NCBI RefSeq assembly: GCF_014879935.1
Contig: NZ_JACSRD010000108.1
Coordinates: forward strand, 1-55,708
Direction of reading: 5' to 3'
Length of the DNA stretch: 55,708 bases
From: Prosthecobacter sp.
GTDB lineage: Bacteria > Verrucomicrobiota > Verrucomicrobiia > Verrucomicrobiales > Verrucomicrobiaceae
Numbering within the stretch: the first letter of the stretch is position 1; every line of letters starts with the position of its first letter. Made by a program: the position numbers and the translations under genes. Shown in pieces: positions 1-55,708 of the stretch. The notes below the pieces were generated by a model. That model was not told the DNA's origin and searched no databases. It was given only the letters and a program-made list of their open reading frames with translations.

Positions 1-22
1 GCTCCAGCCCTCTGGAGCTTTT
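1..22 (+). terminator. Rho-independent terminator of a gene left of the window
   Basis: A perfect 7-bp stem (GCTCCAG at 1-7 with CTGGAGC at 12-18) with a 4-base loop is followed directly by TTTT. This is the form of an intrinsic terminator for a plus-strand gene ending before base 1. The rest of 23-188 holds no gene I can support. Confidence 0.55.
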
Positions 23-188
23 CGCAGGCCCGAGGACGCTCGAAAGCGCCGGAGGGCCGGCGCACTCCAAGACGCTGCCGCGCTTCTTTCATTCCAGGGT
101 ATCAACGACATCATCCCGTTATCACCCGACTCGTGGGTAAAGTTTGGCGGAGTACTGCGGGCTCGGAGGCACCCGGTGTGCACCGCGC

Positions 189-662
189 TCAGCGGATCTG
201 GTCGTGGTGAATCATGGTCACACGCCAGCCCCACGGCCAGGGCCCGGGATTGCTCCAGTGGAAGATCCACGGCTCGGTCAGTTGATTCACGTGACCCAGC
301 ACGAGCTGGCTGTAGCCGATGCCGTTGCCTGACAGGCGGATTTTGGTGGAGACCATTCCCTGCCCTTTCGCGGCGCGGATGGTGGTCTCTTCACTCATCA
401 CGGTCAGCGTGTAAAAGCCACCGAGATACTTTTTGGCGTCCTCGACCGCGGTCTCGCGCGTGTGACTGTAGGCGTCCGAGTAGTTCTCGGCCAGGAACTC
501 CTTCACCTCGTCCCAATCGCGTTCTTCGACCGCTTGGATGAAATCCATCTGCGCGGCCAGCACCTGGGTTTGCGGTGAACGCAGGAAATAGAAAGCGCCA
601 TTGATGACCGCGACGATCAGCACGACCTGAAGCGAAAGACGAAGGATGCGGCGTCTGTCCAT
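189..662 (-). CDS. Small membrane-anchored protein, possible NTF2-like fold
   Basis: A 157-residue protein with one N-terminal membrane segment (about residues 6-27) after a basic start (MDRRRILRL), then a soluble domain of about 125 residues. The region 'FIQAVEERDWDEVKEFLAENY' style helix followed by beta-rich sequence recalls NTF2/SnoaL-like folds, but I cannot name the family. The frame is open further upstream, but the upstream part overlaps the metallo-hydrolase gene in another frame, so the ATG at 662 is preferred. It starts 5 bases after the stop of the metallo-hydrolase gene, so the two are probably co-transcribed. Function unknown. Confidence 0.6.
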   Translation of the reverse strand: MDRRRILRLSLQVVLIVAVINGAFYFLRSPQTQVLAAQMDFIQAVEERDWDEVKEFLAENYSDAYSHTRETAVEDAKKYLGGFYTLTVMSEETTIRAAKGQGMVSTKIRLSGNGIGYSQLVLGHVNQLTEPWIFHWSNPGPWPWGWRVTMIHHDQIR

Positions 663-667
663 GGGCG

Positions 668-1528
668 TCAGAGCAGGGCCAACTGGCCGTTTTCTTCGAC
701 AGGAGCGAAACAGAAACTCACCGTCGTGGCCCGCCGGCGGCGGACGACTTCGATGGTGGGCGTGGGCTTGTGACGCTCGGCGCAGAGGACGCGGGCCTCC
801 TGGGCTCCCGCCGAATCCAGGGCCTGGCGGACATAGCGGCAGGCGACCGCCGGATCGTTGCAATCGTCGCTCAAGTGCCCCAACACGACGTGGCTGAGTC
901 CGGGATGCGCCACTTCGCGCACCAGTTCGGCCGCCTGCTCGTTCGAAAGATGGCCGTGGCGCGAGCTGATGCGCTGTTTCGTGCTCCAGGGCCGTTTCGT
1001 ATCGTTCTCGAGCAGTTGCGTGTCGTAGTTGGCCTCGATGAAGAGGCTGTCGGAGTTTTTGAGCCGGTCCTTGATGAGATTGGTGACAAATCCGACGTCG
1101 CTCAGGACCCCGAGCCGCGAGTCCTCGTCGGCGATGACAAAGCCGACCGGATCGACCGCGTCATGTGGCACCGGGAAGGACTCGATGCGCAAATCCTGGA
1201 AGTCGAAGGCCGCGCCGGTGCTCATCACGCGCCACGGCGGGGCTTTTTTGAAGCCCAGGCTGCCGACGAGAGTCTCCTGGGTCAGGGCGGTGCAGAACAG
1301 CGGGATGGAACGCTTCCGGCTCAGCACCTCGATGCCGCCCGTGTGGTCCTGGTGCTCGTGCGTCAGGAGGATGCCGTCCAGCCGGTCGAGCGCGAAACCG
1401 CAGGCCTCCAGGCGCAGGCAGATCTGCTTCGCGCTGAGGCCGGCGTCGAGCAGCAGCGTGGTGTGTTCCGTCGAGATGACGGCGCAGTTCCCCGAACTGC
1501 CGCTGCCGAGAATTGTGAGTCGCACCAT
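668..1528 (-). CDS. Metallo-beta-lactamase-fold hydrolase, YycJ/WalJ-like
   Basis: This 286-residue protein opens with a beta strand and the SGSSGNC-type loop typical of the YycJ/WalJ branch of the metallo-beta-lactamase superfamily. The metal-binding HxHxDH motif is intact (H57, H59, D61, H62 in THEHQDH), and later histidines (SRHGHLSNE and VLGHLSDDCN) fit the remaining ligands. Family members are cytoplasmic nucleases or phosphodiesterases, and WalJ is linked to DNA and cell-wall homeostasis; the exact substrate here is inferred only at family level. The ATG at 1528 leaves a normal N-terminus. It is divergent from gltB, with about 160 bases between, and is followed by the small membrane protein. 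Confidence 0.85.
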   Translation of the reverse strand: MVRLTILGSGSSGNCAVISTEHTTLLLDAGLSAKQICLRLEACGFALDRLDGILLTHEHQDHTGGIEVLSRKRSIPLFCTALTQETLVGSLGFKKAPPWRVMSTGAAFDFQDLRIESFPVPHDAVDPVGFVIADEDSRLGVLSDVGFVTNLIKDRLKNSDSLFIEANYDTQLLENDTKRPWSTKQRISSRHGHLSNEQAAELVREVAHPGLSHVVLGHLSDDCNDPAVACRYVRQALDSAGAQEARVLCAERHKPTPTIEVVRRRRATTVSFCFAPVEENGQLALL

Positions 1529-1617
1529 GGTCCTGTTTTAGCGGCTGGGGCCTGACGATGCAAGATGTCTGCCGAGCGGCTTTCTCGATGATCCAGACGT
1601 TAAAATGAAGCAGCAAC

Positions 1618-1634
1618 TTGGCAGGCAGAATGCT
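1618..1634 (+). promoter_or_regulatory. Candidate sigma-54 (RpoN) promoter of gltBD
   Basis: TTGGCAGGCAGAATGCT fits the sigma-54 consensus TTGGCACRNNNNTTGCW with two mismatches. The invariant GG and GC are present with exactly 10 bases between them. It points toward gltB; transcription would start near 1646, about 42 bases before the ATG. RpoN control of nitrogen assimilation genes is common. Whether an RpoN and an activator act here is inference. Confidence 0.5.
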
Positions 1635-1687
1635 GGTTGATTTACCCCCCGGGCTGGCCTAAATCCCGCCCCCCTTTTGTACCAAAA

Positions 1688-4600
1688 ATGAGAAATCACG
1701 GACTCCCCCCGAAACAAGGCCTCTATGATCCGCAGTTCGAGCACGACGCGTGTGGCGTCGGCTTTGTTTGCCATATGAAGGGGAAGAAATCTCACAAGAT
1801 CGTGGCCGATGCGCTGCAGATTCTGGAAAATCTGGACCACCGTGGAGCCTGCGTGGAAGAGAATACCGGGGACGGGGCGGGCATCCTGCTGCAAGTGCCG
1901 CACAAGTTCCTGGTGAAGGTGGCGAAAGCGGCGGGGTTTGACCTGCCGGCGGCCTGTCAGTATGGCGTGGCGAATGTGTTCACCACTCGCGGTGGCGATT
2001 CGTGGGCCAAAACGAAGGAAACCTTTGAAAAAGTGGCGGCGGCGGAAGGAATGCCGGTCCTTGGCTGGCGTGAGCTGCCGGTGGATAACTCCACGCTGGG
2101 CAAGTCGGCGAAGGCGAGCGAGCCGCTGGTGCGCCAGGTGTTTGTGAAGCGTCATGCGTCGGCGCTGGATGATCTTTCCTTTGAGCGGAAGCTCTATGTG
2201 CTGCGCAAGGTGGCTCACAATGCCATCCGTGTCGCCAAAGTGGACCCGGTGTGGTATGCGCCGAGCTTTTCCTGCCGCACGCTGGTTTATAAGGGCATGC
2301 TCACGCCGATGCAGGTCGGTGGTTACTACCTCGATCTGGCTGATGAGGACATGGAGTCGGCGCTGGCGCTGGTGCACAGCCGTTTCTCGACGAATACCTT
2401 CCCGAACTGGGAGCGCTCGCATCCGTATCGCTACATCGCGCACAATGGCGAAATCAACACGCTGCGTGGCAACATCAACTGGATGCTCGCGCGTCAGTCG
2501 CTGTTCGCGTCGGAGCTGTTTGGCGATGACATTCAGAAGATCAAGCCGGTGATCAATGTGGATGGCTCGGACTCGACGATCTTTGACAACTGCCTCGAAC
2601 TCCTCGTGCTGAGCGGTCGCTCGTTGCCGCACGCGATGATGATGATGATTCCGGAGCCGTGGAGCGGCCACGAGTCGATGAGCGAGTCGAAAAAGGCCTT
2701 CTACGAATACCACAGCTGCCTGATGGAGCCTTGGGATGGCCCTGCATCCGTGGCGTTCACCGATGGCACGATGATGGGGGCGACGCTGGATCGCAATGGT
2801 CTGCGTCCGTCGCGCTACTATGTGACGCATGATGATCTCGTGATCATGGGCTCGGAAGCGGGCGTTTTGCCGGTCGATCCGGCGAATGTGAAGCTCAAGG
2901 GCCGTTTGCAGCCGGGCAAGATGTTCATCGTGAACATGGAAGAAGGCCGCATCGTGCCGGACGACGAGATCAAAGAGAAGATCGCCGCCGAGAAGCCTTA
3001 CCGTGAGTGGCTCGACAAGAACCTGGTGAAGCTGGCCGACATCGCTGACGGTGCTCCTGCGCCGCTGCCGGACCACGAGACGATGCTGAAGCGCCAGCAG
3101 GCCTTTGGTTACACCTGGGAAGACCTCCGCATGCTGATGGTGCCGATGGCACGCGATGGCGTGGAGGCGATTGGCTCGATGGGCACGGACATCCCGATCG
3201 CGGTGCTCTCGAACAAGGCCAAATTGCTTTACGACTACTTCAAGCAGCTCTTCGCGCAGGTGACGAACCCGCCGATTGACTGCATCCGCGAGGAAATCGT
3301 CACGTCGCCCGTCACGACCATCGGTCGCGAGGGCAACCTGCTCGATCCGAAGCCGGAAAGCTGCCATTTGATCGAGCTGAAGACGCCGATCCTCAGCAAT
3401 GAGGAGCTCGCGAAGCTCAAAGGCATCGCCAGCGGCGAATTTGCCTCCGCGACGCTCGACATCACCTTTGACCCGAAAAAGGGCGCGAAGGGCCTCGAAG
3501 CCGCGATGGACGCTCTTTGCGCCCAGGCGGACGATTTGATCAAACAGGGCCGCAACATCCTCATTTTGACGGATCGCGGTGTTTCGGCCGATAAGGCTCC
3601 GATCCCGGCTTTGCTGGCCGTGGGCGGTCTGCATCATCATTTGATCCGCAAGGGCACCCGCACGCAGTGCGACATCGTGCTCGAGTCCGGTGAACCGCGT
3701 GAAGTGCATCACTTCTGCACGCTGATCGGCTTCGGCTGCGGCGCGATCAATCCTTACCTCGCCTTTGAAACGCTCGACGACATGATCCGCCAGGGTCTGC
3801 TCGTGAACGTGGACCACAAGAAGGCGGTTTATAACTTCATCAAGGCCGCCACGAAGGGCGTCATCAAAGTCGCGTCGAAGATCGGTATCTCCACGATGCA
3901 GAGCTATCGCGGTGCGCAGATCTTTGAAGCCGTCGGCCTCAGCAAGAGCGTGGTGGACAAGTATTTCACCTGGACCGCCACCCGTGTGGAAGGCAGCGAC
4001 ATCAATGTGATCGCCGAAGAAGCCATCCAGCGCCACATGCGCGGCTTCCCGGATCGCGACTCGCAGGTGCATGCGCTCGACGTGGGCGGTGACTATCAGT
4101 GGCGCAAGGAAGGTGAAGCCCACCTTTTCAACCCGCTGACGATCCACACGCTGCAAAAAGCGGTGCGCACGGGCAATTACGACACCTTCAAGCAATACAC
4201 CGCGCTGGTGAACACGCAGGTGAAGCAGTTCTACACGCTGCGTGGCCTGCTCGACTTCAAGGCGCAGACTCCGGTGCCGATCGAAGAGGTCGAGAGCGTC
4301 GAAAGCATCATGAAGCGCTTCAAAACGGGCGCGATGAGCTACGGCTCCATCTCCAGCGAAGCGCATGAAGCGCTCGCCATCGCCATGAACCGCGTGGGCG
4401 GCAAATCGAACACCGGTGAAGGTGGCGAAGACCCCGCCCGCTACACTTGGACGAATGAAAAAGGCGATTCGAAGAACTCGGCGATCAAGCAGGTCGCATC
4501 GGGTCGCTTTGGCGTCACGAGCCTCTATTTGAGCCAGGCACGCGAAATCCAGATCAAGATGGCCCAGGGCGCGAAGCCCGGTGAAGGCGGCCAGCTTCCT

Positions 4601-6274
4601 GGATCGAAGGTGTATCCCTGGATCGCCAAGGTGCGCGGCTCCACGCCGGGCGTCGGCCTCATCTCGCCGCCTCCGCATCATGACATCTACTCCATCGAGG
4701 ACCTTGCCCAGCTCATCCACGACCTGAAGAACGCGAACCGCGAGGCCCGCATCAGCGTGAAGCTCGTCTCCGAAGTCGGCGTCGGCACCATCGCTGCCGG
4801 CGTGGCGAAGGCGCACTCGGATGTCGTGCTCATCTCCGGTTACGATGGCGGCACCGGCGCCTCGCCGCAGACCTCCGTGAAGCACGCGGGCCTGCCGTGG
4901 GAACTCGGCCTCGCTGAAACGCATCAGACTTTGCTCCTGAACAACCTGCGCTCGAAGATCGTCGTCGAGGCCGATGGCCAGATGAAAACCGGCCGCGATG
5001 TCGTCATCGCCGCGCTGCTCGGCGCGGAGGAGTTCGGCTTTGCCACCGCTCCGCTCGTCACGCTCGGCTGCATCATGATGCGCGTCTGCCATTTGAATAC
5101 CTGCCCCGTCGGCGTTGCCACACAGGACCCGCAGCTGCGTGCGAAGTTTAGCGGCGATCCGGAACATGCGGCGAACTTCATGCGCTTTATCGCCCAGGAA
5201 GTGCGCGAGCTCATGGCGCAGCTCGGTTTCAGAAAGCTGGAGGAGATGGTCGGCCGCGTGGACGTGCTCGAGCCTCGTCAGGCCGTCGATCACTGGAAAG
5301 CGCGCGGCATTGACCTCAGCAATCTGCTTTACCGTCCGAATGTCGGCCCTGAAGTCGGCACCTTCTGCACCGAGAAGCAGGATCACGGCATCGAGAAGAG
5401 CCTCGACATCACGACGCTGCTCGACCTGTGCAAACCGGCCATCGAGAAGGGCGAAAAAGTCAGCGCCACGCTGCCGATCCGCAACGTCAACCGCACGGTC
5501 GGCACCATCCTCGGCAACGAGATCACCAAGAAGCATTGGCATGGCCTGCCGGACGACACCGTGCACCTCAAGTTCAACGGCAGCGCGGGCCAGAGCTTCG
5601 GCGCCTTCATTCCGAAGGGCGTCACGCTCGAGATCTCCGGAGATGCCAATGACTACGTCGGCAAGGGCATGAGCGGAGGCCGCATCATCGTCTATCCGCC
5701 GGAAGGCAGCACCTTTGCCGCCGAGGAAAACATCATCGCGGGCAACACCGCGCTCTACGGCGCCACCGGCGGCCAGCTCTTCCTCCGCGGCGTCGCGGGC
5801 GAACGCTTCGCCGTGCGCAACAGCGGCGTCGATGCCGTCGTCGAAGGCGTGGGCGACCACGGCTGCGAATACATGACCGGCGGACGCGTCGTCGTGCTCG
5901 GCACCACGGGCCGCAACTTCGCCGCGGGCATGTCCGGCGGCATCGCCTACGTGCTCGATGAGAAGGGCGACTTCAAAACACGCTGCAACACCAGCATGAG
6001 CGACCTCTTCGCCCTCGAAGACCAGGCCGAGATCGACAGCCTCTACGAGCTGATCAAGCAGCACGCCGAGGCCACGAAGAGCCAGAAGGCCTTCAAGGTG
6101 CTCGCGCTGTGGGAGCAGAGCGTGAAGCAGTTCGTCAAAGTCCTGCCGCGCGACTACGCCCGCGTGCTCAAAGCCCTCGACAAGGCCAAAGCCGACGGCC
6201 TCACCGGCGACGACGCTCTCATCGCCGCCTTTGAATCCAACTCGAAGGACGCCTCCCGCGTCGGCGGAGGTTAA
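1688..6274 (+). CDS. gltB: Glutamate synthase (NADPH) large subunit
   Basis: GltB, 1528 residues, the usual length. With GltD it converts glutamine plus 2-oxoglutarate to two glutamates in ammonia assimilation. The glutaminase domain begins at Cys22 (CGVGF), the nucleophile exposed after removal of a short propeptide. The central and FMN-binding synthase domains follow, with the 3Fe-4S cysteines C1128, C1134 and C1139 (C-x5-C-x4-C), then the glycine-rich GXGXG beta-helix at the C-terminus. An in-frame TTG at 1637 would add 17 residues with proline-rich, non-conserved sequence, so the ATG at 1688 is chosen. gltD follows after 68 bases. A sigma-54-like promoter lies just upstream. Confidence 0.97.
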
Positions 6275-6306
6275 TTCCCGGTCTGAAAACGCACCACCGA
6301 GACAGA

Positions 6307-6334
6307 CTCACGCATCACTCCTCACGCATCATTT
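6307..6334 (+). repeat. Tandem heptad leader repeat before gltD
   Basis: Two near-identical 14-base units, each made of two heptads (CTCACGC then ATCACTC; CTCACGC then ATCATTT), fill 28 bases and end 8 bases before the gltD ATG. No Shine-Dalgarno sequence lies in the space. The layout matches the heptad blocks before 25552 and 54275. Role unknown; perhaps an unstructured leader for translation start. Confidence 0.6.
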
Positions 6335-6342
6335 TTTAGACC

Positions 6343-7821
6343 ATGGGAAAACCAACCGGCTTCATCGAATTCACCCGCGAACTGCCCGCCGACCGCGATC
6401 CGCTCGAGCGCATCAAGGACTGGAAGGAATTTCATCTTCACCTGTCCGAAGACCGCCTCAAAAAGCAGGGCGCCCGCTGCATGGACTGCGGCATCCCCTT
6501 CTGCCACAGCGGCACGCTCATCAGCGGCATGGCCTCCGGCTGCCCGATCAACAACATCATCCCCGAGTGGAATGATCTCGTCTATCGCGGCCTCTGGAAG
6601 GAAGCCCTCGACCGCCTCCACAAGACCAACAACTTCCCCGAGTTCACCGGCCGCGTCTGCCCCGCCCCGTGCGAAGGCTCCTGCGTGCTCGGCATTCACG
6701 AGCCGCCGGTCACGATCAAGAACATCGAGGTCAGCATCATCGACAAAGGCTGGGACGAAGGCTGGGTGAAGCCCGAGCCGCCTGAAAAGCGCACCGGCAA
6801 AAAAGTCGCCGTTATTGGCTCCGGCCCCGCCGGCCTCAGCGCCGCCGCGCAGCTCAACAAAGCCGGCCACACCGTCACCGTCTTCGAGCGTGCCGACCGT
6901 CCCGGCGGCCTCCTCATGTATGGCATCCCCAACATGAAGCTCGACAAGAAGGACGTCGTCCTCCGCCGCGTGAAGCTGCTCGAAGACGAAGGCGTCACCT
7001 TCAAGTGCAACGTCAACGTCGGCACCGACATCACCGCCGAGCAGCTCCGCAAAGACTTCGACGCCATCATCGTCGCCACCGGAGCCACCAAGCCGCGTGA
7101 TCTGCCGATCCCTGGCCGCGAATTGAAGGGCATCCACTTCGCCATGGACTTCCTCACGGCGAATACCAAGGCCGTGCTCGATCCGGGCAAGGAATACATC
7201 ACCGCCGACAAAAAAGACGTCGTCATCATCGGCGGTGGCGACACCGGCACCGACTGCGTCGGCACCAGCGTCCGTCACGGCTGCACGACCGTCACGCAGC
7301 TCGAAATCATGGCCAAACCGCCCATGACCCGCGCCGCGAACAATCCGTGGCCCGAATGGCCCAAGACCTACAAGATGGACTACGGCCAGGAAGAAGCCGC
7401 CGCCAAGTTCGGCGACGATCCCCGCGTCTATCTCACCACCGCCACCCACTTCGAAGGCGATGAAAACGGCAACGTGAAAGCCGTCCACGTCGTCGATGTC
7501 GAGTGGAAGAAGGACGACAAAGGCAACTTCGGCCCGCAGAAGGTCGCCGGCACCGAAAAAGTCCTCCCCGCGCAGCTCGTCCTGCTCGCCATGGGCTTCC
7601 TCGGCCCTGAGCAGCCCCTCATCGAGGCCCTCAAGCTCGAAACCGACCCCCGCAGCAACATCAAAGCCGAGCACGAGAAATACACCACCAGCATCCCCGG
7701 CGTCTTCGCCTGCGGCGACTGCCGCCGTGGTCAATCCCTCGTCGTCTGGGCCTTCAACGAAGGCCGCGGAGCTGCTAGAGAATGCGACCGTTTCTTGATG
7801 GGTGCGACGAGCTTGCCGTAA
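6343..7821 (+). CDS. gltD: Glutamate synthase (NADPH) small subunit
   Basis: GltD, 492 residues, supplies electrons from NADPH through FAD and iron-sulfur clusters to GltB. The N-terminal Fe-S region is intact: C46, C49 and C54 in CMDCGIPFC, then [14 protein letters not shown] and the [12 protein letters not shown] cluster. An FAD-binding Rossmann motif ([16 protein letters not shown]) and the NAD(P)H motif ([15 protein letters not shown]) follow. The ATG at 6343 is the only good start. It is the last gene of the gltBD operon and is followed by a strong terminator. The start is preceded by a heptad repeat in place of a ribosome binding site. Confidence 0.97.
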
Positions 7822-7841
7822 ACAACCCGCTATCAATTCAG

Positions 7842-7878
7842 AGAGCGTCCTCAGCAACGGGGACGCTCTTTTGCTTTT
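7842..7878 (+). terminator. Terminator of gltBD
   Basis: A perfect 9-bp stem (AGAGCGTCC at 7842-7850 with GGACGCTCT at 7861-7869) and a 10-base loop are followed by TTTGCTTTT. It starts 20 bases after the gltD stop. Confidence 0.85.
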
Positions 7879-7917
7879 GGAATGACAATCTCGTGCGCCT
7901 TTCGCTAGCATGCGGCC

Positions 7918-8793
7918 ATGAGAAGGTACGCTCTTCGTTTCATCCTGCTGATGCTTCCCATCAGCATATCCTGCATCCATGTGATCGATGCACCTTACCC
8001 CGTGAAGGAGGACCGCAAAGAGGCGCTGTTGTTCGAGGAGGATGGATTGAGCCACCTCGTGGTGCGCACGCGGATTTCGAGCCCCGAACTCCCGCGCAGC
8101 CTGGCATGGGTCATCCCCACACCACGCGTTCCAGTGATCGTGAAAGAAGAGTCAGCTGATCTCTTTCCGCAGCTCTACAAACTCATGCCCGACCGTGTTC
8201 AAGTCACCCCGAGCCTCTACAGCTTCCTGCCATCATGTTCGACGTTGCCAATGCCTCAGCAGGCCATTGTCGTTCACCAAGCCCAGTCCACCGAGCACTA
8301 CACAACTCAGGTCATTGAGATTCGCTCGGACAATGCCAGCGCGGCATTGAACGCATGGCTCGTCAAAAATGGCTTTTCACCCGTGCCTGAGCAAAGCCAG
8401 CGCCATTACCTCATTCCCGGTCGGGCCTTCGTGTGTGTGAAGATAAGAAAGCTGCCTGAAGGCACAGCGGCTCAAATCCCTCCTGTCCATCTGGCGTGGC
8501 AAGGCAACGAAGCCACTCTGCCGCTCAAATTCTCCTCTCACAGCGGTGTCTTTGATGTGGATCTGTATGTGCTCTCCCAAAAGCGTCTGAGTTCCGATCA
8601 GTTCGCAAAATGGCGATTTCGAAGGGTTGGCGAAGCCGCCGTGCCTGGCTCACCGGTCGAACGTAGATTGAAAGAGTTGGCTGGTCCGCATTCGACCGTC
8701 ACGCGCTACCACGCCAAAGCCTTCAACAGTTCGGGACACGAAGTAACTCGGCTGGAAGATGATCCGAACATCCATTTGGAGTCGCTAAGGTGA
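7918..8793 (+). CDS. Exported protein, possibly DUF2330-like
   Basis: A 291-residue protein with a hydrophobic N-terminal signal (residues 5-18) ending at Cys19. The residue three before the Cys is Ser, so lipoprotein processing is possible but not canonical. The stretch 'EEDGLSHLVVRTRISS..LPRSLAWVIPTPRVP' recalls DUF2330, a family of exported proteins of unknown function in which 'WVIPTP' is a hallmark, but this is from memory. No enzyme motif or second membrane segment was seen. It starts 97 bases after gltD, beyond the terminator, and stands alone. Its codon use has fewer G/C third positions than gltBD, which may mean more recent acquisition. Confidence 0.6.
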   Translation: MRRYALRFILLMLPISISCIHVIDAPYPVKEDRKEALLFEEDGLSHLVVRTRISSPELPRSLAWVIPTPRVPVIVKEESADLFPQLYKLMPDRVQVTPSLYSFLPSCSTLPMPQQAIVVHQAQSTEHYTTQVIEIRSDNASAALNAWLVKNGFSPVPEQSQRHYLIPGRAFVCVKIRKLPEGTAAQIPPVHLAWQGNEATLPLKFSSHSGVFDVDLYVLSQKRLSSDQFAKWRFRRVGEAAVPGSPVERRLKELAGPHSTVTRYHAKAFNSSGHEVTRLEDDPNIHLESLR

Positions 8794-8860
8794 TGACACA
8801 TGAGCCGGGGCAGAGTTTTTTCTCGTTTTGCCTCCAAGTCAGATGTTTTAGCCTTCGGCC

Positions 8861-9103
8861 ATGATTTTGACTCTCCCAGACGAACCCGCCCTCGCTGCGT
8901 TTCGCGAGGATCAACTGCGGCTGGAACTCGCGTGTGCGCTGTATTCGACCCGAGGCGTCTCACGAGGACTGGCGGCCAAACTGGCTGGCATGGAGGCCGA
9001 GGCGTTTGAAGCCGAATTGCATGCCCGAAGCATCGCCAACGGCCTGAAGCCGACTGATCTCGATGCCGACTTGGCCGTCTTTGACAAACTGCTCAAGGCG
9101 TGA
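8861..9103 (+). CDS. UPF0175-family antitoxin-like protein (orphan)
   Basis: This 80-residue protein matches the UPF0175 pattern: a short N-terminal strand, then 'LRLELACALYSTRGVSRGLAAKLAGMEAEAFEAELHARSI', a helix-turn-helix-like core seen in antitoxins often paired with DUF3368 or other PIN-type toxins. No toxin gene lies beside it: the next gene is a convergent sulfatase 56 bases away. It could be a solitary regulator or the surviving half of a toxin-antitoxin module. The ATG at 8861 gives the conserved start; a longer overlapping frame at 8800-9009 is not protein-like. Confidence 0.7.
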   Translation: MILTLPDEPALAAFREDQLRLELACALYSTRGVSRGLAAKLAGMEAEAFEAELHARSIANGLKPTDLDADLAVFDKLLKA

Positions 9104-9159
9104 TCGTCATCACTGTGATCGTTGATCAACGTGCGGGAGAGCTTCCTTGAAGGCTGCCA

Positions 9160-10578
9160 TCACTTCTCCTTCATCTTTTTCTTCTTCTCGCGCTTCTGCT
9201 CCTTCTTTTCCTCGCCGCCGCCGACCGGCTGTTGGTTGGTTTTGGGCATGAAGGCGGCTAATTGGGCCTTGGTGTCGTTGTATTGCGGGTCTTTGGCCAA
9301 ATTGGTCCATTCGTTGGGATCGGTGGCTTCGTTGTAGAGTTCCTCGTCGCCGTTGGCGTAGCGGATGTGGCGCCAGCCTTCGTTTCGGACGGCGTGGTTG
9401 TTGAACTTGAAAGTCGTCATCGCCGGTTGGTCCCAGGCGGCGGTGGAATCGGCGAGGAGCGGCTTGATGCTCGGGCCTTCGAGGTGCGCGGGCCGTGGCA
9501 GGCCGCACACATCCATGAGCGTGGGGTAGATGCTCATGAAATCGACCGTGCGCTCGCAGATGCTGCCGGGCTTCGTCAATCCGGGGACGACCCACAGCAG
9601 CGGCGCACGCGTGGCCTCCTCCCAGAGGGCAAATTTCCGCCAGTGATGCTTTTCACCGAGATGCCAGCCGTGGTCGCACCAGAAGACGATGAGGGTGTTG
9701 TCCTTGTGCGGTGACTTGTCGTAGGCATCGAGCAGGCGGCCGATGTTCATGTCCGTGTAGGCGATCGCCGCGAGGTAGCCCTGAATGGCCTCCTTCCAGC
9801 GACCGGAGTCGAGGATGTCTTTGTGGTCGCCTCCCGGCTTCGCCATCGCCACGCCTGCGGGCGGAATGTCGGCCAGATCGTCCTCTTTATAGGGCGGCAG
9901 CTTGATGTCGGCAGCGGGGAACTTGTCATACCACTTCTGCGGCACGTTCCAGGGCATGTGCGGCTTGTGCAGGCCCACGGCGAGGAAGAAGGGCCTGTCA
10001 TGCGCTTTGCCGAGCTGCTCGATGCCGTAGTCGGTGATCTTGTAGTCCGGCAAATCGCTGTCCTCGCAGTCCAGCGGCGCGAATTTGATGCCGCCGACGC
10101 CATCGTCCTTCGCGTTCTTCGAGAGCTTCTTCTCCGCCTTGCCGCCGCCTTCGTTGTCCATGTAGTCGTCCCACTCCTCGCGGCGCTTGTAGGACTCGTG
10201 GTAGATCTTGCCCGCGCCGCAGACGAAGTAGCCGCCGTTGCGGAAGGCCGTCGTGAGCGGCTTGTCCATCGGGATGGCGAGCCGCCAGTCGTTGTTGTTG
10301 TCGTAAACCCCGGTCGTGGACGGCCGCATGCCGCTCATCAGCGCCGCCCGCGATGGATTGCACACCGGCGCGGCGCAGTAGCTGCGCGTGAACGCCGTGC
10401 CCATCTTCGCGAGGCGGTCGATGTTCGGCGTCACGGTCTGCGTGTTGTGATTCAAATAGCCCACCCAGTCCCGCAGATCGTCGATGGCGATGAAGAGCAC
10501 GTTCGGCTTCTTCGCATCGGCGGCGGTGAGGGGAAGGCTGGTGAAAAGCAGGCCCAGGGTCAGCAGGAGTCGTTTCAT
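9160..10578 (-). CDS. Secreted sulfatase, iduronate-2-sulfatase-like
   Basis: A 472-residue sulfatase with a signal peptide (residues 1-20). The metal-binding aspartates D33 and D34 (AIDDLRDW) and the formylglycine site C73-N-P-S-R are intact, and the WCDHGWHLGEKHHW region supplies further metal ligands. The sequence is closest in style to iduronate-2-sulfatase-type enzymes common in Planctomycetes and Verrucomicrobia, which desulfate algal or animal polysaccharides. It needs a formylglycine-generating enzyme; the FGE-like protein at 19042-21075 seems unable to serve. The C-terminus is a lysine/glutamate-rich tail of about 20 residues, unusual for the family. It is convergent with the UPF0175 gene and divergent from the protease gene. 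Confidence 0.9.
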   Translation of the reverse strand: MKRLLLTLGLLFTSLPLTAADAKKPNVLFIAIDDLRDWVGYLNHNTQTVTPNIDRLAKMGTAFTRSYCAAPVCNPSRAALMSGMRPSTTGVYDNNNDWRLAIPMDKPLTTAFRNGGYFVCGAGKIYHESYKRREEWDDYMDNEGGGKAEKKLSKNAKDDGVGGIKFAPLDCEDSDLPDYKITDYGIEQLGKAHDRPFFLAVGLHKPHMPWNVPQKWYDKFPAADIKLPPYKEDDLADIPPAGVAMAKPGGDHKDILDSGRWKEAIQGYLAAIAYTDMNIGRLLDAYDKSPHKDNTLIVFWCDHGWHLGEKHHWRKFALWEEATRAPLLWVVPGLTKPGSICERTVDFMSIYPTLMDVCGLPRPAHLEGPSIKPLLADSTAAWDQPAMTTFKFNNHAVRNEGWRHIRYANGDEELYNEATDPNEWTNLAKDPQYNDTKAQLAAFMPKTNQQPVGGGEEKKEQKREKKKKMKEK

Positions 10579-10688
10579 GGCCCGTGAACAGGGCGGCGAT
10601 CCTCGTTCTTAGCGCCAAAATCCCGCCAGCAGCTTTTCTGTGGCATCGCCGACACATTCCGAGCATCATCCCGGCCCGATTGTCTCCC

Positions 10689-13600
10689 ATGCGCATGCGT
10701 TTTGTCATTTTGACCGCCCTTTTCCTGCCCCTTTGCGCTCTGGCGCAGGAGCAGATCGCGATCGGGGGCAAGCGTTTCGAGCGGTCTGCGGCCCAAACCG
10801 GCAAGCGTGGCGAATGGGTGCTGTACGAGAAGGGAGCGCCGAAGAACGAAGGAACCCGGCGCTGGCTGACCCGGCGGGTGCTGGTCGAATTGAAACCCGG
10901 CAGCAACGCGACCGCCTTGCGCGGCCTCGCGGGCGTCGCCGGCGTCTCTGATCGCGGCAAATACGCCGTGGTGGACTTCGCAGGAAGGCCTGATGCGGCG
11001 ATCGACGGTGCCACCGCGCTGCAAAAGCTGCCTGTGGTGCGCTCCGCCCAGCCGCTGCTGGCGCGGCAGTGGTCCCGCCGTTTCATTCCGGACGATCCTC
11101 TGTTCGGCTACAGCGCTGCGAACGCCGGCTATCAGTGGCACCTGCGCAACACGGGCGAAAACGGCGCGACTACAGGCATCGACGTGAACGTGGTTTCCGC
11201 ATGGGACAGCTACAAGGGCGCTGGCATTCGCATCGGGATCGTGGACGACGGCCTGCAGGTCGCGCATCCGGACCTCGCCCCGAATGCCGACCTCCTCAAC
11301 GACTACGACTTCAATGACCTGGACGATGACCCATCGCCAGGCGCGGAGGACTTTCACGGCACCGCCTGCGCCGGTGTGGCGGCGGCACGGGGGAACAATG
11401 GCCTGGGCGTCAGCGGCGTCGCGCCTGAGGCGACGCTGGTGGGTCTGCGGCTCATCGCGGCACCCACCACGGATGCCGACGAGGCGGACGCGATCGCCCA
11501 CGCCAAAGACATCATCGACCTCAAGAGCAACAGTTGGGGCCCGTTTGACAGCGCCTTCGGTGCCTACGGTCCCGGACCCCTGAGCCATGCGGCCATCCTT
11601 GATGCGGTAACGACTGGACGCGGTGGAAAAGGCACCGTTTTCCTGTGGGCGGCCGGCAACGGTAACTACAGCGGCGATGATTCAAACTACGATGGCTGGG
11701 CAAACACGCCCCAGGCCATCGCCGTCTCCGCGATCAACGACAAAGGCCGCGCCTCCTGGTATAGCGAACCCGGAGCGAACATCCTGGTCTGCGCTCCTTC
11801 AAACGGCGGGAAACAAGGGGTGACCACCACGGACCGCAGCGGTGCAGACGGCTACAACGAAGACGGCGGCACAGTGGAGCACCCCGACTTCACCGACACC
11901 GACTACACGAACACCTTTGGCGGCACTTCGTCAGCCACGCCCGCCGCAGCGGGCGTGATCGCGCTGATGCTCCAGGCAAACCCGAATCTCACATATCGCG
12001 ACGTGCAGGAGATCCTCGTGCGCACCGCCAAGCAGAATGACCCGTTCGACGGCGACTGGGTGACCAATGGAGCGGGTTTTCACTTCAACATCCGCTACGG
12101 AGCCGGTCTGGTGAATGCGCAGGCCGCCACCAGCATGGCGGTGGGCTGGACACCCGTGGCCCCGCTGGAGACGAAGAGCTACACGCAGACCGCCCTGGCC
12201 CAGCCGATCCCGGACGCCGATGTGAGCGGCACTTCCCGCACCTTCACCGTGCCGGCTGCTGACAATCTGCGGCTGGAACACGTCCTGGTAAAAGTGAAGG
12301 CCACGCATCCCTACGCGGGGAATCTGGAGTGGCGTCTGACCTCTCCCAGCGGGGTGAAAGTGCGGCTGGCACGGGCGCGCTTCAATGACACCTCCGCCAA
12401 CCTCGACTGGACGTTCATGACCACCCATTACTGGGGCGAGCGATCCGAGGGCGAGTGGAAACTGGAGGTCTTTGACCGCATGATCGACTACACAGGCACC
12501 TTGGACGACGTGACGATCACCTTCCAAGGCACCGCCACCAGCCCAGCCCTGCCAAAGCCGGTCATCACCTCAAACTGGATCATCGTGGGCCGTGAAGGCT
12601 GGGAGCTAACGCATCAGATCACCGCCTCGAACTTCGCTACCAGCTTCAACGCCGGCCGCTACTTTTACCCTGGACTGCCCGCAGGTCTCACCCTGAATCC
12701 CATCACGGGAATGATCACCGGCACGCCGACCGAGACCGGGCTCTTCGACGCCTACCAAAGCGCCACCAACGCGACCGGCACCACGGAAGAGTTCGCCTAC
12801 TTTTACATCCTCGCCGCCACGCCGGCGCTCTCCACCGCCGTGGAGCAGCCGCCCACGACGAAGATCATCCCGTTCGGCTTTGGCGATCCCATTTTGCAAT
12901 CTGCCGTCACGCACGATGGCGTGGATGCGATCGAGACGGCCGCTGTCGAGGACGAGGAGTACTCTGGCATTGAGTTCACCGTGAACGGCCCGGCGCGGCT
13001 GGAATTCCAGTGGAAGGTGTCTTCCGAAAAGAACTACGACTACCTCGTCCTCACCGTGGACGGTTATGTCCGCGACTACATCACCGGCGAGACGGACTGG
13101 ACACTCTCCTCCACCGATCTCGGCGATGGACCGCACAACGTGGACATCTACTACTCGAAGGACGAGGCCACCGTGAAGGGCCAGGACAAAGGCTGGATCG
13201 ACGAGATCGTCATCACACCGATCAACACCGCTCCGGTGGTGGAACTGGTCACCGTGGAGGCCTACCTGGGCGTCTATTTCCGCCATCAAATCGAGGCCTC
13301 CAACGCCCCGGCCAGCTACGCGGCCGAAAACCTCCCGGCAGGCCTGTCGCTTCACCCATCCACGGGTCTGATCTACGGCAGCGTGGCCACCACAGGCGAC
13401 TATCCGGTGATCATCCACGCCACCAACAGTTTCGGCACAGGCACCGAGACAATCATTCTTCACATCGGAACCGTCCCGGAAGGTCTCGCCGAGGCTCTGG
13501 ACGCGCCTGCCCAGACCATCACCACCTCGGGCGACCTTTCGTGGGTGCCGCAGCAGCTTTACACCAGCGATGGCGACGACGCCGCCCGCAGCGGCCCGAT

Positions 13601-14150
13601 CGGCAACCTCCAGCAAACCGTCATGACCACGGAGGTCACCGGCCCCTGCAAGCTGACCTTCTACTGGGGAGTCTCCTCCGAGGCGGACTACGACTTCCTG
13701 CGGTTCTACATCGATGATGTCGAAAAGGACGCCATCAGCGGCGAAGTCGGCTGGAGCCGCCAGAAATTCCTCATCCCACCCGGCACCCACACGCTGAAGT
13801 GGGCCTACATCAAAGACGACTTCACCGCCTCCGGCCTCGACTCCGGCTTCGTGGACCGTCTGGCGATGTCCCAGGACAGCGATGGCGATGGAATCTACGC
13901 CGACGATGAAACGTGGTTCGGCACCAGCGACAGCGACGTCAACAGCCGTCCGCAGTTCGTGCTCAGCCGAAACACCAGCACCACGCTTCAATTCCCCTCC
14001 GTGTCCGGCAATGACTACCGCATCGAGTACAGCGACGATTTGATCAAATGGACGCCCGTCATCATCACCGCCGCCGGAGCCAGCACCACCTGGACCGATC
14101 TCAATGCGGTGAACAAGACCCGCCGCTTCTACCGGGTCGTGATTCCGTGA
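10689..14150 (+). CDS. Large secreted subtilisin-like serine protease (S8) with P domain
   Basis: A 1153-residue exported protein. A signal peptide (about residues 1-20, ending ALA) precedes a propeptide and an S8 protease domain with Asp186 (IVDDGL), His223 (DFHGTACAG), the oxyanion Asn in WAAGNGN and Ser414 (GGTSSATPAAAG). The kexin-like 'VDDGL' form and a P/Homo-B domain at about 495-616 place it near proprotein convertases. Putative Ig-like cadherin-type repeats follow ('GLPAGLTLNPITGMITGTP', repeated as 'NLPAGLSLHPSTGLIYG'), each next to a beta-sandwich segment of the 'EFQWKVSSEKNYDYL' kind, also duplicated. An acidic DSDGDGIYADDE calcium-type loop and a terminal domain ending RRFYRVVIP close the protein. 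The ATG at 10689 is chosen because it starts the signal peptide. Confidence 0.9.
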   Translation: MRMRFVILTALFLPLCALAQEQIAIGGKRFERSAAQTGKRGEWVLYEKGAPKNEGTRRWLTRRVLVELKPGSNATALRGLAGVAGVSDRGKYAVVDFAGRPDAAIDGATALQKLPVVRSAQPLLARQWSRRFIPDDPLFGYSAANAGYQWHLRNTGENGATTGIDVNVVSAWDSYKGAGIRIGIVDDGLQVAHPDLAPNADLLNDYDFNDLDDDPSPGAEDFHGTACAGVAAARGNNGLGVSGVAPEATLVGLRLIAAPTTDADEADAIAHAKDIIDLKSNSWGPFDSAFGAYGPGPLSHAAILDAVTTGRGGKGTVFLWAAGNGNYSGDDSNYDGWANTPQAIAVSAINDKGRASWYSEPGANILVCAPSNGGKQGVTTTDRSGADGYNEDGGTVEHPDFTDTDYTNTFGGTSSATPAAAGVIALMLQANPNLTYRDVQEILVRTAKQNDPFDGDWVTNGAGFHFNIRYGAGLVNAQAATSMAVGWTPVAPLETKSYTQTALAQPIPDADVSGTSRTFTVPAADNLRLEHVLVKVKATHPYAGNLEWRLTSPSGVKVRLARARFNDTSANLDWTFMTTHYWGERSEGEWKLEVFDRMIDYTGTLDDVTITFQGTATSPALPKPVITSNWIIVGREGWELTHQITASNFATSFNAGRYFYPGLPAGLTLNPITGMITGTPTETGLFDAYQSATNATGTTEEFAYFYILAATPALSTAVEQPPTTKIIPFGFGDPILQSAVTHDGVDAIETAAVEDEEYSGIEFTVNGPARLEFQWKVSSEKNYDYLVLTVDGYVRDYITGETDWTLSSTDLGDGPHNVDIYYSKDEATVKGQDKGWIDEIVITPINTAPVVELVTVEAYLGVYFRHQIEASNAPASYAAENLPAGLSLHPSTGLIYGSVATTGDYPVIIHATNSFGTGTETIILHIGTVPEGLAEALDAPAQTITTSGDLSWVPQQLYTSDGDDAARSGPIGNLQQTVMTTEVTGPCKLTFYWGVSSEADYDFLRFYIDDVEKDAISGEVGWSRQKFLIPPGTHTLKWAYIKDDFTASGLDSGFVDRLAMSQDSDGDGIYADDETWFGTSDSDVNSRPQFVLSRNTSTTLQFPSVSGNDYRIEYSDDLIKWTPVIITAAGASTTWTDLNAVNKTRRFYRVVIP

Positions 14151-14226
14151 CCAATCTTGTGCTGCCGGTGCTCGTCTCGAAAACTTGTGAAACACTTTTC
14201 CGGCCGGCGCACATGCACAGGTGGCC

Positions 14227-16287
14227 ATGAATGCATCAAACTGCCCGATCTGCTCAAAACCTCTCCCGGCTGATGCGCCCCAAGGCATCTGTCCTTCCTG
14301 CCTGCTCCAGCAGGCCATGCACGGCGCTGAGTCGGCTCCACCCCTGCCGGAGCCTGAGCTGCAGGAACTCGCGGCGGCGTTTCCGCAGCTCGTGATCGAG
14401 GAAATGATCGGCCGCGGCGGCATGGGCCGCGTTTATCGAGCCCGGCAGCCGCACTTGAGCCGCATCGTCGCCCTCAAGGTGCTTTCCGCCGAACGTGCGG
14501 GCGATCCGGAATGGCTGGAACGCTTCAACCGCGAGGCACGCGCCCTCGCACGCCTCAGCCATCCGCACATCGTGCAGGTGTATGATTTTGGCGAAAAGCC
14601 CATGCCCTACCTCCTCATGGAGCACGTGGAGGGCGTGAACCTGCGCCAGGCCATGCAGCATGGCGGACTCACCGCACGGGAGGCCCTGACCATCGTGCCC
14701 ACACTCTGTGACGCGCTGCACTATGCCCACGAGCACGATGTCCTGCATCGCGACATCAAACCCGAGAACATCCTCATCGACACCGACGGCCGCGTGAAAC
14801 TCGTCGATTTCGGCCTCGCCAAACTTCGCGATGAAAGTGCCCTGCCCTTCACCCTCACGCAAAGCGGGGCCAAGCTTGGCACCCTGGCCTACATGGCTCC
14901 TGAACAGGTCGAAAAGCCCGCTGAAGTCGATCATCGCGCCGACATCTACAGCCTCGGCGTCGTCCTTTACGAGATGCTCACGGGCGAGCTGCCGCTCGGC
15001 CGCTTTCCGGCACCGAGCGAGGCCAGCGGTGTGGATGCACGGCTCGACGGAGTCGTGATGCGCACCTTGGAGAAGCAGAAGGACAAGCGATTCCAGACGG
15101 CGGAACAGATGAAATCCGGGCTCGAAGACGCCGCGCGCGGCAGGACACCGCGCCCGCCGCATTCCCAGCACCAGAAATGGGTGCGTTACTTGCTGGCCGC
15201 CATCGTCCTGCTGCTGGCCGCGCCGGCGGTCTTGATCATTTTCGGTCTTCTTTCCCACAAGCCCGCTCCCAAGCCCGTGGTGGACAAAAACCAGCAGGCA
15301 CGAGCCGAATGGCAGCGGCGGCAGGAGGCGGACAGATCCATGCGGGACAAGTCGAACGAGTGGGTGGCCCGCGCCAGCAAGGCAGGCTCCAAGGCCGCGC
15401 AGGAGAGCGTGCTGAAGGAGATTCGTGAGGCATTGAAATCCACCGACGAAGCCACGCTTCGGGCCGCTTTGGCGGCCACCCAGGGCCTTCACCAGCTCGA
15501 TTTCGATCGTGCGCCCTTCCGCGAACTGGCGCGGCAGAATCTGGCTTCCGAGTCTCCCGAGGTGCGCATCGGAGCCATGGGTGCGCTGATGACCTGCAAC
15601 CCGGATGCTTCAGACGGCCCCCGGCTGCTCAAACTGATGCATGCCTGCACCGACGAGGAGATTGGTTCGATCCTTTTCGGCATTCGAACCGTCGCCGAAG
15701 GCGACTTTACCGGTGAATACGCAGGCCCGGTTCTCAGCCTTCTGGAGCGAGGCATGGCGGCCGCACAGAGAGATCAGGGAAACAATCCCGGCATCGACAG
15801 CCGCAGGATTCTCGGCGTCGTCTGGGGTTCCAAGGTCTCTCCCGAGATTGAGGCGAGGCTCATCGAGTGGTCCCATCTGGGCGAGGACAAGAACGGCAAC
15901 TTCAGCGCCAGCAACTCCAACCTTGGCTACAACACGTTTTACCACGCGCTCAGCGTCCAGTCGAACAAGTCACGCGCGGCGGTGAAACGCATCCTCGAAC
16001 TCGCCCATCATCCGGACACCACCAACATCGCGGGACGCTGTCTCTGGGGCTTGAACGGCACCGTTCCAGACAAGGCGGATCAAGCCCATGCCGCCACCGA
16101 GGTCATCAAGCTCCTGGGTCTCCGGAGTGATGACTATCTTTGGAAAAAAGGCCTGCTTCTTCTGCAGAACTGGTCCGGCGCGGAGCATCTCACCGCGCTT
16201 GGAGCCCTGGCGGCGTCAGAAACCCTGCCGCAGTCACGAAAAGAGGCGCTGAACCAGATCATCCGCACCGTCCGCGCCGCGCCATGA
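14227..16287 (+). CDS. Membrane-bound Ser/Thr protein kinase with N-terminal zinc ribbon
   Basis: A 686-residue protein. Two CPxC-type pairs (CPIC at about 6-9 and CPSC at about 25-28) form a small zinc ribbon. The Hanks-type kinase domain spans about 55-305 with a glycine loop ([10 protein letters not shown]), Lys84 (VALKVL), catalytic Asp176 (HRDIKPEN) and Asp194 (DFGLAK), so it should be active. One membrane segment lies at about 320-342, followed by an outer domain of about 340 residues that looks helical with HEAT-like character and is probably the sensor. The frame also has a GTG at 14221; the ATG at 14227 is preferred. Its TGA overlaps the ATG of the sigma-factor gene (ATGA at 16284), so the two are likely coupled in function. 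Confidence 0.92.
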
Positions 16288-16973
16288 TCGCCTCCACCGC
16301 CAACACCCGCTGGTCGCTTGTGCAGGAGGCGAAAGGCGACACACCCCAGGCACGCGCGGCTCTTCGTGAGCTTTGTGAGATCTACTACACTCCGGTTCAC
16401 CACCAGATGCGGCGCTGGCTGAGGTCAGAGGACGAAGCCCGGGACACCACCCATGCCTTTTTCGCCCATCTGCTCGCAGGCGCGTCGCTGCATGCGGCGG
16501 ATGAGGTCAAAGGGCGCTTTCGTTCCTACCTGTTCGGAGCCGCGCGGCACTTTTGGCTTCAACGCCAGCGTTCGGAATTCGCGGACATGCGTGGTGGTCG
16601 CTCAGATCCAGTGGCGCTCGACGATGCCGGAGCAGTGCCCGATGCCCGTCTGGCGCCCGACGCCGAGTTTGATCGCGCCTGGGCCTGCGCGCTGCTGAAA
16701 CACACGCTCGACCAATTGGAGGCCGAGATGCAGGTTAACGGACGCGGCGAGGCCTTTGTCGTCTTGAAGCCCTGGCTGGCGGGTGACGCCACACACGGGG
16801 ACACCCGCGCAGCGGCCCGGCAGCTCAACCTTTCAGAAACCGCCGTGCGCGTCCACGTCTCACGCCTGCGCAAACGGCTGCGTGGCATCCTCGAACAAGC
16901 CCTCGCCGACACGCTGGCACCCGGAGCGGACGCGCAACAGGAACTCCGCGAATTGATGGCCGCATTGCGCTGA
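16284..16973 (+). CDS. ECF-type RNA polymerase sigma factor
   Basis: A 229-residue sigma-70-family protein. Region 2 lies at about 25-90 (the '[31 protein letters not shown]' stretch and '[14 protein letters not shown]'), and region 4 is the helix-turn-helix at about 178-205 ('[23 protein letters not shown]'). It starts inside the stop of the kinase gene, which sets the start at 16284; longer upstream readings fall within the kinase gene. ECF factors linked to Ser/Thr kinases are known groups in which phosphorylation replaces an anti-sigma factor; that this pair works so is inference. No anti-sigma gene follows. Confidence 0.85.
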
Positions 16974-16979
16974 CTCACC

Positions 16980-18131
16980 TCATCCCAGACTTGCCAGAAA
17001 CCGCCGGAAAAACGCCACGCCGTCCTCCAGATCGCTCACGGCGATGAATTCGTCCTTCGTATGGGCCTGGGCGATGCTGCCCGGACCGATGGCGATGGCC
17101 GGTGTGCCCGCCACCGCGAGGAAGGCGGCATCGCAGAACCACGGTGCGCCGGTCAGATCGCCTCCAGCGGCGATCAGCTTCTGCACAAAGGGATTCGCGG
17201 GATCGGTGTCGAGGTGGAAGGCCTCGCTGGCAACGGTCACATCCGCGGTTTCGTCGATGCGCTTCACGAAGTCGGTCAGCAGCGCCAGCGCACCGCCTGC
17301 GTGCTGCAATCCAGGCGTGGTGCGGATGTCCACGCGGAGTTTGCACGCGTCGGCGACGATGTTGCTGCGTGTGCCGCCATGGATCATGCCGAGATTGATC
17401 GTGCTGACGCCCAGCCATTCATCATCGCCGCCGGCTTCGGCCAGGATGTCGCGGAAATCCGTGTCCAGCGCCTCGACCAGACGCGCCATCTTCACAATCG
17501 CGTTCACGCCGAGTTCGGGCGTCGCACCATGCACGGCCACGCCGGTGGTGTGAATGTCGGCCCACAGGCAGCCTTTGTGGCGGAAGACCGTCTTCAGACT
17601 GGTCGGCTCGCCGATGATGGCGAGATCGTAGCGGCCATGGTGCTTCGCGAAGTGCTGGGAGCCGAGCTGGGCGCTCTCTTCCGACATGAAGCCGACAAAA
17701 TGCACCTCCACCGGCAGATTTGGGATTTCATCCCGCATCTCATGCAGCGCCCACAGGAAGGACGCCATCGGTCCTTTGGTGTCGGAGGCTCCTCGGCCCC
17801 ACACTTTACCATCCCGCAATTCACCACCGAAGGGATCGATCGTCATGCCGCCGACGCTGACCGTGTCCGTGTGCGGAGCGAAGAGGATGCGTGGCTTCGG
17901 TTTGCCATCGGCGCTCGGATTCGTGGGAAAACGGCCGATCACATTCGGCCTGCCGGGTTCCACTTCATCCAGAAAGGCCTCAGCGCCCGAAGCTTCGAGA
18001 AACTCCGCGATGAACCGCGCGCACTTCTCCTCGCCGATGCCGTCGGTGCCAGGATCGCCGTCGGGATTGACCGACGGGATGCGCACGAGAGCCTGGGTGA
18101 GTTCGACGACGTTCTTTGGGAGCGCGGGCAT
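16980..18131 (-). CDS. M20-family metallopeptidase/deacylase, ArgE/DapE type
   Basis: A 383-residue cytoplasmic enzyme with the M20 signature: metal-binding His in APHTDTV, the bridging region GRGASDTKGPM, the catalytic Glu pair in GFMSEESAQLGS, and a later metal-site region near the C-terminus. The family includes acetylornithine deacetylase, succinyl-diaminopimelate desuccinylase and carboxypeptidase G2; the sequence does not decide which. The frame is open far upstream, but that part runs antisense through the cytochrome gene; MPALPKNVVELTQAL at 18131 is the natural start. It is convergent with the sigma-factor gene, 6 bases apart, and divergent from the cytochrome gene. Confidence 0.87.
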   Translation of the reverse strand: MPALPKNVVELTQALVRIPSVNPDGDPGTDGIGEEKCARFIAEFLEASGAEAFLDEVEPGRPNVIGRFPTNPSADGKPKPRILFAPHTDTVSVGGMTIDPFGGELRDGKVWGRGASDTKGPMASFLWALHEMRDEIPNLPVEVHFVGFMSEESAQLGSQHFAKHHGRYDLAIIGEPTSLKTVFRHKGCLWADIHTTGVAVHGATPELGVNAIVKMARLVEALDTDFRDILAEAGGDDEWLGVSTINLGMIHGGTRSNIVADACKLRVDIRTTPGLQHAGGALALLTDFVKRIDETADVTVASEAFHLDTDPANPFVQKLIAAGGDLTGAPWFCDAAFLAVAGTPAIAIGPGSIAQAHTKDEFIAVSDLEDGVAFFRRFLASLG

Positions 18132-18276
18132 GGCCGCAGGAAGGCACAGCACCTGGCGCCACGCAAGCGCGTGCCGGATTTGACCTGCGATGTGCGGATT
18201 TTGGCAAAGACGACCGCGCACGGCGTTTGCGGCGGCATTGTTGTAACCAGGGTGCAACTTACCCCGTTTTTTGGCC

Positions 18277-19029
18277 ATGAATTTCCTCCGCCAGCCTCTC
18301 ACGCTCCTGATTGTCGGCGCATGCGGTGCCGCATTGCACGCTGCCGAGCCTGCGGCACCCGTCGTTCCAGCCACCAAGGCCACCGATGGGAAGACCATCT
18401 TCCAGACCGTCTGCGCCCAGTGCCACGGGGGCAATGGCGAGGGAAAAATGGAGCTGAAGTCGCCCTCCATCGCCGGCATGCCCTCCTGGTATGTCACCAC
18501 ACAGTTCACGAATTTCCGTGAAGGCCGCCGCGGGCACGACGCCGCCGATCCGCAGTCCTTCATGATGGCTGCGATCGCGAAGGGATTGCAGCCCGAACAG
18601 ATCAAGGCCGTGATCGCCCATGTCGAAAAGATGCCGGTGGTCGTCCCGGCGGGCAAAGACCGGGAGATGGCCGACACCAACCCCACCGAAGGCATGGAGC
18701 TGTTCCACGAGCGCTGCATGGAGTGCCATCGCTACAACGCCAGTGGTGAGATGGCCTTCGGCAGCCCGCCTCTGATCGGCCGTCAGGGCTGGTATCTCGA
18801 GGAGCAGCTCAAAAAGTTCAAATCAGGCCGCCGTGGCACCATCAAGAACGACGTCAACGGCGCCAAGATGGTGCAAATGACCACGCTCTTCATCGAGGAC
18901 GAGCAGATGCTCCGCAACGTGGTGGCCTACATCATGACGCTGAACCCGGAGCCTGAACCCGCGAAGGAACCGGCCAAGCAGCCGGTCGAAGGCAGCCCGT
19001 TCAAGGACGTGAAAACGGCGGAGCGCTGA
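18277..19029 (+). CDS. Exported dihaem c-type cytochrome
   Basis: A 250-residue periplasmic protein with a signal peptide (about residues 1-23) and two CxxCH haem sites, CAQCH in the first half and CMECH in the second, each in a cytochrome c domain with matching distal segments ('SPSIAGMPSWYVTTQFTNFREGRRG' style and 'PPLIGRQGWYLEEQLKKFKSGRRG' style). This is a tandem duplication of a cytochrome c553-like fold. It probably carries electrons to a terminal oxidase or from a periplasmic dehydrogenase. A TTG at 18271 would add two residues; the ATG at 18277 is preferred. The short proline/glutamate-rich C-terminus is likely disordered. Confidence 0.88.
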   Translation: MNFLRQPLTLLIVGACGAALHAAEPAAPVVPATKATDGKTIFQTVCAQCHGGNGEGKMELKSPSIAGMPSWYVTTQFTNFREGRRGHDAADPQSFMMAAIAKGLQPEQIKAVIAHVEKMPVVVPAGKDREMADTNPTEGMELFHERCMECHRYNASGEMAFGSPPLIGRQGWYLEEQLKKFKSGRRGTIKNDVNGAKMVQMTTLFIEDEQMLRNVVAYIMTLNPEPEPAKEPAKQPVEGSPFKDVKTAER

Positions 19030-19035
19030 GTCGAA

Positions 19036-19052
19036 GGAACTTCACGAGTTCC
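19036..19052. terminator. Weak hairpin between convergent genes
   Basis: GGAACT (19036-19041) and AGTTCC (19047-19052) form a 6-bp stem with a 5-base loop between the cytochrome gene and the convergent FGE-like gene, overlapping the latter's stop. There is no T run, so its role as terminator is doubtful. Confidence 0.25.
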
Positions 19053-21075
19053 GAACCACACGGAACCCGACGTGGGGAGACTGGACGGACACTGGAAGAT
19101 CAAAGCGGCTGGCACAGCGGGCGTCCGGGGCGTCATGCCTCCAGCTCCCGCCGCGCACCACACTGGTCGCGCCTGATTCAGGACCACGGGGATCTTTGAC
19201 AGCAGGCAGGGCGAGGGCGTCGGCACCTGAGGCCGCCGTGTTCAATTCCGCGATGCCGTAGTGCTTGTCATAGAAATCCCAGCACCACTCTGCCACGTTT
19301 CCCGCCAAGTCGTACAGCCCGAAGCCATTCGATTTGAAGCTGCCGACCGGAGCCGTGTGCGGCAACTGCCCCGAATAAGCCAGGGGCACCCCTCTTTGAC
19401 TGCTTTTGTCATACGAAGCGGAGGCCTTGCTGCTGTAATTGGCATTCTGGTGGGTGATCTGATCACCCCACGGAAAACGCTTCCCTTCCAGACGCCCGCG
19501 TGCCGCCACTTCCCACTCCGCCTCCGTCGGCAGCCGGAAGCCATTGGAACCCCACTTCACACATGCGTTGGTCAGAGTCGCCTCTCCCGAGCGAAACACC
19601 GCCTTCTGGTTCCGGTCCTCATAGTAACAAGGCGTGAGCTTCTCCATTTCGCTCCGTGCGTTGCACCACTTCACTGCCTCCGCCCAGACCACCGCATATA
19701 CGGGATGCCTGGCGTCCTTTCCCATCCCCGCCGGCAGATCATACCCATGATCGCGGCCCCAATTCCGGACCTTTTCCCACAGTTCCAAAGTCACCTCGTG
19801 ACGCCCGATCAGGTAGGGGCTCAAGGTCACGCGATGAGGCAAAGCATCCCGCAGGCCATCGATTCCATCCCCCAGAACCACGGTGCCTCCGTTGATCAGA
19901 ACCAGCTCTGATTCGACCACCGGCTTGGGCGGTGCCTTCGCCTTGGGCTTTGGCAGAGTCTTTTCGGCCAGACCGGGCGGAGGCGCGGCTTTTTTCGCCG
20001 ACACATCCGCGATTGCTGTCGGACCGCCTTTCTTCGCCAGCTCAGGCGGTGGCACAGCATTCTTCCTGGCCTTCTTGTCTTTCGCGGCGGGAGGAGGCTT
20101 CGTGCCACTTTCAGCGGCGGAGGAACTGCTTGCCAACGGTGCAGCCGGAATTCGACTGGCCTCTGTCAACCGCGGCAGGAGTGGTTGGATCGTTGCGCCG
20201 GCAATTCTGAGTGGTGGCGCAGGAAAAGGCACCGGCAATGGGAACGCGGGAGATTTTTGGGCCGGCATGGCTGGTGAGGGAGGAACCAGGGCCTGCCGTG
20301 CCTCCAGTCTGGCCACGGTGGCCTTCAATGCCGCAAGCTCCGCCATGAGCGGCGTCTCGGGCCGTCGATCCATCGGCTTTGTCAGGGCCGACCACTGCAT
20401 CGCCAATCCTGCACAAGCGGCAATCAACCCGCCGAGCGTCATGTGCAGCACCGGGCTCTGCGAACCCTGACGACGGTGTCGGTTCGCAAGTCTCCTCTTC
20501 GTCACCAATTCCAGGGAGTCCTGTTTGCTTGCAGTGGCCTCCCAGTCAAAGAGGTCACCATTGACGCCCTCGCCAGGCGGGCAGACGCGAACACTTTCCG
20601 GGGGCTGGGTCCTGACCGGCAGCCCCATGATGATCCTCAAGCGTTCCTCCACAGGGTTGGCACCTGGCCCGGAGGCCAACGGCTCACGCGGAACGACCGG
20701 CAGGCCCATGAGAGCCAGAAGCCTCGCCTCAACCTGTCCAGAATCGGGTGGCGGAGGTTGTGATGGCTCATCCGTCGTGTCCACGGACTGGTCGGCCGCA
20801 GGCTCCGGCGAAGTCACCCCTGCTTCACGTTGGTCGTTCACTTCGGCTTCGAGGTGCTTCACCGCAGCGTTCAATTCGGCCAGCAGCTTCTGCAGTCGGT
20901 CAATTTCCACACCCTGCCTGGCCATGCGCTGCACGCCTTCCTCCAACTGCCTGCACACCTCGTCCAACTGACGGCTCATGGCCGTTTGCAAACCCACGCC
21001 GGCATCGCCCTCCCCTTGCGTCTCTCCACTGGCGGACACGTTTCTTTTTCTTGGTTTGGGCCGCATCTCGGACAT
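19042..21075 (-). CDS. Membrane protein with coiled coil and outer FGE-like (SUMF1) domain
   Basis: A 677-residue protein. Residues 30-85 are heptad-rich and probably a coiled coil ('LDEVCRQLEEGVQRMARQGVEIDRLQKLL' style), followed by a duplicated short motif (ARLLALMGLPVVP and ERLRIIMGLPVRT). One membrane segment lies at about 209-230, then a proline/lysine-rich linker, then an FGE-sulfatase domain from about 405 to the end ('NGGTVVLGDG', 'LPTEAEWEVAARG', 'GLYDLAGNVAEWCWD', 'VRGGSWRHDAPDARCASR', 'VGFRVVR'). The two catalytic copper-binding cysteines of true formylglycine-generating enzymes are missing after GGSW; only the structural Cys of RCASR remains. It is probably a binding or sensory domain rather than an FGE. 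Confidence 0.8.
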   Translation of the reverse strand: MSEMRPKPRKRNVSASGETQGEGDAGVGLQTAMSRQLDEVCRQLEEGVQRMARQGVEIDRLQKLLAELNAAVKHLEAEVNDQREAGVTSPEPAADQSVDTTDEPSQPPPPDSGQVEARLLALMGLPVVPREPLASGPGANPVEERLRIIMGLPVRTQPPESVRVCPPGEGVNGDLFDWEATASKQDSLELVTKRRLANRHRRQGSQSPVLHMTLGGLIAACAGLAMQWSALTKPMDRRPETPLMAELAALKATVARLEARQALVPPSPAMPAQKSPAFPLPVPFPAPPLRIAGATIQPLLPRLTEASRIPAAPLASSSSAAESGTKPPPAAKDKKARKNAVPPPELAKKGGPTAIADVSAKKAAPPPGLAEKTLPKPKAKAPPKPVVESELVLINGGTVVLGDGIDGLRDALPHRVTLSPYLIGRHEVTLELWEKVRNWGRDHGYDLPAGMGKDARHPVYAVVWAEAVKWCNARSEMEKLTPCYYEDRNQKAVFRSGEATLTNACVKWGSNGFRLPTEAEWEVAARGRLEGKRFPWGDQITHQNANYSSKASASYDKSSQRGVPLAYSGQLPHTAPVGSFKSNGFGLYDLAGNVAEWCWDFYDKHYGIAELNTAASGADALALPAVKDPRGPESGATSVVRGGSWRHDAPDARCASRFDLPVSVQSPHVGFRVVRNS

Positions 21076-21163
21076 CGTGGCAAATCAGAAGATCACCGCC
21101 GATAGCACGGGCGATCCCCATGGGCAATTGCCAAGTCCCGCCCCATTTTCAGTCCGTTTGCCG

Positions 21164-22453
21164 TCACGCCTTCAATGCCTCGACGACATCGCCTTTGCTC
21201 AGCACCATGGGGCGGCCGATGGGGGTCATGATCTCCTTGCTGTAATCAATGCCGAAGAGGCTCTGCACAGTCGCGTGCAGATCTTCGACGAAGACCGGGT
21301 TCTCAGGCTCCTTCCTCTCACCCTCAGGGTCCGTGGCGCCAATCACGCGTCCGCCGGCAAATCCGCCGCCCGCCACGAGCATGCTGAAGCCGTGCGGCCA
21401 GTGGTCGCGACCGCCGACGTTGTTGATCTTCGGTGTGCGGCCGAATTCGCCGCCACAGAGCACGATCGTGCTCTCCAGCAGGCCGAGCTTCTTCAAATCG
21501 CGGATCAAAGAGGCATAGGCAGCGTCGAGGATCTTCACCTGGGAGGCCTGGCCTTCGAGATTGTTCGCATGCGTGTCCCAGCCGCTGAGCGTGACCTCGA
21601 CACAACGCACTCCAGCCTGGATCAGGCGCACCGCCGCCAGACAGCCGCGTCCAAACGGGGTGTCGCCATACGCAGCGAGTTCCTTGGCGGGAACATCGCT
21701 CACGTTGAAGGCCTTCAACTGGTCGGAGGTCATCATCTTCCGCGCACGCTGCATGGAGATCTGATGCAGCGTCTTCTCCTCGTCGAGATTCGGCGACCGT
21801 CCCTGCGCAAAGACATTTTCGACCACGGACAGGCCCTCCAGGCGGCGATCCATCCGCTTTTCATCGACGCGTGCCTTCACATCCGGCACCTGCTGCTTGG
21901 GGTCATACATCTGAAAGGCATCGAATTGAGCGCCGAAGAAGCCGCCGCGTGCCGGCCACTGGTTCGGCAGGATGGAGACATGCGTGGGGATCTCGATCTT
22001 CGCCTCTGGCAGCTCATGGCAGACAATAGCGCCAATGCTCGGGTGAATGAGCGTGGGATCAGGCCGATAACCGGTCTTGATGTTGTAAAAGGCACGCTCG
22101 TGATCCCCTTCCTTGCTGACCATGGACCGGATCAGCGACACATCCTTCATCACGCTGGCCGTCTGCTCGAGGCCTGAGGCGAATTCGACGCCTTTGATCG
22201 CGGTCGGGATCGTTTTGACACCGCCGCCAATCTTCGTGGTCGGATGCGGATCGAAGGTGTCGAGCTGACTGGCCGCGCCTCCTAGCCAGAGCAGGATCAC
22301 CGAGCGCGCTGGCTTTCCCGACGGAGCCTTTTCCGCCTCCACAGCCAGCAAATCGGCCAGCGGCGTGAGCCAGGAGAGCCCGGCGATGCCCGTGCCACGC
22401 AGGACCGAGCGACGGCTGAGGTGTGAGTGGCTTTGGCAAGGAGAGATGTTCAT
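21164..22453 (-). CDS. DUF1501 exported protein
   Basis: A 429-residue protein of the DUF1501 family (sulfatase-like fold), with a twin-arginine signal (SRRSVLRGTGIAG, from residue 13). The sequence 'ILLWLGGAASQLDTFDPHP' near the start and 'ILCGGEFGRTP..GGRDHWPHGFS' near the end are family hallmarks. Function is not established; the family is greatly expanded in Planctomycetes and Verrucomicrobia and almost always lies beside DUF1549/DUF1553 genes, as here (71 bases downstream of one). Export by the Tat route suggests a folded or cofactor-bearing periplasmic protein. Confidence 0.92.
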   Translation of the reverse strand: MNISPCQSHSHLSRRSVLRGTGIAGLSWLTPLADLLAVEAEKAPSGKPARSVILLWLGGAASQLDTFDPHPTTKIGGGVKTIPTAIKGVEFASGLEQTASVMKDVSLIRSMVSKEGDHERAFYNIKTGYRPDPTLIHPSIGAIVCHELPEAKIEIPTHVSILPNQWPARGGFFGAQFDAFQMYDPKQQVPDVKARVDEKRMDRRLEGLSVVENVFAQGRSPNLDEEKTLHQISMQRARKMMTSDQLKAFNVSDVPAKELAAYGDTPFGRGCLAAVRLIQAGVRCVEVTLSGWDTHANNLEGQASQVKILDAAYASLIRDLKKLGLLESTIVLCGGEFGRTPKINNVGGRDHWPHGFSMLVAGGGFAGGRVIGATDPEGERKEPENPVFVEDLHATVQSLFGIDYSKEIMTPIGRPMVLSKGDVVEALKA

Positions 22454-22524
22454 AAGTGGCGAATTCAGTGCCGAGTGGAGCGAAACAGACAGCCAAAGGC
22501 TGCCACAATGGGGTGGGCGCAGCG

Positions 22525-24183
22525 CTAATGGTTCCAGGAAAACTCGGTGGCGTTCATGAGCGTCCAGTAGAGGTCGGCCATGGCGTTGCTTCGTGCGTTG
22601 GTGCTCTTCGCCTCCGCCAGCAGGCGGGTGAAATGATCGGACTCCGCCGCTGTCGGGCGGCGGGTGAAGATGGACAGGTAGGCGGCCTCCACGGCGATGC
22701 TGTTGTCCGGTGCGAGCATGCCGATGCGCGTGCCTGCGTTCACGAGCGGATTGCCGCGCGTGTTGTCGGTCACCATGTTGCCATTCATGAGCAGCAGCCG
22801 CTGTGGAATGGTGCCGCCTGCGTCCTCGAAGGTGTCCTCGCCGGAATCCCCGTAGCGTTTGACGAAGTTTGCCACGTCGATGTCACGCTTGATGCGGAAG
22901 AGCACATGCGTCTCCGCATCGATGGTGCTCAGCGACGCGGCCTGGATCACGCTGCCCGCCATCTGCTCGGGACGCAAACGCGTGACCGGGAACACCGCCC
23001 AGCACTTTTCCGCCTCCTCCGTCGTTGGATGTGCCGGATCAGCCGAGCGGCTCGACTGCTGGAAGACGCGGGTGGCCACAATGACGCGAATCAGCCGGTG
23101 CAGATCGAAGTCGTGGGCGATCAGGTCATCCGCCAGCGCCTCCATGCCGGGCGGAAACGGACCTTCGAGCGGAATGTCATCCACGGGCGAGATGAGCGGG
23201 CGGTTGAACAGCAGCGCCCAGACTCGGTTCACCAGCGTTCGGGCGAAGGGGCGATTGTCCTTCGCCGTGACCCAGTGCGCGAACCGGTCGCGCGGCGTGC
23301 CTTTCTCCGGCAGCAGTTCCGGCTTCCACGGCACCCTGGCGGGAACGACCTCCTCCTCCGTCCGGCCCAGGTAGCGGGTCTTGTATTTCAGCTTCGGATC
23401 GTCACGCAGGCCGTTCAGCTCAAACTTCGCCTGGCCGAAGTAGGCGGCAAGCTGGTGGAAATTCTCCTGCTTCCACGTGCTGCCGAGCTTGCCATCGTGG
23501 CACTGCACACAGTCCATCTGCACGCCGAGGAAGGCACGGCTCACACGCGCGGCCAGCTTCGCCTCGTCGAGGCTTTTGCCCATGTTCCTCGTGACACTGA
23601 CAAAATTCACCGCCGGGTTGGTCGTCCAGACGCCGCTACAGTCGATCAACGCCCGCGCGATCCCATCGTAGGGGCGGTTCTCCCGGATCGCGTCGCTCAA
23701 CCACTCCACCAGCCGTCGGCGGCGATAAAAGAGCAGCTGCCCCGTCTCAATGCCGACATACACACGCACCAGACGCTCGGCGAGGTAGTCACTCGTGCGC
23801 CGGTCCTTCAGCAGATGTGAAAGCCACCACTGCGGCACATCGTCTGACTTCACCGACTCCAGCACACGCACCTCCTGCAGGGACGGAATGCTGCCCGTCA
23901 GCGCCAGCGACAGACGGCGGGCAATGGTGAGATCATCGGCCCGCTCCGCTGGCGGCCAATGTTTCTGCGCCCAGTCCTTCGCAAACTCCGAATCCACTCC
24001 CGACGCGGCCTTCCGGACATCGGCCAGCCTTTGTTTCGACAATCCCAAGCCTTGCGCGGCCTGCACAACAGGCGGAGTCAGCAGCTCACCCACGCCCCAG
24101 GCCACTCCGACGGCCAGCGAACCCAGGATCACAGCATTTCGCAGCCAGATCAGCCAGCTTGGGGAGGTGCGGAAAGGGCTCAT
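22525..24183 (-). CDS. DUF1549/DUF1553 protein with a CxxCH site
   Basis: A 552-residue membrane-anchored protein (hydrophobic segment at about 12-32). DUF1549 covers the first half ('LSLALTGSIPSLQEV', then 'FLGVQMDCVQCHDGK', a potential c-haem site) and DUF1553 the second ('PRDRFAHWVTAKDNRPFARTLVNRVWALLF', 'LLLMNGNMV', 'YLSIFTRRPTAAE'). The paired DUF1501 gene follows on the same strand. The families are linked to extracellular polysaccharide use in planctomycetes, but the activity is unknown. The open frame extends 27 residues upstream; MSPFRTS at 24183 is preferred since it directly precedes the membrane segment. Confidence 0.9.
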   Translation of the reverse strand: MSPFRTSPSWLIWLRNAVILGSLAVGVAWGVGELLTPPVVQAAQGLGLSKQRLADVRKAASGVDSEFAKDWAQKHWPPAERADDLTIARRLSLALTGSIPSLQEVRVLESVKSDDVPQWWLSHLLKDRRTSDYLAERLVRVYVGIETGQLLFYRRRRLVEWLSDAIRENRPYDGIARALIDCSGVWTTNPAVNFVSVTRNMGKSLDEAKLAARVSRAFLGVQMDCVQCHDGKLGSTWKQENFHQLAAYFGQAKFELNGLRDDPKLKYKTRYLGRTEEEVVPARVPWKPELLPEKGTPRDRFAHWVTAKDNRPFARTLVNRVWALLFNRPLISPVDDIPLEGPFPPGMEALADDLIAHDFDLHRLIRVIVATRVFQQSSRSADPAHPTTEEAEKCWAVFPVTRLRPEQMAGSVIQAASLSTIDAETHVLFRIKRDIDVANFVKRYGDSGEDTFEDAGGTIPQRLLLMNGNMVTDNTRGNPLVNAGTRIGMLAPDNSIAVEAAYLSIFTRRPTAAESDHFTRLLAEAKSTNARSNAMADLYWTLMNATEFSWNH

Positions 24184-24285
24184 GACGGAAGGTCGCTCAG
24201 GACCGGACTTTAACACACGCTCCGACCTTCGGTTTCCTGGCGAAGTTTGCAACAAACGCCACAATGTTGGTATTCTAAGCCCCGA

Positions 24286-25485
24286 ATGACCGCCGCACCG
24301 CCGCCGCTACCCCTCAAACCACCCTTTCCTGCTGAGCCGACAGATGCGCCAGCCATGGCATCGGACGTGGTGGTGGCTCCCGCGGAAAAAAAGGGATTTC
24401 TCCGCTCTGTCGCGTCCGTCCTCGACTGGATCTTTGGCTTCTTGGCCCTGCTCGCGCTCCTGGCGGTCTGCTCGGTCATTCCGGTGCTCAATTTTCTCAG
24501 CCTCGGCTACCTCCTGCACGTGAGCGGCACCATCGCACGCACGGGCCGCGTCCGGGATGGATTCGTCGGAGTTAGAAAAGCCTCTGTCATCGGCAGCATC
24601 GCCGCTGGTGCGTGGCTCGTCATCTGGCCCGCCCGGCTCGTCTCCGGCATGTGGCGGGATGCTGAGCTCATCGCGCCCGGCAGCAGTGTGGCAAAGGCCT
24701 GGCATGCAGGCTTGATCGCCGTCATCGCCATCGTGCTCGCCCACATCCTGTGGGCCTGCCTGCGCGGCGGGAAGATTCGTCACTTCCTCTGGCCGCAGCC
24801 GGTGCGTTTCATGCGCTGGCTGCGCTCGCCCGGAAAGTTCGGCAACCTGCAGCGCATCGCCACCGAGTACGTCGTTGCGTTGCGGCTGCCGTTCTATTTC
24901 TGGCTGGGTCTGCGCGGCTTTGCCGGGGCGTTGGTGTGGTTGATCGCCCCTGTCAGCGTGTTGTTGCTCGCCACGAAACTGCCGCAGGGCGCTTCGATCC
25001 TCGTCTCCCTGCTGGGCGGCATTTTGCTCCTGCTCGTGGCCATTCATCTGCCGTTTTTGCAGGCCCGTTTTGCCCAAACCGACCGTTTCAGCACGATCTT
25101 CGAGCTGCGTGAGGTGAGACGGCTGTTTTTGCGTGCGCCGCTCGCGTTCTGGCTCTCCCTGCTCGTCACATTGCTCTTCGCCGTGCCGCTCTACTTGCTG
25201 AAGATCGAACTCACGCCGCGTGAACTCGCCTGGGCGCCGAGCCTGCTCTTTGTCATGTTCATTTTCCCTGCCCGCCTGCTCACCGGCTGGGCCATGAGCC
25301 GCGCCACGCGTCACGAGCAGCCGCGTCACTGGTTCTGGCGCTGGACGGCCCGCCTCGGCATCGTCCCCGTCGGACTCGCTTACGTGATCGTCGTCTATGT
25401 CACGCCTTACCTTTCCTGGAACGGATCGCTCAGCCTGCTGGAGCAGCATGCCTTCCTCGTGCCCGCACCGCTGATGGCGCTTTGA
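24286..25485 (+). CDS. Polytopic inner-membrane protein of unknown function
   Basis: A 399-residue protein with a proline-rich cytoplasmic N-terminus (about 45 residues) and roughly eight hydrophobic segments, including 'IFGFLALLALLAVCSVIPVL', 'ALVWLIAPVSVLLLATKL', 'ILVSLLGGILLLLVAIHL' and 'FWLSLLVTLLFAVPLYLL'. A basic loop (WARWLR-type and RFMRWLRSPG) separates two halves. The 'VCSVIPVLNFLSLGYLLHVSG' region recalls DUF4013-type membrane proteins, but I am not sure. It is divergent from the DUF1549/1553 gene and 66 bases ahead of the TauE-like gene. The ATG at 24286 is chosen over an upstream reading without family-like sequence. Confidence 0.7.
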   Translation: MTAAPPPLPLKPPFPAEPTDAPAMASDVVVAPAEKKGFLRSVASVLDWIFGFLALLALLAVCSVIPVLNFLSLGYLLHVSGTIARTGRVRDGFVGVRKASVIGSIAAGAWLVIWPARLVSGMWRDAELIAPGSSVAKAWHAGLIAVIAIVLAHILWACLRGGKIRHFLWPQPVRFMRWLRSPGKFGNLQRIATEYVVALRLPFYFWLGLRGFAGALVWLIAPVSVLLLATKLPQGASILVSLLGGILLLLVAIHLPFLQARFAQTDRFSTIFELREVRRLFLRAPLAFWLSLLVTLLFAVPLYLLKIELTPRELAWAPSLLFVMFIFPARLLTGWAMSRATRHEQPRHWFWRWTARLGIVPVGLAYVIVVYVTPYLSWNGSLSLLEQHAFLVPAPLMAL

Positions 25486-25516
25486 CAAAAGAAGCCCGGT
25501 CACGAGTTCCCGCTTG

Positions 25517-25544
25517 TTCGTCATTCGTCATTCGCCATTCGTCA
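25517..25544 (+). repeat. Tandem heptad leader repeat before the TauE-like gene
   Basis: Four heptads of TTCGTCA (the third is TTCGCCA) fill 28 bases and end 7 bases before the ATG at 25552; the remaining bases TTTTCTG may be a decayed fifth copy. No Shine-Dalgarno sequence is present. Compare 6307-6334 and 54285-54312. Confidence 0.7.
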
Positions 25545-25551
25545 TTTTCTG

Positions 25552-26319
25552 ATGCTCTGGCTCACCGAACACACGCTCCTCCCCGCTGACACCTGGATGC
25601 TTGTGCTCGCGTTGCTCGGGTCCATGTGCATCGGCATGTCGAAGGCGGGGCTGTCAGGCACCTCAACGCTGAACGTGGTGCTGATGGCGAAGATTTTCGG
25701 CGCGAAGGAATCCGTCGGCGTCATCCTGCCCATGCTCATCGCGGCGGACTTCATGGGCTACTTTCTGAACCGCAAAGGCGGCACCTGGCGACGCATCCTG
25801 CCAATCCTGCCGCCCGCCATCGTCGGCGTGATCGTGGGCTGGGTGCTGCTCGGCAAATTTGACAACGCCACGGCCCGCATCGTCATCGGTTGGATCATCA
25901 TCGCGCTGCTGATCTTCAACTGGCTGCTCAACAAGCGTCGGCAGGATTTCCTCGCCCTCACCGAGCACCACGGTTTCACCTGGACCATGGGATTCCTCGC
26001 TGGTGTCGTCACCATGCTCGCGAACGCGGCCGGGCCGGTGATGACCGTTTACCTCCTCGCCCAGCACCTGGAGAAGAAGGAGCACCTCGGCGTCTTCAGC
26101 CGCTACTTCCTCTTTGTGAACCTCTTCAAGCTCCCGTTTAGCGCAGACCTGGGCATCATCAATCCGAAGTCGCTCATGACCAACCTCACGCTCATGCCCG
26201 GCGTCATTCTCGGCGTGTTCCTCGGCTGGTGGATCTTGAGAAAACTGCCGCAGAAGCTCTTCGAAAACGTCCTCTTCTGGCTCACCGCGTTCGCGGCCGT
26301 GTGGCTGATCCGCGGGTAA
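25552..26319 (+). CDS. TauE/SafE-family permease (sulfite/anion exporter type)
   Basis: A 255-residue membrane protein with about eight hydrophobic segments and the TauE/SafE pattern: 'ALLGSMCIGMSKAGLSGTSTLNVVLMAKIFGAKESVGVILPMLIAADF' near the N-terminus and the repeat-like 'GFLAGVVTMLANAAGPVMTVYLL' in the second half. Family members move sulfite, sulfoacetate, taurine-derived or other organic anions; substrate unknown. With the window's sulfatase, sulfite or sulfate handling is possible but unproven. The start follows four heptad repeats. Confidence 0.88.
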   Translation: MLWLTEHTLLPADTWMLVLALLGSMCIGMSKAGLSGTSTLNVVLMAKIFGAKESVGVILPMLIAADFMGYFLNRKGGTWRRILPILPPAIVGVIVGWVLLGKFDNATARIVIGWIIIALLIFNWLLNKRRQDFLALTEHHGFTWTMGFLAGVVTMLANAAGPVMTVYLLAQHLEKKEHLGVFSRYFLFVNLFKLPFSADLGIINPKSLMTNLTLMPGVILGVFLGWWILRKLPQKLFENVLFWLTAFAAVWLIRG

Positions 26320-26341
26320 ACCAGCCTGATTCGCCTCCTTC

Positions 26342-29110
26342 ATGAAACCGATTCTCCTTAGCCTTTGCATCATCAGCAGCGCACTCGCCGCCGACTTCCC
26401 CGCGCTCTACAACAGCGAGCCCGGCAATCCGTCGCCGATGTCGCCGATGTCGCCGCAGGAGGCGTTGAAAGCGCTCAAGCTGCCGGAAGGCTTCAAGGCC
26501 ACGCTCTTTGCCGCAGAGCCGGACGTGCAGAATCCCATCGCGATGTCCTGGGATGGCAAAGGCCGCATGTGGGTGGCGGAAAACTACACCTACGCCGAGC
26601 GCACGAAGCGCTTTGACCTCGGCTTGAAGGACCGCGTGATCATCTTGGAGGACAAAGACTGGGATGGCATCGCCGAGACACGCAAAGTGTTCACGGAAGA
26701 CGTGCAGATGCTCACCGGCGTCGAGGTCGGTCGCGGTGGCGTGTGGCTCATGTGCCCGCCGCAGGTGCTTTTCATTCCGGATGCGAATGGCGACGACATT
26801 CCCGATGGCGAGCCGCAGGTGGTGATCGACGGCTTCACGGTGGCAAAGGACAACTACCACAACTTCGCCAACGGTCTGCGCTTCGCGCCCGATGACTGGC
26901 TCTACGGCCGCTGCGGCCACTCCTGCCCCGGCAAGCTCGGCATTCCCGGCACGCCCGAGGAGCAGCGCGTGCCGATGAAAGGCGGCATCTGGCGCTACCA
27001 TCCCGAGAAAAAGATCGTCGAAGTGCTCACGCATGGCACCACGAACCCGTGGGGCCATGATTGGGATGCCAACGGCGAGATGTTCTTCATCAACACCGTC
27101 ACCGGCCACCTCTGGCATCTCATCCACGGCGCGCATTTGATGGATTCGAGCACGCTGAATCCGCTTGTGTATGAAAAGCTCGACACCATCGCCGACCACT
27201 ACCACTACGACCGCAGCGGCAAGTGGAGCGATTCCCGCGATGGTAAAGCGAACTCCTTCGGCGGCGGTCACGCACACATTGGCATGATGATTTATCAGGC
27301 TGATCAATGGCCCGAGGAGTATCGCAACAAGCTCTTCACGCTCAACATGCACGGTCGCCGCGCCAACGTGGAGCGCCTTGAGCGCAACGGCAGCGGCTAC
27401 GTCGGCAAACACGAGCCTGATGTCTTCCTCAGCGACGATCCATGGTTCCGCGGCATCGAGATCAGAACCGGCCCCGACGGCAGCGGCTTCATCCTCGACT
27501 GGAGCGACACCGGCGAATGCCACGAATCCACCGGCGTGCATCGCACCTCCGGCCGCATCTTCCGCATCAGCTACGGCGAGCCGAAGAAGCCCGAAAAGCC
27601 CTTTGCCTGGCGCAAACCGTGGCCGAAGGCCGGTTTAAAAGCTGATGTGGAGCACATGCGAGTTCAAGCGATACGCGAGCACACTCAGTTCTGGCCAATA
27701 GACAGCATTACTGGACCACAAGCAGGTGCCAACTATCCCGATGCTGAAATCTCAGCATCCATGCCCGAACTGATTCTACACGCCAAAGAAGATGTTTCCG
27801 GTCTCGTCCGACTCACCCTCGCAAGCGTGCTTCAGCGACTTCCGCTCGACAAACGGCCTGCATTGGCCATTGCACTGCTTTCACACACCGAAGACGCCAA
27901 TGACCCGTTTTTGTCGCACATGGTCTGGTATGGCATTTCGCCGCTGAAGGCCGATGCGCTGCTCGAAATCGCCAAAGCATGCTCCTGGCCCAAAGTGACG
28001 CGTTGGATCGCCCGCAAGCTCGCGACGGAGCCGGAGGCACTGAATGCACTTCTCGCCATCAACAGCTCCGACGACGTGCTCGAAGGCATGGCCGAGGCCT
28101 TCAAAGGCATCCGCAAGGCTCCCAAGCCGACGAATTGGGACAAAGTCGTCGCTAGCTCGAAATCACTGCATCTTCGCGACCTGAGCATCCTCTTCGGCGA
28201 TGGCCGTGCGCTTGATGACGTGAAGAAGATCGCGATGGATGACCAAGCGGACATCGCCGCCCGCGAGTCGGCTCTCAAAACGCTCATCGAAGCCTGTCCG
28301 GACGATCTGCGGGAGCTTTGCACGAAGCTCATCGACGTTCGCGGCCTCAACACCACCGCTGCACGAGGTCTAGCGTTGTTTGATGATCCTGAGATCGGTA
28401 AGCAACTCGCGAAGAGCTACCGCAAGTTTGCCACGAGCATCATGGACACGCTCGTCGCGCGTCCGGCCTTTGCGAAGGCGATGCTAGCCGAAATGGCCGC
28501 CGGGCGCATTCCGCGCACCGAATTGAGCGCTTTCCACGCGCGCCAGATCCGCGCTTTCAATGACGAGGCGCTTTCGAAGCTGCTCATCGAAGCCTGGGGC
28601 GAGTTGCGCGAGTCTGCGGCGGACAAAAAACAGCTCATCGAGAAGCTGAAGGCCGATTTGAAGCCCGAAGTGCTCAAGCAAGCCAATCTCAGCAACGGCC
28701 GCATGCTCTTCACCGCCGTCTGCGGAGCTTGTCACATGATGTATGGCCAAGGCGGCAAGATCGGGCCCGATTTGACCGGCAGCGGTCGTGCGAGCCTCGA
28801 TTACTTGCTCGAAAACATCGCCGATCCGAGCGGCGTCGTGAGCGCGGACTACCGCATGAGCATCCTCACCCTCAAAGACGGCCGCCAGCTCAGCGGCGTG
28901 ATCGCGGAAAAAAGCGACCGGACGCTGTCGCTGCGCACCTTGACCGAAACCTTGACCCTCGACCGGTCGGAGATCACCAAAACCGACACCTCGCCTCTCT
29001 CCATGATGCCCGAGGGGCTCCTGCTGGCCTTCCCGCCCGACCCAGTGCGCGATTTGATCGCCTACCTCATGCATCCGGTGCAGGTGAAGCTGCCGGACAC
29101 AAAACCGTGA
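26342..29110 (+). CDS. PVC-type haem-binding, membrane-bound dehydrogenase-like protein
   Basis: A 922-residue exported protein with a signal peptide (about residues 1-16). The N-terminal half is a beta-propeller of the kind named Piru_Ver_Nterm ('GFKATLFAAEPDVQNPIAMSWDGKGRMWVAENYTY', 'GLRFAPDDWLYG', 'GGGHAHIGMMIY'), related to PQQ-type glucose dehydrogenases. A helical HEAT-like region follows, and a C-terminal cytochrome c domain carries one CxxCH (CGACHMMYGQGGKIGPDLTG), ending with the 'ILTLKDGRQLSGVIAEKSDRTLSLRT' and 'SPLSMMPEGLL' segments typical of this group. It probably oxidises a sugar or polyol in the periplasm and passes electrons to its haem. It begins 22 bases after the TauE-like gene. 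Confidence 0.93.
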   Translation: MKPILLSLCIISSALAADFPALYNSEPGNPSPMSPMSPQEALKALKLPEGFKATLFAAEPDVQNPIAMSWDGKGRMWVAENYTYAERTKRFDLGLKDRVIILEDKDWDGIAETRKVFTEDVQMLTGVEVGRGGVWLMCPPQVLFIPDANGDDIPDGEPQVVIDGFTVAKDNYHNFANGLRFAPDDWLYGRCGHSCPGKLGIPGTPEEQRVPMKGGIWRYHPEKKIVEVLTHGTTNPWGHDWDANGEMFFINTVTGHLWHLIHGAHLMDSSTLNPLVYEKLDTIADHYHYDRSGKWSDSRDGKANSFGGGHAHIGMMIYQADQWPEEYRNKLFTLNMHGRRANVERLERNGSGYVGKHEPDVFLSDDPWFRGIEIRTGPDGSGFILDWSDTGECHESTGVHRTSGRIFRISYGEPKKPEKPFAWRKPWPKAGLKADVEHMRVQAIREHTQFWPIDSITGPQAGANYPDAEISASMPELILHAKEDVSGLVRLTLASVLQRLPLDKRPALAIALLSHTEDANDPFLSHMVWYGISPLKADALLEIAKACSWPKVTRWIARKLATEPEALNALLAINSSDDVLEGMAEAFKGIRKAPKPTNWDKVVASSKSLHLRDLSILFGDGRALDDVKKIAMDDQADIAARESALKTLIEACPDDLRELCTKLIDVRGLNTTAARGLALFDDPEIGKQLAKSYRKFATSIMDTLVARPAFAKAMLAEMAAGRIPRTELSAFHARQIRAFNDEALSKLLIEAWGELRESAADKKQLIEKLKADLKPEVLKQANLSNGRMLFTAVCGACHMMYGQGGKIGPDLTGSGRASLDYLLENIADPSGVVSADYRMSILTLKDGRQLSGVIAEKSDRTLSLRTLTETLTLDRSEITKTDTSPLSMMPEGLLLAFPPDPVRDLIAYLMHPVQVKLPDTKP

Positions 29111-29190
29111 CGGATACCTCCCAAATGTGGGATAGGCGATAAAGGAATCTCCATTTGGCACGCGGCTTCGTCCCTGCTGTATTTTAAACC

Positions 29191-30195
29191 ATGTCTCAAG
29201 GACCCCTCCTCATCACCGGCGGAGCCGGCTACATCGGCTCCCACACCGTCCGTCACCTGCTGGACCAGCACGAGCGCGTCATCGTGCTCGACAATCTCGT
29301 CTTCGGCCATCGGGATGCGCTGCCGATGGATCGCGTGACTTTCATCGAAGGCGAGATGGCGGATGCGGTTCTCATTGAAAAGCTTTTCAGTGAACACAAA
29401 CCGGAGGCGGTGCTTCATTTCGCGGCATTTGCCTATGTCGGCGAATCCGTCACCGACCCGCTCAAGTACTACCGCAACAACCTCGCCGCCCCTCTCACCC
29501 TGCTCGAAGCCATGCAACGGCACGGCTGCAAGCGTTTCATCTTCTCCTCAACCTGCGCCACCTATGGCGATCCGGTCCGCATTCCGATCGACGAGACGCA
29601 TCCGCAGGCACCGGTGAACCCCTACGGAGCGTCGAAGTGGATGCTGGAACGCGTGCTGCGCGATTGCGAGCGTGCCTGGGGCCTGAAATCGGTCTTCCTG
29701 CGCTACTTCAACGCCTCCGGCTGCCACCCGAGCGGCGAGATCGGCGAGGATCACAACCCCGAGACCCACCTGATTCCGCTTGTCCTGCAGGCCGCCACAG
29801 GCCACCGGCCGCACATCACTGTCTTCGGCACGGATTACCCCACGCCGGACGGCACCTGCATCCGCGACTACATTCACGTGTGTGATCTCGCCAGCGCCCA
29901 CGCCCTCGCCTTGAAATATCTCCGCGAAGGCGGCGACACCATCGCGATCAATCTAGGGACCGGAAGAGGCTTCAGTGTGAAGGAAATCATCGCCACTGCC
30001 GAGTCGGTCACGGGCAAAACGATCCCAATCGTGTATGGCGAGCGTCGCGCGGGTGATCCTTCCGAACTCGTCGCTGACCCTGCTCTCGCGGCCAAGGTCA
30101 TTGGCTGGAAAGCCGCTCACCTCGATCCTCGCGAACACATTGAGAGCGCCTGGAAATGGATGAACGGGCCGCAAGGCGGACGATATGCGAATTGA
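29191..30195 (+). CDS. galE: UDP-glucose 4-epimerase
   Basis: GalE, 334 residues, a short-chain dehydrogenase-fold enzyme interconverting UDP-glucose and UDP-galactose with bound NAD. The Rossmann motif is GGAGYIGSHT (about 10-19), the catalytic Ser/Thr segment FSSTCATYGDP is present and the YxxxK pair lies in NPYGASKWMLE. The 'RDYIHVCDLASAHALAL' and 'NLGTGRGFSVKE' segments are standard for GalE. A spaced inverted repeat (CCAAATG at 29121 and CATTTGG at 29152) lies just upstream, followed by TTGGCA at 29155 and TATTTT at 29180, a possible though badly spaced promoter. Confidence 0.95.
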   Translation: MSQGPLLITGGAGYIGSHTVRHLLDQHERVIVLDNLVFGHRDALPMDRVTFIEGEMADAVLIEKLFSEHKPEAVLHFAAFAYVGESVTDPLKYYRNNLAAPLTLLEAMQRHGCKRFIFSSTCATYGDPVRIPIDETHPQAPVNPYGASKWMLERVLRDCERAWGLKSVFLRYFNASGCHPSGEIGEDHNPETHLIPLVLQAATGHRPHITVFGTDYPTPDGTCIRDYIHVCDLASAHALALKYLREGGDTIAINLGTGRGFSVKEIIATAESVTGKTIPIVYGERRAGDPSELVADPALAAKVIGWKAAHLDPREHIESAWKWMNGPQGGRYAN

Positions 30196-30249
30196 ACGCA
30201 TGCCGTCCGAGTTTGTCACAGCATGTCCCTGCTTTAACCGCTCGATCTC

Positions 30250-30984
30250 ATGACACCCTTCATTCTCCGGCTTGTCTGCCTGCTTGCATTCGCTGCGGGC
30301 TCGCTGGCTCATGCTGTGGAACTGATCGGAAAGCCTGAGGTGATGCCGGCAGCCAGCAGCGCCGTCATTCAATGGCGCACCGACGTGGACTGCGGCACAC
30401 GCCTTCAGTATGGGCTGAGCCCGACAACACTCGATCGCAAGACCGAAGGCGCTGTCAGCAGCAATCATGAGGTGACGCTTCAGGGGCTGACCCCGGGGAC
30501 CACCTACTATTACAGCATTGGCAGTGCCCGCACCCGGCTGGCAGGTGGCAGTTTCATCACCCCGGCAGAGGCCACGCAACCCTCGTTGGTGCGGCGCGTG
30601 CTGGATGCGATCGTTCCGGAGAAGCAAGCCGGGACGGTCGCCGCTAAAGCCAAAGCGCCTCCCGCACGTGAGACCTGGGGAAACATCACCACACTGCAAG
30701 ATCACTTTGAACGCCACGGCGGAGACTTTGGTAGCAAATCGGCGGATGACTATGCGGCGGAGGCCTGGTTTTTCCTCCAACGTGCCCGGAGTGACAGTCT
30801 GCCGATGAAACTCGATGCGACCGATGGCACTTTGCGCGTCTTCGATCCCAAGACTGGAGCCTTTGCCGCCTACACCGGCTCAGGCAGGACCAAGACCTTC
30901 TTCAAACCCGACAGCCCGACCTACTGGCAGCGCCAGCCCGGACGTGCCGTGAAACCCTCTGAGTTGCGCTTCATGACCCGCTGA
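30250..30984 (+). CDS. Secreted FnIII protein with C-terminal toxin-like (putative RNase) domain
   Basis: A 244-residue exported protein: signal peptide (1-22), a fibronectin type III or purple-acid-phosphatase N-terminal-like domain (about 25-105, 'SAVIQWRTDVDCGTRLQYG' and 'LTPGTTYYYSI'), a linker rich in A/K/P, then a compact domain at about 147-230. That domain has the pattern L-x2-HF-x2-HG-x2-FG-x-KS-x3-Y-x2-(E/A)A, then 'DGTLRVFDPKTGAFAAY', 'GRTKTFFKP' and 'YWQRQPG'. I recognise this from C-termini of polymorphic toxins and contact-inhibition proteins with a BECR (barnase/EndoU/colicin/RelE) fold; likely catalytic residues are H152, H156, K/T near 215 and Y225. A small zinc-ribbon gene follows 38 bases later as candidate immunity. 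Assignment is from memory. Confidence 0.55.
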   Translation: MTPFILRLVCLLAFAAGSLAHAVELIGKPEVMPAASSAVIQWRTDVDCGTRLQYGLSPTTLDRKTEGAVSSNHEVTLQGLTPGTTYYYSIGSARTRLAGGSFITPAEATQPSLVRRVLDAIVPEKQAGTVAAKAKAPPARETWGNITTLQDHFERHGGDFGSKSADDYAAEAWFFLQRARSDSLPMKLDATDGTLRVFDPKTGAFAAYTGSGRTKTFFKPDSPTYWQRQPGRAVKPSELRFMTR

Positions 30985-31022
30985 AGCCAGACGCCAGCAA
31001 ACCTTCCCCCAACCACCCAACC

Positions 31023-31346
31023 ATGAAAAATACCTCCAACCTTTGCCCCGTGTGCGGTTACGACCAGCTCGCGGAACCGCCGCGCAATCGCACCGGCGGA
31101 GCATCGATGGAAATCTGCGCCTGCTGCGGTTTCCAGTTCGGTGTGACTGACGATGACCAGGGAGTCAGTTATGATGAACATCGCCAGCGGTGGATCGCCG
31201 AAGGCATGCCCTGGACCAGCCATGGCAAAAAAGCTCCGAAAGGATGGAATCCCCAGACCCAGCTCGCCAATCTGGCCCTCAACGCCACTTTGAAACGCGT
31301 CAAAGGCCGGCCGCCGCGAATCTTTATGCAGACGGCTTCGGCGTGA
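31023..31346 (+). CDS. Small two-CxxC zinc-ribbon protein, candidate immunity protein
   Basis: A 107-residue cytoplasmic protein with four likely zinc ligands: C8 and C11 (CPVCGYDQL) and C32 and C35 (ICACCGF), followed by 'QFGVTDDDQGVSYDEHRQRWIAEGMPW' and a 'KGWNPQTQLANL' motif. Proteins of this layout are often found as small partners of toxin-like genes, but no function is proven. It lacks a signal peptide, as an immunity protein acting in the cytoplasm would, and lies 38 bases after the toxin-like gene. Alternatively it is an unrelated housekeeping zinc protein. Its TGA lies inside a palindrome shared with the recN stop. Confidence 0.6.
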   Translation: MKNTSNLCPVCGYDQLAEPPRNRTGGASMEICACCGFQFGVTDDDQGVSYDEHRQRWIAEGMPWTSHGKKAPKGWNPQTQLANLALNATLKRVKGRPPRIFMQTASA

Positions 31347-31356
31347 CCTCACGCCG
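31339..31356. terminator. Palindrome holding both convergent stop codons
   Basis: CGGCGTGA (31339-31346) and TCACGCCG (31349-31356) form a perfect 8-bp inverted repeat around two bases. The left arm ends with the TGA of the zinc-ribbon gene and the right arm starts with the reversed TGA of recN. A short CTCCTTTTA follows on the plus strand. It may stop transcription from both sides. Confidence 0.45.
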
Positions 31357-33010
31357 CTCCTTTTAACAAGCTCTTCGCATGCTCCCGCGCACTCGCGGCG
31401 CTGCCGCCGAGCATGCGGGCGAGTTCTTCCACGCGCTCATCACCCGCCACCTCGGCGATTTGGGATTTCGTGTGGCCGCCTTTGATCTCCTTGGTCACGA
31501 CGAAGTGGCTCTTCGCCAGCGAGGCCACCTGCGGGAAGTGCGTGATGGCGATCACCTGATGCGTGGCACCCAGCGCGGCCATCTTGCGGCCCACCGCCTC
31601 GGCGATGTTGCCGCCGACGTTCGCGTCAATCTCATCAAACACGAGCAGCGGCACCGCGTCCTGCTTTGCGAGGGCGCTTTTCACCGCCAGCAGCACGCGT
31701 GACATTTCTCCGCTCGATGCGGTCATGCGCAGTGGCTTGGATGGCTCGCCCGGATTCGGCGCAAAATGGAAATCGACCTCCTCCAGACCGCTTTTGGCCG
31801 GTTCCGAGAGGTTCGTGAGCTGCGCGGCAAAAACACTCTGTTTGAAACCGAGATCGGCCAGATGGCTCGCGACCTCCTTCGCAAGCTTCGGAGCAGCATC
31901 CGCACGCTTTTTCGAGATTTGCTTCCCGAGCTTCAAAACCTCCGCCTCACGCTCTTTGACGAGCTTTTGTAGCTTCGCGATCTCCTCGCCGCGATTTTCG
32001 ATGCGGCTCAGCTTGCGCTCCGTCTCGGCCAGGAACTCCAAAATCTCGCCAATCGTGCGGCCATACTTCCGCTTCAGTTTTTGAATCGTGTCGATACGGC
32101 TTTCCAGCCGCACGAGCTCCGCCGGATCGATCTCCAGCTCCTCCGCGTAGTCCGCTACGCTGCTCTCCAGCTCCGTCAGCTCGATCTGCGCGGATTTGAA
32201 GCCTTCAAACATCTTCGCCGTGCCCGGATCGATCTTCTCCAGCTCATGGATGCTGCGGCTGATCTCGCGCAAACCATCGATCACACTACCTTCACCATCG
32301 CTCAGACGGCTCGTGATGGCACCGCATAGCTCGGCAAGGCGTGCGCCATTCGCCGCGATGCGATGCTTCGACTCGATCTCCTCCTCTTCGCCCGCTTTCA
32401 GGTCGGCGGAGGCGATCTCATTCGCCTGAAACTTCAGCATGTCGATCTGCTGGCTGCTGGCTCGTTCGGAATTCTCCAGTTCGTCGAGCTCTGTCGCCGT
32501 CGCCCGCCATTCCTTCCAGGCCGCCTCATACTTCGCGAGCTGCTCCTCGATGCCGGCAAACTTGTCCAGCATGTCCATCTGCCGCTCACGGGAGTTCAGC
32601 GATTGATGATCATGCGGCCCATGAAGATCCACAAGGAACTCGCCGAGGCTTTTCAGCACCTGAATCGTCACCGGCGAGCAATTCACAAACTGCTTGTTCG
32701 CCCCGCTGGCGCTGATGGTGCGCTTCACGATCAACTCGCCATCCTGGCAAGGCTCCAGCCCGGCCTCTTCGAGCACCGCATCCACGGCCTTCGCATCCTT
32801 CAGATGAAAACTCGCCTCCACCGTGCAGGCATCCTGCCCCGTGCGGATGAGTGAGCGGTCCGCCCGCTCGCCGAGGATGAGCTTCAAAGCCCCCACGATG
32901 ATCGACTTCCCCGCCCCGGTCTCGCCTGTCACACCCACCAGCCCCGCCGCGAGTTCCCACGTCACGTCTTCGACGAGAGCGAGATTGCGGATTTTGAGGA
33001 CAGAAAGCAT
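31349..33010 (-). CDS. recN: DNA repair protein RecN
   Basis: RecN, 553 residues, an SMC-like ATPase acting early in double-strand break repair. The Walker A motif GETGAGKS lies at 29-36, a long coiled-coil arm fills the centre (about 160-370, rich in E/K/L), and the ABC signature (SSGEMSRVLLAVKSAL) and Walker B (LLVFDEIDANVGG) lie in the C-terminal lobe. Length and start are standard for the family. Just upstream (33028-33052) is a short direct repeat. Confidence 0.95.
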   Translation of the reverse strand: MLSVLKIRNLALVEDVTWELAAGLVGVTGETGAGKSIIVGALKLILGERADRSLIRTGQDACTVEASFHLKDAKAVDAVLEEAGLEPCQDGELIVKRTISASGANKQFVNCSPVTIQVLKSLGEFLVDLHGPHDHQSLNSRERQMDMLDKFAGIEEQLAKYEAAWKEWRATATELDELENSERASSQQIDMLKFQANEIASADLKAGEEEEIESKHRIAANGARLAELCGAITSRLSDGEGSVIDGLREISRSIHELEKIDPGTAKMFEGFKSAQIELTELESSVADYAEELEIDPAELVRLESRIDTIQKLKRKYGRTIGEILEFLAETERKLSRIENRGEEIAKLQKLVKEREAEVLKLGKQISKKRADAAPKLAKEVASHLADLGFKQSVFAAQLTNLSEPAKSGLEEVDFHFAPNPGEPSKPLRMTASSGEMSRVLLAVKSALAKQDAVPLLVFDEIDANVGGNIAEAVGRKMAALGATHQVIAITHFPQVASLAKSHFVVTKEIKGGHTKSQIAEVAGDERVEELARMLGGSAASAREHAKSLLKGAA

Positions 33011-33027
33011 GCGGCGGCGGTTTGGAG

Positions 33028-33052
33028 GTCCGCGAAGATGGGAAGTCCGCGA
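33028..33052. repeat. Direct repeat upstream of recN
   Basis: GTCCGCGA occurs at 33028-33035 and again at 33045-33052, 17 bases apart, in the 61-base gap before recN. It could be an operator or a dispersed repeat. No LexA-type site is evident. Confidence 0.35.
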
Positions 33053-33071
33053 CGCATTTCAAGACGGCGCG

Positions 33072-33503
33072 TCAGTTTCCTGCAAACAGCGGCCGGAAAC
33101 CCGCCTGCTCGAAGTGGTGATCCCCCGTCCGCGCCTCCGTGATCTCTTGATCCTGCATCACCACAAACGAGATGCAGTCCGTGAGCGACCAATGCTTGTC
33201 CGATCTGGAGGCATAAAGTTTCAGTCCCCGCAGATAGAGGCTGCCGCTCGACTGAATCACGGTGAAGAAAGGGTCCGTTTCAATGCTTTGCAGGAGTGCG
33301 GCCGCACATTGCCTCACAGGAGTACCGCCGAGGGCGTTGGCTAGCCACTCGCTGGCCTTGCCGCGAGCAGGAGCAGGTTCTTCGACCCGGCTCACCTGCA
33401 CGACAAACGAAGAGTCCAGCACGGCGAGCACATGCAACGTGTCGCCCTCGTGAACATCGAGCCCGAGCAAGCGCTCGGCTGGAATGCGTTGGGTGAAGGT
33501 CAT
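33072..33503 (-). CDS. AbrB-like antitoxin fused to the C-terminal half of a PIN toxin (remnant)
   Basis: A 143-residue protein made of two parts. Residues 1-58 resemble an AbrB-type antitoxin ('RIPAERLLGLDVHEGDTLHVLAVLDSSFVVQV', then 'GKASEWLANALG'). Residues 62-143 resemble the second half of a PIN-domain toxin ('GLKLYASRSDKHWSLTDCISFVVM' and 'TGDHHFEQAGFRPLF'), including the late Asp-rich metal-site region. The first half of the PIN domain, with its first Asp and Glu, is missing. The simplest reading is an internal deletion that removed the antitoxin tail and PIN head of a VapBC-type pair and left an in-frame fusion, probably without nuclease activity. Confidence 0.6.
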   Translation of the reverse strand: MTFTQRIPAERLLGLDVHEGDTLHVLAVLDSSFVVQVSRVEEPAPARGKASEWLANALGGTPVRQCAAALLQSIETDPFFTVIQSSGSLYLRGLKLYASRSDKHWSLTDCISFVVMQDQEITEARTGDHHFEQAGFRPLFAGN

Positions 33504-33563
33504 GCGTCGAGTTTATAGGCTCGCTCGTGGGCAGGCAAGGGCGCAATTTGATCACGCCGATCA

Positions 33564-34490
33564 TCACCCACGACGCAGCAACGCCACAATCTCGCGGCGC
33601 TTCGGGGCGGAGGGCTGGGCACCGAGGCGGGTGATGCTGAGGGCGGCGGCGGCGTTGGCGAAGCGGATGGCTTCGGGGAGCGGGTGGTTTTCGCCGAGGG
33701 CGACGGCGAGGGCACCGTTGAAGGTGTCGCCGGCGGCGGTGGTATCGACGGGCTGGACGGGGAAGGACGGGATGAGGAGTCGTGTGCCGTCGTCCATGGC
33801 GAGGAAGGCTCCGCGGGCACCGAGCGTGATGATGACATGGCGCACGCCGGACTTTTGCAGCGCGTTCGCGGCGCGGTGGCAGTCTTTTTCACTGCGAACG
33901 CGGATGCCGGTGAGGGTTTCGGCCTCGGTTTCGTTCGGTGTGATGATGGTGAGCTGGCGAAGCAACTCCGCAGGCAGTGGCTGAGCAGGCGCGGGATTCA
34001 AAATGACGCGCACACCGGCTTTCGCGGCGATCTCGGCGGCGGCCTGGATGGTGGGCAGCGGCGTCTCGAGCTGCATGAGCAGTGTGTGCGCTCCGCGAAT
34101 GACTTTCGCGGCCTTCCGCACATGTGCGGGCGTGAGGCGTTGATTCGCGCCACCGGCCACGGCGATGCTGTTTTCGCCATTTTCATCAACGAGGATGAGG
34201 GCGACGCCGGAAGCGGCTTTGGCATCGCGGGTGACATGCGTGATGTCGATGCCTTCGCTGCGCCAACTCGCGAGGGATTGATCGCCGAATGCATCGCTGC
34301 CGATGCGGGCAATGAAACTCACGCTGCCGCCGGCGCGTCTCGCGGCCACGGCTTGATTCGCGCCTTTGCCGCCAGCGGCGGTGATGAACTCGCCGCCGAG
34401 CACGGTTTCACCGGGACGCGGCAGGGTGCGTGTGCGCACGATCATGTCGGTATTCGAGCTGCCAAGGACGACGAGGGATGAGACGGGCAT
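33564..34490 (-). CDS. rbsK: Ribokinase
   Basis: A 308-residue PfkB-family sugar kinase with ribokinase features: 'GSSNTDMIVRT' at the N-terminus, the AAGGKGANQAVAARRAG sugar-binding motif, 'ITPNETEAETLTG', and the ATP-site signature DTTAAGDTFNGALAVAL with its catalytic Asp. It would phosphorylate ribose or a similar sugar in the cytoplasm. It is the last gene of a minus-strand run, 15 bases after the GRP-family transporter, which fits uptake followed by phosphorylation. Confidence 0.9.
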   Translation of the reverse strand: MPVSSLVVLGSSNTDMIVRTRTLPRPGETVLGGEFITAAGGKGANQAVAARRAGGSVSFIARIGSDAFGDQSLASWRSEGIDITHVTRDAKAASGVALILVDENGENSIAVAGGANQRLTPAHVRKAAKVIRGAHTLLMQLETPLPTIQAAAEIAAKAGVRVILNPAPAQPLPAELLRQLTIITPNETEAETLTGIRVRSEKDCHRAANALQKSGVRHVIITLGARGAFLAMDDGTRLLIPSFPVQPVDTTAAGDTFNGALAVALGENHPLPEAIRFANAAAALSITRLGAQPSAPKRREIVALLRRG

Positions 34491-34505
34491 GAGACGATGC
34501 GGGGT

Positions 34506-35513
34506 TTAGTTTTTCGAGGCGATGAGGATGGCGAGGCCGATGAGGTAAAAGACGAACATCGCGCCGAGCAGCCTGCTGGTGCCGGACGGAGCGGCTTTGA
34601 ACTCCTTCCACACAAACACGCCCCACAGCGCCCCGACCATCGTCGCGCCCTGGCCGAGTCCATACGAGAGCGCGGCACCAGCCTTCGTGCTGGCGATGAT
34701 GCTGAAGGCCATGCCGAGATTCCAGATCATGCCGCCCAGCACGCCGATGAGATGCAGGCGCGGTGAGCCCTTGGTAAAATAGTCAGCAAAGCTCACGCGT
34801 GCGCCGGTGAAGGGCCGCCACATGGCGAAGGTATTCCACGCGAAGCTGGAGAGCAGCACGCCGCTGCTGAAGAGCACGATGGCGGTGTAAGGGCTGAGTT
34901 TGCCTGGCTCCAGCGCCCGCGTGGTCGCATCGATGCCGCTCATGGCCTGCGCGACGTATTTGTAAAAGAAGCCCATGAGCAAACCGGCGACGATGGCGAG
35001 CACGATGCCTTTCATCGGCGCGGTGCCGCTGTGCGAGAGGCGTTTGTAAGCGAGCGCATCAAGCACGATGGCGATCGCGATGGCGGCGACGCCCGCGCCG
35101 AGCATGAGCGGGTTGCCTTCGCCCGTGCTGAGGTAGGTGGTGACCACGCCGAGCACGAGTGCAAGCCCCACGCCGACGGGAAACGCGACGGCCATGCCTG
35201 CGATGTCGATGGCGGCGACGAGGAGGATGTTGGAGAGATTGAAAATCACGCCGCCGAGGAAGGCGGAGCCGAGATGCCGTGTCTCCGCCTGCTGGAGATC
35301 GGCCACGAAGCCGCGACCGCCCTCGCCATGACTGCCGAGCGTGAAGGCGAGCAGCAACGAGAGCAGCAGCACGCCGAGGCAGTAGTCCCAGTAGAAGAGC
35401 TGAAAGGGCCACTGCTTGCCCGTGAGCTTTTGCGTGTTCGCCCACGAGCCCCAGCAGATCATCGTGATGATGCAGAGGGCGATGGCGAGGGGATAGGATT
35501 CGACGATGAACAT
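34506..35513 (-). CDS. GRP-family sugar transporter (RhaT/GlcU type)
   Basis: A 335-residue membrane protein with about ten hydrophobic segments, of the drug/metabolite transporter superfamily, glucose/ribose porter branch. Hallmarks are 'IITMICWGSWANTQKL' at the N-terminus, 'AFPVGVGLALVLGVVTTYL' mid-way, and 'LGGMIWNLGMAFSIIASTKAGAALSYGLGQGATMVGALWGVFVWKEF'. It likely brings in a monosaccharide for the ribokinase encoded next to it. The spacing to both neighbours (15 and 21 bases) fits an operon. Confidence 0.87.
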   Translation of the reverse strand: MFIVESYPLAIALCIITMICWGSWANTQKLTGKQWPFQLFYWDYCLGVLLLSLLLAFTLGSHGEGGRGFVADLQQAETRHLGSAFLGGVIFNLSNILLVAAIDIAGMAVAFPVGVGLALVLGVVTTYLSTGEGNPLMLGAGVAAIAIAIVLDALAYKRLSHSGTAPMKGIVLAIVAGLLMGFFYKYVAQAMSGIDATTRALEPGKLSPYTAIVLFSSGVLLSSFAWNTFAMWRPFTGARVSFADYFTKGSPRLHLIGVLGGMIWNLGMAFSIIASTKAGAALSYGLGQGATMVGALWGVFVWKEFKAAPSGTSRLLGAMFVFYLIGLAILIASKN

Positions 35514-35534
35514 GGCGGTGCGTGTCTTTTGTGA

Positions 35535-37028
35535 TCAGGGCTTCAGCAGCTCCGCGAGGTCGTAGCTGGAGATTTCGATGTCTTCCTTGTTCACCGAGTA
35601 GATGACGTGGAGGCGGCCGCCGCGCTCCATGGCGTCGGCGTATTGGAAGCTGCGGTCCACTTTCGCCTTGCCGGGATAGCGACGCGCGGGCGAGTCGCGG
35701 CGGAGGATTTTGGGGTCCGAGAAGGTCCAGCCATCGCGGCTGAAGCTGATGGTGAGCGGGTCGCGCAAGCCGCTGGTCTTCGGGTTGTTGATGAGGAAGA
35801 AGGTGCCGTCCTTGAGGCGGCCCGCGAAGTTCTTGCTGACGGCATCGGGGTAGTTCGTCTTCACCGGCAGCGTCCAGGTGTCGCCGTGGTCAAAGCTGAG
35901 CGAGTGGTAGAGGCGCTTCGTCTTGCCTTGGTCGCGAATGATGAGATGCAGCGTGCCCTCGGCATCGGCAAAGGCGGACGTTTCGCTGAGGCGATAGTCA
36001 GGCGGGAAGTTCGGATGCTTCTTCACCTCCCACTGGCCGTATTGCGGCAAAGAACGCGCGGTGAAGAAGTGCGCGGCGTCATTCCGCCACACGAAGAAGT
36101 CGCGGCCCTGCACTTTCAGCGGCGGGTAATAGACCATGCAGTTGTCGGCGAAGATGGATTCGTCCTTCCAGCCATCGGCGGTCCACTTCAGACGCACGAG
36201 TTTCGCATTCGCCCAGATTTTGCCATCGCGGTCGCCTTCATTCAGACAGCCCAGCGCGTAGAGCGTGCCGCCCTCGACATACAAACCGGACGCGAGCCAG
36301 CGCTGCGGTCCATTTTCGCCATCCGGGTCGCCTGCGACGACGCTCGGCAAGCTCCATGTGATGCCATCGACACTCGTGGCGTAGCGGATGAACTGGCTGC
36401 TGCTGTCCTCATCCACCCGACCCGATGACCAAATGGCCCAGAACTTCCCCGCATGATGCGCGATGAACGAATGCAGATTGAACTGCCACTGCCCCTCCTC
36501 CGCACGAAGCACCGTCGCCGTGCGTGCTGGCACGACAGGCAACGAATCGGGAGTCGCGAGCAACACGTCGTCTGCGAGCAACTTCGCCGGATCACGCGTT
36601 TCACCCTTCGGCAGCTCCGCCCATGGCGTGGAGCCTTTCAGCAACTCGGCTCGGATCTTCGCTTTGAGTGCCTTGGCCTCGTCTTGAGCCCCAGAAACGA
36701 CGAAATCGCCTTTCGGAGCCAGTTTGGCCTTCAGCGCCGTTTTCAGCTCCGCACTCGTTTCGCCGCCCGAAAGCCAAATCGCATGCCATTCACGCTTCGG
36801 CAGCGTTTCGAGGTCCGTAGCGGTCATTTCGCCGCTCGATTTGGCCTGATGAATCGTCGCGATGTCTCGCAACTCATCCTGCACGGCCTTCGCGTGCTCG
36901 CTTTCGCCAACCAGCAGCACCGCCGCGCGATTCGGCCGCGATCTGTCATCGGGCAGCAAAGCCTTGAGCGAAACCTCCGCGGGTGCGGTGGTGAAGGTGA
37001 GGAGTATTAGAGCGAGAATCGTTTTCAT
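35535..37028 (-). CDS. Exported BNR-repeat sialidase-like protein
   Basis: A 497-residue exported protein with a signal peptide (MKTILALILLTFTTAPA). The first domain (about 20-160) is alpha/beta and of unknown role ('AAVLLVGESEHAKAVQDEL'). A six-bladed propeller-like part follows, with Asp-box-like turns ('SVDGITWS', 'SFDHGDTWT', 'SRDGWTFS'). No FRIP-type motif or clear arginine triad of true sialidases was found, so the glycan substrate is open. The chosen start removes six residues of an upstream in-frame extension. It belongs to the operon running from the FAD oxidoreductase to ribokinase. Confidence 0.75.
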   Translation of the reverse strand: MKTILALILLTFTTAPAEVSLKALLPDDRSRPNRAAVLLVGESEHAKAVQDELRDIATIHQAKSSGEMTATDLETLPKREWHAIWLSGGETSAELKTALKAKLAPKGDFVVSGAQDEAKALKAKIRAELLKGSTPWAELPKGETRDPAKLLADDVLLATPDSLPVVPARTATVLRAEEGQWQFNLHSFIAHHAGKFWAIWSSGRVDEDSSSQFIRYATSVDGITWSLPSVVAGDPDGENGPQRWLASGLYVEGGTLYALGCLNEGDRDGKIWANAKLVRLKWTADGWKDESIFADNCMVYYPPLKVQGRDFFVWRNDAAHFFTARSLPQYGQWEVKKHPNFPPDYRLSETSAFADAEGTLHLIIRDQGKTKRLYHSLSFDHGDTWTLPVKTNYPDAVSKNFAGRLKDGTFFLINNPKTSGLRDPLTISFSRDGWTFSDPKILRRDSPARRYPGKAKVDRSFQYADAMERGGRLHVIYSVNKEDIEISSYDLAELLKP

Positions 37029-37042
37029 GGGAGAGCAGAGGT

Positions 37043-38134
37043 TCACGGCCGCCAGATCGCTGCCTCAATGTGCTGTTGTGGGATCTGGGCGGTGCTGAAG
37101 TAGTAGAGGATGACGATTCGGCCATCGGGGCGGAGGGCGGCGCGGGTGTAGCCGAGGTCCCATTTGCGGCCGTCGGCGCGGAGGGTGATTTCGTTGCCCC
37201 AAGTGCGACCGCCGTCGTCGCTGAGTTTGGCGCTGAGCTGGCAGGGCACGCTGCGGCGGTTGCCATAGACCGCGGCGAGACGATTGCCGCCGAGGTGGAG
37301 CAGCGAAATGGGATTGGTGCTGCCTTTTTCGAGCGTGGTGACGCTCGTCCAGGTGCGACCACCATCGGTGGATTCCTCGATGCGGCTCCACTTGCCGCGT
37401 CCGATGCGATTGCGCAGGGCACAGACGAGTCGCCCATCATCGAGGCGCACGACAGAGGGCATGGTGGAGGATATGTAGGGCTCTTGGGTGCGGCTTTTCT
37501 TTGGCAAGGATTCGATCAGGTCGGGGCCGATCCACGAGAGGAAGTGGAAGCTCTCGCCGCCATCGGTGGTCTCGACCGCGCAGGAGCGGATGCGGGTGCC
37601 GCGACCGTCATTCATGGTGCAGGGGATGAAAAAGAGGCACGCTGACTTGCCGGTGACGACGTAGCTGGTGCGTGCGTCCATGTCCTGGCCGAAGTCGGGC
37701 ACGCGATACGCGCCCTGCCACGAGTGACCGCGATCAGTGGAGGTGAAAAAGAAGCGTCCGCGCAGTTTCATCGCGAAATCGGGATGCGTGAAGTCGATGC
37801 CGCCGGGCGAGGGCTGATGACGCGAGGGACTGGCGAGCTTCGCGGGCGGCTGGACGTTCGCGTGACGCTCCACCGTCCACGTTTGGCCGCCATCGAGACT
37901 GCGTGCGAAGGCGACGCCCATCTCGCCGACGAGGCTGTGTTTGTTGCCGCGCTCCTCGAACTTCGCGACGTTGAACCCGACGAGGACTTCATCGCCCCAA
38001 CTCCACAGACCTTCATTCGCCGGCCACGCGGCGAACTCGTCTTCGCGATGATAAACGACACGATGCTCCACTTCGGGCATTTGTGCCTGCGCGAGGCCGA
38101 TGAGGGCAAAAAGCAGCGTGAGGAGTGTTTTCAT
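37043..38134 (-). CDS. Exported BNR-repeat sialidase-like protein
   Basis: A 363-residue protein with a signal peptide (MKTLLTLLFALIGLAQA) and five Asp boxes (SLDGGQTW, STDRGHSW, TTDGGESF, STDGGRTW, SDDGGRTW), the layout of a sialidase-type propeller. The segment 'WPANEGLWSWGDEVLVGF' is shared with the protein at 49916-51064 (WPANHGLWQWGDEMVVGF), so these two are paralogs. Its ATG overlaps the stop of the SSS symporter gene (ATGA), so the pair is coupled in translation. The long upstream extension of the frame lies in the symporter gene and is not used. Substrate unknown. Confidence 0.8.
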   Translation of the reverse strand: MKTLLTLLFALIGLAQAQMPEVEHRVVYHREDEFAAWPANEGLWSWGDEVLVGFNVAKFEERGNKHSLVGEMGVAFARSLDGGQTWTVERHANVQPPAKLASPSRHQPSPGGIDFTHPDFAMKLRGRFFFTSTDRGHSWQGAYRVPDFGQDMDARTSYVVTGKSACLFFIPCTMNDGRGTRIRSCAVETTDGGESFHFLSWIGPDLIESLPKKSRTQEPYISSTMPSVVRLDDGRLVCALRNRIGRGKWSRIEESTDGGRTWTSVTTLEKGSTNPISLLHLGGNRLAAVYGNRRSVPCQLSAKLSDDGGRTWGNEITLRADGRKWDLGYTRAALRPDGRIVILYYFSTAQIPQQHIEAAIWRP

Positions 38135-39699
38135 GGCGTGTCGTGGTCCGGCGACTGTTCGCGATCCCAAAGCGTGAGCCGTGAGAGGTCGCGAGGGTTC
38201 GTGGGCAGGCATTTCGAGGCGACGAAGCACACGGCGAACATGACGCCGTTCGCGAGGATGGCGGTGTAGTAGGGATCGAAGGTGCGCGGGAGCACTTTGA
38301 ACTGCATCAGCGCCGCATACGCGGTGAACGCGACTGTGGCGGCCATGCCGGCGAGCACGGCGCGGTGGTCGCCGAGGCGCGTGAAGATGCCGAAGAGGAA
38401 CGCGCCCGCGATGCCGCCTCCAAACATCGCGGTGACGGTGATGGACGTGTCCATGAGCGTCTTGCCATCGGCGAGGTGAAACAGCACCGCTCCGCCCATC
38501 ATGAGCAGCGAGAGCATCACGGAGGTGAGTTTGCCCGTGGTCAAATAGTGCACGTCATCGCGGTCGCGCACGAGGTGCTTCCGGTAGAGGTCATTCACCC
38601 ACACCATGCCCGCAGCGCTCACGCAGGTGCCGAGGCTGGACATGCCTGCGGCGAGCGCGGCGGAGATGACGAGACCTGCCACGCCATGCGGCAGCGCGGT
38701 GATGATGAAGTGCGGCAGGATGTCCTCCGCCTTGCGCGTGCCTGCGAGCACCTCGCGCGAGAGGTCGTCGGGATGCTGCTGGTAGTAAACCCACAGGCAG
38801 GTGCCGAGAAACATGAACGTGGTCCAGATCGGCAACGCGCCGAGGCCGAGCACCCACATGGATTTGCGGGCTTCCTTGGCCGATTTCGCCGCGCACCATC
38901 GCTGCACGGTGTCCTGATCGAGCTGACCGGCGATGTATTGCGCCGCGCCGACGAGCATCAGCATGGCGGCGGTTTTTTCCGAGAAGGAGAAACCTCCGCG
39001 CAAAGGCTCGAGCGCACCCGTGGCGGCATCCAGGTCGCGAAACGAAATCTTCTCCGCGCCGACGGCCTGCGCCCACACTTCCGCAAAGCCACCGGGCACC
39101 GCATGCAAAACGACGAGCACACAACCCAGCGCACCCGCGATGAGCACGATGGTTTGCAGCACCTCCGTCCACACCACGGCCTCAAAGCCGCCCTTCGTCG
39201 CATACAAGCCGGTGAAACCCGCGACGAGCGCCGCGCACAGCACGAGATCGAGCCCGAGGAGATTCGAGAGCAGCACGGCGAGCAGATAGGTGATGGTGGC
39301 CATGCGCACGACCTGCGCGACGAGATACACCAGCGCCGCATACACACTCACCGGCGCACCGAAGCGCAGATGCAGATAGTGATAGGCCGAACTCGCTCGA
39401 CCACCTCGGAAGAAGGGCACAAAGAGCCACGCCGCGACCAGCGCGACCATGGGAAACGCGAGATTTGGCAAGAGCCGCACCCACGACGTTTTGAAACTGT
39501 CCGCCGGATACGCGGTGAAGGTCACGGAGCTGATCGTGCCGCCGATGAAGCTCAAACCGACGGCCCAGCCGGGGAACGAACGGTCACCGAGGAAGTAGCG
39601 TTCCGTGCTGCGATTCTTCCGCGAGAAGCGCAGGCCCACCACGAGCGTCACGGCAAAGTAGGCCGCGATGACGAGCAGGTCGATCCAGTGCACGTTCAT
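38131..39699 (-). CDS. Sodium:solute symporter (SSS family)
   Basis: A 522-residue transporter with about 13 hydrophobic segments of the SSS family: 'DLLVIAAYFAVTLVVGLRFSRKNRSTERYFLGDRSFPGWAVGLSFIGGTISSVTF' at the N-terminus and 'AAQYIAGQLDQDTVQRWCAAKS' in the middle, typical of sugar or sialic-acid symporters. In this setting, with sialidase-like proteins and an aldolase, a sugar acid or monosaccharide is plausible. MNVHWID at 39699 is chosen; the frame runs 58 residues further up into the FAD gene. It sits 4 bases from the FAD oxidoreductase stop and overlaps the next BNR gene. Confidence 0.88.
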   Translation of the reverse strand: MNVHWIDLLVIAAYFAVTLVVGLRFSRKNRSTERYFLGDRSFPGWAVGLSFIGGTISSVTFTAYPADSFKTSWVRLLPNLAFPMVALVAAWLFVPFFRGGRASSAYHYLHLRFGAPVSVYAALVYLVAQVVRMATITYLLAVLLSNLLGLDLVLCAALVAGFTGLYATKGGFEAVVWTEVLQTIVLIAGALGCVLVVLHAVPGGFAEVWAQAVGAEKISFRDLDAATGALEPLRGGFSFSEKTAAMLMLVGAAQYIAGQLDQDTVQRWCAAKSAKEARKSMWVLGLGALPIWTTFMFLGTCLWVYYQQHPDDLSREVLAGTRKAEDILPHFIITALPHGVAGLVISAALAAGMSSLGTCVSAAGMVWVNDLYRKHLVRDRDDVHYLTTGKLTSVMLSLLMMGGAVLFHLADGKTLMDTSITVTAMFGGGIAGAFLFGIFTRLGDHRAVLAGMAATVAFTAYAALMQFKVLPRTFDPYYTAILANGVMFAVCFVASKCLPTNPRDLSRLTLWDREQSPDHDTP

Positions 39700-39703
39700 G
39701 GTC

Positions 39704-41092
39704 TCAGGCTTGTGTGTTGAAGGTGGTCGGACGCTGCCACGGAGCGCCAAAGTCCGGCCCTTCGTGCATGTAGGGAATCTGCGTGCGCACCCATTCACCG
39801 GGCACGTCCGCCACGTCGATGCCTTGCTCGCAGGCCCGCGCACACGCGATGCCCGCGGCCTCGCCGATGCCATGCATTGTTGCCATCACCCGCACCGCCG
39901 CCGCCGCTTCATGCGTGGCGGAGAGCGCCCGACAGGCCACGAGCAGGTTCGGGCAATCCAGCGGCACCAGACTGCGAAACGTCACCTCGTAAAAATCGCC
40001 CGCAGGCGGACCAAAGCCGGTCTTCACCTTGCCTTTCTCGCCATCCACCTGATGCACGTCTTTGGCGCCGGCAGGATTGTGGATGTCGATGAAGTAACGC
40101 GAGCGCGTGATGCCATCGCTGAACTTCCGCGCTTCCACGATGTCCTCTGCCGTCATCGTGTGCCGCCCGATGATGTGCCGCGTCTCACGCACACCGACCT
40201 GCGTGGCGATCTTTTCCAGATACGACTCCGCAAAGCACGGCACCGACTTGCGCAACCAGTCCGCCAGCACATACGCCTGCCTGCGACCTTCCATCTCCGC
40301 CGCACTCAGGTCCGCCGCGCTGAGACCGGAGACGCAGTTGATGCGCGTCATGTTGAAGTGCAGCACACCAGCTCGCGGGTAATCGTAGAAGTGGATGAAG
40401 TTGCGGTGCGGGTAATGCAGCTCGCCCGAGGCCAGCGCCGCCTGGAAGTAAGGCTCCACCAGCGCCCGCGCCTTTCGCAGACTGCCCGTGGCGTGCATCT
40501 CGCGCTTGTCCACGTTCGCCATGCGAAAGCTCACCGTCATCGCCTGCGTCAGCCCGTCCTCCGGTCGCCCGATGGTGAACTCGCAACCCGCCCGCGCCGC
40601 CAGATCGGCATCGCCAGAGGCATCGACAAAGCATTTCGCCGCAAACGTCTCCTCGCCGCCCTTCGAAATCACCTTCACCGCCTGGATGCGCCGCCCATCC
40701 ATCACCAGCGACGACACATAGCTGTGATAGCGCACCTGCACGCCCGCTTTGAGAAGCAGCTCGTCATACACACGCTTCAGCAGCTCATCATCAAACGCCG
40801 AGTCCGACAGCACCGAGCCAAACCCACCGCCCGCCTGCAACCGCAGATTCACCTCCTTGAACACACCGCCAATCAGCGAGGCCCGAGGCGCATTCTGCTC
40901 ATCCACATGATCATGCCACGCATGACCCGCCCAAGGATTCACCAGCCCCGCCGTCGCCATCCCACCGCAGAACCCATAGCGCTCCAGCAGCAAGGTCCGC
41001 GCCCCACGCCTCGCCGCCGCCAACGCCGCCGCGACCCCGGCGGGTCCACCACCGGAGACGATCACATCCATGTTCGAGGAGCTTTCTGTCAT
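39704..41092 (-). CDS. FAD-dependent oxidoreductase
   Basis: A 462-residue protein of the FAD_oxidored (PF12831-type) family. The dinucleotide motif VSGGGPAGVAAALAAARRGARTLLLE is at the N-terminus, followed by the conserved 'GGMATAGLVNPW' segment, and 'CFVDASGDADLAARAG' and 'RETRHIIG' further on. Many PVC members lie in carbohydrate operons; the substrate is unknown. There is no signal peptide. The first ATG (41092) is used; MDVIVSGGG seven residues later is also possible. It heads the operon divergent from the LacI regulator. Confidence 0.85.
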   Translation of the reverse strand: MTESSSNMDVIVSGGGPAGVAAALAAARRGARTLLLERYGFCGGMATAGLVNPWAGHAWHDHVDEQNAPRASLIGGVFKEVNLRLQAGGGFGSVLSDSAFDDELLKRVYDELLLKAGVQVRYHSYVSSLVMDGRRIQAVKVISKGGEETFAAKCFVDASGDADLAARAGCEFTIGRPEDGLTQAMTVSFRMANVDKREMHATGSLRKARALVEPYFQAALASGELHYPHRNFIHFYDYPRAGVLHFNMTRINCVSGLSAADLSAAEMEGRRQAYVLADWLRKSVPCFAESYLEKIATQVGVRETRHIIGRHTMTAEDIVEARKFSDGITRSRYFIDIHNPAGAKDVHQVDGEKGKVKTGFGPPAGDFYEVTFRSLVPLDCPNLLVACRALSATHEAAAAVRVMATMHGIGEAAGIACARACEQGIDVADVPGEWVRTQIPYMHEGPDFGAPWQRPTTFNTQA

Positions 41093-41187
41093 GCGCCACC
41101 ATCTTGAGCCGCGCAGAGCTTTTCAGCGACAGATGGGTTGTTGTTCCTGTAAAGTGAAGCCCGTCGCCTGCGTTCACACCTTCAACC
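41093..41187. promoter_or_regulatory. Divergent control region of the LacI gene and the FAD-oxidoreductase operon
   Basis: Ninety-five bases separate the two starts. The only symmetrical element I see is CTTTTCAG (41119-41126) with CTGTAAAG (41147-41154), an inverted pair with one mismatch and 20 bases between. That is wide for a LacI-family operator, so the site is uncertain. Confidence 0.3.
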
Positions 41188-42255
41188 ATGACCTACCGCA
41201 TCTCCCAGCGCGACCTCGCGAAAATCGCCGGTGTCTCGCCCATGACCATCTCGCTGGCGTTGCGGGATCATCCGTCGATCTCCGCCTCGCGACGCGAGCA
41301 CATCCGCAAGCTGGCGAAGAAGCATGGTTATCAGCCGGACCCTGCGCTGGCGGCTTTGAACGCGTATCGCATCAACAACCGCGCGAAACGCTACCAGGGC
41401 ACGCTTGCATGGCTCACCAGCTTTCCAAGCGCCGATGGCTGGCGGCGCATGATTCATGCGGAAGGCTATTTCAATGGTGCCTGCAAACGCGCGGCGGAGC
41501 TGGGCTATCAAGTCGAGCCGTTTTGGGTGAACGGGCCGGGTCTCACACCGAAACGTGCGGCGCAGGTGTTGCTCGCCCGCGGTGTGCAGGGCCTCATCGT
41601 CGCGCCGCTGCCGGACAAGCAAAACGTGCTCGCCTTTGACCTGAAACCCTTCTCCGCCGTCGCGCTCGGCTACTCGCTGCGACAGCCGCAGCTTCATGTC
41701 GTGATGAATCATCAGGCGCGGAACATGAAGCACACCGTGCATCAGCTTCATGCGCTTGGTTATCGACGCATCGGCCTCGCGCTGCCCTCCGCCAGCAATG
41801 CCCGCGTCGATCAAAACTACCTCAGCGGCTACCTCATCGCCCAGCGCGAGACCGCCAGCGACCGTCTGGAGCCGCTGCTCGCCGATGTCTTCGACGCGAG
41901 CGCCTTCATGAAGTGGTTCCGCGAGACCGAACCGGACGCCGTCATCGTCTCCGGCTCCTGGACCACGCAAGTCACCGCCTGGCTGAAAAAAGCCGGCCTC
42001 GAAGTCCCCAAGCACCTCGGCCTCGCCACCGCCTCCATCCCAGATGCTCCCACAAACATCAGCGGCATGGACGAAAGCCCCGCCCTCATCGGCCGCATGG
42101 CCGTCGATGCCGTCGTCGGGATGATTCATCGTCAAGAGCGCGGCATTCCCGATCATCCGTCGAGCCTGCTCGCCGAAGGAAAATGGTCCGCTGGCAAGAC
42201 GGCGCGGAAGGTGATCGCAAAGAGCCCACGTCATCGAATCCGCGAAGCAAAGTAG
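41188..42255 (+). CDS. LacI-family transcriptional regulator
   Basis: A 355-residue regulator. The N-terminal helix-turn-helix and hinge are clear ('ISQRDLAKIAGVSPMTISLALRDHPSISASRREHIRKLAKKHGYQPDPALAALN'), followed by a periplasmic-binding-protein-like effector domain ('GVQGLIVAPLPDKQN', 'LGYRRIGLALPSASNARV', 'LGLATASIPDAPTNISGMDESPALIGRMAVD'). It is divergent from the oxidoreductase-transporter-BNR-ribokinase operon and convergent with the fructokinase-MFS pair, so it probably controls one or both in response to a sugar. The C-terminal codons and stop fall in the left end of an inverted REP-like repeat. Confidence 0.92.
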   Translation: MTYRISQRDLAKIAGVSPMTISLALRDHPSISASRREHIRKLAKKHGYQPDPALAALNAYRINNRAKRYQGTLAWLTSFPSADGWRRMIHAEGYFNGACKRAAELGYQVEPFWVNGPGLTPKRAAQVLLARGVQGLIVAPLPDKQNVLAFDLKPFSAVALGYSLRQPQLHVVMNHQARNMKHTVHQLHALGYRRIGLALPSASNARVDQNYLSGYLIAQRETASDRLEPLLADVFDASAFMKWFRETEPDAVIVSGSWTTQVTAWLKKAGLEVPKHLGLATASIPDAPTNISGMDESPALIGRMAVDAVVGMIHRQERGIPDHPSSLLAEGKWSAGKTARKVIAKSPRHRIREAK

Positions 42256-42360
42256 TCCTCTCGCTCCGCGAGAGGAACTCAGCGCTTTCGATGGGTTCGA
42301 CGTCATCGCGTTCGCGAACGCACAAGGCTCATCTCGACGGAGCGAGATGGCTACTTTGCT
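42246..42360. repeat. Inverted pair of REP-like units containing both gene stops
   Basis: Outer arms AGCAAAGTAG (42246-42255) and CTACTTTGCT (42351-42360) are perfect inverted copies; the TAG of the LacI gene and the reversed TAG of the kinase gene lie inside them. Within are a 9-bp hairpin (42256-42276), a 14-base palindrome GCGTTCGCGAACGC (42308-42321) and a 7-bp hairpin (42330-42349). Read inward from each end, the units match closely (AGCAAAGTAG, then TCTCGCTCCG shared). The shape is that of a BIME-like element or a four-way cruciform. Confidence 0.65.
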
Positions 42361-43241
42361 CTCGCCAAAAACGCCCCCATCTCCGGCATCGCACCGGGCT
42401 GGGAGCACACGTAGCTCGCGTGGCGAATGGCTCGCGTGCCTGCTTCAGCGAGCGAGTGTCCGGCGAGCAGGCTGGTGACGAGGGCGGCGGTGAAGGAGTC
42501 GCCGGCTCCGACGGTGTCGGCGAGGTGTTCGGGAGGCTGGCCGGGGAGGTCGTGGCGGTGGTCGCGGGTGACGAGGGTGGCTCCGTTCGCACCTCGCGTG
42601 AGGGCGATGGTTTGCAGCGGGTAGTGGGCGAAGAGATGCGCGAAGACCTCGGGCTCATCGGACGCGCAGCCGAGCATGGCGGCGAGTTGCGGGAGTTCTT
42701 CGTCGTTGAGTTTGAAGAGCGTGGCGGTGGCGAGCGAGTCGAGCACGACCTCGCTCGTGAAATGCGGGGGACGCAGGTTGATGTCGAAGATGCGCAGGCA
42801 ATCGGGTCGCGTGGCGGCGAGGAACTGGCGCAACGTATCACGCGAGACTGGTGAACGTTGCGCGAGGCTGCCGTAGCACACGGCATCGGCACGGGCGGCG
42901 AGTGCGAGTAGCTCCGGCGAGCACAGGATCATGTCCCACGCGACGTTTTCGACGATGGTGTAGCTCGGCTGGCCGTTCGCATTCAGCGTGATAGGCACGG
43001 TGCCGGTGGGATGCGTTTTGAGCGTGGAAATGAAGCGTGTGTCGAGTCCGACGGCGCGGAGTTGATCGAGAGCACGTTGGCCGAGATCATCGTCGCCGAT
43101 GGCGCTGACGATGTGGACCTCCGCGCCGAGCACATGCGCGTGATAGGCGAAGTTGCCGGGTGCGCCGCCGAGTTGGGCACCGGCGGGCAGCAGGTCCCAC
43201 AGCAGCTCGCCAAAGCCGATGATGACCGGTTTGTCGCTCAT
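42351..43241 (-). CDS. PfkB-family sugar kinase, fructokinase-like
   Basis: A 296-residue PfkB kinase resembling fructokinases: 'GFGELLWDLLPAGAQLGGAPGNFAYHAHVLGAEVHIVSAIGDDDLG' at the N-terminus, 'NDEELPQLAAMLG', and the ATP-site signature DTVGAGDSFTAALVTSLL with its catalytic Asp. Fructokinase would follow naturally from the GH32 proteins and the MFS porter in the same run. Its start overlaps the stop of the MFS gene (ATGA at 43238-43241). Its stop lies in the right end of the REP-like repeat. Confidence 0.87.
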   Translation of the reverse strand: MSDKPVIIGFGELLWDLLPAGAQLGGAPGNFAYHAHVLGAEVHIVSAIGDDDLGQRALDQLRAVGLDTRFISTLKTHPTGTVPITLNANGQPSYTIVENVAWDMILCSPELLALAARADAVCYGSLAQRSPVSRDTLRQFLAATRPDCLRIFDINLRPPHFTSEVVLDSLATATLFKLNDEELPQLAAMLGCASDEPEVFAHLFAHYPLQTIALTRGANGATLVTRDHRHDLPGQPPEHLADTVGAGDSFTAALVTSLLAGHSLAEAGTRAIRHASYVCSQPGAMPEMGAFLARAK

Positions 43242-44593
43242 GAATGAATGCCGAGTTGTTTCTGAATGTCCTCCAGCGACACGCCTTTCGTCTCAGGCAC
43301 CATCGTTTTTACCCACACGAGCTGTAGCACCATCATGAAGGTGAAAAATAGAAACACCCAGCCCGGCGGAAACGCGCTGACCATCGCGGGAAAGAAGGTG
43401 GTGAGCAGCGCGGCAAAGACCCAGTGCGTGGCACTGCCGAGCGCCTGACCGGTGGCGCGATGGCGGTCCGGAAAAATCTCCGAGATGAAGACCCAGATGA
43501 CCGCGCCCTGGCCGATGGCATGCGCGGCGATGAAGGCAAAGATGCACGCGGGCACGATGCTGAAGTGCTCCGTGAAAAACGCCCACGCGCACAGCCCGAG
43601 CGACGCGATGTAGCCGAACGAACCGATGACGAGCAGCGTGCGTCGGCCGAGACGGTCGATGAGCCACAGGCCGGCAAAGGTGAAGACGAGATTCGTGATG
43701 CCGATGCCGATGGACTGCAGCAGCGCGGCCTGAGCGCCGAGTCCGGTCATTTCAAAGATGCGTGGGGCAAAATAGAGCACCGCATTGATGCCGGATAGCT
43801 GGTTGAAGAAGGCGATCAGGAAGGCCAGCAGGATCGGCACGCGATGTTTCGTGCTCCAGAAGCCATGCGAGCTGGCTGCGTCATGTTTCGCAGCAGAAAG
43901 GATCTCCGCGGCGTTAGCCTCGATGATCGCCGATGGGGCCTGAGGCTGGATTTGACGCAAAACAGCCAGTCCGGCCTCGCGGTCGGCTTTTCGCGTGAGC
44001 AGCCAGCGCGGACTCTCGGGCAAGGTGAAGCACATCAGCGTGTAAAACAGCGCGGGAACGGCCTCCACGCCGAGCATCCACCGCCACGCATGCTCACCAA
44101 TGCCGCCGAGGAGGTAGTTCGAGAGAAAAGCCACGAGGATGCCAAAGACGATGTTGAACTGAAACATGCCCGCGAGGCGTCCGCGACGATCCGGCGGCGA
44201 AATCTCGGTGATGTAGAGCGGCGCGGCCACGGTGGAAATACCCACGCCGAGACCGCCGATGAAGCGTGCGATGATGAGCGACCAAACTTCCGGCGCGATG
44301 CCCGACCACACCGCCGAGACAAAGTAGAGCACGCCCACCCAGATGAGCGTCTTTTTGCGTCCCCAACTATCCGTGGGCCACCCACCGATGAGCGAACCCA
44401 ACACAGTGCCATACAGCGCTGAAGCCATCGCCACGCCGTGCATGGCATCGCTCAGCTTCCACAGCGACTGGATCGTCTTTTCCGCGCCAGAGATGACGAC
44501 GGTGTCAAAGCCGAACAAAAAGCCAGCGAGTGCCGAGGTGATGGCCCAGAGGAAAAGGCGCGGATTGGCGGTGGTTGGTTGGGTTGGTGTCAT
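43238..44593 (-). CDS. MFS sugar porter
   Basis: A 451-residue transporter with 12 hydrophobic segments of the sugar porter family: 'GFLFGFDTVVISGAEKTIQ' in helix 1, 'DSWGRKKTL' in loop 2-3, 'GRFIGGLGVGIS', 'PLYITEISPPDRRGRLAG', 'PESPRWLL', 'QLSGINAVLYFAPRIFE' and 'VPETKGVSLEDIQ' at the end. All are marks of hexose importers such as those for fructose, glucose or xylose. It overlaps the fructokinase gene, which supports hexose uptake followed by phosphorylation. It lies 16 bases after the DUF1016 gene. Confidence 0.93.
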   Translation of the reverse strand: MTPTQPTTANPRLFLWAITSALAGFLFGFDTVVISGAEKTIQSLWKLSDAMHGVAMASALYGTVLGSLIGGWPTDSWGRKKTLIWVGVLYFVSAVWSGIAPEVWSLIIARFIGGLGVGISTVAAPLYITEISPPDRRGRLAGMFQFNIVFGILVAFLSNYLLGGIGEHAWRWMLGVEAVPALFYTLMCFTLPESPRWLLTRKADREAGLAVLRQIQPQAPSAIIEANAAEILSAAKHDAASSHGFWSTKHRVPILLAFLIAFFNQLSGINAVLYFAPRIFEMTGLGAQAALLQSIGIGITNLVFTFAGLWLIDRLGRRTLLVIGSFGYIASLGLCAWAFFTEHFSIVPACIFAFIAAHAIGQGAVIWVFISEIFPDRHRATGQALGSATHWVFAALLTTFFPAMVSAFPPGWVFLFFTFMMVLQLVWVKTMVPETKGVSLEDIQKQLGIHS

Positions 44594-44609
44594 AATGATC
44601 GTTGAGGCT

Positions 44610-45809
44610 CTATTTGCTGATCTTCGTCCGGCTCCATTCGTCGAGTTTTTGCTTCAGCAGTTCCTTCGAGGGCAAGTAGAGCTGATACTCCTTGGCGTGG
44701 ATGTTGGCGTCTTTGGGCAGGGTGAGCTCGACGACGGTCTTTTTGGCCGATTTGCAGAGGAGTAGGCCTATGGTGGGGTTTTCATCGGGCAGCTTCACTT
44801 CGCGGTCGTAGTAGTTCACATACATCTGCATCTGGCCGAGGTCCTGATGCGTGGCTTTGTCGAGCTTGAGGTCGATGATGACGTAGCAACGCAGGAGGCG
44901 ATTGTAGAAGACGAGATCGACGAAGTAGTGGTCTTCATCGAAGGTGAATCGTTTCTGGCGTGCCTCGAAAAGGAAGCCTTTGCCGAGTTCGAGTAGAAAG
45001 TGCTCCAAGCGGTCGATGATGGCCTGTTCGAGGTCGGTTTCCGAGTAGCCGGATTTTTCTTCCAGGCCCAGGAACTCCAGCACCAGCGGCTCCTTCAGCA
45101 TGTCCTCGGGCTTCATCATGACCTGCCCCTCCTTGGCCAATCGCCGGATGCCCGCTTTGTCCCGACTGAGCGCCAGCCGCTCGTAGAGGCAGGAGGCTTT
45201 CTGGCGCTTCAACTCCGGCACCGACCAGCCAGCGTTAGTTGCCTCGATCTCGTAGAAGCTGCGTTCATCCGGGTCTTTGATGGTGAGAAGCAGAACGTAG
45301 TGCGACCAGCTCAAGGTGAAGGGGTTTCCCAATTTCCCAATAGGCTGTTGGGAAATAGTAAGCGCTTCAGATTTGCCAGAAGGCTTCTGGCAAATCTTCG
45401 ATGTCTCAGATTTTTCAGTCGCCGACTGAAAAATTTGTCCGCCGAGCAATTTACCAGAAGGCTTCTGGCAAATCGAAGAGACCTTGGGTTGCCACTCGAT
45501 AAAGAAGGCTCGCATCGCCTGGAGGTTCGACCGCGAAAACCCTCTTCCAAACTCCTCCGTCAGCCTCGCGGACAGCTCCTTCAGCAGCTCCGTGCCATAC
45601 GCCGCCCGCTTGGCTCCTTTCTGCTCGTGCTCGACGATGCGGCGACCGATTTCGTAGTTGGTCATCACCTGGAAGGTGTCCACGACACTAGCGACACCAC
45701 GGCGGGCACTCTGGATGAGCTGGCGCACCTCGGTAAGCAGACCTTTGAGGCTGTCTGGCCTGGCTTTGGCCGTGGTGAGCAAGTTTTTGGAGGCGGACGG
45801 CTTTTTCAT
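44610..45809 (-). CDS. DUF1016 (YhcG-like) PDDEXK nuclease with palindromic repeat insert
   Basis: A 399-residue protein. The N-terminal DUF1016_N domain (about 20-110: 'LTEVRQLIQSARRGVASVVDTFQVMTNYEIGRRIVEHEQKG', 'GRGFSRSNLQAMRAFFIEWQPKV') and a C-terminal PDDEXK nuclease domain (from about 270: 'DEDHYFVDLVFYNRLLRCYVIIDLKL') are intact. Between them residues 113-159 hold four 8-residue units (ICQKPSGK, IFQSATEK, ICQKPSGK, ISQQPIGK) with 5-residue spacers, each unit encoded by a DNA palindrome. The family is linked to genome defence and mobile DNA, but its function is not settled. The gene interrupts a sugar-use gene run, suggesting insertion. Confidence 0.88.
   Translation of the reverse strand: MKKPSASKNLLTTAKARPDSLKGLLTEVRQLIQSARRGVASVVDTFQVMTNYEIGRRIVEHEQKGAKRAAYGTELLKELSARLTEEFGRGFSRSNLQAMRAFFIEWQPKVSSICQKPSGKLLGGQIFQSATEKSETSKICQKPSGKSEALTISQQPIGKLGNPFTLSWSHYVLLLTIKDPDERSFYEIEATNAGWSVPELKRQKASCLYERLALSRDKAGIRRLAKEGQVMMKPEDMLKEPLVLEFLGLEEKSGYSETDLEQAIIDRLEHFLLELGKGFLFEARQKRFTFDEDHYFVDLVFYNRLLRCYVIIDLKLDKATHQDLGQMQMYVNYYDREVKLPDENPTIGLLLCKSAKKTVVELTLPKDANIHAKEYQLYLPSKELLKQKLDEWSRTKISK
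45332..45473. repeat. Four 25-base palindromes at exact 39-base period inside the DUF1016 gene
   Basis: Units lie at 45332-45356, 45371-45395, 45410-45434 and 45449-45473. Each is an inverted repeat with arms of 9-12 bp around a 1-3 base centre (GGC in three). The arms differ between units (ATTTCCCAA, ATTTGCCAGAA, ATTTTTCAGTCG, ATTTACCAGAA on the plus strand), yet each arm matches its own partner, with at most one mismatch or wobble. Spacing is 39, 39 and 39 bases, so the reading frame is kept. Confidence 0.9.
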
Positions 45810-45906
45810 GAGGCGTGTCTGAGCTTGGTGAACAGGCCCTGCCTTTTCAAGGTGGAAGAAAGCAGCGAGTGGCAGTGGTTGCGTTCATACATGGGCAGAC
45901 GGCGGC

Positions 45907-48174
45907 TTAGAACACCGGCATCATCTTCCACGCTTCGAGCGACTTCACGGTCATCTCGCCATCGCGGGTGAAGAGCTTCACGCCGAGGCTGTCCTTGCGA
46001 GCCGGATAAATGCGCTGCGTGAGGCATTGGCGCTCATTCACGAAAACTTCGAGAATGCTGCGATCGAGGAAAACTCGCACGCGAACGGGCTCGTCGGCCT
46101 TCAACGGCATCGGCGCGACTTGCTCGGTGATGTCCTTGAAGTTGCCTTCCGCGCCGGATTTCGTGAGTTCGGTGCGCAGAGTCTGTTTGGGCAACGAGAG
46201 CACGATGGGCGTTTGCTCTTTGCCATCGGGCGAACAGCGCACGGCGAGGCCAAACTCCTTTGCGCTGTCGGGTTCGATGATCAGGCGAAGCTCCAGGCTG
46301 TCGCCGCGGATGTCGTCGAGCGTGAGGTCGCGTGTGGCGCTCACTTTGAGGTCGGTGTGACGACGTTCGTCGTAGCGCAGGGATTCGAGTTCGGGCGCGG
46401 GTTCGATCTTCAACTCGCCATCGTCATGCAGCGAAAAGAGTCGCGGCAGCGTGGCTACGGAGCCCCAACCTTTGCTCGTGGCCCCTTTGCGAGCCTCGCG
46501 CACCCAGCCCCAGAAGATGCGGCGGCCTTTCGCATCGAGCAGCGTCTCCGGCGCGGCGAGATGACCGCCGGGCCAGTTCATTTTGCCATGTCGCTCCGGC
46601 GTGAAGCGCTCGGCCTTCGCGTCCCAGGTGCCAATGTAATACTGCGCCTGAAAATACGGCATGTGCGTGTGCATGAGCAGCATGTGCTTTCCCTGGCCGA
46701 TGGGATAAAAATCCGGGCAGGCGCAGTCCTCGACCTCGGTGGTCCACTTGCGATCCGATTGGTAAAACGGGCCGCGGTATTCCCACTTCAGCAAGTCACG
46801 CGAGCGATACAGGCTCGTCGTGTCGCCCTCGAAGCCGGGGCGTTTGTTTTTGTTGCCGATGAGCGCGTAGTAGAGGTCGCCCTCCTTCCACGCGAAGGGA
46901 TCAAAGATGACGACTTCCTCCGGCGCACCTTCGAGCTTGATGACCGGGTTCTCTTGGATCGGCTGCCATTCGATCAACTCGGGATCGTCCGCATTCACCG
47001 GCTTCGCGATGGCCGTGCCTTGGCCGGGAATGTGGTAGATCAGCGTCGGAACGTCCGCGCCGTCGATCATGTCGCCGCTGTAGAACCCTTTCGGCTGCGA
47101 GCCATCGAACACCGGCCGCAACGACGTGCCGCGATACACCCAGTGCACGAGATCCGCGCTGGAGGCATGCGTCCACTCCTTGCGATTCGTGCCGACATCG
47201 CCGCCGCTCAAAACCGTGGCCGCGTCCGGCGCGATGAGGCTCTGGAAAAACACATGGTAGCGACCCTTCCAAAATACCGTGCCGTTGATGTCATTCCACA
47301 CGCCATCCGGCGTGCCGAGATGCCAGCGCGGACGCAAGGGATCGCTCTGAATCTGCTCCCGCAGTTCGCGAGCCGCGCGGAGTTTGTCCACGAGCTTCAA
47401 ATCATCGCGCCCGGTGACCTTCTCGATCTCGCGCAGTCGACCCGTGTTCTTTTCCGCAATCGCCTTCGCTCCACCACTCAACGTCGCCACCTCCGCATCG
47501 CTCAAGGCCCGCGTCCACACCGCCGCATGATCCACCTGGCCGCGCATCGCCTTCCCGAGCGTGAAAGGCAGCTTGTTCTCCGCCCGCAAATGTCCCGCGA
47601 CCTTCACCGAGCCCGCCGCCACGCCATCGACGAAGAGCAGCAGCTTCGCGCCATCGAATCGAGCGATCACATCATGCCATCCGCCCTTCGTGATGCTCTC
47701 CAACGGCACCGCCAGCCTTCCCGCGAGCCCCTTTTTCTCCTGCACGCCCAACTCAAAGCCCAGCTCGCCCTTGTTCACATGCAGATTGAACAAGGTCACC
47801 TCATGCCCGCCATGCCGAGCGAACACCTCGCCGCTCTTCCAAGCCTCACCACCACCCCGCACCCGCAGCAAAACCGTCATCGCTTCCCCCGCGATGCTCA
47901 GCGGCCCCTTCTCACCGATCACCTCCGTCAAAACGCCCCCCTCAAACACCGCCACCTTCCCATCGCCACCACGAGCAAGTGATTCGTCCCGCTCCTTGCC
48001 CTTCAACTCCACGCCGACCTTCACCGCGCCGTCGGCTTTCATCATGACACCACTCGAAGCCGCCAAGCCATCCAGCTGCAAAACCAGGACCGCGTCTTTG
48101 AAGATGTCCTTTGGCTCGAAGGCATGAGCGGTGAGCGAAAATGCGAGAGTGAGGCTGAAGAGGCGCGTGAGCAT
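45907..48174 (-). CDS. Exported LamG-like plus GH32-like protein, catalytic site altered
   Basis: A 755-residue exported protein (signal MLTRLFSLTLAFSLTAHA). Residues 25-245 look like a concanavalin/LamG sugar-binding domain ('MTVLLRVRGGGEAWKSGEVFARHGG', 'WHDVIARFDGAKLLLFVDGVAAGS'). From about 280 there is a GH32 five-blade propeller and C-terminal beta-sandwich ('FLDRSILEVFVNERQCLTQRIYPA'). The nucleophile site NDPNG reads NDING with Asp295; the RDP site reads FDP (Asp425); and the acid/base EC site reads AC (Ala485), though Glu482 lies three residues before. It may be a weak, altered or binding-only member. The true GH32 gene is 22 bases upstream. Confidence 0.8.
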   Translation of the reverse strand: MLTRLFSLTLAFSLTAHAFEPKDIFKDAVLVLQLDGLAASSGVMMKADGAVKVGVELKGKERDESLARGGDGKVAVFEGGVLTEVIGEKGPLSIAGEAMTVLLRVRGGGEAWKSGEVFARHGGHEVTLFNLHVNKGELGFELGVQEKKGLAGRLAVPLESITKGGWHDVIARFDGAKLLLFVDGVAAGSVKVAGHLRAENKLPFTLGKAMRGQVDHAAVWTRALSDAEVATLSGGAKAIAEKNTGRLREIEKVTGRDDLKLVDKLRAARELREQIQSDPLRPRWHLGTPDGVWNDINGTVFWKGRYHVFFQSLIAPDAATVLSGGDVGTNRKEWTHASSADLVHWVYRGTSLRPVFDGSQPKGFYSGDMIDGADVPTLIYHIPGQGTAIAKPVNADDPELIEWQPIQENPVIKLEGAPEEVVIFDPFAWKEGDLYYALIGNKNKRPGFEGDTTSLYRSRDLLKWEYRGPFYQSDRKWTTEVEDCACPDFYPIGQGKHMLLMHTHMPYFQAQYYIGTWDAKAERFTPERHGKMNWPGGHLAAPETLLDAKGRRIFWGWVREARKGATSKGWGSVATLPRLFSLHDDGELKIEPAPELESLRYDERRHTDLKVSATRDLTLDDIRGDSLELRLIIEPDSAKEFGLAVRCSPDGKEQTPIVLSLPKQTLRTELTKSGAEGNFKDITEQVAPMPLKADEPVRVRVFLDRSILEVFVNERQCLTQRIYPARKDSLGVKLFTRDGEMTVKSLEAWKMMPVF

Positions 48175-48196
48175 AAAAGGGTAATGAAAGCGGTTT

Positions 48197-49897
48197 TCAG
48201 TTCTTCTTGGAAATCGGCCACACCGACTTCAACTCATGCACATCGAGTGACACGATCTTCGCTTCACCGCCGGAGGCTGTGAGCTTCGGCGCGATGCGGG
48301 CTTCAGCATTCGGCATGTGCTGGAAGGCGCCGAACTTGAAGCCCTTGTCGGTGAAGATTTCGATAAGGCTGTGGTCGCTGAGGAGGCGGAGATCGAGGCG
48401 GCCTTCGCGGATGGGCATGGGCATGCTGGCTTTGCCGCTGGTGAGTTTTTGCTTCTTCACGTCGATGACGAAGGGCGTGCCGCGCAGGTCGAACGTGATC
48501 TCCGTGGCGGTGCCGACGTCGATGACGGCGTGGAGGTCGAAGAAAGGCGTCTGCACGTCGTGGAGCGGATCGCTTTGCGCATTCAGCACGCTTGCGGCGA
48601 TGGCGTGATGCTTCGCGCGGAGCGTTTCGATCTCACGCACTGGCTGCCAGACGAGGCGCGGGCCGCGACCGGTGTTTCGCAGCGTGATTTCGCACGGGAT
48701 GTTCATCATCTGCGCGAAGGGCATGCCGGGGAAAAAGTTGTCGCCCATCTTGGCCCAGCCTTGCTGCACGACGCGGCCATCGCGCATGTCGCTGTAGTTT
48801 TGACCAGCGTAGTAGGCGCTGCCATAGGGCCCGTGCAGCAAATCACTGGTGCGCGTGAAGTTCCGCCCGTCGAAGTCGCCCACGAAATACTCGCCGAGAC
48901 CGCCGTGGACGATCCACTTCGTCTTCTCGGTGCCTTCGATCTTCATCGGGAAAAGATCCGGGCACTCCGCAAAGCCGATGACGCTGCCCTCGCGCTTCCA
49001 CTGCTTCAAATCGGGCGAGGTGAAGAAGACGAACTCGCCTGATTTGCGCGTCGGGTCCTTCGGATCAATCGGCGGGAGCTTTTTGCCCTTCTCGGTGCAA
49101 TGCAGGATCATGACCCAGAGCTGCGTGGGCTCGTGCCAGAAGACTTTGGGGTCACGATTGTTGTGCGCCACCTCCGGCAGCACCGGATTCCCCGCATACT
49201 TCGTCCATGTGCGACCGCGATCATTGCTGAAGGCGAGCCGTTGATCGCGCGGCGGTCCCGTGGCGGTGTAGATGAGCACGAGCGGCGGTTCTTTGCCCGT
49301 TTGGAAGCCCGTCGTGTTCTTCCAATCCACCACGCCCGAGCCGGAGAACATCATGCCCTCGCCCTCCGCATGAATCGCGATGGGCAGCTCCTCCCAGTGC
49401 AGGAAATCGCGGCTCACCGCATGCCCCCAGCTCTTGCTGCCGCTTTTCACGCCGTAGGGATGCAGTTGGTAAAACAGATGATGCTCGCCGTCGTAGTGCA
49501 GCAGGCCGTTCGGATCATTCAGCCGTCCGCGCATCGACGTAAAATGAAACTGCGGTCGCCACGTCTCCGCATACACCGGCACGCTCGTCTTGATTTCATC
49601 GCCACTCTCGATGGCAGCGATCACCGCTGCGGGGCCATGCAAAATCGCCGACTGTCCCTTCCACGCCGTGACATCGAGAAAGATATAAAATTCCGGCTTC
49701 TTCTCGCTCGTGAACTCAATCTCAAACTCCCGCACCTTCTTGCCTCCGACTTCCAGTTTCACGAGCTGTTTCGGTGCACCGTTGCACACCGGCAGATTCA
49801 GCAATCGCGCATCAAGCGTGAGCGAACGAGTGGCTTCCTCCTGTGCGTGAGCGTGGGCGAAGCACGAAAGAGCGATGAGAAGATGGCGAAGGTTCAT
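48197..49897 (-). CDS. Exported GH32 fructan hydrolase (levanase/invertase type)
   Basis: A 566-residue protein with a signal peptide (MNLRHLLIALSCFAHAHA), an N-terminal beta domain (about 25-110) and a GH32 domain with all three catalytic motifs intact: RLNDPNGLLH (nucleophile Asp), NNRDPKVFWH (transition-state Asp) and FAECPDLFP (acid/base Glu), plus a C-terminal beta-sandwich ('LLSDHSLIEIFTDKGFKFG'). It should release fructose from levan, inulin or sucrose outside the cytoplasm. Fructose uptake by the MFS porter and phosphorylation by the PfkB kinase downstream complete a simple route. Confidence 0.92.
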   Translation of the reverse strand: MNLRHLLIALSCFAHAHAQEEATRSLTLDARLLNLPVCNGAPKQLVKLEVGGKKVREFEIEFTSEKKPEFYIFLDVTAWKGQSAILHGPAAVIAAIESGDEIKTSVPVYAETWRPQFHFTSMRGRLNDPNGLLHYDGEHHLFYQLHPYGVKSGSKSWGHAVSRDFLHWEELPIAIHAEGEGMMFSGSGVVDWKNTTGFQTGKEPPLVLIYTATGPPRDQRLAFSNDRGRTWTKYAGNPVLPEVAHNNRDPKVFWHEPTQLWVMILHCTEKGKKLPPIDPKDPTRKSGEFVFFTSPDLKQWKREGSVIGFAECPDLFPMKIEGTEKTKWIVHGGLGEYFVGDFDGRNFTRTSDLLHGPYGSAYYAGQNYSDMRDGRVVQQGWAKMGDNFFPGMPFAQMMNIPCEITLRNTGRGPRLVWQPVREIETLRAKHHAIAASVLNAQSDPLHDVQTPFFDLHAVIDVGTATEITFDLRGTPFVIDVKKQKLTSGKASMPMPIREGRLDLRLLSDHSLIEIFTDKGFKFGAFQHMPNAEARIAPKLTASGGEAKIVSLDVHELKSVWPISKKN

Positions 49898-49915
49898 GAA
49901 CGATGGTTGGCGTGT

Positions 49916-51064
49916 TCAAGGACGGGCTGGCGGCGTCCAGAACGTGCCCTCGATGCCGCGATCCTCCTCGCGTGGGCCGTTGTAGTAATAGGCGGTGAAA
50001 AGCCTGCCATCCGGCCGCACGAGCGCACGCGGATAGCCGAGATCGCCATCGAAACCGTCATCGCGGATCACGATCTCGGGCTGCCAGGTTTTGCCTTCAT
50101 CGACGCTGATGCGCGCACGGATGCCGGTGGGTTTCCGGCGGTGGCCATAGCTTACACAGAGACGGCCATCCGGCAGCAGGACGGTGGCAGGAGGATTGCC
50201 GCCGATGTTGCCCGTGACGGCACTCACATGCTGCCAGGTCTGGCCGAGATCATCGCTGCGCCAAAGCTGGATGTCAGCGTTGGGTTTGCCCATGCGGATG
50301 GTGGTGAGCAGGGCGCCGCTTTTCGTGCGCACCGTGCTCGGCATGATGGCAAAACCGCCCGGTTGTGGTTCTTCTCCGATGTAGGAGACGAGTTTCCATG
50401 TCACACCGCCGTCGGTCGTGCGTGCGCAAAAGACGCGACCTTCTTTGCCGTCGTTTTTCTTGCCGCAACTGCCAAACATGAGGCAACCGCGCGGCCCGAG
50501 CACGATGAGATCGGTTCGCGTGCAGATGCCTTCCACGCCTTCAACCGTGAACTTGAACGGCCCGCGCCAAGTCTTGCAGCGATCCGTGCTCGTGTAAAAC
50601 CACGACGGCCCCGCATGCAGTCCGCCAAAGCGGAACATGAGCGCGAAGTCCGGTGCGGTGAAGTCGAGAGGCTCCGTCAGTGCTGTTGGCTTCGCTTCGG
50701 CTTTGTGATCGGCAAAGGGCAGGTTCTCCTCCGTCTTCCACGTCTTGCCGCCATCGAGACTGCGAGCCTGAATCTCATAACTCGGCTTGGTGCGGTCGAT
50801 GCGATGATCGGTCGTCGTCGATTTATACCACGTCGAAGTGAAGCCCACGACCATCTCATCGCCCCACTGCCACAGCCCGTGATTCGCCGGCCAGCCGCCG
50901 TAGCGGTCCGGTTCCTTGTAAATGATCACATTCTCCCGCGATGCAGGACTGACTGTGGGCGCCGCAACGGTAAGCGAGCCGGGTTTGATGATTTCGAGCT
51001 TTTCATCACCGAAAACGAGCGAGCAAGTGGCGAAGAAGGAGAGTGTGAGGAGGGTTTTGTGCAT
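49916..51064 (-). CDS. Exported BNR-repeat sialidase-like protein
   Basis: A 382-residue exported protein (signal MHKTLLTLSFFATCSLVFG) with sialidase-type Asp boxes (SLDGGKTWK, STDRCKTW, TTDGGVTWK, SVDEGKTW) and the shared segment WPANHGLWQWGDEMVVGF, which makes it a paralog of the protein at 37043-38134. The upstream 60-residue extension of the frame has no signal-like start and is excluded. It lies in the minus-strand run from the aldolase to fructokinase, 18 bases before the GH32 gene. True sialidase activity is not supported by a visible FRIP motif. Confidence 0.8.
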   Translation of the reverse strand: MHKTLLTLSFFATCSLVFGDEKLEIIKPGSLTVAAPTVSPASRENVIIYKEPDRYGGWPANHGLWQWGDEMVVGFTSTWYKSTTTDHRIDRTKPSYEIQARSLDGGKTWKTEENLPFADHKAEAKPTALTEPLDFTAPDFALMFRFGGLHAGPSWFYTSTDRCKTWRGPFKFTVEGVEGICTRTDLIVLGPRGCLMFGSCGKKNDGKEGRVFCARTTDGGVTWKLVSYIGEEPQPGGFAIMPSTVRTKSGALLTTIRMGKPNADIQLWRSDDLGQTWQHVSAVTGNIGGNPPATVLLPDGRLCVSYGHRRKPTGIRARISVDEGKTWQPEIVIRDDGFDGDLGYPRALVRPDGRLFTAYYYNGPREEDRGIEGTFWTPPARP

Positions 51065-51095
51065 GGTGGTTGAATCAAAAGGCTTTGGATTGGGC

Positions 51096-52229
51096 TTACA
51101 GCGTGAGTTTCCCGAATCGGATGGAGCGACGATGACGCTTCTCATCGCCGCTGTCCCACACGGCGCGATACTCGCCGGGAGCGATTTCGATGAGGGTGGG
51201 ATAGGAGTTGTGGATGCCCGCGTCGAAGAAGGTGCGCTCGGCACTCCAGAGGCCGTTTGCGGGCTTCACTTTGTAGCGGAGCGCCATGCGGCTTCGCGCG
51301 GGGCCATCGTTATACACATAGAGCTGGCTGCCCGCCTGAGACTGGCCAAACCAAGCTTCTGAAACGGTGTTCCAAAGATCGGGCTCCTGTTTGGCGACGC
51401 TCCATGTCTGACCGCCGTCGGTGCTGGTGCTGGACCAAGCTCGTGGTGGATCGAGAGCGCCACCATCAGCCATACCGCCTTCTCTTCCTTCCGCAGATGT
51501 GCGCATGACCATCTTGAGGTGCTGCTGCTCATTGATGACCGCAATCTGGCCTTCATGAAGGAAGATTTTCCCAGGCTCAGGCTGCGGCACATAGCCACCG
51601 AGATGCCAGTCGAGCAGGCTGGTGCTGCGCAGCACAAAATGCTCGCGCTGACCGAGCGGATCGGCACGCTTCGTGTTGCGATGCGCGGGCAGCAGATAGA
51701 CCGGCTGACCGTTTTCCATGATGCGCTGGATCTCGCCAAGGATGACGAGCGGACCAGTGTAGTGCATCGCCAGCTCGACCGGATTCCAAGAGCGACCGCC
51801 ATCACCGCTGTAAGCAGCCGCGAGATGCGAATCCTCGCTGTCGGCGTAGTTCAGCGGGCAGCGCATGGCATAGCACCAGAGCACCTCCTGTCCCGGTGGC
51901 TTGAAGAGCACCGCATTGCAGTAACCGAACTGCATGGCCCCATGACGTTGTTCGTGATCAAAGATCGTGCTCGGGATGCTCCATGACTTCCCGTCATCAC
52001 TGGAGATGACCGCGTCGATGCTGCCCATGTCCGTTTTGCCAGCGATGCCTTTTTGGTAAGCGACAACGAGATACTTCTCCTTCCACAGGGCGATGCTCGG
52101 CTGCCCCAGAAGCGCGGCTCGCGGCTCCTGATCGGCAGTGCGAATCACGCGAACGTCACGAACATCGCCCGTGGTTTGAGCGAAGGCTGTGGCAACAGTG
52201 AATAAGGCCGCAAGGAGGGTTTTGTGCAT
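51096..52229 (-). CDS. Exported BNR-repeat sialidase-like protein
   Basis: A 377-residue exported protein (signal MHKTLLAALFTVATAFA) with Asp-box turns (SSDDGKSWS, SGDGGRSWN, STDGGQTWS) and regions like 'GQPSIALWKEKYLVVAYQKG' and 'AWFGQSQAGSQLYVYNDG' of exo-acting sialidase-like enzymes. An ATG two codons upstream (52235) would add MP; the start at 52229 is preferred because the neighbour at 51064 begins with the same MHKTLL codons. The two genes share 19 identical bases around the start. Downstream spacing is 31 bases. Confidence 0.78.
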   Translation of the reverse strand: MHKTLLAALFTVATAFAQTTGDVRDVRVIRTADQEPRAALLGQPSIALWKEKYLVVAYQKGIAGKTDMGSIDAVISSDDGKSWSIPSTIFDHEQRHGAMQFGYCNAVLFKPPGQEVLWCYAMRCPLNYADSEDSHLAAAYSGDGGRSWNPVELAMHYTGPLVILGEIQRIMENGQPVYLLPAHRNTKRADPLGQREHFVLRSTSLLDWHLGGYVPQPEPGKIFLHEGQIAVINEQQHLKMVMRTSAEGREGGMADGGALDPPRAWSSTSTDGGQTWSVAKQEPDLWNTVSEAWFGQSQAGSQLYVYNDGPARSRMALRYKVKPANGLWSAERTFFDAGIHNSYPTLIEIAPGEYRAVWDSGDEKRHRRSIRFGKLTL

Positions 52230-52243
52230 GGGCATGGTCGAAG

Positions 52244-52300
52244 AGTCGATTGGCAATCGACTGGTTTGGAGAGGATTCGGCTTCGATTATGGATCGAAGC
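52244..52300. repeat. Two hairpins between BNR genes, REP-like
   Basis: AGTCGATT-GGC-AATCGACT (52244-52262) and GCTTCGAT-TATGG-ATCGAAGC (52280-52300) are perfect 8-bp hairpins in the 75-base gap. The second is followed by TACTTC, so on the minus strand GAAGTAGC precedes the hairpin right after the stop of the gene at 52305, as AAAGTAGC does at 42350-42357. They may be relatives of the 42246-42360 element. Confidence 0.5.
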
Positions 52301-52304
52301 TACT

Positions 52305-53360
52305 TCACTGCGGCCACTCGCCGTTGAGCATCGGCTTCGTGGTCAGCTTGGCGGGATCGAGGACGATGTGCTTCACCTTCTTCCGCTGCCAGGTGTAGGT
52401 GATGTGAACGAGGCCGTCCTTCGTCTGGATGATGGCGGGATAGCTGAACTCCTTCTTGGGTTCGTCTTCAAAGGTGAGCGCGGCTTCCCAAGTCTTGCCG
52501 TCCTTGCTCACGGCGAGGTTCAGCGGGCTGCGGCCGCGAGCGGTGTGGTTGTAAATCAGCAGATGACGACCATCGGCGAGCGTGACGGCATCGGTGCCGG
52601 AGTTGGGATTGGGCAGGTCGGTGAGTGAAATCTCGCCCCAGGTCTTGCCGGCGTCTTCGGAGGTGATTTGGAAGACTTTGCTCTGCCGTGTGCGGCCCAC
52701 GGCTTGAATCTTGTCACCACCAAGGAAGAGAAGGCTCGGCTGAATGGCGCTGATCTTCAAACCATCGTGCAGCAACTCGGTGCGTGTCCATGTCTTGCCG
52801 AGATCTGAGGTGCGCTCGAAGTAGATGGCCCAGGCGCTGGGCTTCGTATCGGTCTCGTTGCTCGTGGGGCACAAAATATCGCCATTGGCGAGTTGGACGG
52901 GCTTGTTCTTGATCGGGCCGAAGATGCCTTTGGGCAGCTTTTGGGCCGCAGACCATGTTTTGCCGCCATCGGTGCTCGTTTTGAGCTCGCCCCACCACGT
53001 GCTCGGTGATGGGCCGACTTTGTAGAAGAGCATCAGCGGCGCGTCCTTCGGCTGAAACAGCACCGGATTCCATGTCGGATGCCGTGTGCCGTCGGGTTGC
53101 ACGCCGTTTGCGGTTTCGACGCCTTCGGTCCATTTGCCATCGGGAAGCTGACGCGACACCCAGATGCACACATCCGGATTTTTCTCCGCCGTGCCGCCAA
53201 ACCACGCCGTGACGAGCCCCGTGGGCGTTTCGGTGATCGTCGTCGCGTGGATCTGCGGGTAAGGTCCGGTGTCGTAGATGTACTCGGTGGTGAGGATAGC
53301 GGGATCAGCAGCTTGAAGGGACACCGCAGAGACAAGGAGAGCGCAGAGGAGCTTTTTCAT
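52305..53360 (-). CDS. Exported exo-alpha-sialidase-like protein (BNR)
   Basis: A 351-residue exported protein (signal MKKLLCALLVSAVSLQA). The pattern 'PYPQIHATTITETPTGLVTAWFGGTAEKNPDVCIWVSRQ' near the start, Asp boxes (STDGGKTWS, TSDLGKTWT, SEDAGKTWG, SKDGKTWE) and 'HPTWNPVLFQPKDAPLMLFYKVGPSPSTWWGELKTS' are typical of a widely spread sialidase-like family often annotated as exo-alpha-sialidase. Its real substrate may be another glycan. It lies 9 bases after the aldolase gene, which could suggest removal of a keto-acid sugar outside and cleavage of it inside. Confidence 0.8.
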   Translation of the reverse strand: MKKLLCALLVSAVSLQAADPAILTTEYIYDTGPYPQIHATTITETPTGLVTAWFGGTAEKNPDVCIWVSRQLPDGKWTEGVETANGVQPDGTRHPTWNPVLFQPKDAPLMLFYKVGPSPSTWWGELKTSTDGGKTWSAAQKLPKGIFGPIKNKPVQLANGDILCPTSNETDTKPSAWAIYFERTSDLGKTWTRTELLHDGLKISAIQPSLLFLGGDKIQAVGRTRQSKVFQITSEDAGKTWGEISLTDLPNPNSGTDAVTLADGRHLLIYNHTARGRSPLNLAVSKDGKTWEAALTFEDEPKKEFSYPAIIQTKDGLVHITYTWQRKKVKHIVLDPAKLTTKPMLNGEWPQ

Positions 53361-53369
53361 GATGTGTGA

Positions 53370-54275
53370 TTACAAGAGGCCGAGGTTGACGAGTCTTTCG
53401 CGGATGATCTCTCTTTCCGCATCGCGGAAGCGGTGGAAGGGCTCCGCCATGTGGTCTTCGCAGATGCCGAGGAGGCTGAGGCCGCATTTGATGCCTTTGA
53501 TGATGGCACTCTTGTGCTTGCCGACGGTGTAGATGGCTCCGGCGAGTTTCATGACTTGAGCATGAAGCTCTCGCGTGCGTTGCAGGTCCTGCGCGGCGGC
53601 GGCTTGATACATCTCGACGTAGAGTTTGGGATGCAAATTGGCTCCACCATTGATGCCGCCGTGGCCGCCGAGCAGCACGGCCTCGGCAGTGAGTTCCTCA
53701 GGGCCGACGAGCACGCTCCAATCGGCGCGTTGCTTCGCGATCTCGATGAGGCGGTGGAAGTAGATCATGTCACACGAGCTGTCTTTGACGCCGCAGACTC
53801 CGGGCATGTCGAGAGCACGACGCACGAGGTCGAGTTCGAAGCTCACCTTCGTCAAACCGGGCATGTTGTAGAGAAACAACGGCAGCGGCATCTCGGCGAC
53901 GAGGTCATGCACATACTCCAGCATCTCCGGCGGCGCGGCGGGGAAGTAATACGGCGGCGCGAGCACCACATGCGTTGCGCCGACCTCTGCGGAGTATTTG
54001 GCGAGGTTCACGCTTTCGGTGAAGGAGGTGTCTGTAATGCCGACAAGCACCGGGACGCGTCCTGCGGCCACTTTGCAGGCTCGTTCGATCAATTCACGAC
54101 GCAGGCGGTAGCTCAGACTCGGACCTTCGCCCGTGGTGCCGAGCACGAAGAGGCCCGACACACCACCGCTGATGAGATGCTCGATGAGACGCTCCAAACC
54201 GGCGACGTCGAGGGTGTCGCGATCGCGCAAAGGGGAGACGAGGGGCGGAATGATGCCGCGGAGTGATTGGGACAT
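53370..54275 (-). CDS. DHDPS/N-acetylneuraminate-lyase family aldolase
   Basis: A 301-residue class I aldolase. The GTTGEG substrate-carboxylate motif (about 46-51), Tyr136 (LYNMPG) and the Schiff-base Lys164 (GVCGVKDSS) are all present. The family includes dihydrodipicolinate synthase, N-acetylneuraminate lyase and 2-keto-3-deoxy-sugar-acid aldolases. Position at the head of a run with three sialidase-like genes, divergent from an AraC regulator, favours a catabolic lyase over lysine synthesis, but the substrate is inference. The frame offers an ATG ten codons up (54305); MSQSLRG at 54275 is preferred and is preceded by four heptads. Confidence 0.85.
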   Translation of the reverse strand: MSQSLRGIIPPLVSPLRDRDTLDVAGLERLIEHLISGGVSGLFVLGTTGEGPSLSYRLRRELIERACKVAAGRVPVLVGITDTSFTESVNLAKYSAEVGATHVVLAPPYYFPAAPPEMLEYVHDLVAEMPLPLFLYNMPGLTKVSFELDLVRRALDMPGVCGVKDSSCDMIYFHRLIEIAKQRADWSVLVGPEELTAEAVLLGGHGGINGGANLHPKLYVEMYQAAAAQDLQRTRELHAQVMKLAGAIYTVGKHKSAIIKGIKCGLSLLGICEDHMAEPFHRFRDAEREIIRERLVNLGLL

Positions 54276-54284
54276 GGCTTGGAA

Positions 54285-54312
54285 GGATAAAAGATGAAGG
54301 ATCAAAGATAAA
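54285..54312 (-). repeat. Tandem heptad leader repeat before the aldolase gene
   Basis: On the minus strand four heptads of consensus TTNATCY (TTTATCT first, TTTATCC last) fill 28 bases, followed by TTCC and five bases, then the ATG at 54275. The block is pyrimidine-rich and lacks a Shine-Dalgarno sequence. It matches in layout, not sequence, the blocks at 6307 and 25517. Confidence 0.7.
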
Positions 54313-54364
54313 TGAGCCTTCGCTGCTCATCCTTGGCAACGGCTTGACGATTCTTGATGAGCCT
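54312..54364. promoter_or_regulatory. Candidate operator region between aldolase and AraC genes
   Basis: ATGAGCCT occurs at 54312-54319 and again at 54357-54364, and its core returns inverted (GCTCAT at 54325-54330), giving a 6-bp inverted repeat with 7 bases between and a direct repeat 45 bases apart. AraC-family proteins often bind direct repeats. The link to this regulator is a guess. Confidence 0.35.
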
Positions 54365-54378
54365 GACATGCTCCGCGC

Positions 54379-55239
54379 ATGCCCGCCACCGACCAAGCTG
54401 ACTATTTTTCCACGCAAGTGATGCGCACGCGACGCTTCTTCCTGCCCGCATGGCAGGAGCGACGCAGCGATGAGTCCATGCTTGGCCTCGTGGGCGGCGG
54501 CTGTGAATGGTGTGCGCCGGATTTCATCGTGGACCGGCAGGATTTCCCATTTTTGGCCTTTGAATTCGTCTCCCGCGGCAAAGGCAGCGCCACGCTGGCG
54601 AACCGCAAGCATGAGGTGGAGGCCGGGCACGCGTTCTTTTACGACTCCAGCATGCCGCATGTGATCCGCAGCTCGGCGGAGGAGCCGATGGTGAAGTATT
54701 TCTTCAACTTCACCGGTCCAAGAGCCGCCGCGTTGATGAGCGATCTTGACCTTGCCCCCGGCAGTGTGCTGCGTGTGGCGGATGCCTCGCGAGTGGTGAG
54801 CCTGCTCGAAGAAGTGATCGATCATGCGCTGCGCGGTGGTCGTTTTGGTCTGCGGGCAGCCTGCGCGGCGCTGGAGCATGCGTTGGTGCTTTGCGCGGAC
54901 AGTCGCCAGCCCGCCACAACGAAGATGGACCCGGCTTACGCGACGTATCTGCGCTGCCGCGGTCATCTGCTGCGCAATTACCCCGTGCTCAACAGCATCG
55001 AACAGGCCGCGAAGGCCTGTCATGTGTCCGCGGCCTACTTCACACGGTTGTTTCAACGCTACGACAACGAGACGCCGCTGGCATGCCTGACGCGTCTGAA
55101 GCTCTCGCAAGCCGCCATCAAGCTGCGGCAGCCGGATGCGCTGGTGAAAAACGTGGCCGCCGAGCTCGGCTACAAGTCCGCCGCGCATTTTTCGCGGGCT
55201 TTCAAGGCCTGGAGCGGAAGATCGCCGCGTGGTGGTTGA
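54379..55239 (+). CDS. AraC-family transcriptional regulator
   Basis: A 286-residue regulator with an N-terminal cupin-like effector domain ('FEFVSRGKGSATLANRKHEVEAGHAFFYDSSMPHVIRSS') and a C-terminal double helix-turn-helix ('SIEQAAKACHVSAAYFTRLFQRYDNETPLACLTRLKLSQAAIKL', 'VKNVAAELGYKSAAHFSRAFKAWSGRSPRG'). It is divergent from the aldolase, BNR, GH32 run, so it probably activates that run when a sugar is bound. The start at 54379 is the first ATG after the control region. Confidence 0.92.
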   Translation: MPATDQADYFSTQVMRTRRFFLPAWQERRSDESMLGLVGGGCEWCAPDFIVDRQDFPFLAFEFVSRGKGSATLANRKHEVEAGHAFFYDSSMPHVIRSSAEEPMVKYFFNFTGPRAAALMSDLDLAPGSVLRVADASRVVSLLEEVIDHALRGGRFGLRAACAALEHALVLCADSRQPATTKMDPAYATYLRCRGHLLRNYPVLNSIEQAAKACHVSAAYFTRLFQRYDNETPLACLTRLKLSQAAIKLRQPDALVKNVAAELGYKSAAHFSRAFKAWSGRSPRGG

Positions 55240-55287
55240 GGTATCTGGAGGCTTGCGACGGCTCAGGCGGGATGGTACTCTCCGCTT

Positions 55288-55506
55288 ATGAGCATCACCG
55301 CCACCGTCATCAACGACACGATCAAGCTGCCCGAAGGCGTTCATCTGGAGGACCAGACGGAGGTCTTGATCGTGCCTGCTCGAAAACCGCGGCAGGGGAT
55401 GTTGAATCGCTACAAGGACTTCATCGGCACCGTCGGCAGCGGGATTGGAGACCTGGCTGACAACCACGACCATTACCTTTACGGCACACCCAAGCGGAAA
55501 CCATGA
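55288..55506 (+). CDS. Antitoxin-like small protein of a PIN toxin module
   Basis: A 72-residue protein beginning with a beta-rich segment (MSITATVINDTIKLPEGVHL, then 'DQTEVLIVPA') like AbrB or AF2212-type antitoxins, followed by a C-terminal tail that would wrap the toxin. Its TGA overlaps the ATG of the following PIN gene (ATGA at 55503), the classic order of a VapBC-type pair. The partner PIN gene is broken, so the antitoxin may be a leftover. Confidence 0.65.
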   Translation: MSITATVINDTIKLPEGVHLEDQTEVLIVPARKPRQGMLNRYKDFIGTVGSGIGDLADNHDHYLYGTPKRKP

Positions 55507-55708
55507 AGTCCATTTTTTTGCCGACACTTGGTTCTTCATCGCATGGCTTGATCCTGATGATGCGAGGCACCAGGAAGCATTGGATTGGTTGGAGATGAGC
55601 AGTGACTTCATCATCACCACACGATGGGTACTGACAGAGCTAGGCAGTGTTTTAGAACCTCAGAATGGGTCGAAAATGCAGTTGTACCTGCGGTGAGCGT
55701 GGGGCATA
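55503..55708 (+). pseudogene. PIN-domain toxin, frameshifted and cut by the window edge
   Basis: The ATG at 55503 overlaps the antitoxin stop but leads out of frame after a T7 run (55513-55519). With one more T the protein would read MKSIFFADTWFFIAWLDPDD, an ideal PIN start with its first Asp, and continue to 'TTRWVLTELGSVL' with the second acidic residue. After about 55655 the family likeness ends and the frame stops at 55696, well short of the roughly 130 residues usual for PIN toxins. The 3' part may be replaced by other DNA; the window ends there. Confidence 0.6.

Follow-up and report, generated by a model that had tools for sequence, protein, structure and literature searches.

The window, the whole stretch of 55,708 nucleotides that was analysed, carries on its minus strand a DUF1016/YhcG nuclease gene whose coding sequence contains four palindromes. 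The features of the locus were located as follows.

44610..45809, minus strand: DUF1016_N plus YhcG_C (PDDEXK) gene of 399 amino acids; ORF with Pfam matches PF17761 and PF06250 over the cut-off, PADLOC PDC-S02
45177..45731, minus strand: DUF1016_N, helical in the model and interrupted by the linker insertion (Pfam match and AlphaFold)
44643..45104, minus strand: YhcG_C PDDEXK nuclease domain (Pfam match)
45330..45475, minus strand: linker coding region (about residues 112–160), in which three unrelated spacers separate the four units
45449..45473, minus strand: palindrome unit 1 in gene order, ICQKPSGK; 11/12 pairs, one G-U in the mRNA
45410..45434, minus strand: palindrome unit 2, IFQSATEK; 12/12 pairs
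45369..45397, minus strand: palindrome unit 3, ICQKPSGK, the longest; 14 pairs (its 25-nt unit starts at 45371, 12/12 pairs)
45332..45356, minus strand: palindrome unit 4, ISQQPIGK; 11/12 pairs, one C-A in the mRNA
44569..45910, no strand assigned: segment flanked by sugar transporter and GH32-like genes that a close relative lacks (empty site, locus L432)

DUF1016_N (residues 27–211, 128 bits) and YhcG_C (residues 236–389, 173 bits) were the sole matches of the protein at E ≤0.001, and no sequence relative was found in the PDB at E up to 1. PADLOC lists the protein as defence candidate PDC-S02. The AlphaFold model was moderate (pTM 0.50); a Foldseek search with the whole model gave weak matches, the best being a Pyrococcus repair endonuclease (NucS) and EndoMS (E 0.003–0.01, none below 0.001). 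YhcG_C was placed near YraN-like proteins and archaeal Holliday-junction resolvases by Kosinski and others, according to the accessible text of their paper (PMC1189080). For E. coli, the accessible part of another study reports that yhcG deletion is synthetic lethal with dnaB, dnaN and parE hypomorphs and that yhcG is associated with HsdMRS and McrABC (PMC2672614). A Sphaerotilus DUF1016 gene lies within a type I restriction operon; a common partner gene was not found in four other plasmid contexts inspected. The relative with the empty site is 95–96% identical in DNA and has the same two neighbours, so that the window gene is an accessory segment, in a locus that by eye looks devoted to sugar use. 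Transposon ends were not found at the gene borders when the empty site was inspected by eye: the boundary was diffuse, with neither target duplication nor palindrome.

A sequence-only reading of this DNA had described four 25-base palindromes at a 39-base period and in frame. Starts at 45332, 45371, 45410 and 45449 bear this out, the unit peptides it gave are correct in gene order, and the G-U in the mRNA is indeed the sole non-Watson-Crick pair of the first unit (45449–45473). Unit 4 (45332–45356), which is followed by a conserved LSWSHY segment, also has one mispair, the C-A in the mRNA, absent from the earlier description. The palindromes had been placed between the N-terminal domain and the nuclease; their actual position is inside the DUF1016_N match, as an insertion separating its conserved halves. 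As single-stranded DNA, unit 3 folds into a hairpin of −12.7 kcal/mol (z −6.3). When the gene was recoded in 2,000 synonymous-codon shuffles, the linker held no palindrome in 1,935, one in 65 and never more than one, against four in the real sequence; elsewhere in the whole 55.7-kb window, two palindromes reached a score of ≥9. In the 7.74-Mb assembly, the pattern ATTT-NN-CA-N9-TG-NN-AAAT (one loose pattern, which does not stand for every palindrome of the assembly) had four sites, all of them the four units of the window gene.

DUF1016 genes were collected from relatives (matches in 32 of 56 genomes), species genomes (the best 80 of 590 candidates) and viral contigs (seven loci), and with the Pfam model from the own phylum (50/145 genomes) and three further classes (28/60, 41/185 and 31/148). 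From 315 hits, 32 incomplete genes, 35 duplicates and 16 near-identical genes were removed, leaving 232, and linkers were delimited by HMM columns. Record titles of the species-genome matches (best 80 of 590), mostly MAG labels, named Verrucomicrobia, Planctomycetota, Nitrospira, Proteobacteria, Acidobacteria, Bacteroidetes, Firmicutes (Lachnospiraceae) and others. At least one palindrome was present in 171 of the 232 non-redundant genes, in the same linker as in the window gene, and in 157 of 217 when 15 genes obtained through pattern searches were excluded; by source, the palindrome-bearing genes numbered 20/22, 58/70, 2/6, 31/43, 16/26, 15/28, 14/21 and, for E. coli, 1/1. These linkers (24.1 kb for the 232 genes) contained 235 palindromes, compared with 0–5 in 20 synonymous shuffles. 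The rest of the same ORFs (233.5 kb) contained 21, and other ORFs of earlier loci 14 in 396 kb (0.035 per kb). An earlier, smaller set of 111 genes gave an agreeing result. Units were mostly 25–33 nt long, and 39 nt was the mode of their spacing (33/74). Unit number varied between relatives, a comparison that the sequence-only reading had proposed. Its suggestion of an expandable linker does not hold as the main point, because most genes with the shortest linkers keep one unit: 17 of 32 genes with ≤12 amino acids and 47 of 71 with 13–25 amino acids still had one. Neither the peptide without palindromic DNA nor uncompensated arm changes, the two outcomes that the same reading had set against itself, is the rule in the family; 61 of the 232 genes, however, have no palindrome over the threshold.

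Pairing percentages on palindrome-selected units are partly circular, and the unselected version is a fixed-site test, in which all 103 genes with a linker of ≤25 amino acids were scored at one site centred 12 nt before the LSWSH codons, the sequences being unweighted by phylogeny. At distances 2–9 from the centre, at least seven of eight Watson-Crick pairs were present in 81/103 genes, with 3.1 expected when arms were swapped between genes. The eight columns were paired in 0.72–0.87 of genes, versus 0.28–0.55 after shuffling. The innermost pair (k=1) was weak (0.69 versus 0.55), so pairing up to the very centre is not claimed. Among palindrome-bearing genes, 69 units were centred exactly 12 nt before LSWSH. 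The covariation score on these 69 palindrome-selected units was 0.756, compared with 0.173 after shuffling (0/500 as high) and 0.05–0.15 when the site was slid. All four pair types were present at distances 6–8; the unit ends (AATT) were mostly conserved, the interior varied with compensation, and the centre base was C or G.

Copies were also found outside the ORF. A near copy of the gene's own linker palindrome stood upstream of the predicted start in 4/222 genes (L348, L385, L406 and L414; 16–17 of 18 arm positions), with 0.17 genes expected from the units of other genes, a control that covers the upstream side. A fifth upstream match, in L050, was an artefact of a contig end and was left out. 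No stop codon interrupts the frame across the copy in L385 and L406, so that there its status as untranslated rests on the predicted start; in L414 an ATG with a ribosome-site-like stretch closely follows the copy. A promoter-like match stands 5′ of the leader unit in L406; in L130 no such match was found on the gene's strand. On the 3′ side, copies past the stop codon were seen in two genes, L408 (18/18 arm positions) and E. coli K-12 yhcG (16/18). The latter is a perfect 25-nt palindrome 15 nt past the stop, between yhcG and nanQ, and is untranslated. Three genes (L130, L395 and L407) have a perfect or near-perfect leader palindrome and none over the threshold in the linker. As a class, and with linker units of even length included in the count, leader palindromes were not in clear excess (4/37 genes without a linker unit, 7/181 with one, 6/170 control leaders; Fisher P 0.10 and 0.08). 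One hit among the control leaders (L197) resembles a unit of the DUF1016 palindrome family.

Most units at a score of ≥9 share one reading frame (224 of 235), while seven lie in another frame and four are of even length; in L056 and L057 the same palindrome is read in two frames and gives different peptides. A recurrent unit peptide, [IK]-x-Q-T-x-S-x-K, is what a pure peptide repeat with DNA symmetry as its by-product would offer, a reading to which practically no probability is given: the symmetry is abolished by synonymous shuffling, the units of other frame or even length do not follow it, and the K-12 unit past the stop codon encodes nothing. Chance and peptide-only readings were both rejected by the synonymous shuffles together with the fixed-site test. 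Neither the peptide, the frame nor the spacers is the kept feature. The earlier claim that symmetry of the nucleic acid is kept, and not the peptide alone, thus gains support from arms that change together, from the loss of palindromes on synonymous recoding, and from units in other frames and outside the ORF.

The G-U pair of the first unit could be read as a hint of a fold in the mRNA. The units would fold as RNA too, and the leader unit of L406 with its T run is terminator-like, both of which would suit an mRNA hairpin controlling translation or mRNA decay. Against it, G-U was no commoner than A-C across the family: 258 units read on the mRNA strand had 31 G-T and 93 A-C cells, and the unselected fixed-site set (k=2–9) had 20 G-U and 32 A-C among 824 cells. 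The tolerance of G-U above A-C in the transcribed strand that marks structured RNA was thus absent, which makes such a hairpin very improbable.

The sequence of the units follows the gene. In 50 multi-unit genes, arms differed at 2.2 of 8 positions within a gene versus 4.1–4.5 between genes, and bases k=2–5 were shared at 0.80–0.91 within versus 0.38–0.81 between genes. The 12-nt spacers were no closer within a gene than by chance (identity 0.289 versus 0.281), and nine within-gene unit pairs with identical arms had spacer identities of 0.26 and 0.31. Because the spacers next to identical units are unrelated, an origin by tandem duplication of 39 nt was rejected. Paralogues of one genome (17 gene pairs) had units as unlike as those of unrelated genes; an excess of orthogonality between such paralogues was looked for in the same 17 pairs and was absent (P 0.31). 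In 34/50 genes the units resembled one another more than they did the nearest homologue; where a close orthologue exists, they were closer to each other than to those of the orthologue in 11/21 multi-unit genes only. Changes within genes at the outer pairs (distances 6–9) were compensated in 134 cases, one-sided in 30 and unpaired on both sides in 16, compared with 62, 56 and 13 at the inner pairs. These counts suggest that the core acts as a gene-specific sequence and the outer part as a stem.

The specificity of the units to DUF1016 was examined with a pattern derived from them (ATT-N3-CAGA-N5-TCTG-N3-AAT), which was scanned in 47 homologue-bearing genomes. It had 44 sites in 26 genomes, 41 of them inside a DUF1016 match or at most 150 nt from one, including two (L129 and L130) just upstream of the start. 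Of the three sites elsewhere, one (L185) was chance-like and two (L128 and L139) were perfect, solitary and intergenic, L128 adjoining an ORF with a Fic-like motif (by eye) and L139 following a glutamine synthetase-like ORF. Of 185 genomes from another class, three had the pattern and 41 a DUF1016 match, so that the pattern covers only part of the units. In the viral-contig and other-class loci, the matches listed included at least 128 pattern sites, 110 of which had at most three of the five free pairs; of the 18 better-paired sites among the matches listed, seven lay close to a DUF1016 match and the other 11 did not, so the palindrome shape is not exclusive to the family. Three results led to the rejection of a genome-wide repeat family: all four hits in the assembly of the window lie in the gene itself, the units of paralogues are unrelated, and 41/44 sites are at DUF1016.

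Several of these observations would suit a tiny mobile palindrome, almost confined to DUF1016 genes and their flanks, that copies itself in either orientation in the manner of a gene-bound Rickettsia palindromic element. Identical units amid unrelated spacers, one palindrome in two frames (L056 and L057), a centre base of C or G (suggestive of both orientations), the solitary intergenic copies L128 and L139, a variable unit number and a unit of L133 in the N-terminal region, where its peptide fits, all point this way, and the reading gains from the copies 5′ and 3′ of the gene. It is nevertheless considered unlikely, if the least so of the alternatives. Such an element is not common to the paralogues of one genome and is rare elsewhere in the genomes searched; a fixed position (the 69 units 12 nt before LSWSH) and a 39-nt mode are ill-suited to free insertion, and occurrence in distant bacteria suggests a use. 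The palindromes could also have no function at all, if fold-back template switching in replication copied arm onto arm in a linker whose peptide is unimportant. This would give Watson-Crick symmetry and compensated change without selection, and residues 116–159 of the window linker are predicted to be disordered (AlphaFold pLDDT <50, no secondary structure). Its improbability follows from three points: palindromes do not build up in other ORFs (the 0.035 per kb given above), the site has a fixed place in short-linker homologues, in one of which it falls within a confidently modelled segment, and flank copies of the same sequence are left unexplained.

Alleles of E. coli bear on a further alternative. 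K-12 yhcG has three coding units 39 nt apart, two with stem mismatches. Among 5,426 E. coli genomes, a yhcG match was found in 4,417, with ≥80% of the gene covered in 3,310. In 60 evenly sampled rows, the match ended at base 406, the edge of palindrome 3, in ten (two inspected) and started at base 385, inside palindrome 3, in two (one inspected, beside IS1). Differences among 12 aligned yhcG sequences clustered at bases 240–540, around the units, and some homologues were incongruent between their N and C parts. Breaks and clustering of this kind would be expected if the palindromes were recombination or diversification sites, with cruciforms that provoke breaks and the swapping of unit arrays or of N- and C-terminal modules. 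Other breaks of E. coli yhcG nevertheless lie elsewhere (bases 235 and 1060), those at 406 look like a single event, and the N/C correlation among homologues, 0.77 against 0.88 inside the C part, is mildly lower and lends mild support to shuffling of the two parts. Recombination may be a consequence of the palindromes; as their role it is improbable, about as much so as template switching.

What calls for explanation is a constraint on the DNA itself, at a set position, in a sequence that follows the gene and has copies outside the ORF. The leading explanation, tentatively preferred on the strength of these patterns, is that DUF1016/YhcG genes carry gene-private, cis-acting palindromic DNA sites that the encoded nuclease would recognise; a target for its own product was among the proposals of the sequence-only reading. 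The site would usually lie in coding sequence just before the LSWSH segment, some genes having an enlarged linker in which several units are arrayed, and a few a site also, or instead, beside the ORF. The protein, which combines a helical domain with a PDDEXK nuclease akin in type to junction- and mismatch-acting enzymes, would be the reader and might act as a dimer or on a hairpin. Its sequence recognition would rest on the gene-specific core (pairs 1–5 from the centre), and the outer stem (pairs 6–9), varied and yet paired, would make a DNA hairpin or cruciform the recognised form. Two points favour such a form over plain duplex DNA: the outer stem changes within a gene while remaining paired, and the protein resembles junction-acting nucleases. 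Binding or nicking at the site could then curb expression of the gene or label it as self, self-limited expression being the probable outcome. That such control exists is shown by C.Kpn2I, for which a site inside its own ORF blocks RNA polymerase, a measured precedent in the accessible text of PMC6237814. More tentative still is the broader proposal that DUF1016/YhcG proteins might be self-addressed nucleases, each reading a private hairpin or cruciform encoded in and around its own gene, and thus natural cognate protein–hairpin pairs whose specificity could be read from the gene.

Several points weigh against self-read sites. A 39-nt period is a non-integer number of B-DNA turns, and some units are 3′ of the gene, where a leader operator is not expected; such units, with leaders in no clear excess, lower the confidence. 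Copying of palindromes could account for the likeness of cores within a gene. Well-paired sites also occur away from DUF1016, the 61 genes have no unit over the threshold, and the contrast with orthologues holds in the 11/21 only.

Protein-coding palindromes as such are already known from Rickettsia palindromic elements (RPE), PARCEL repeats and nematomorph mitochondria, and on a cautious reading the DUF1016 palindromes may be a variant of these. RPE are likewise palindromic DNA within ORFs that stays in frame; unlike the present units they are about 100–150 nt long and scattered over many genes and intergenic sites of a genome (see also the accessible text of PMC4316617). The DUF1016 units mostly measure 25–33 nt and cluster, across many bacteria, in and next to a single gene family. 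PARCEL elements are, in the accessible text of PMC2996958, tandem protein repeats with dyad symmetry in the DNA, variable in sequence and widely distributed like the DUF1016 units; they differ in being 75-nt, 25-residue amphipathic repeats of DUF285 type with imperfect symmetry. The units of the window have nine residues and near-perfect symmetry, occupy a fixed place in a nuclease gene and, in the family, also occur outside the ORF. In nematomorph mitochondria, inverted repeats are similarly kept together with coding capacity; there, as far as the accessible text of PMC6649704 describes them, the repeats are long (to 284 bp) and belong to mitochondrial genes of few animals. C.Kpn2I shares with the DUF1016 palindromes a site within the gene's own coding region and a setting in DNA-restriction biology; it is, unlike them, a small controller of one restriction–modification system whose gene product was shown to bind the site (accessible text of PMC6237814). 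DUF1016 genes also have a symmetric site inside the ORF, as an operator of the C.Kpn2I kind would require. They differ in that the gene encodes a nuclease and the candidate site varies by gene, may be arrayed or lie beside the gene, and has a paired stem; as to its being specific to the gene, the comparisons with spacers, unrelated genes and paralogues and the flank copies speak for this, with a mixed result for close orthologues (11/21).

The extragenic position and high copy number of REP/BIME elements did not apply to the DUF1016 units. Integron attC sites vary in sequence and keep their folding, and REP elements are short palindromes; neither is known to occur in the ORFs of one gene family. 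No description of palindromes in DUF1016/YhcG genes was found among the open-access PMC papers listed for the family, PDC-S02, coding palindromes or Rickettsia-type elements. The palindromes were rated as a new kind because the defining features of RPE and PARCEL were examined and found not to apply, and because a position-fixed, gene-following palindrome that is also found outside the ORF matches no kind known to us.

The widespread YhcG nuclease, a defence candidate whose E. coli gene has reported replication phenotypes, has no known function. A palindrome that is specific to each gene and recurs in distant bacteria offers a concrete clue to what YhcG reads and makes tests of substrates immediate, K-12 yhcG providing three coding units and one past the stop. 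The DUF1016 palindromes are also a large-scale case of coding sequence that preserves DNA symmetry. If each protein does read the palindrome of its own gene, sequence alone could reveal a very large number of cognate protein–DNA pairs.

In the E. coli K-12 yhcG locus (L201), a perfect 25-nt palindrome (L201:8971-8995) lies 15 nt after the stop of yhcG, in the gap separating the convergent genes yhcG and nanQ, and is alike at 16 of 18 arm positions to the second coding unit of K-12 yhcG. The gene itself is polymorphic in E. coli (L201:7828-8955, compared with the further E. coli loci L202-L216) and the differences between alleles are concentrated around the palindromes; units were lost with a frameshift in two strains inspected, and the 3' part of the gene was replaced recurrently, the replacement beginning at the edge of palindrome 3.

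Palindromes were also located outside DUF1016 genes. In locus L139 a solitary perfect palindrome with the DUF1016-unit consensus (L139:1497-1529) is placed 22 nt 3' of a glutamine synthetase-like ORF, and an apparent GC-rich tandem array comes after it. The arm of this palindrome is matched by one unit in the DUF1016 gene L184, which belongs to the same genome. Another perfect solitary palindrome (L128:1501-1525) is found close to the end of a contig and lies upstream of an ORF in which inspection by eye showed a Fic-like motif. The IMG/VR contig L295 carries two adjoining DUF1016-type palindromes sharing a common AATT (L295:9938-9985) in a region with no long ORF, and one further DUF1016-type palindrome (L300:8089-8113) has no DUF1016 match nearby.

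Palindromes were additionally observed elsewhere in or before DUF1016 genes. One unit (L133:1501-1525) is situated inside the N-terminal coding region, where the encoded peptide is in keeping with the surrounding family sequence. The stretch upstream of the predicted start of L062 holds two palindromes, centred 70 and 31 nt before that start and 39 nt apart, which is the period seen in linkers.

In the window, only two other palindromes scored at least 9 (52244-52262 and 21457-21474), and in the window's own genome L004 is a DUF1016_N fragment that is broken and contains two stop codons. By eye, the neighbours of the DUF1016 gene are:

41188-49897: LacI-type regulator, PfkB-like kinase, sugar transporter and two GH32-like genes

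From their appearance these look like a fructan/sucrose-use locus, which is interrupted by the DUF1016 gene; a close relative is without this gene.
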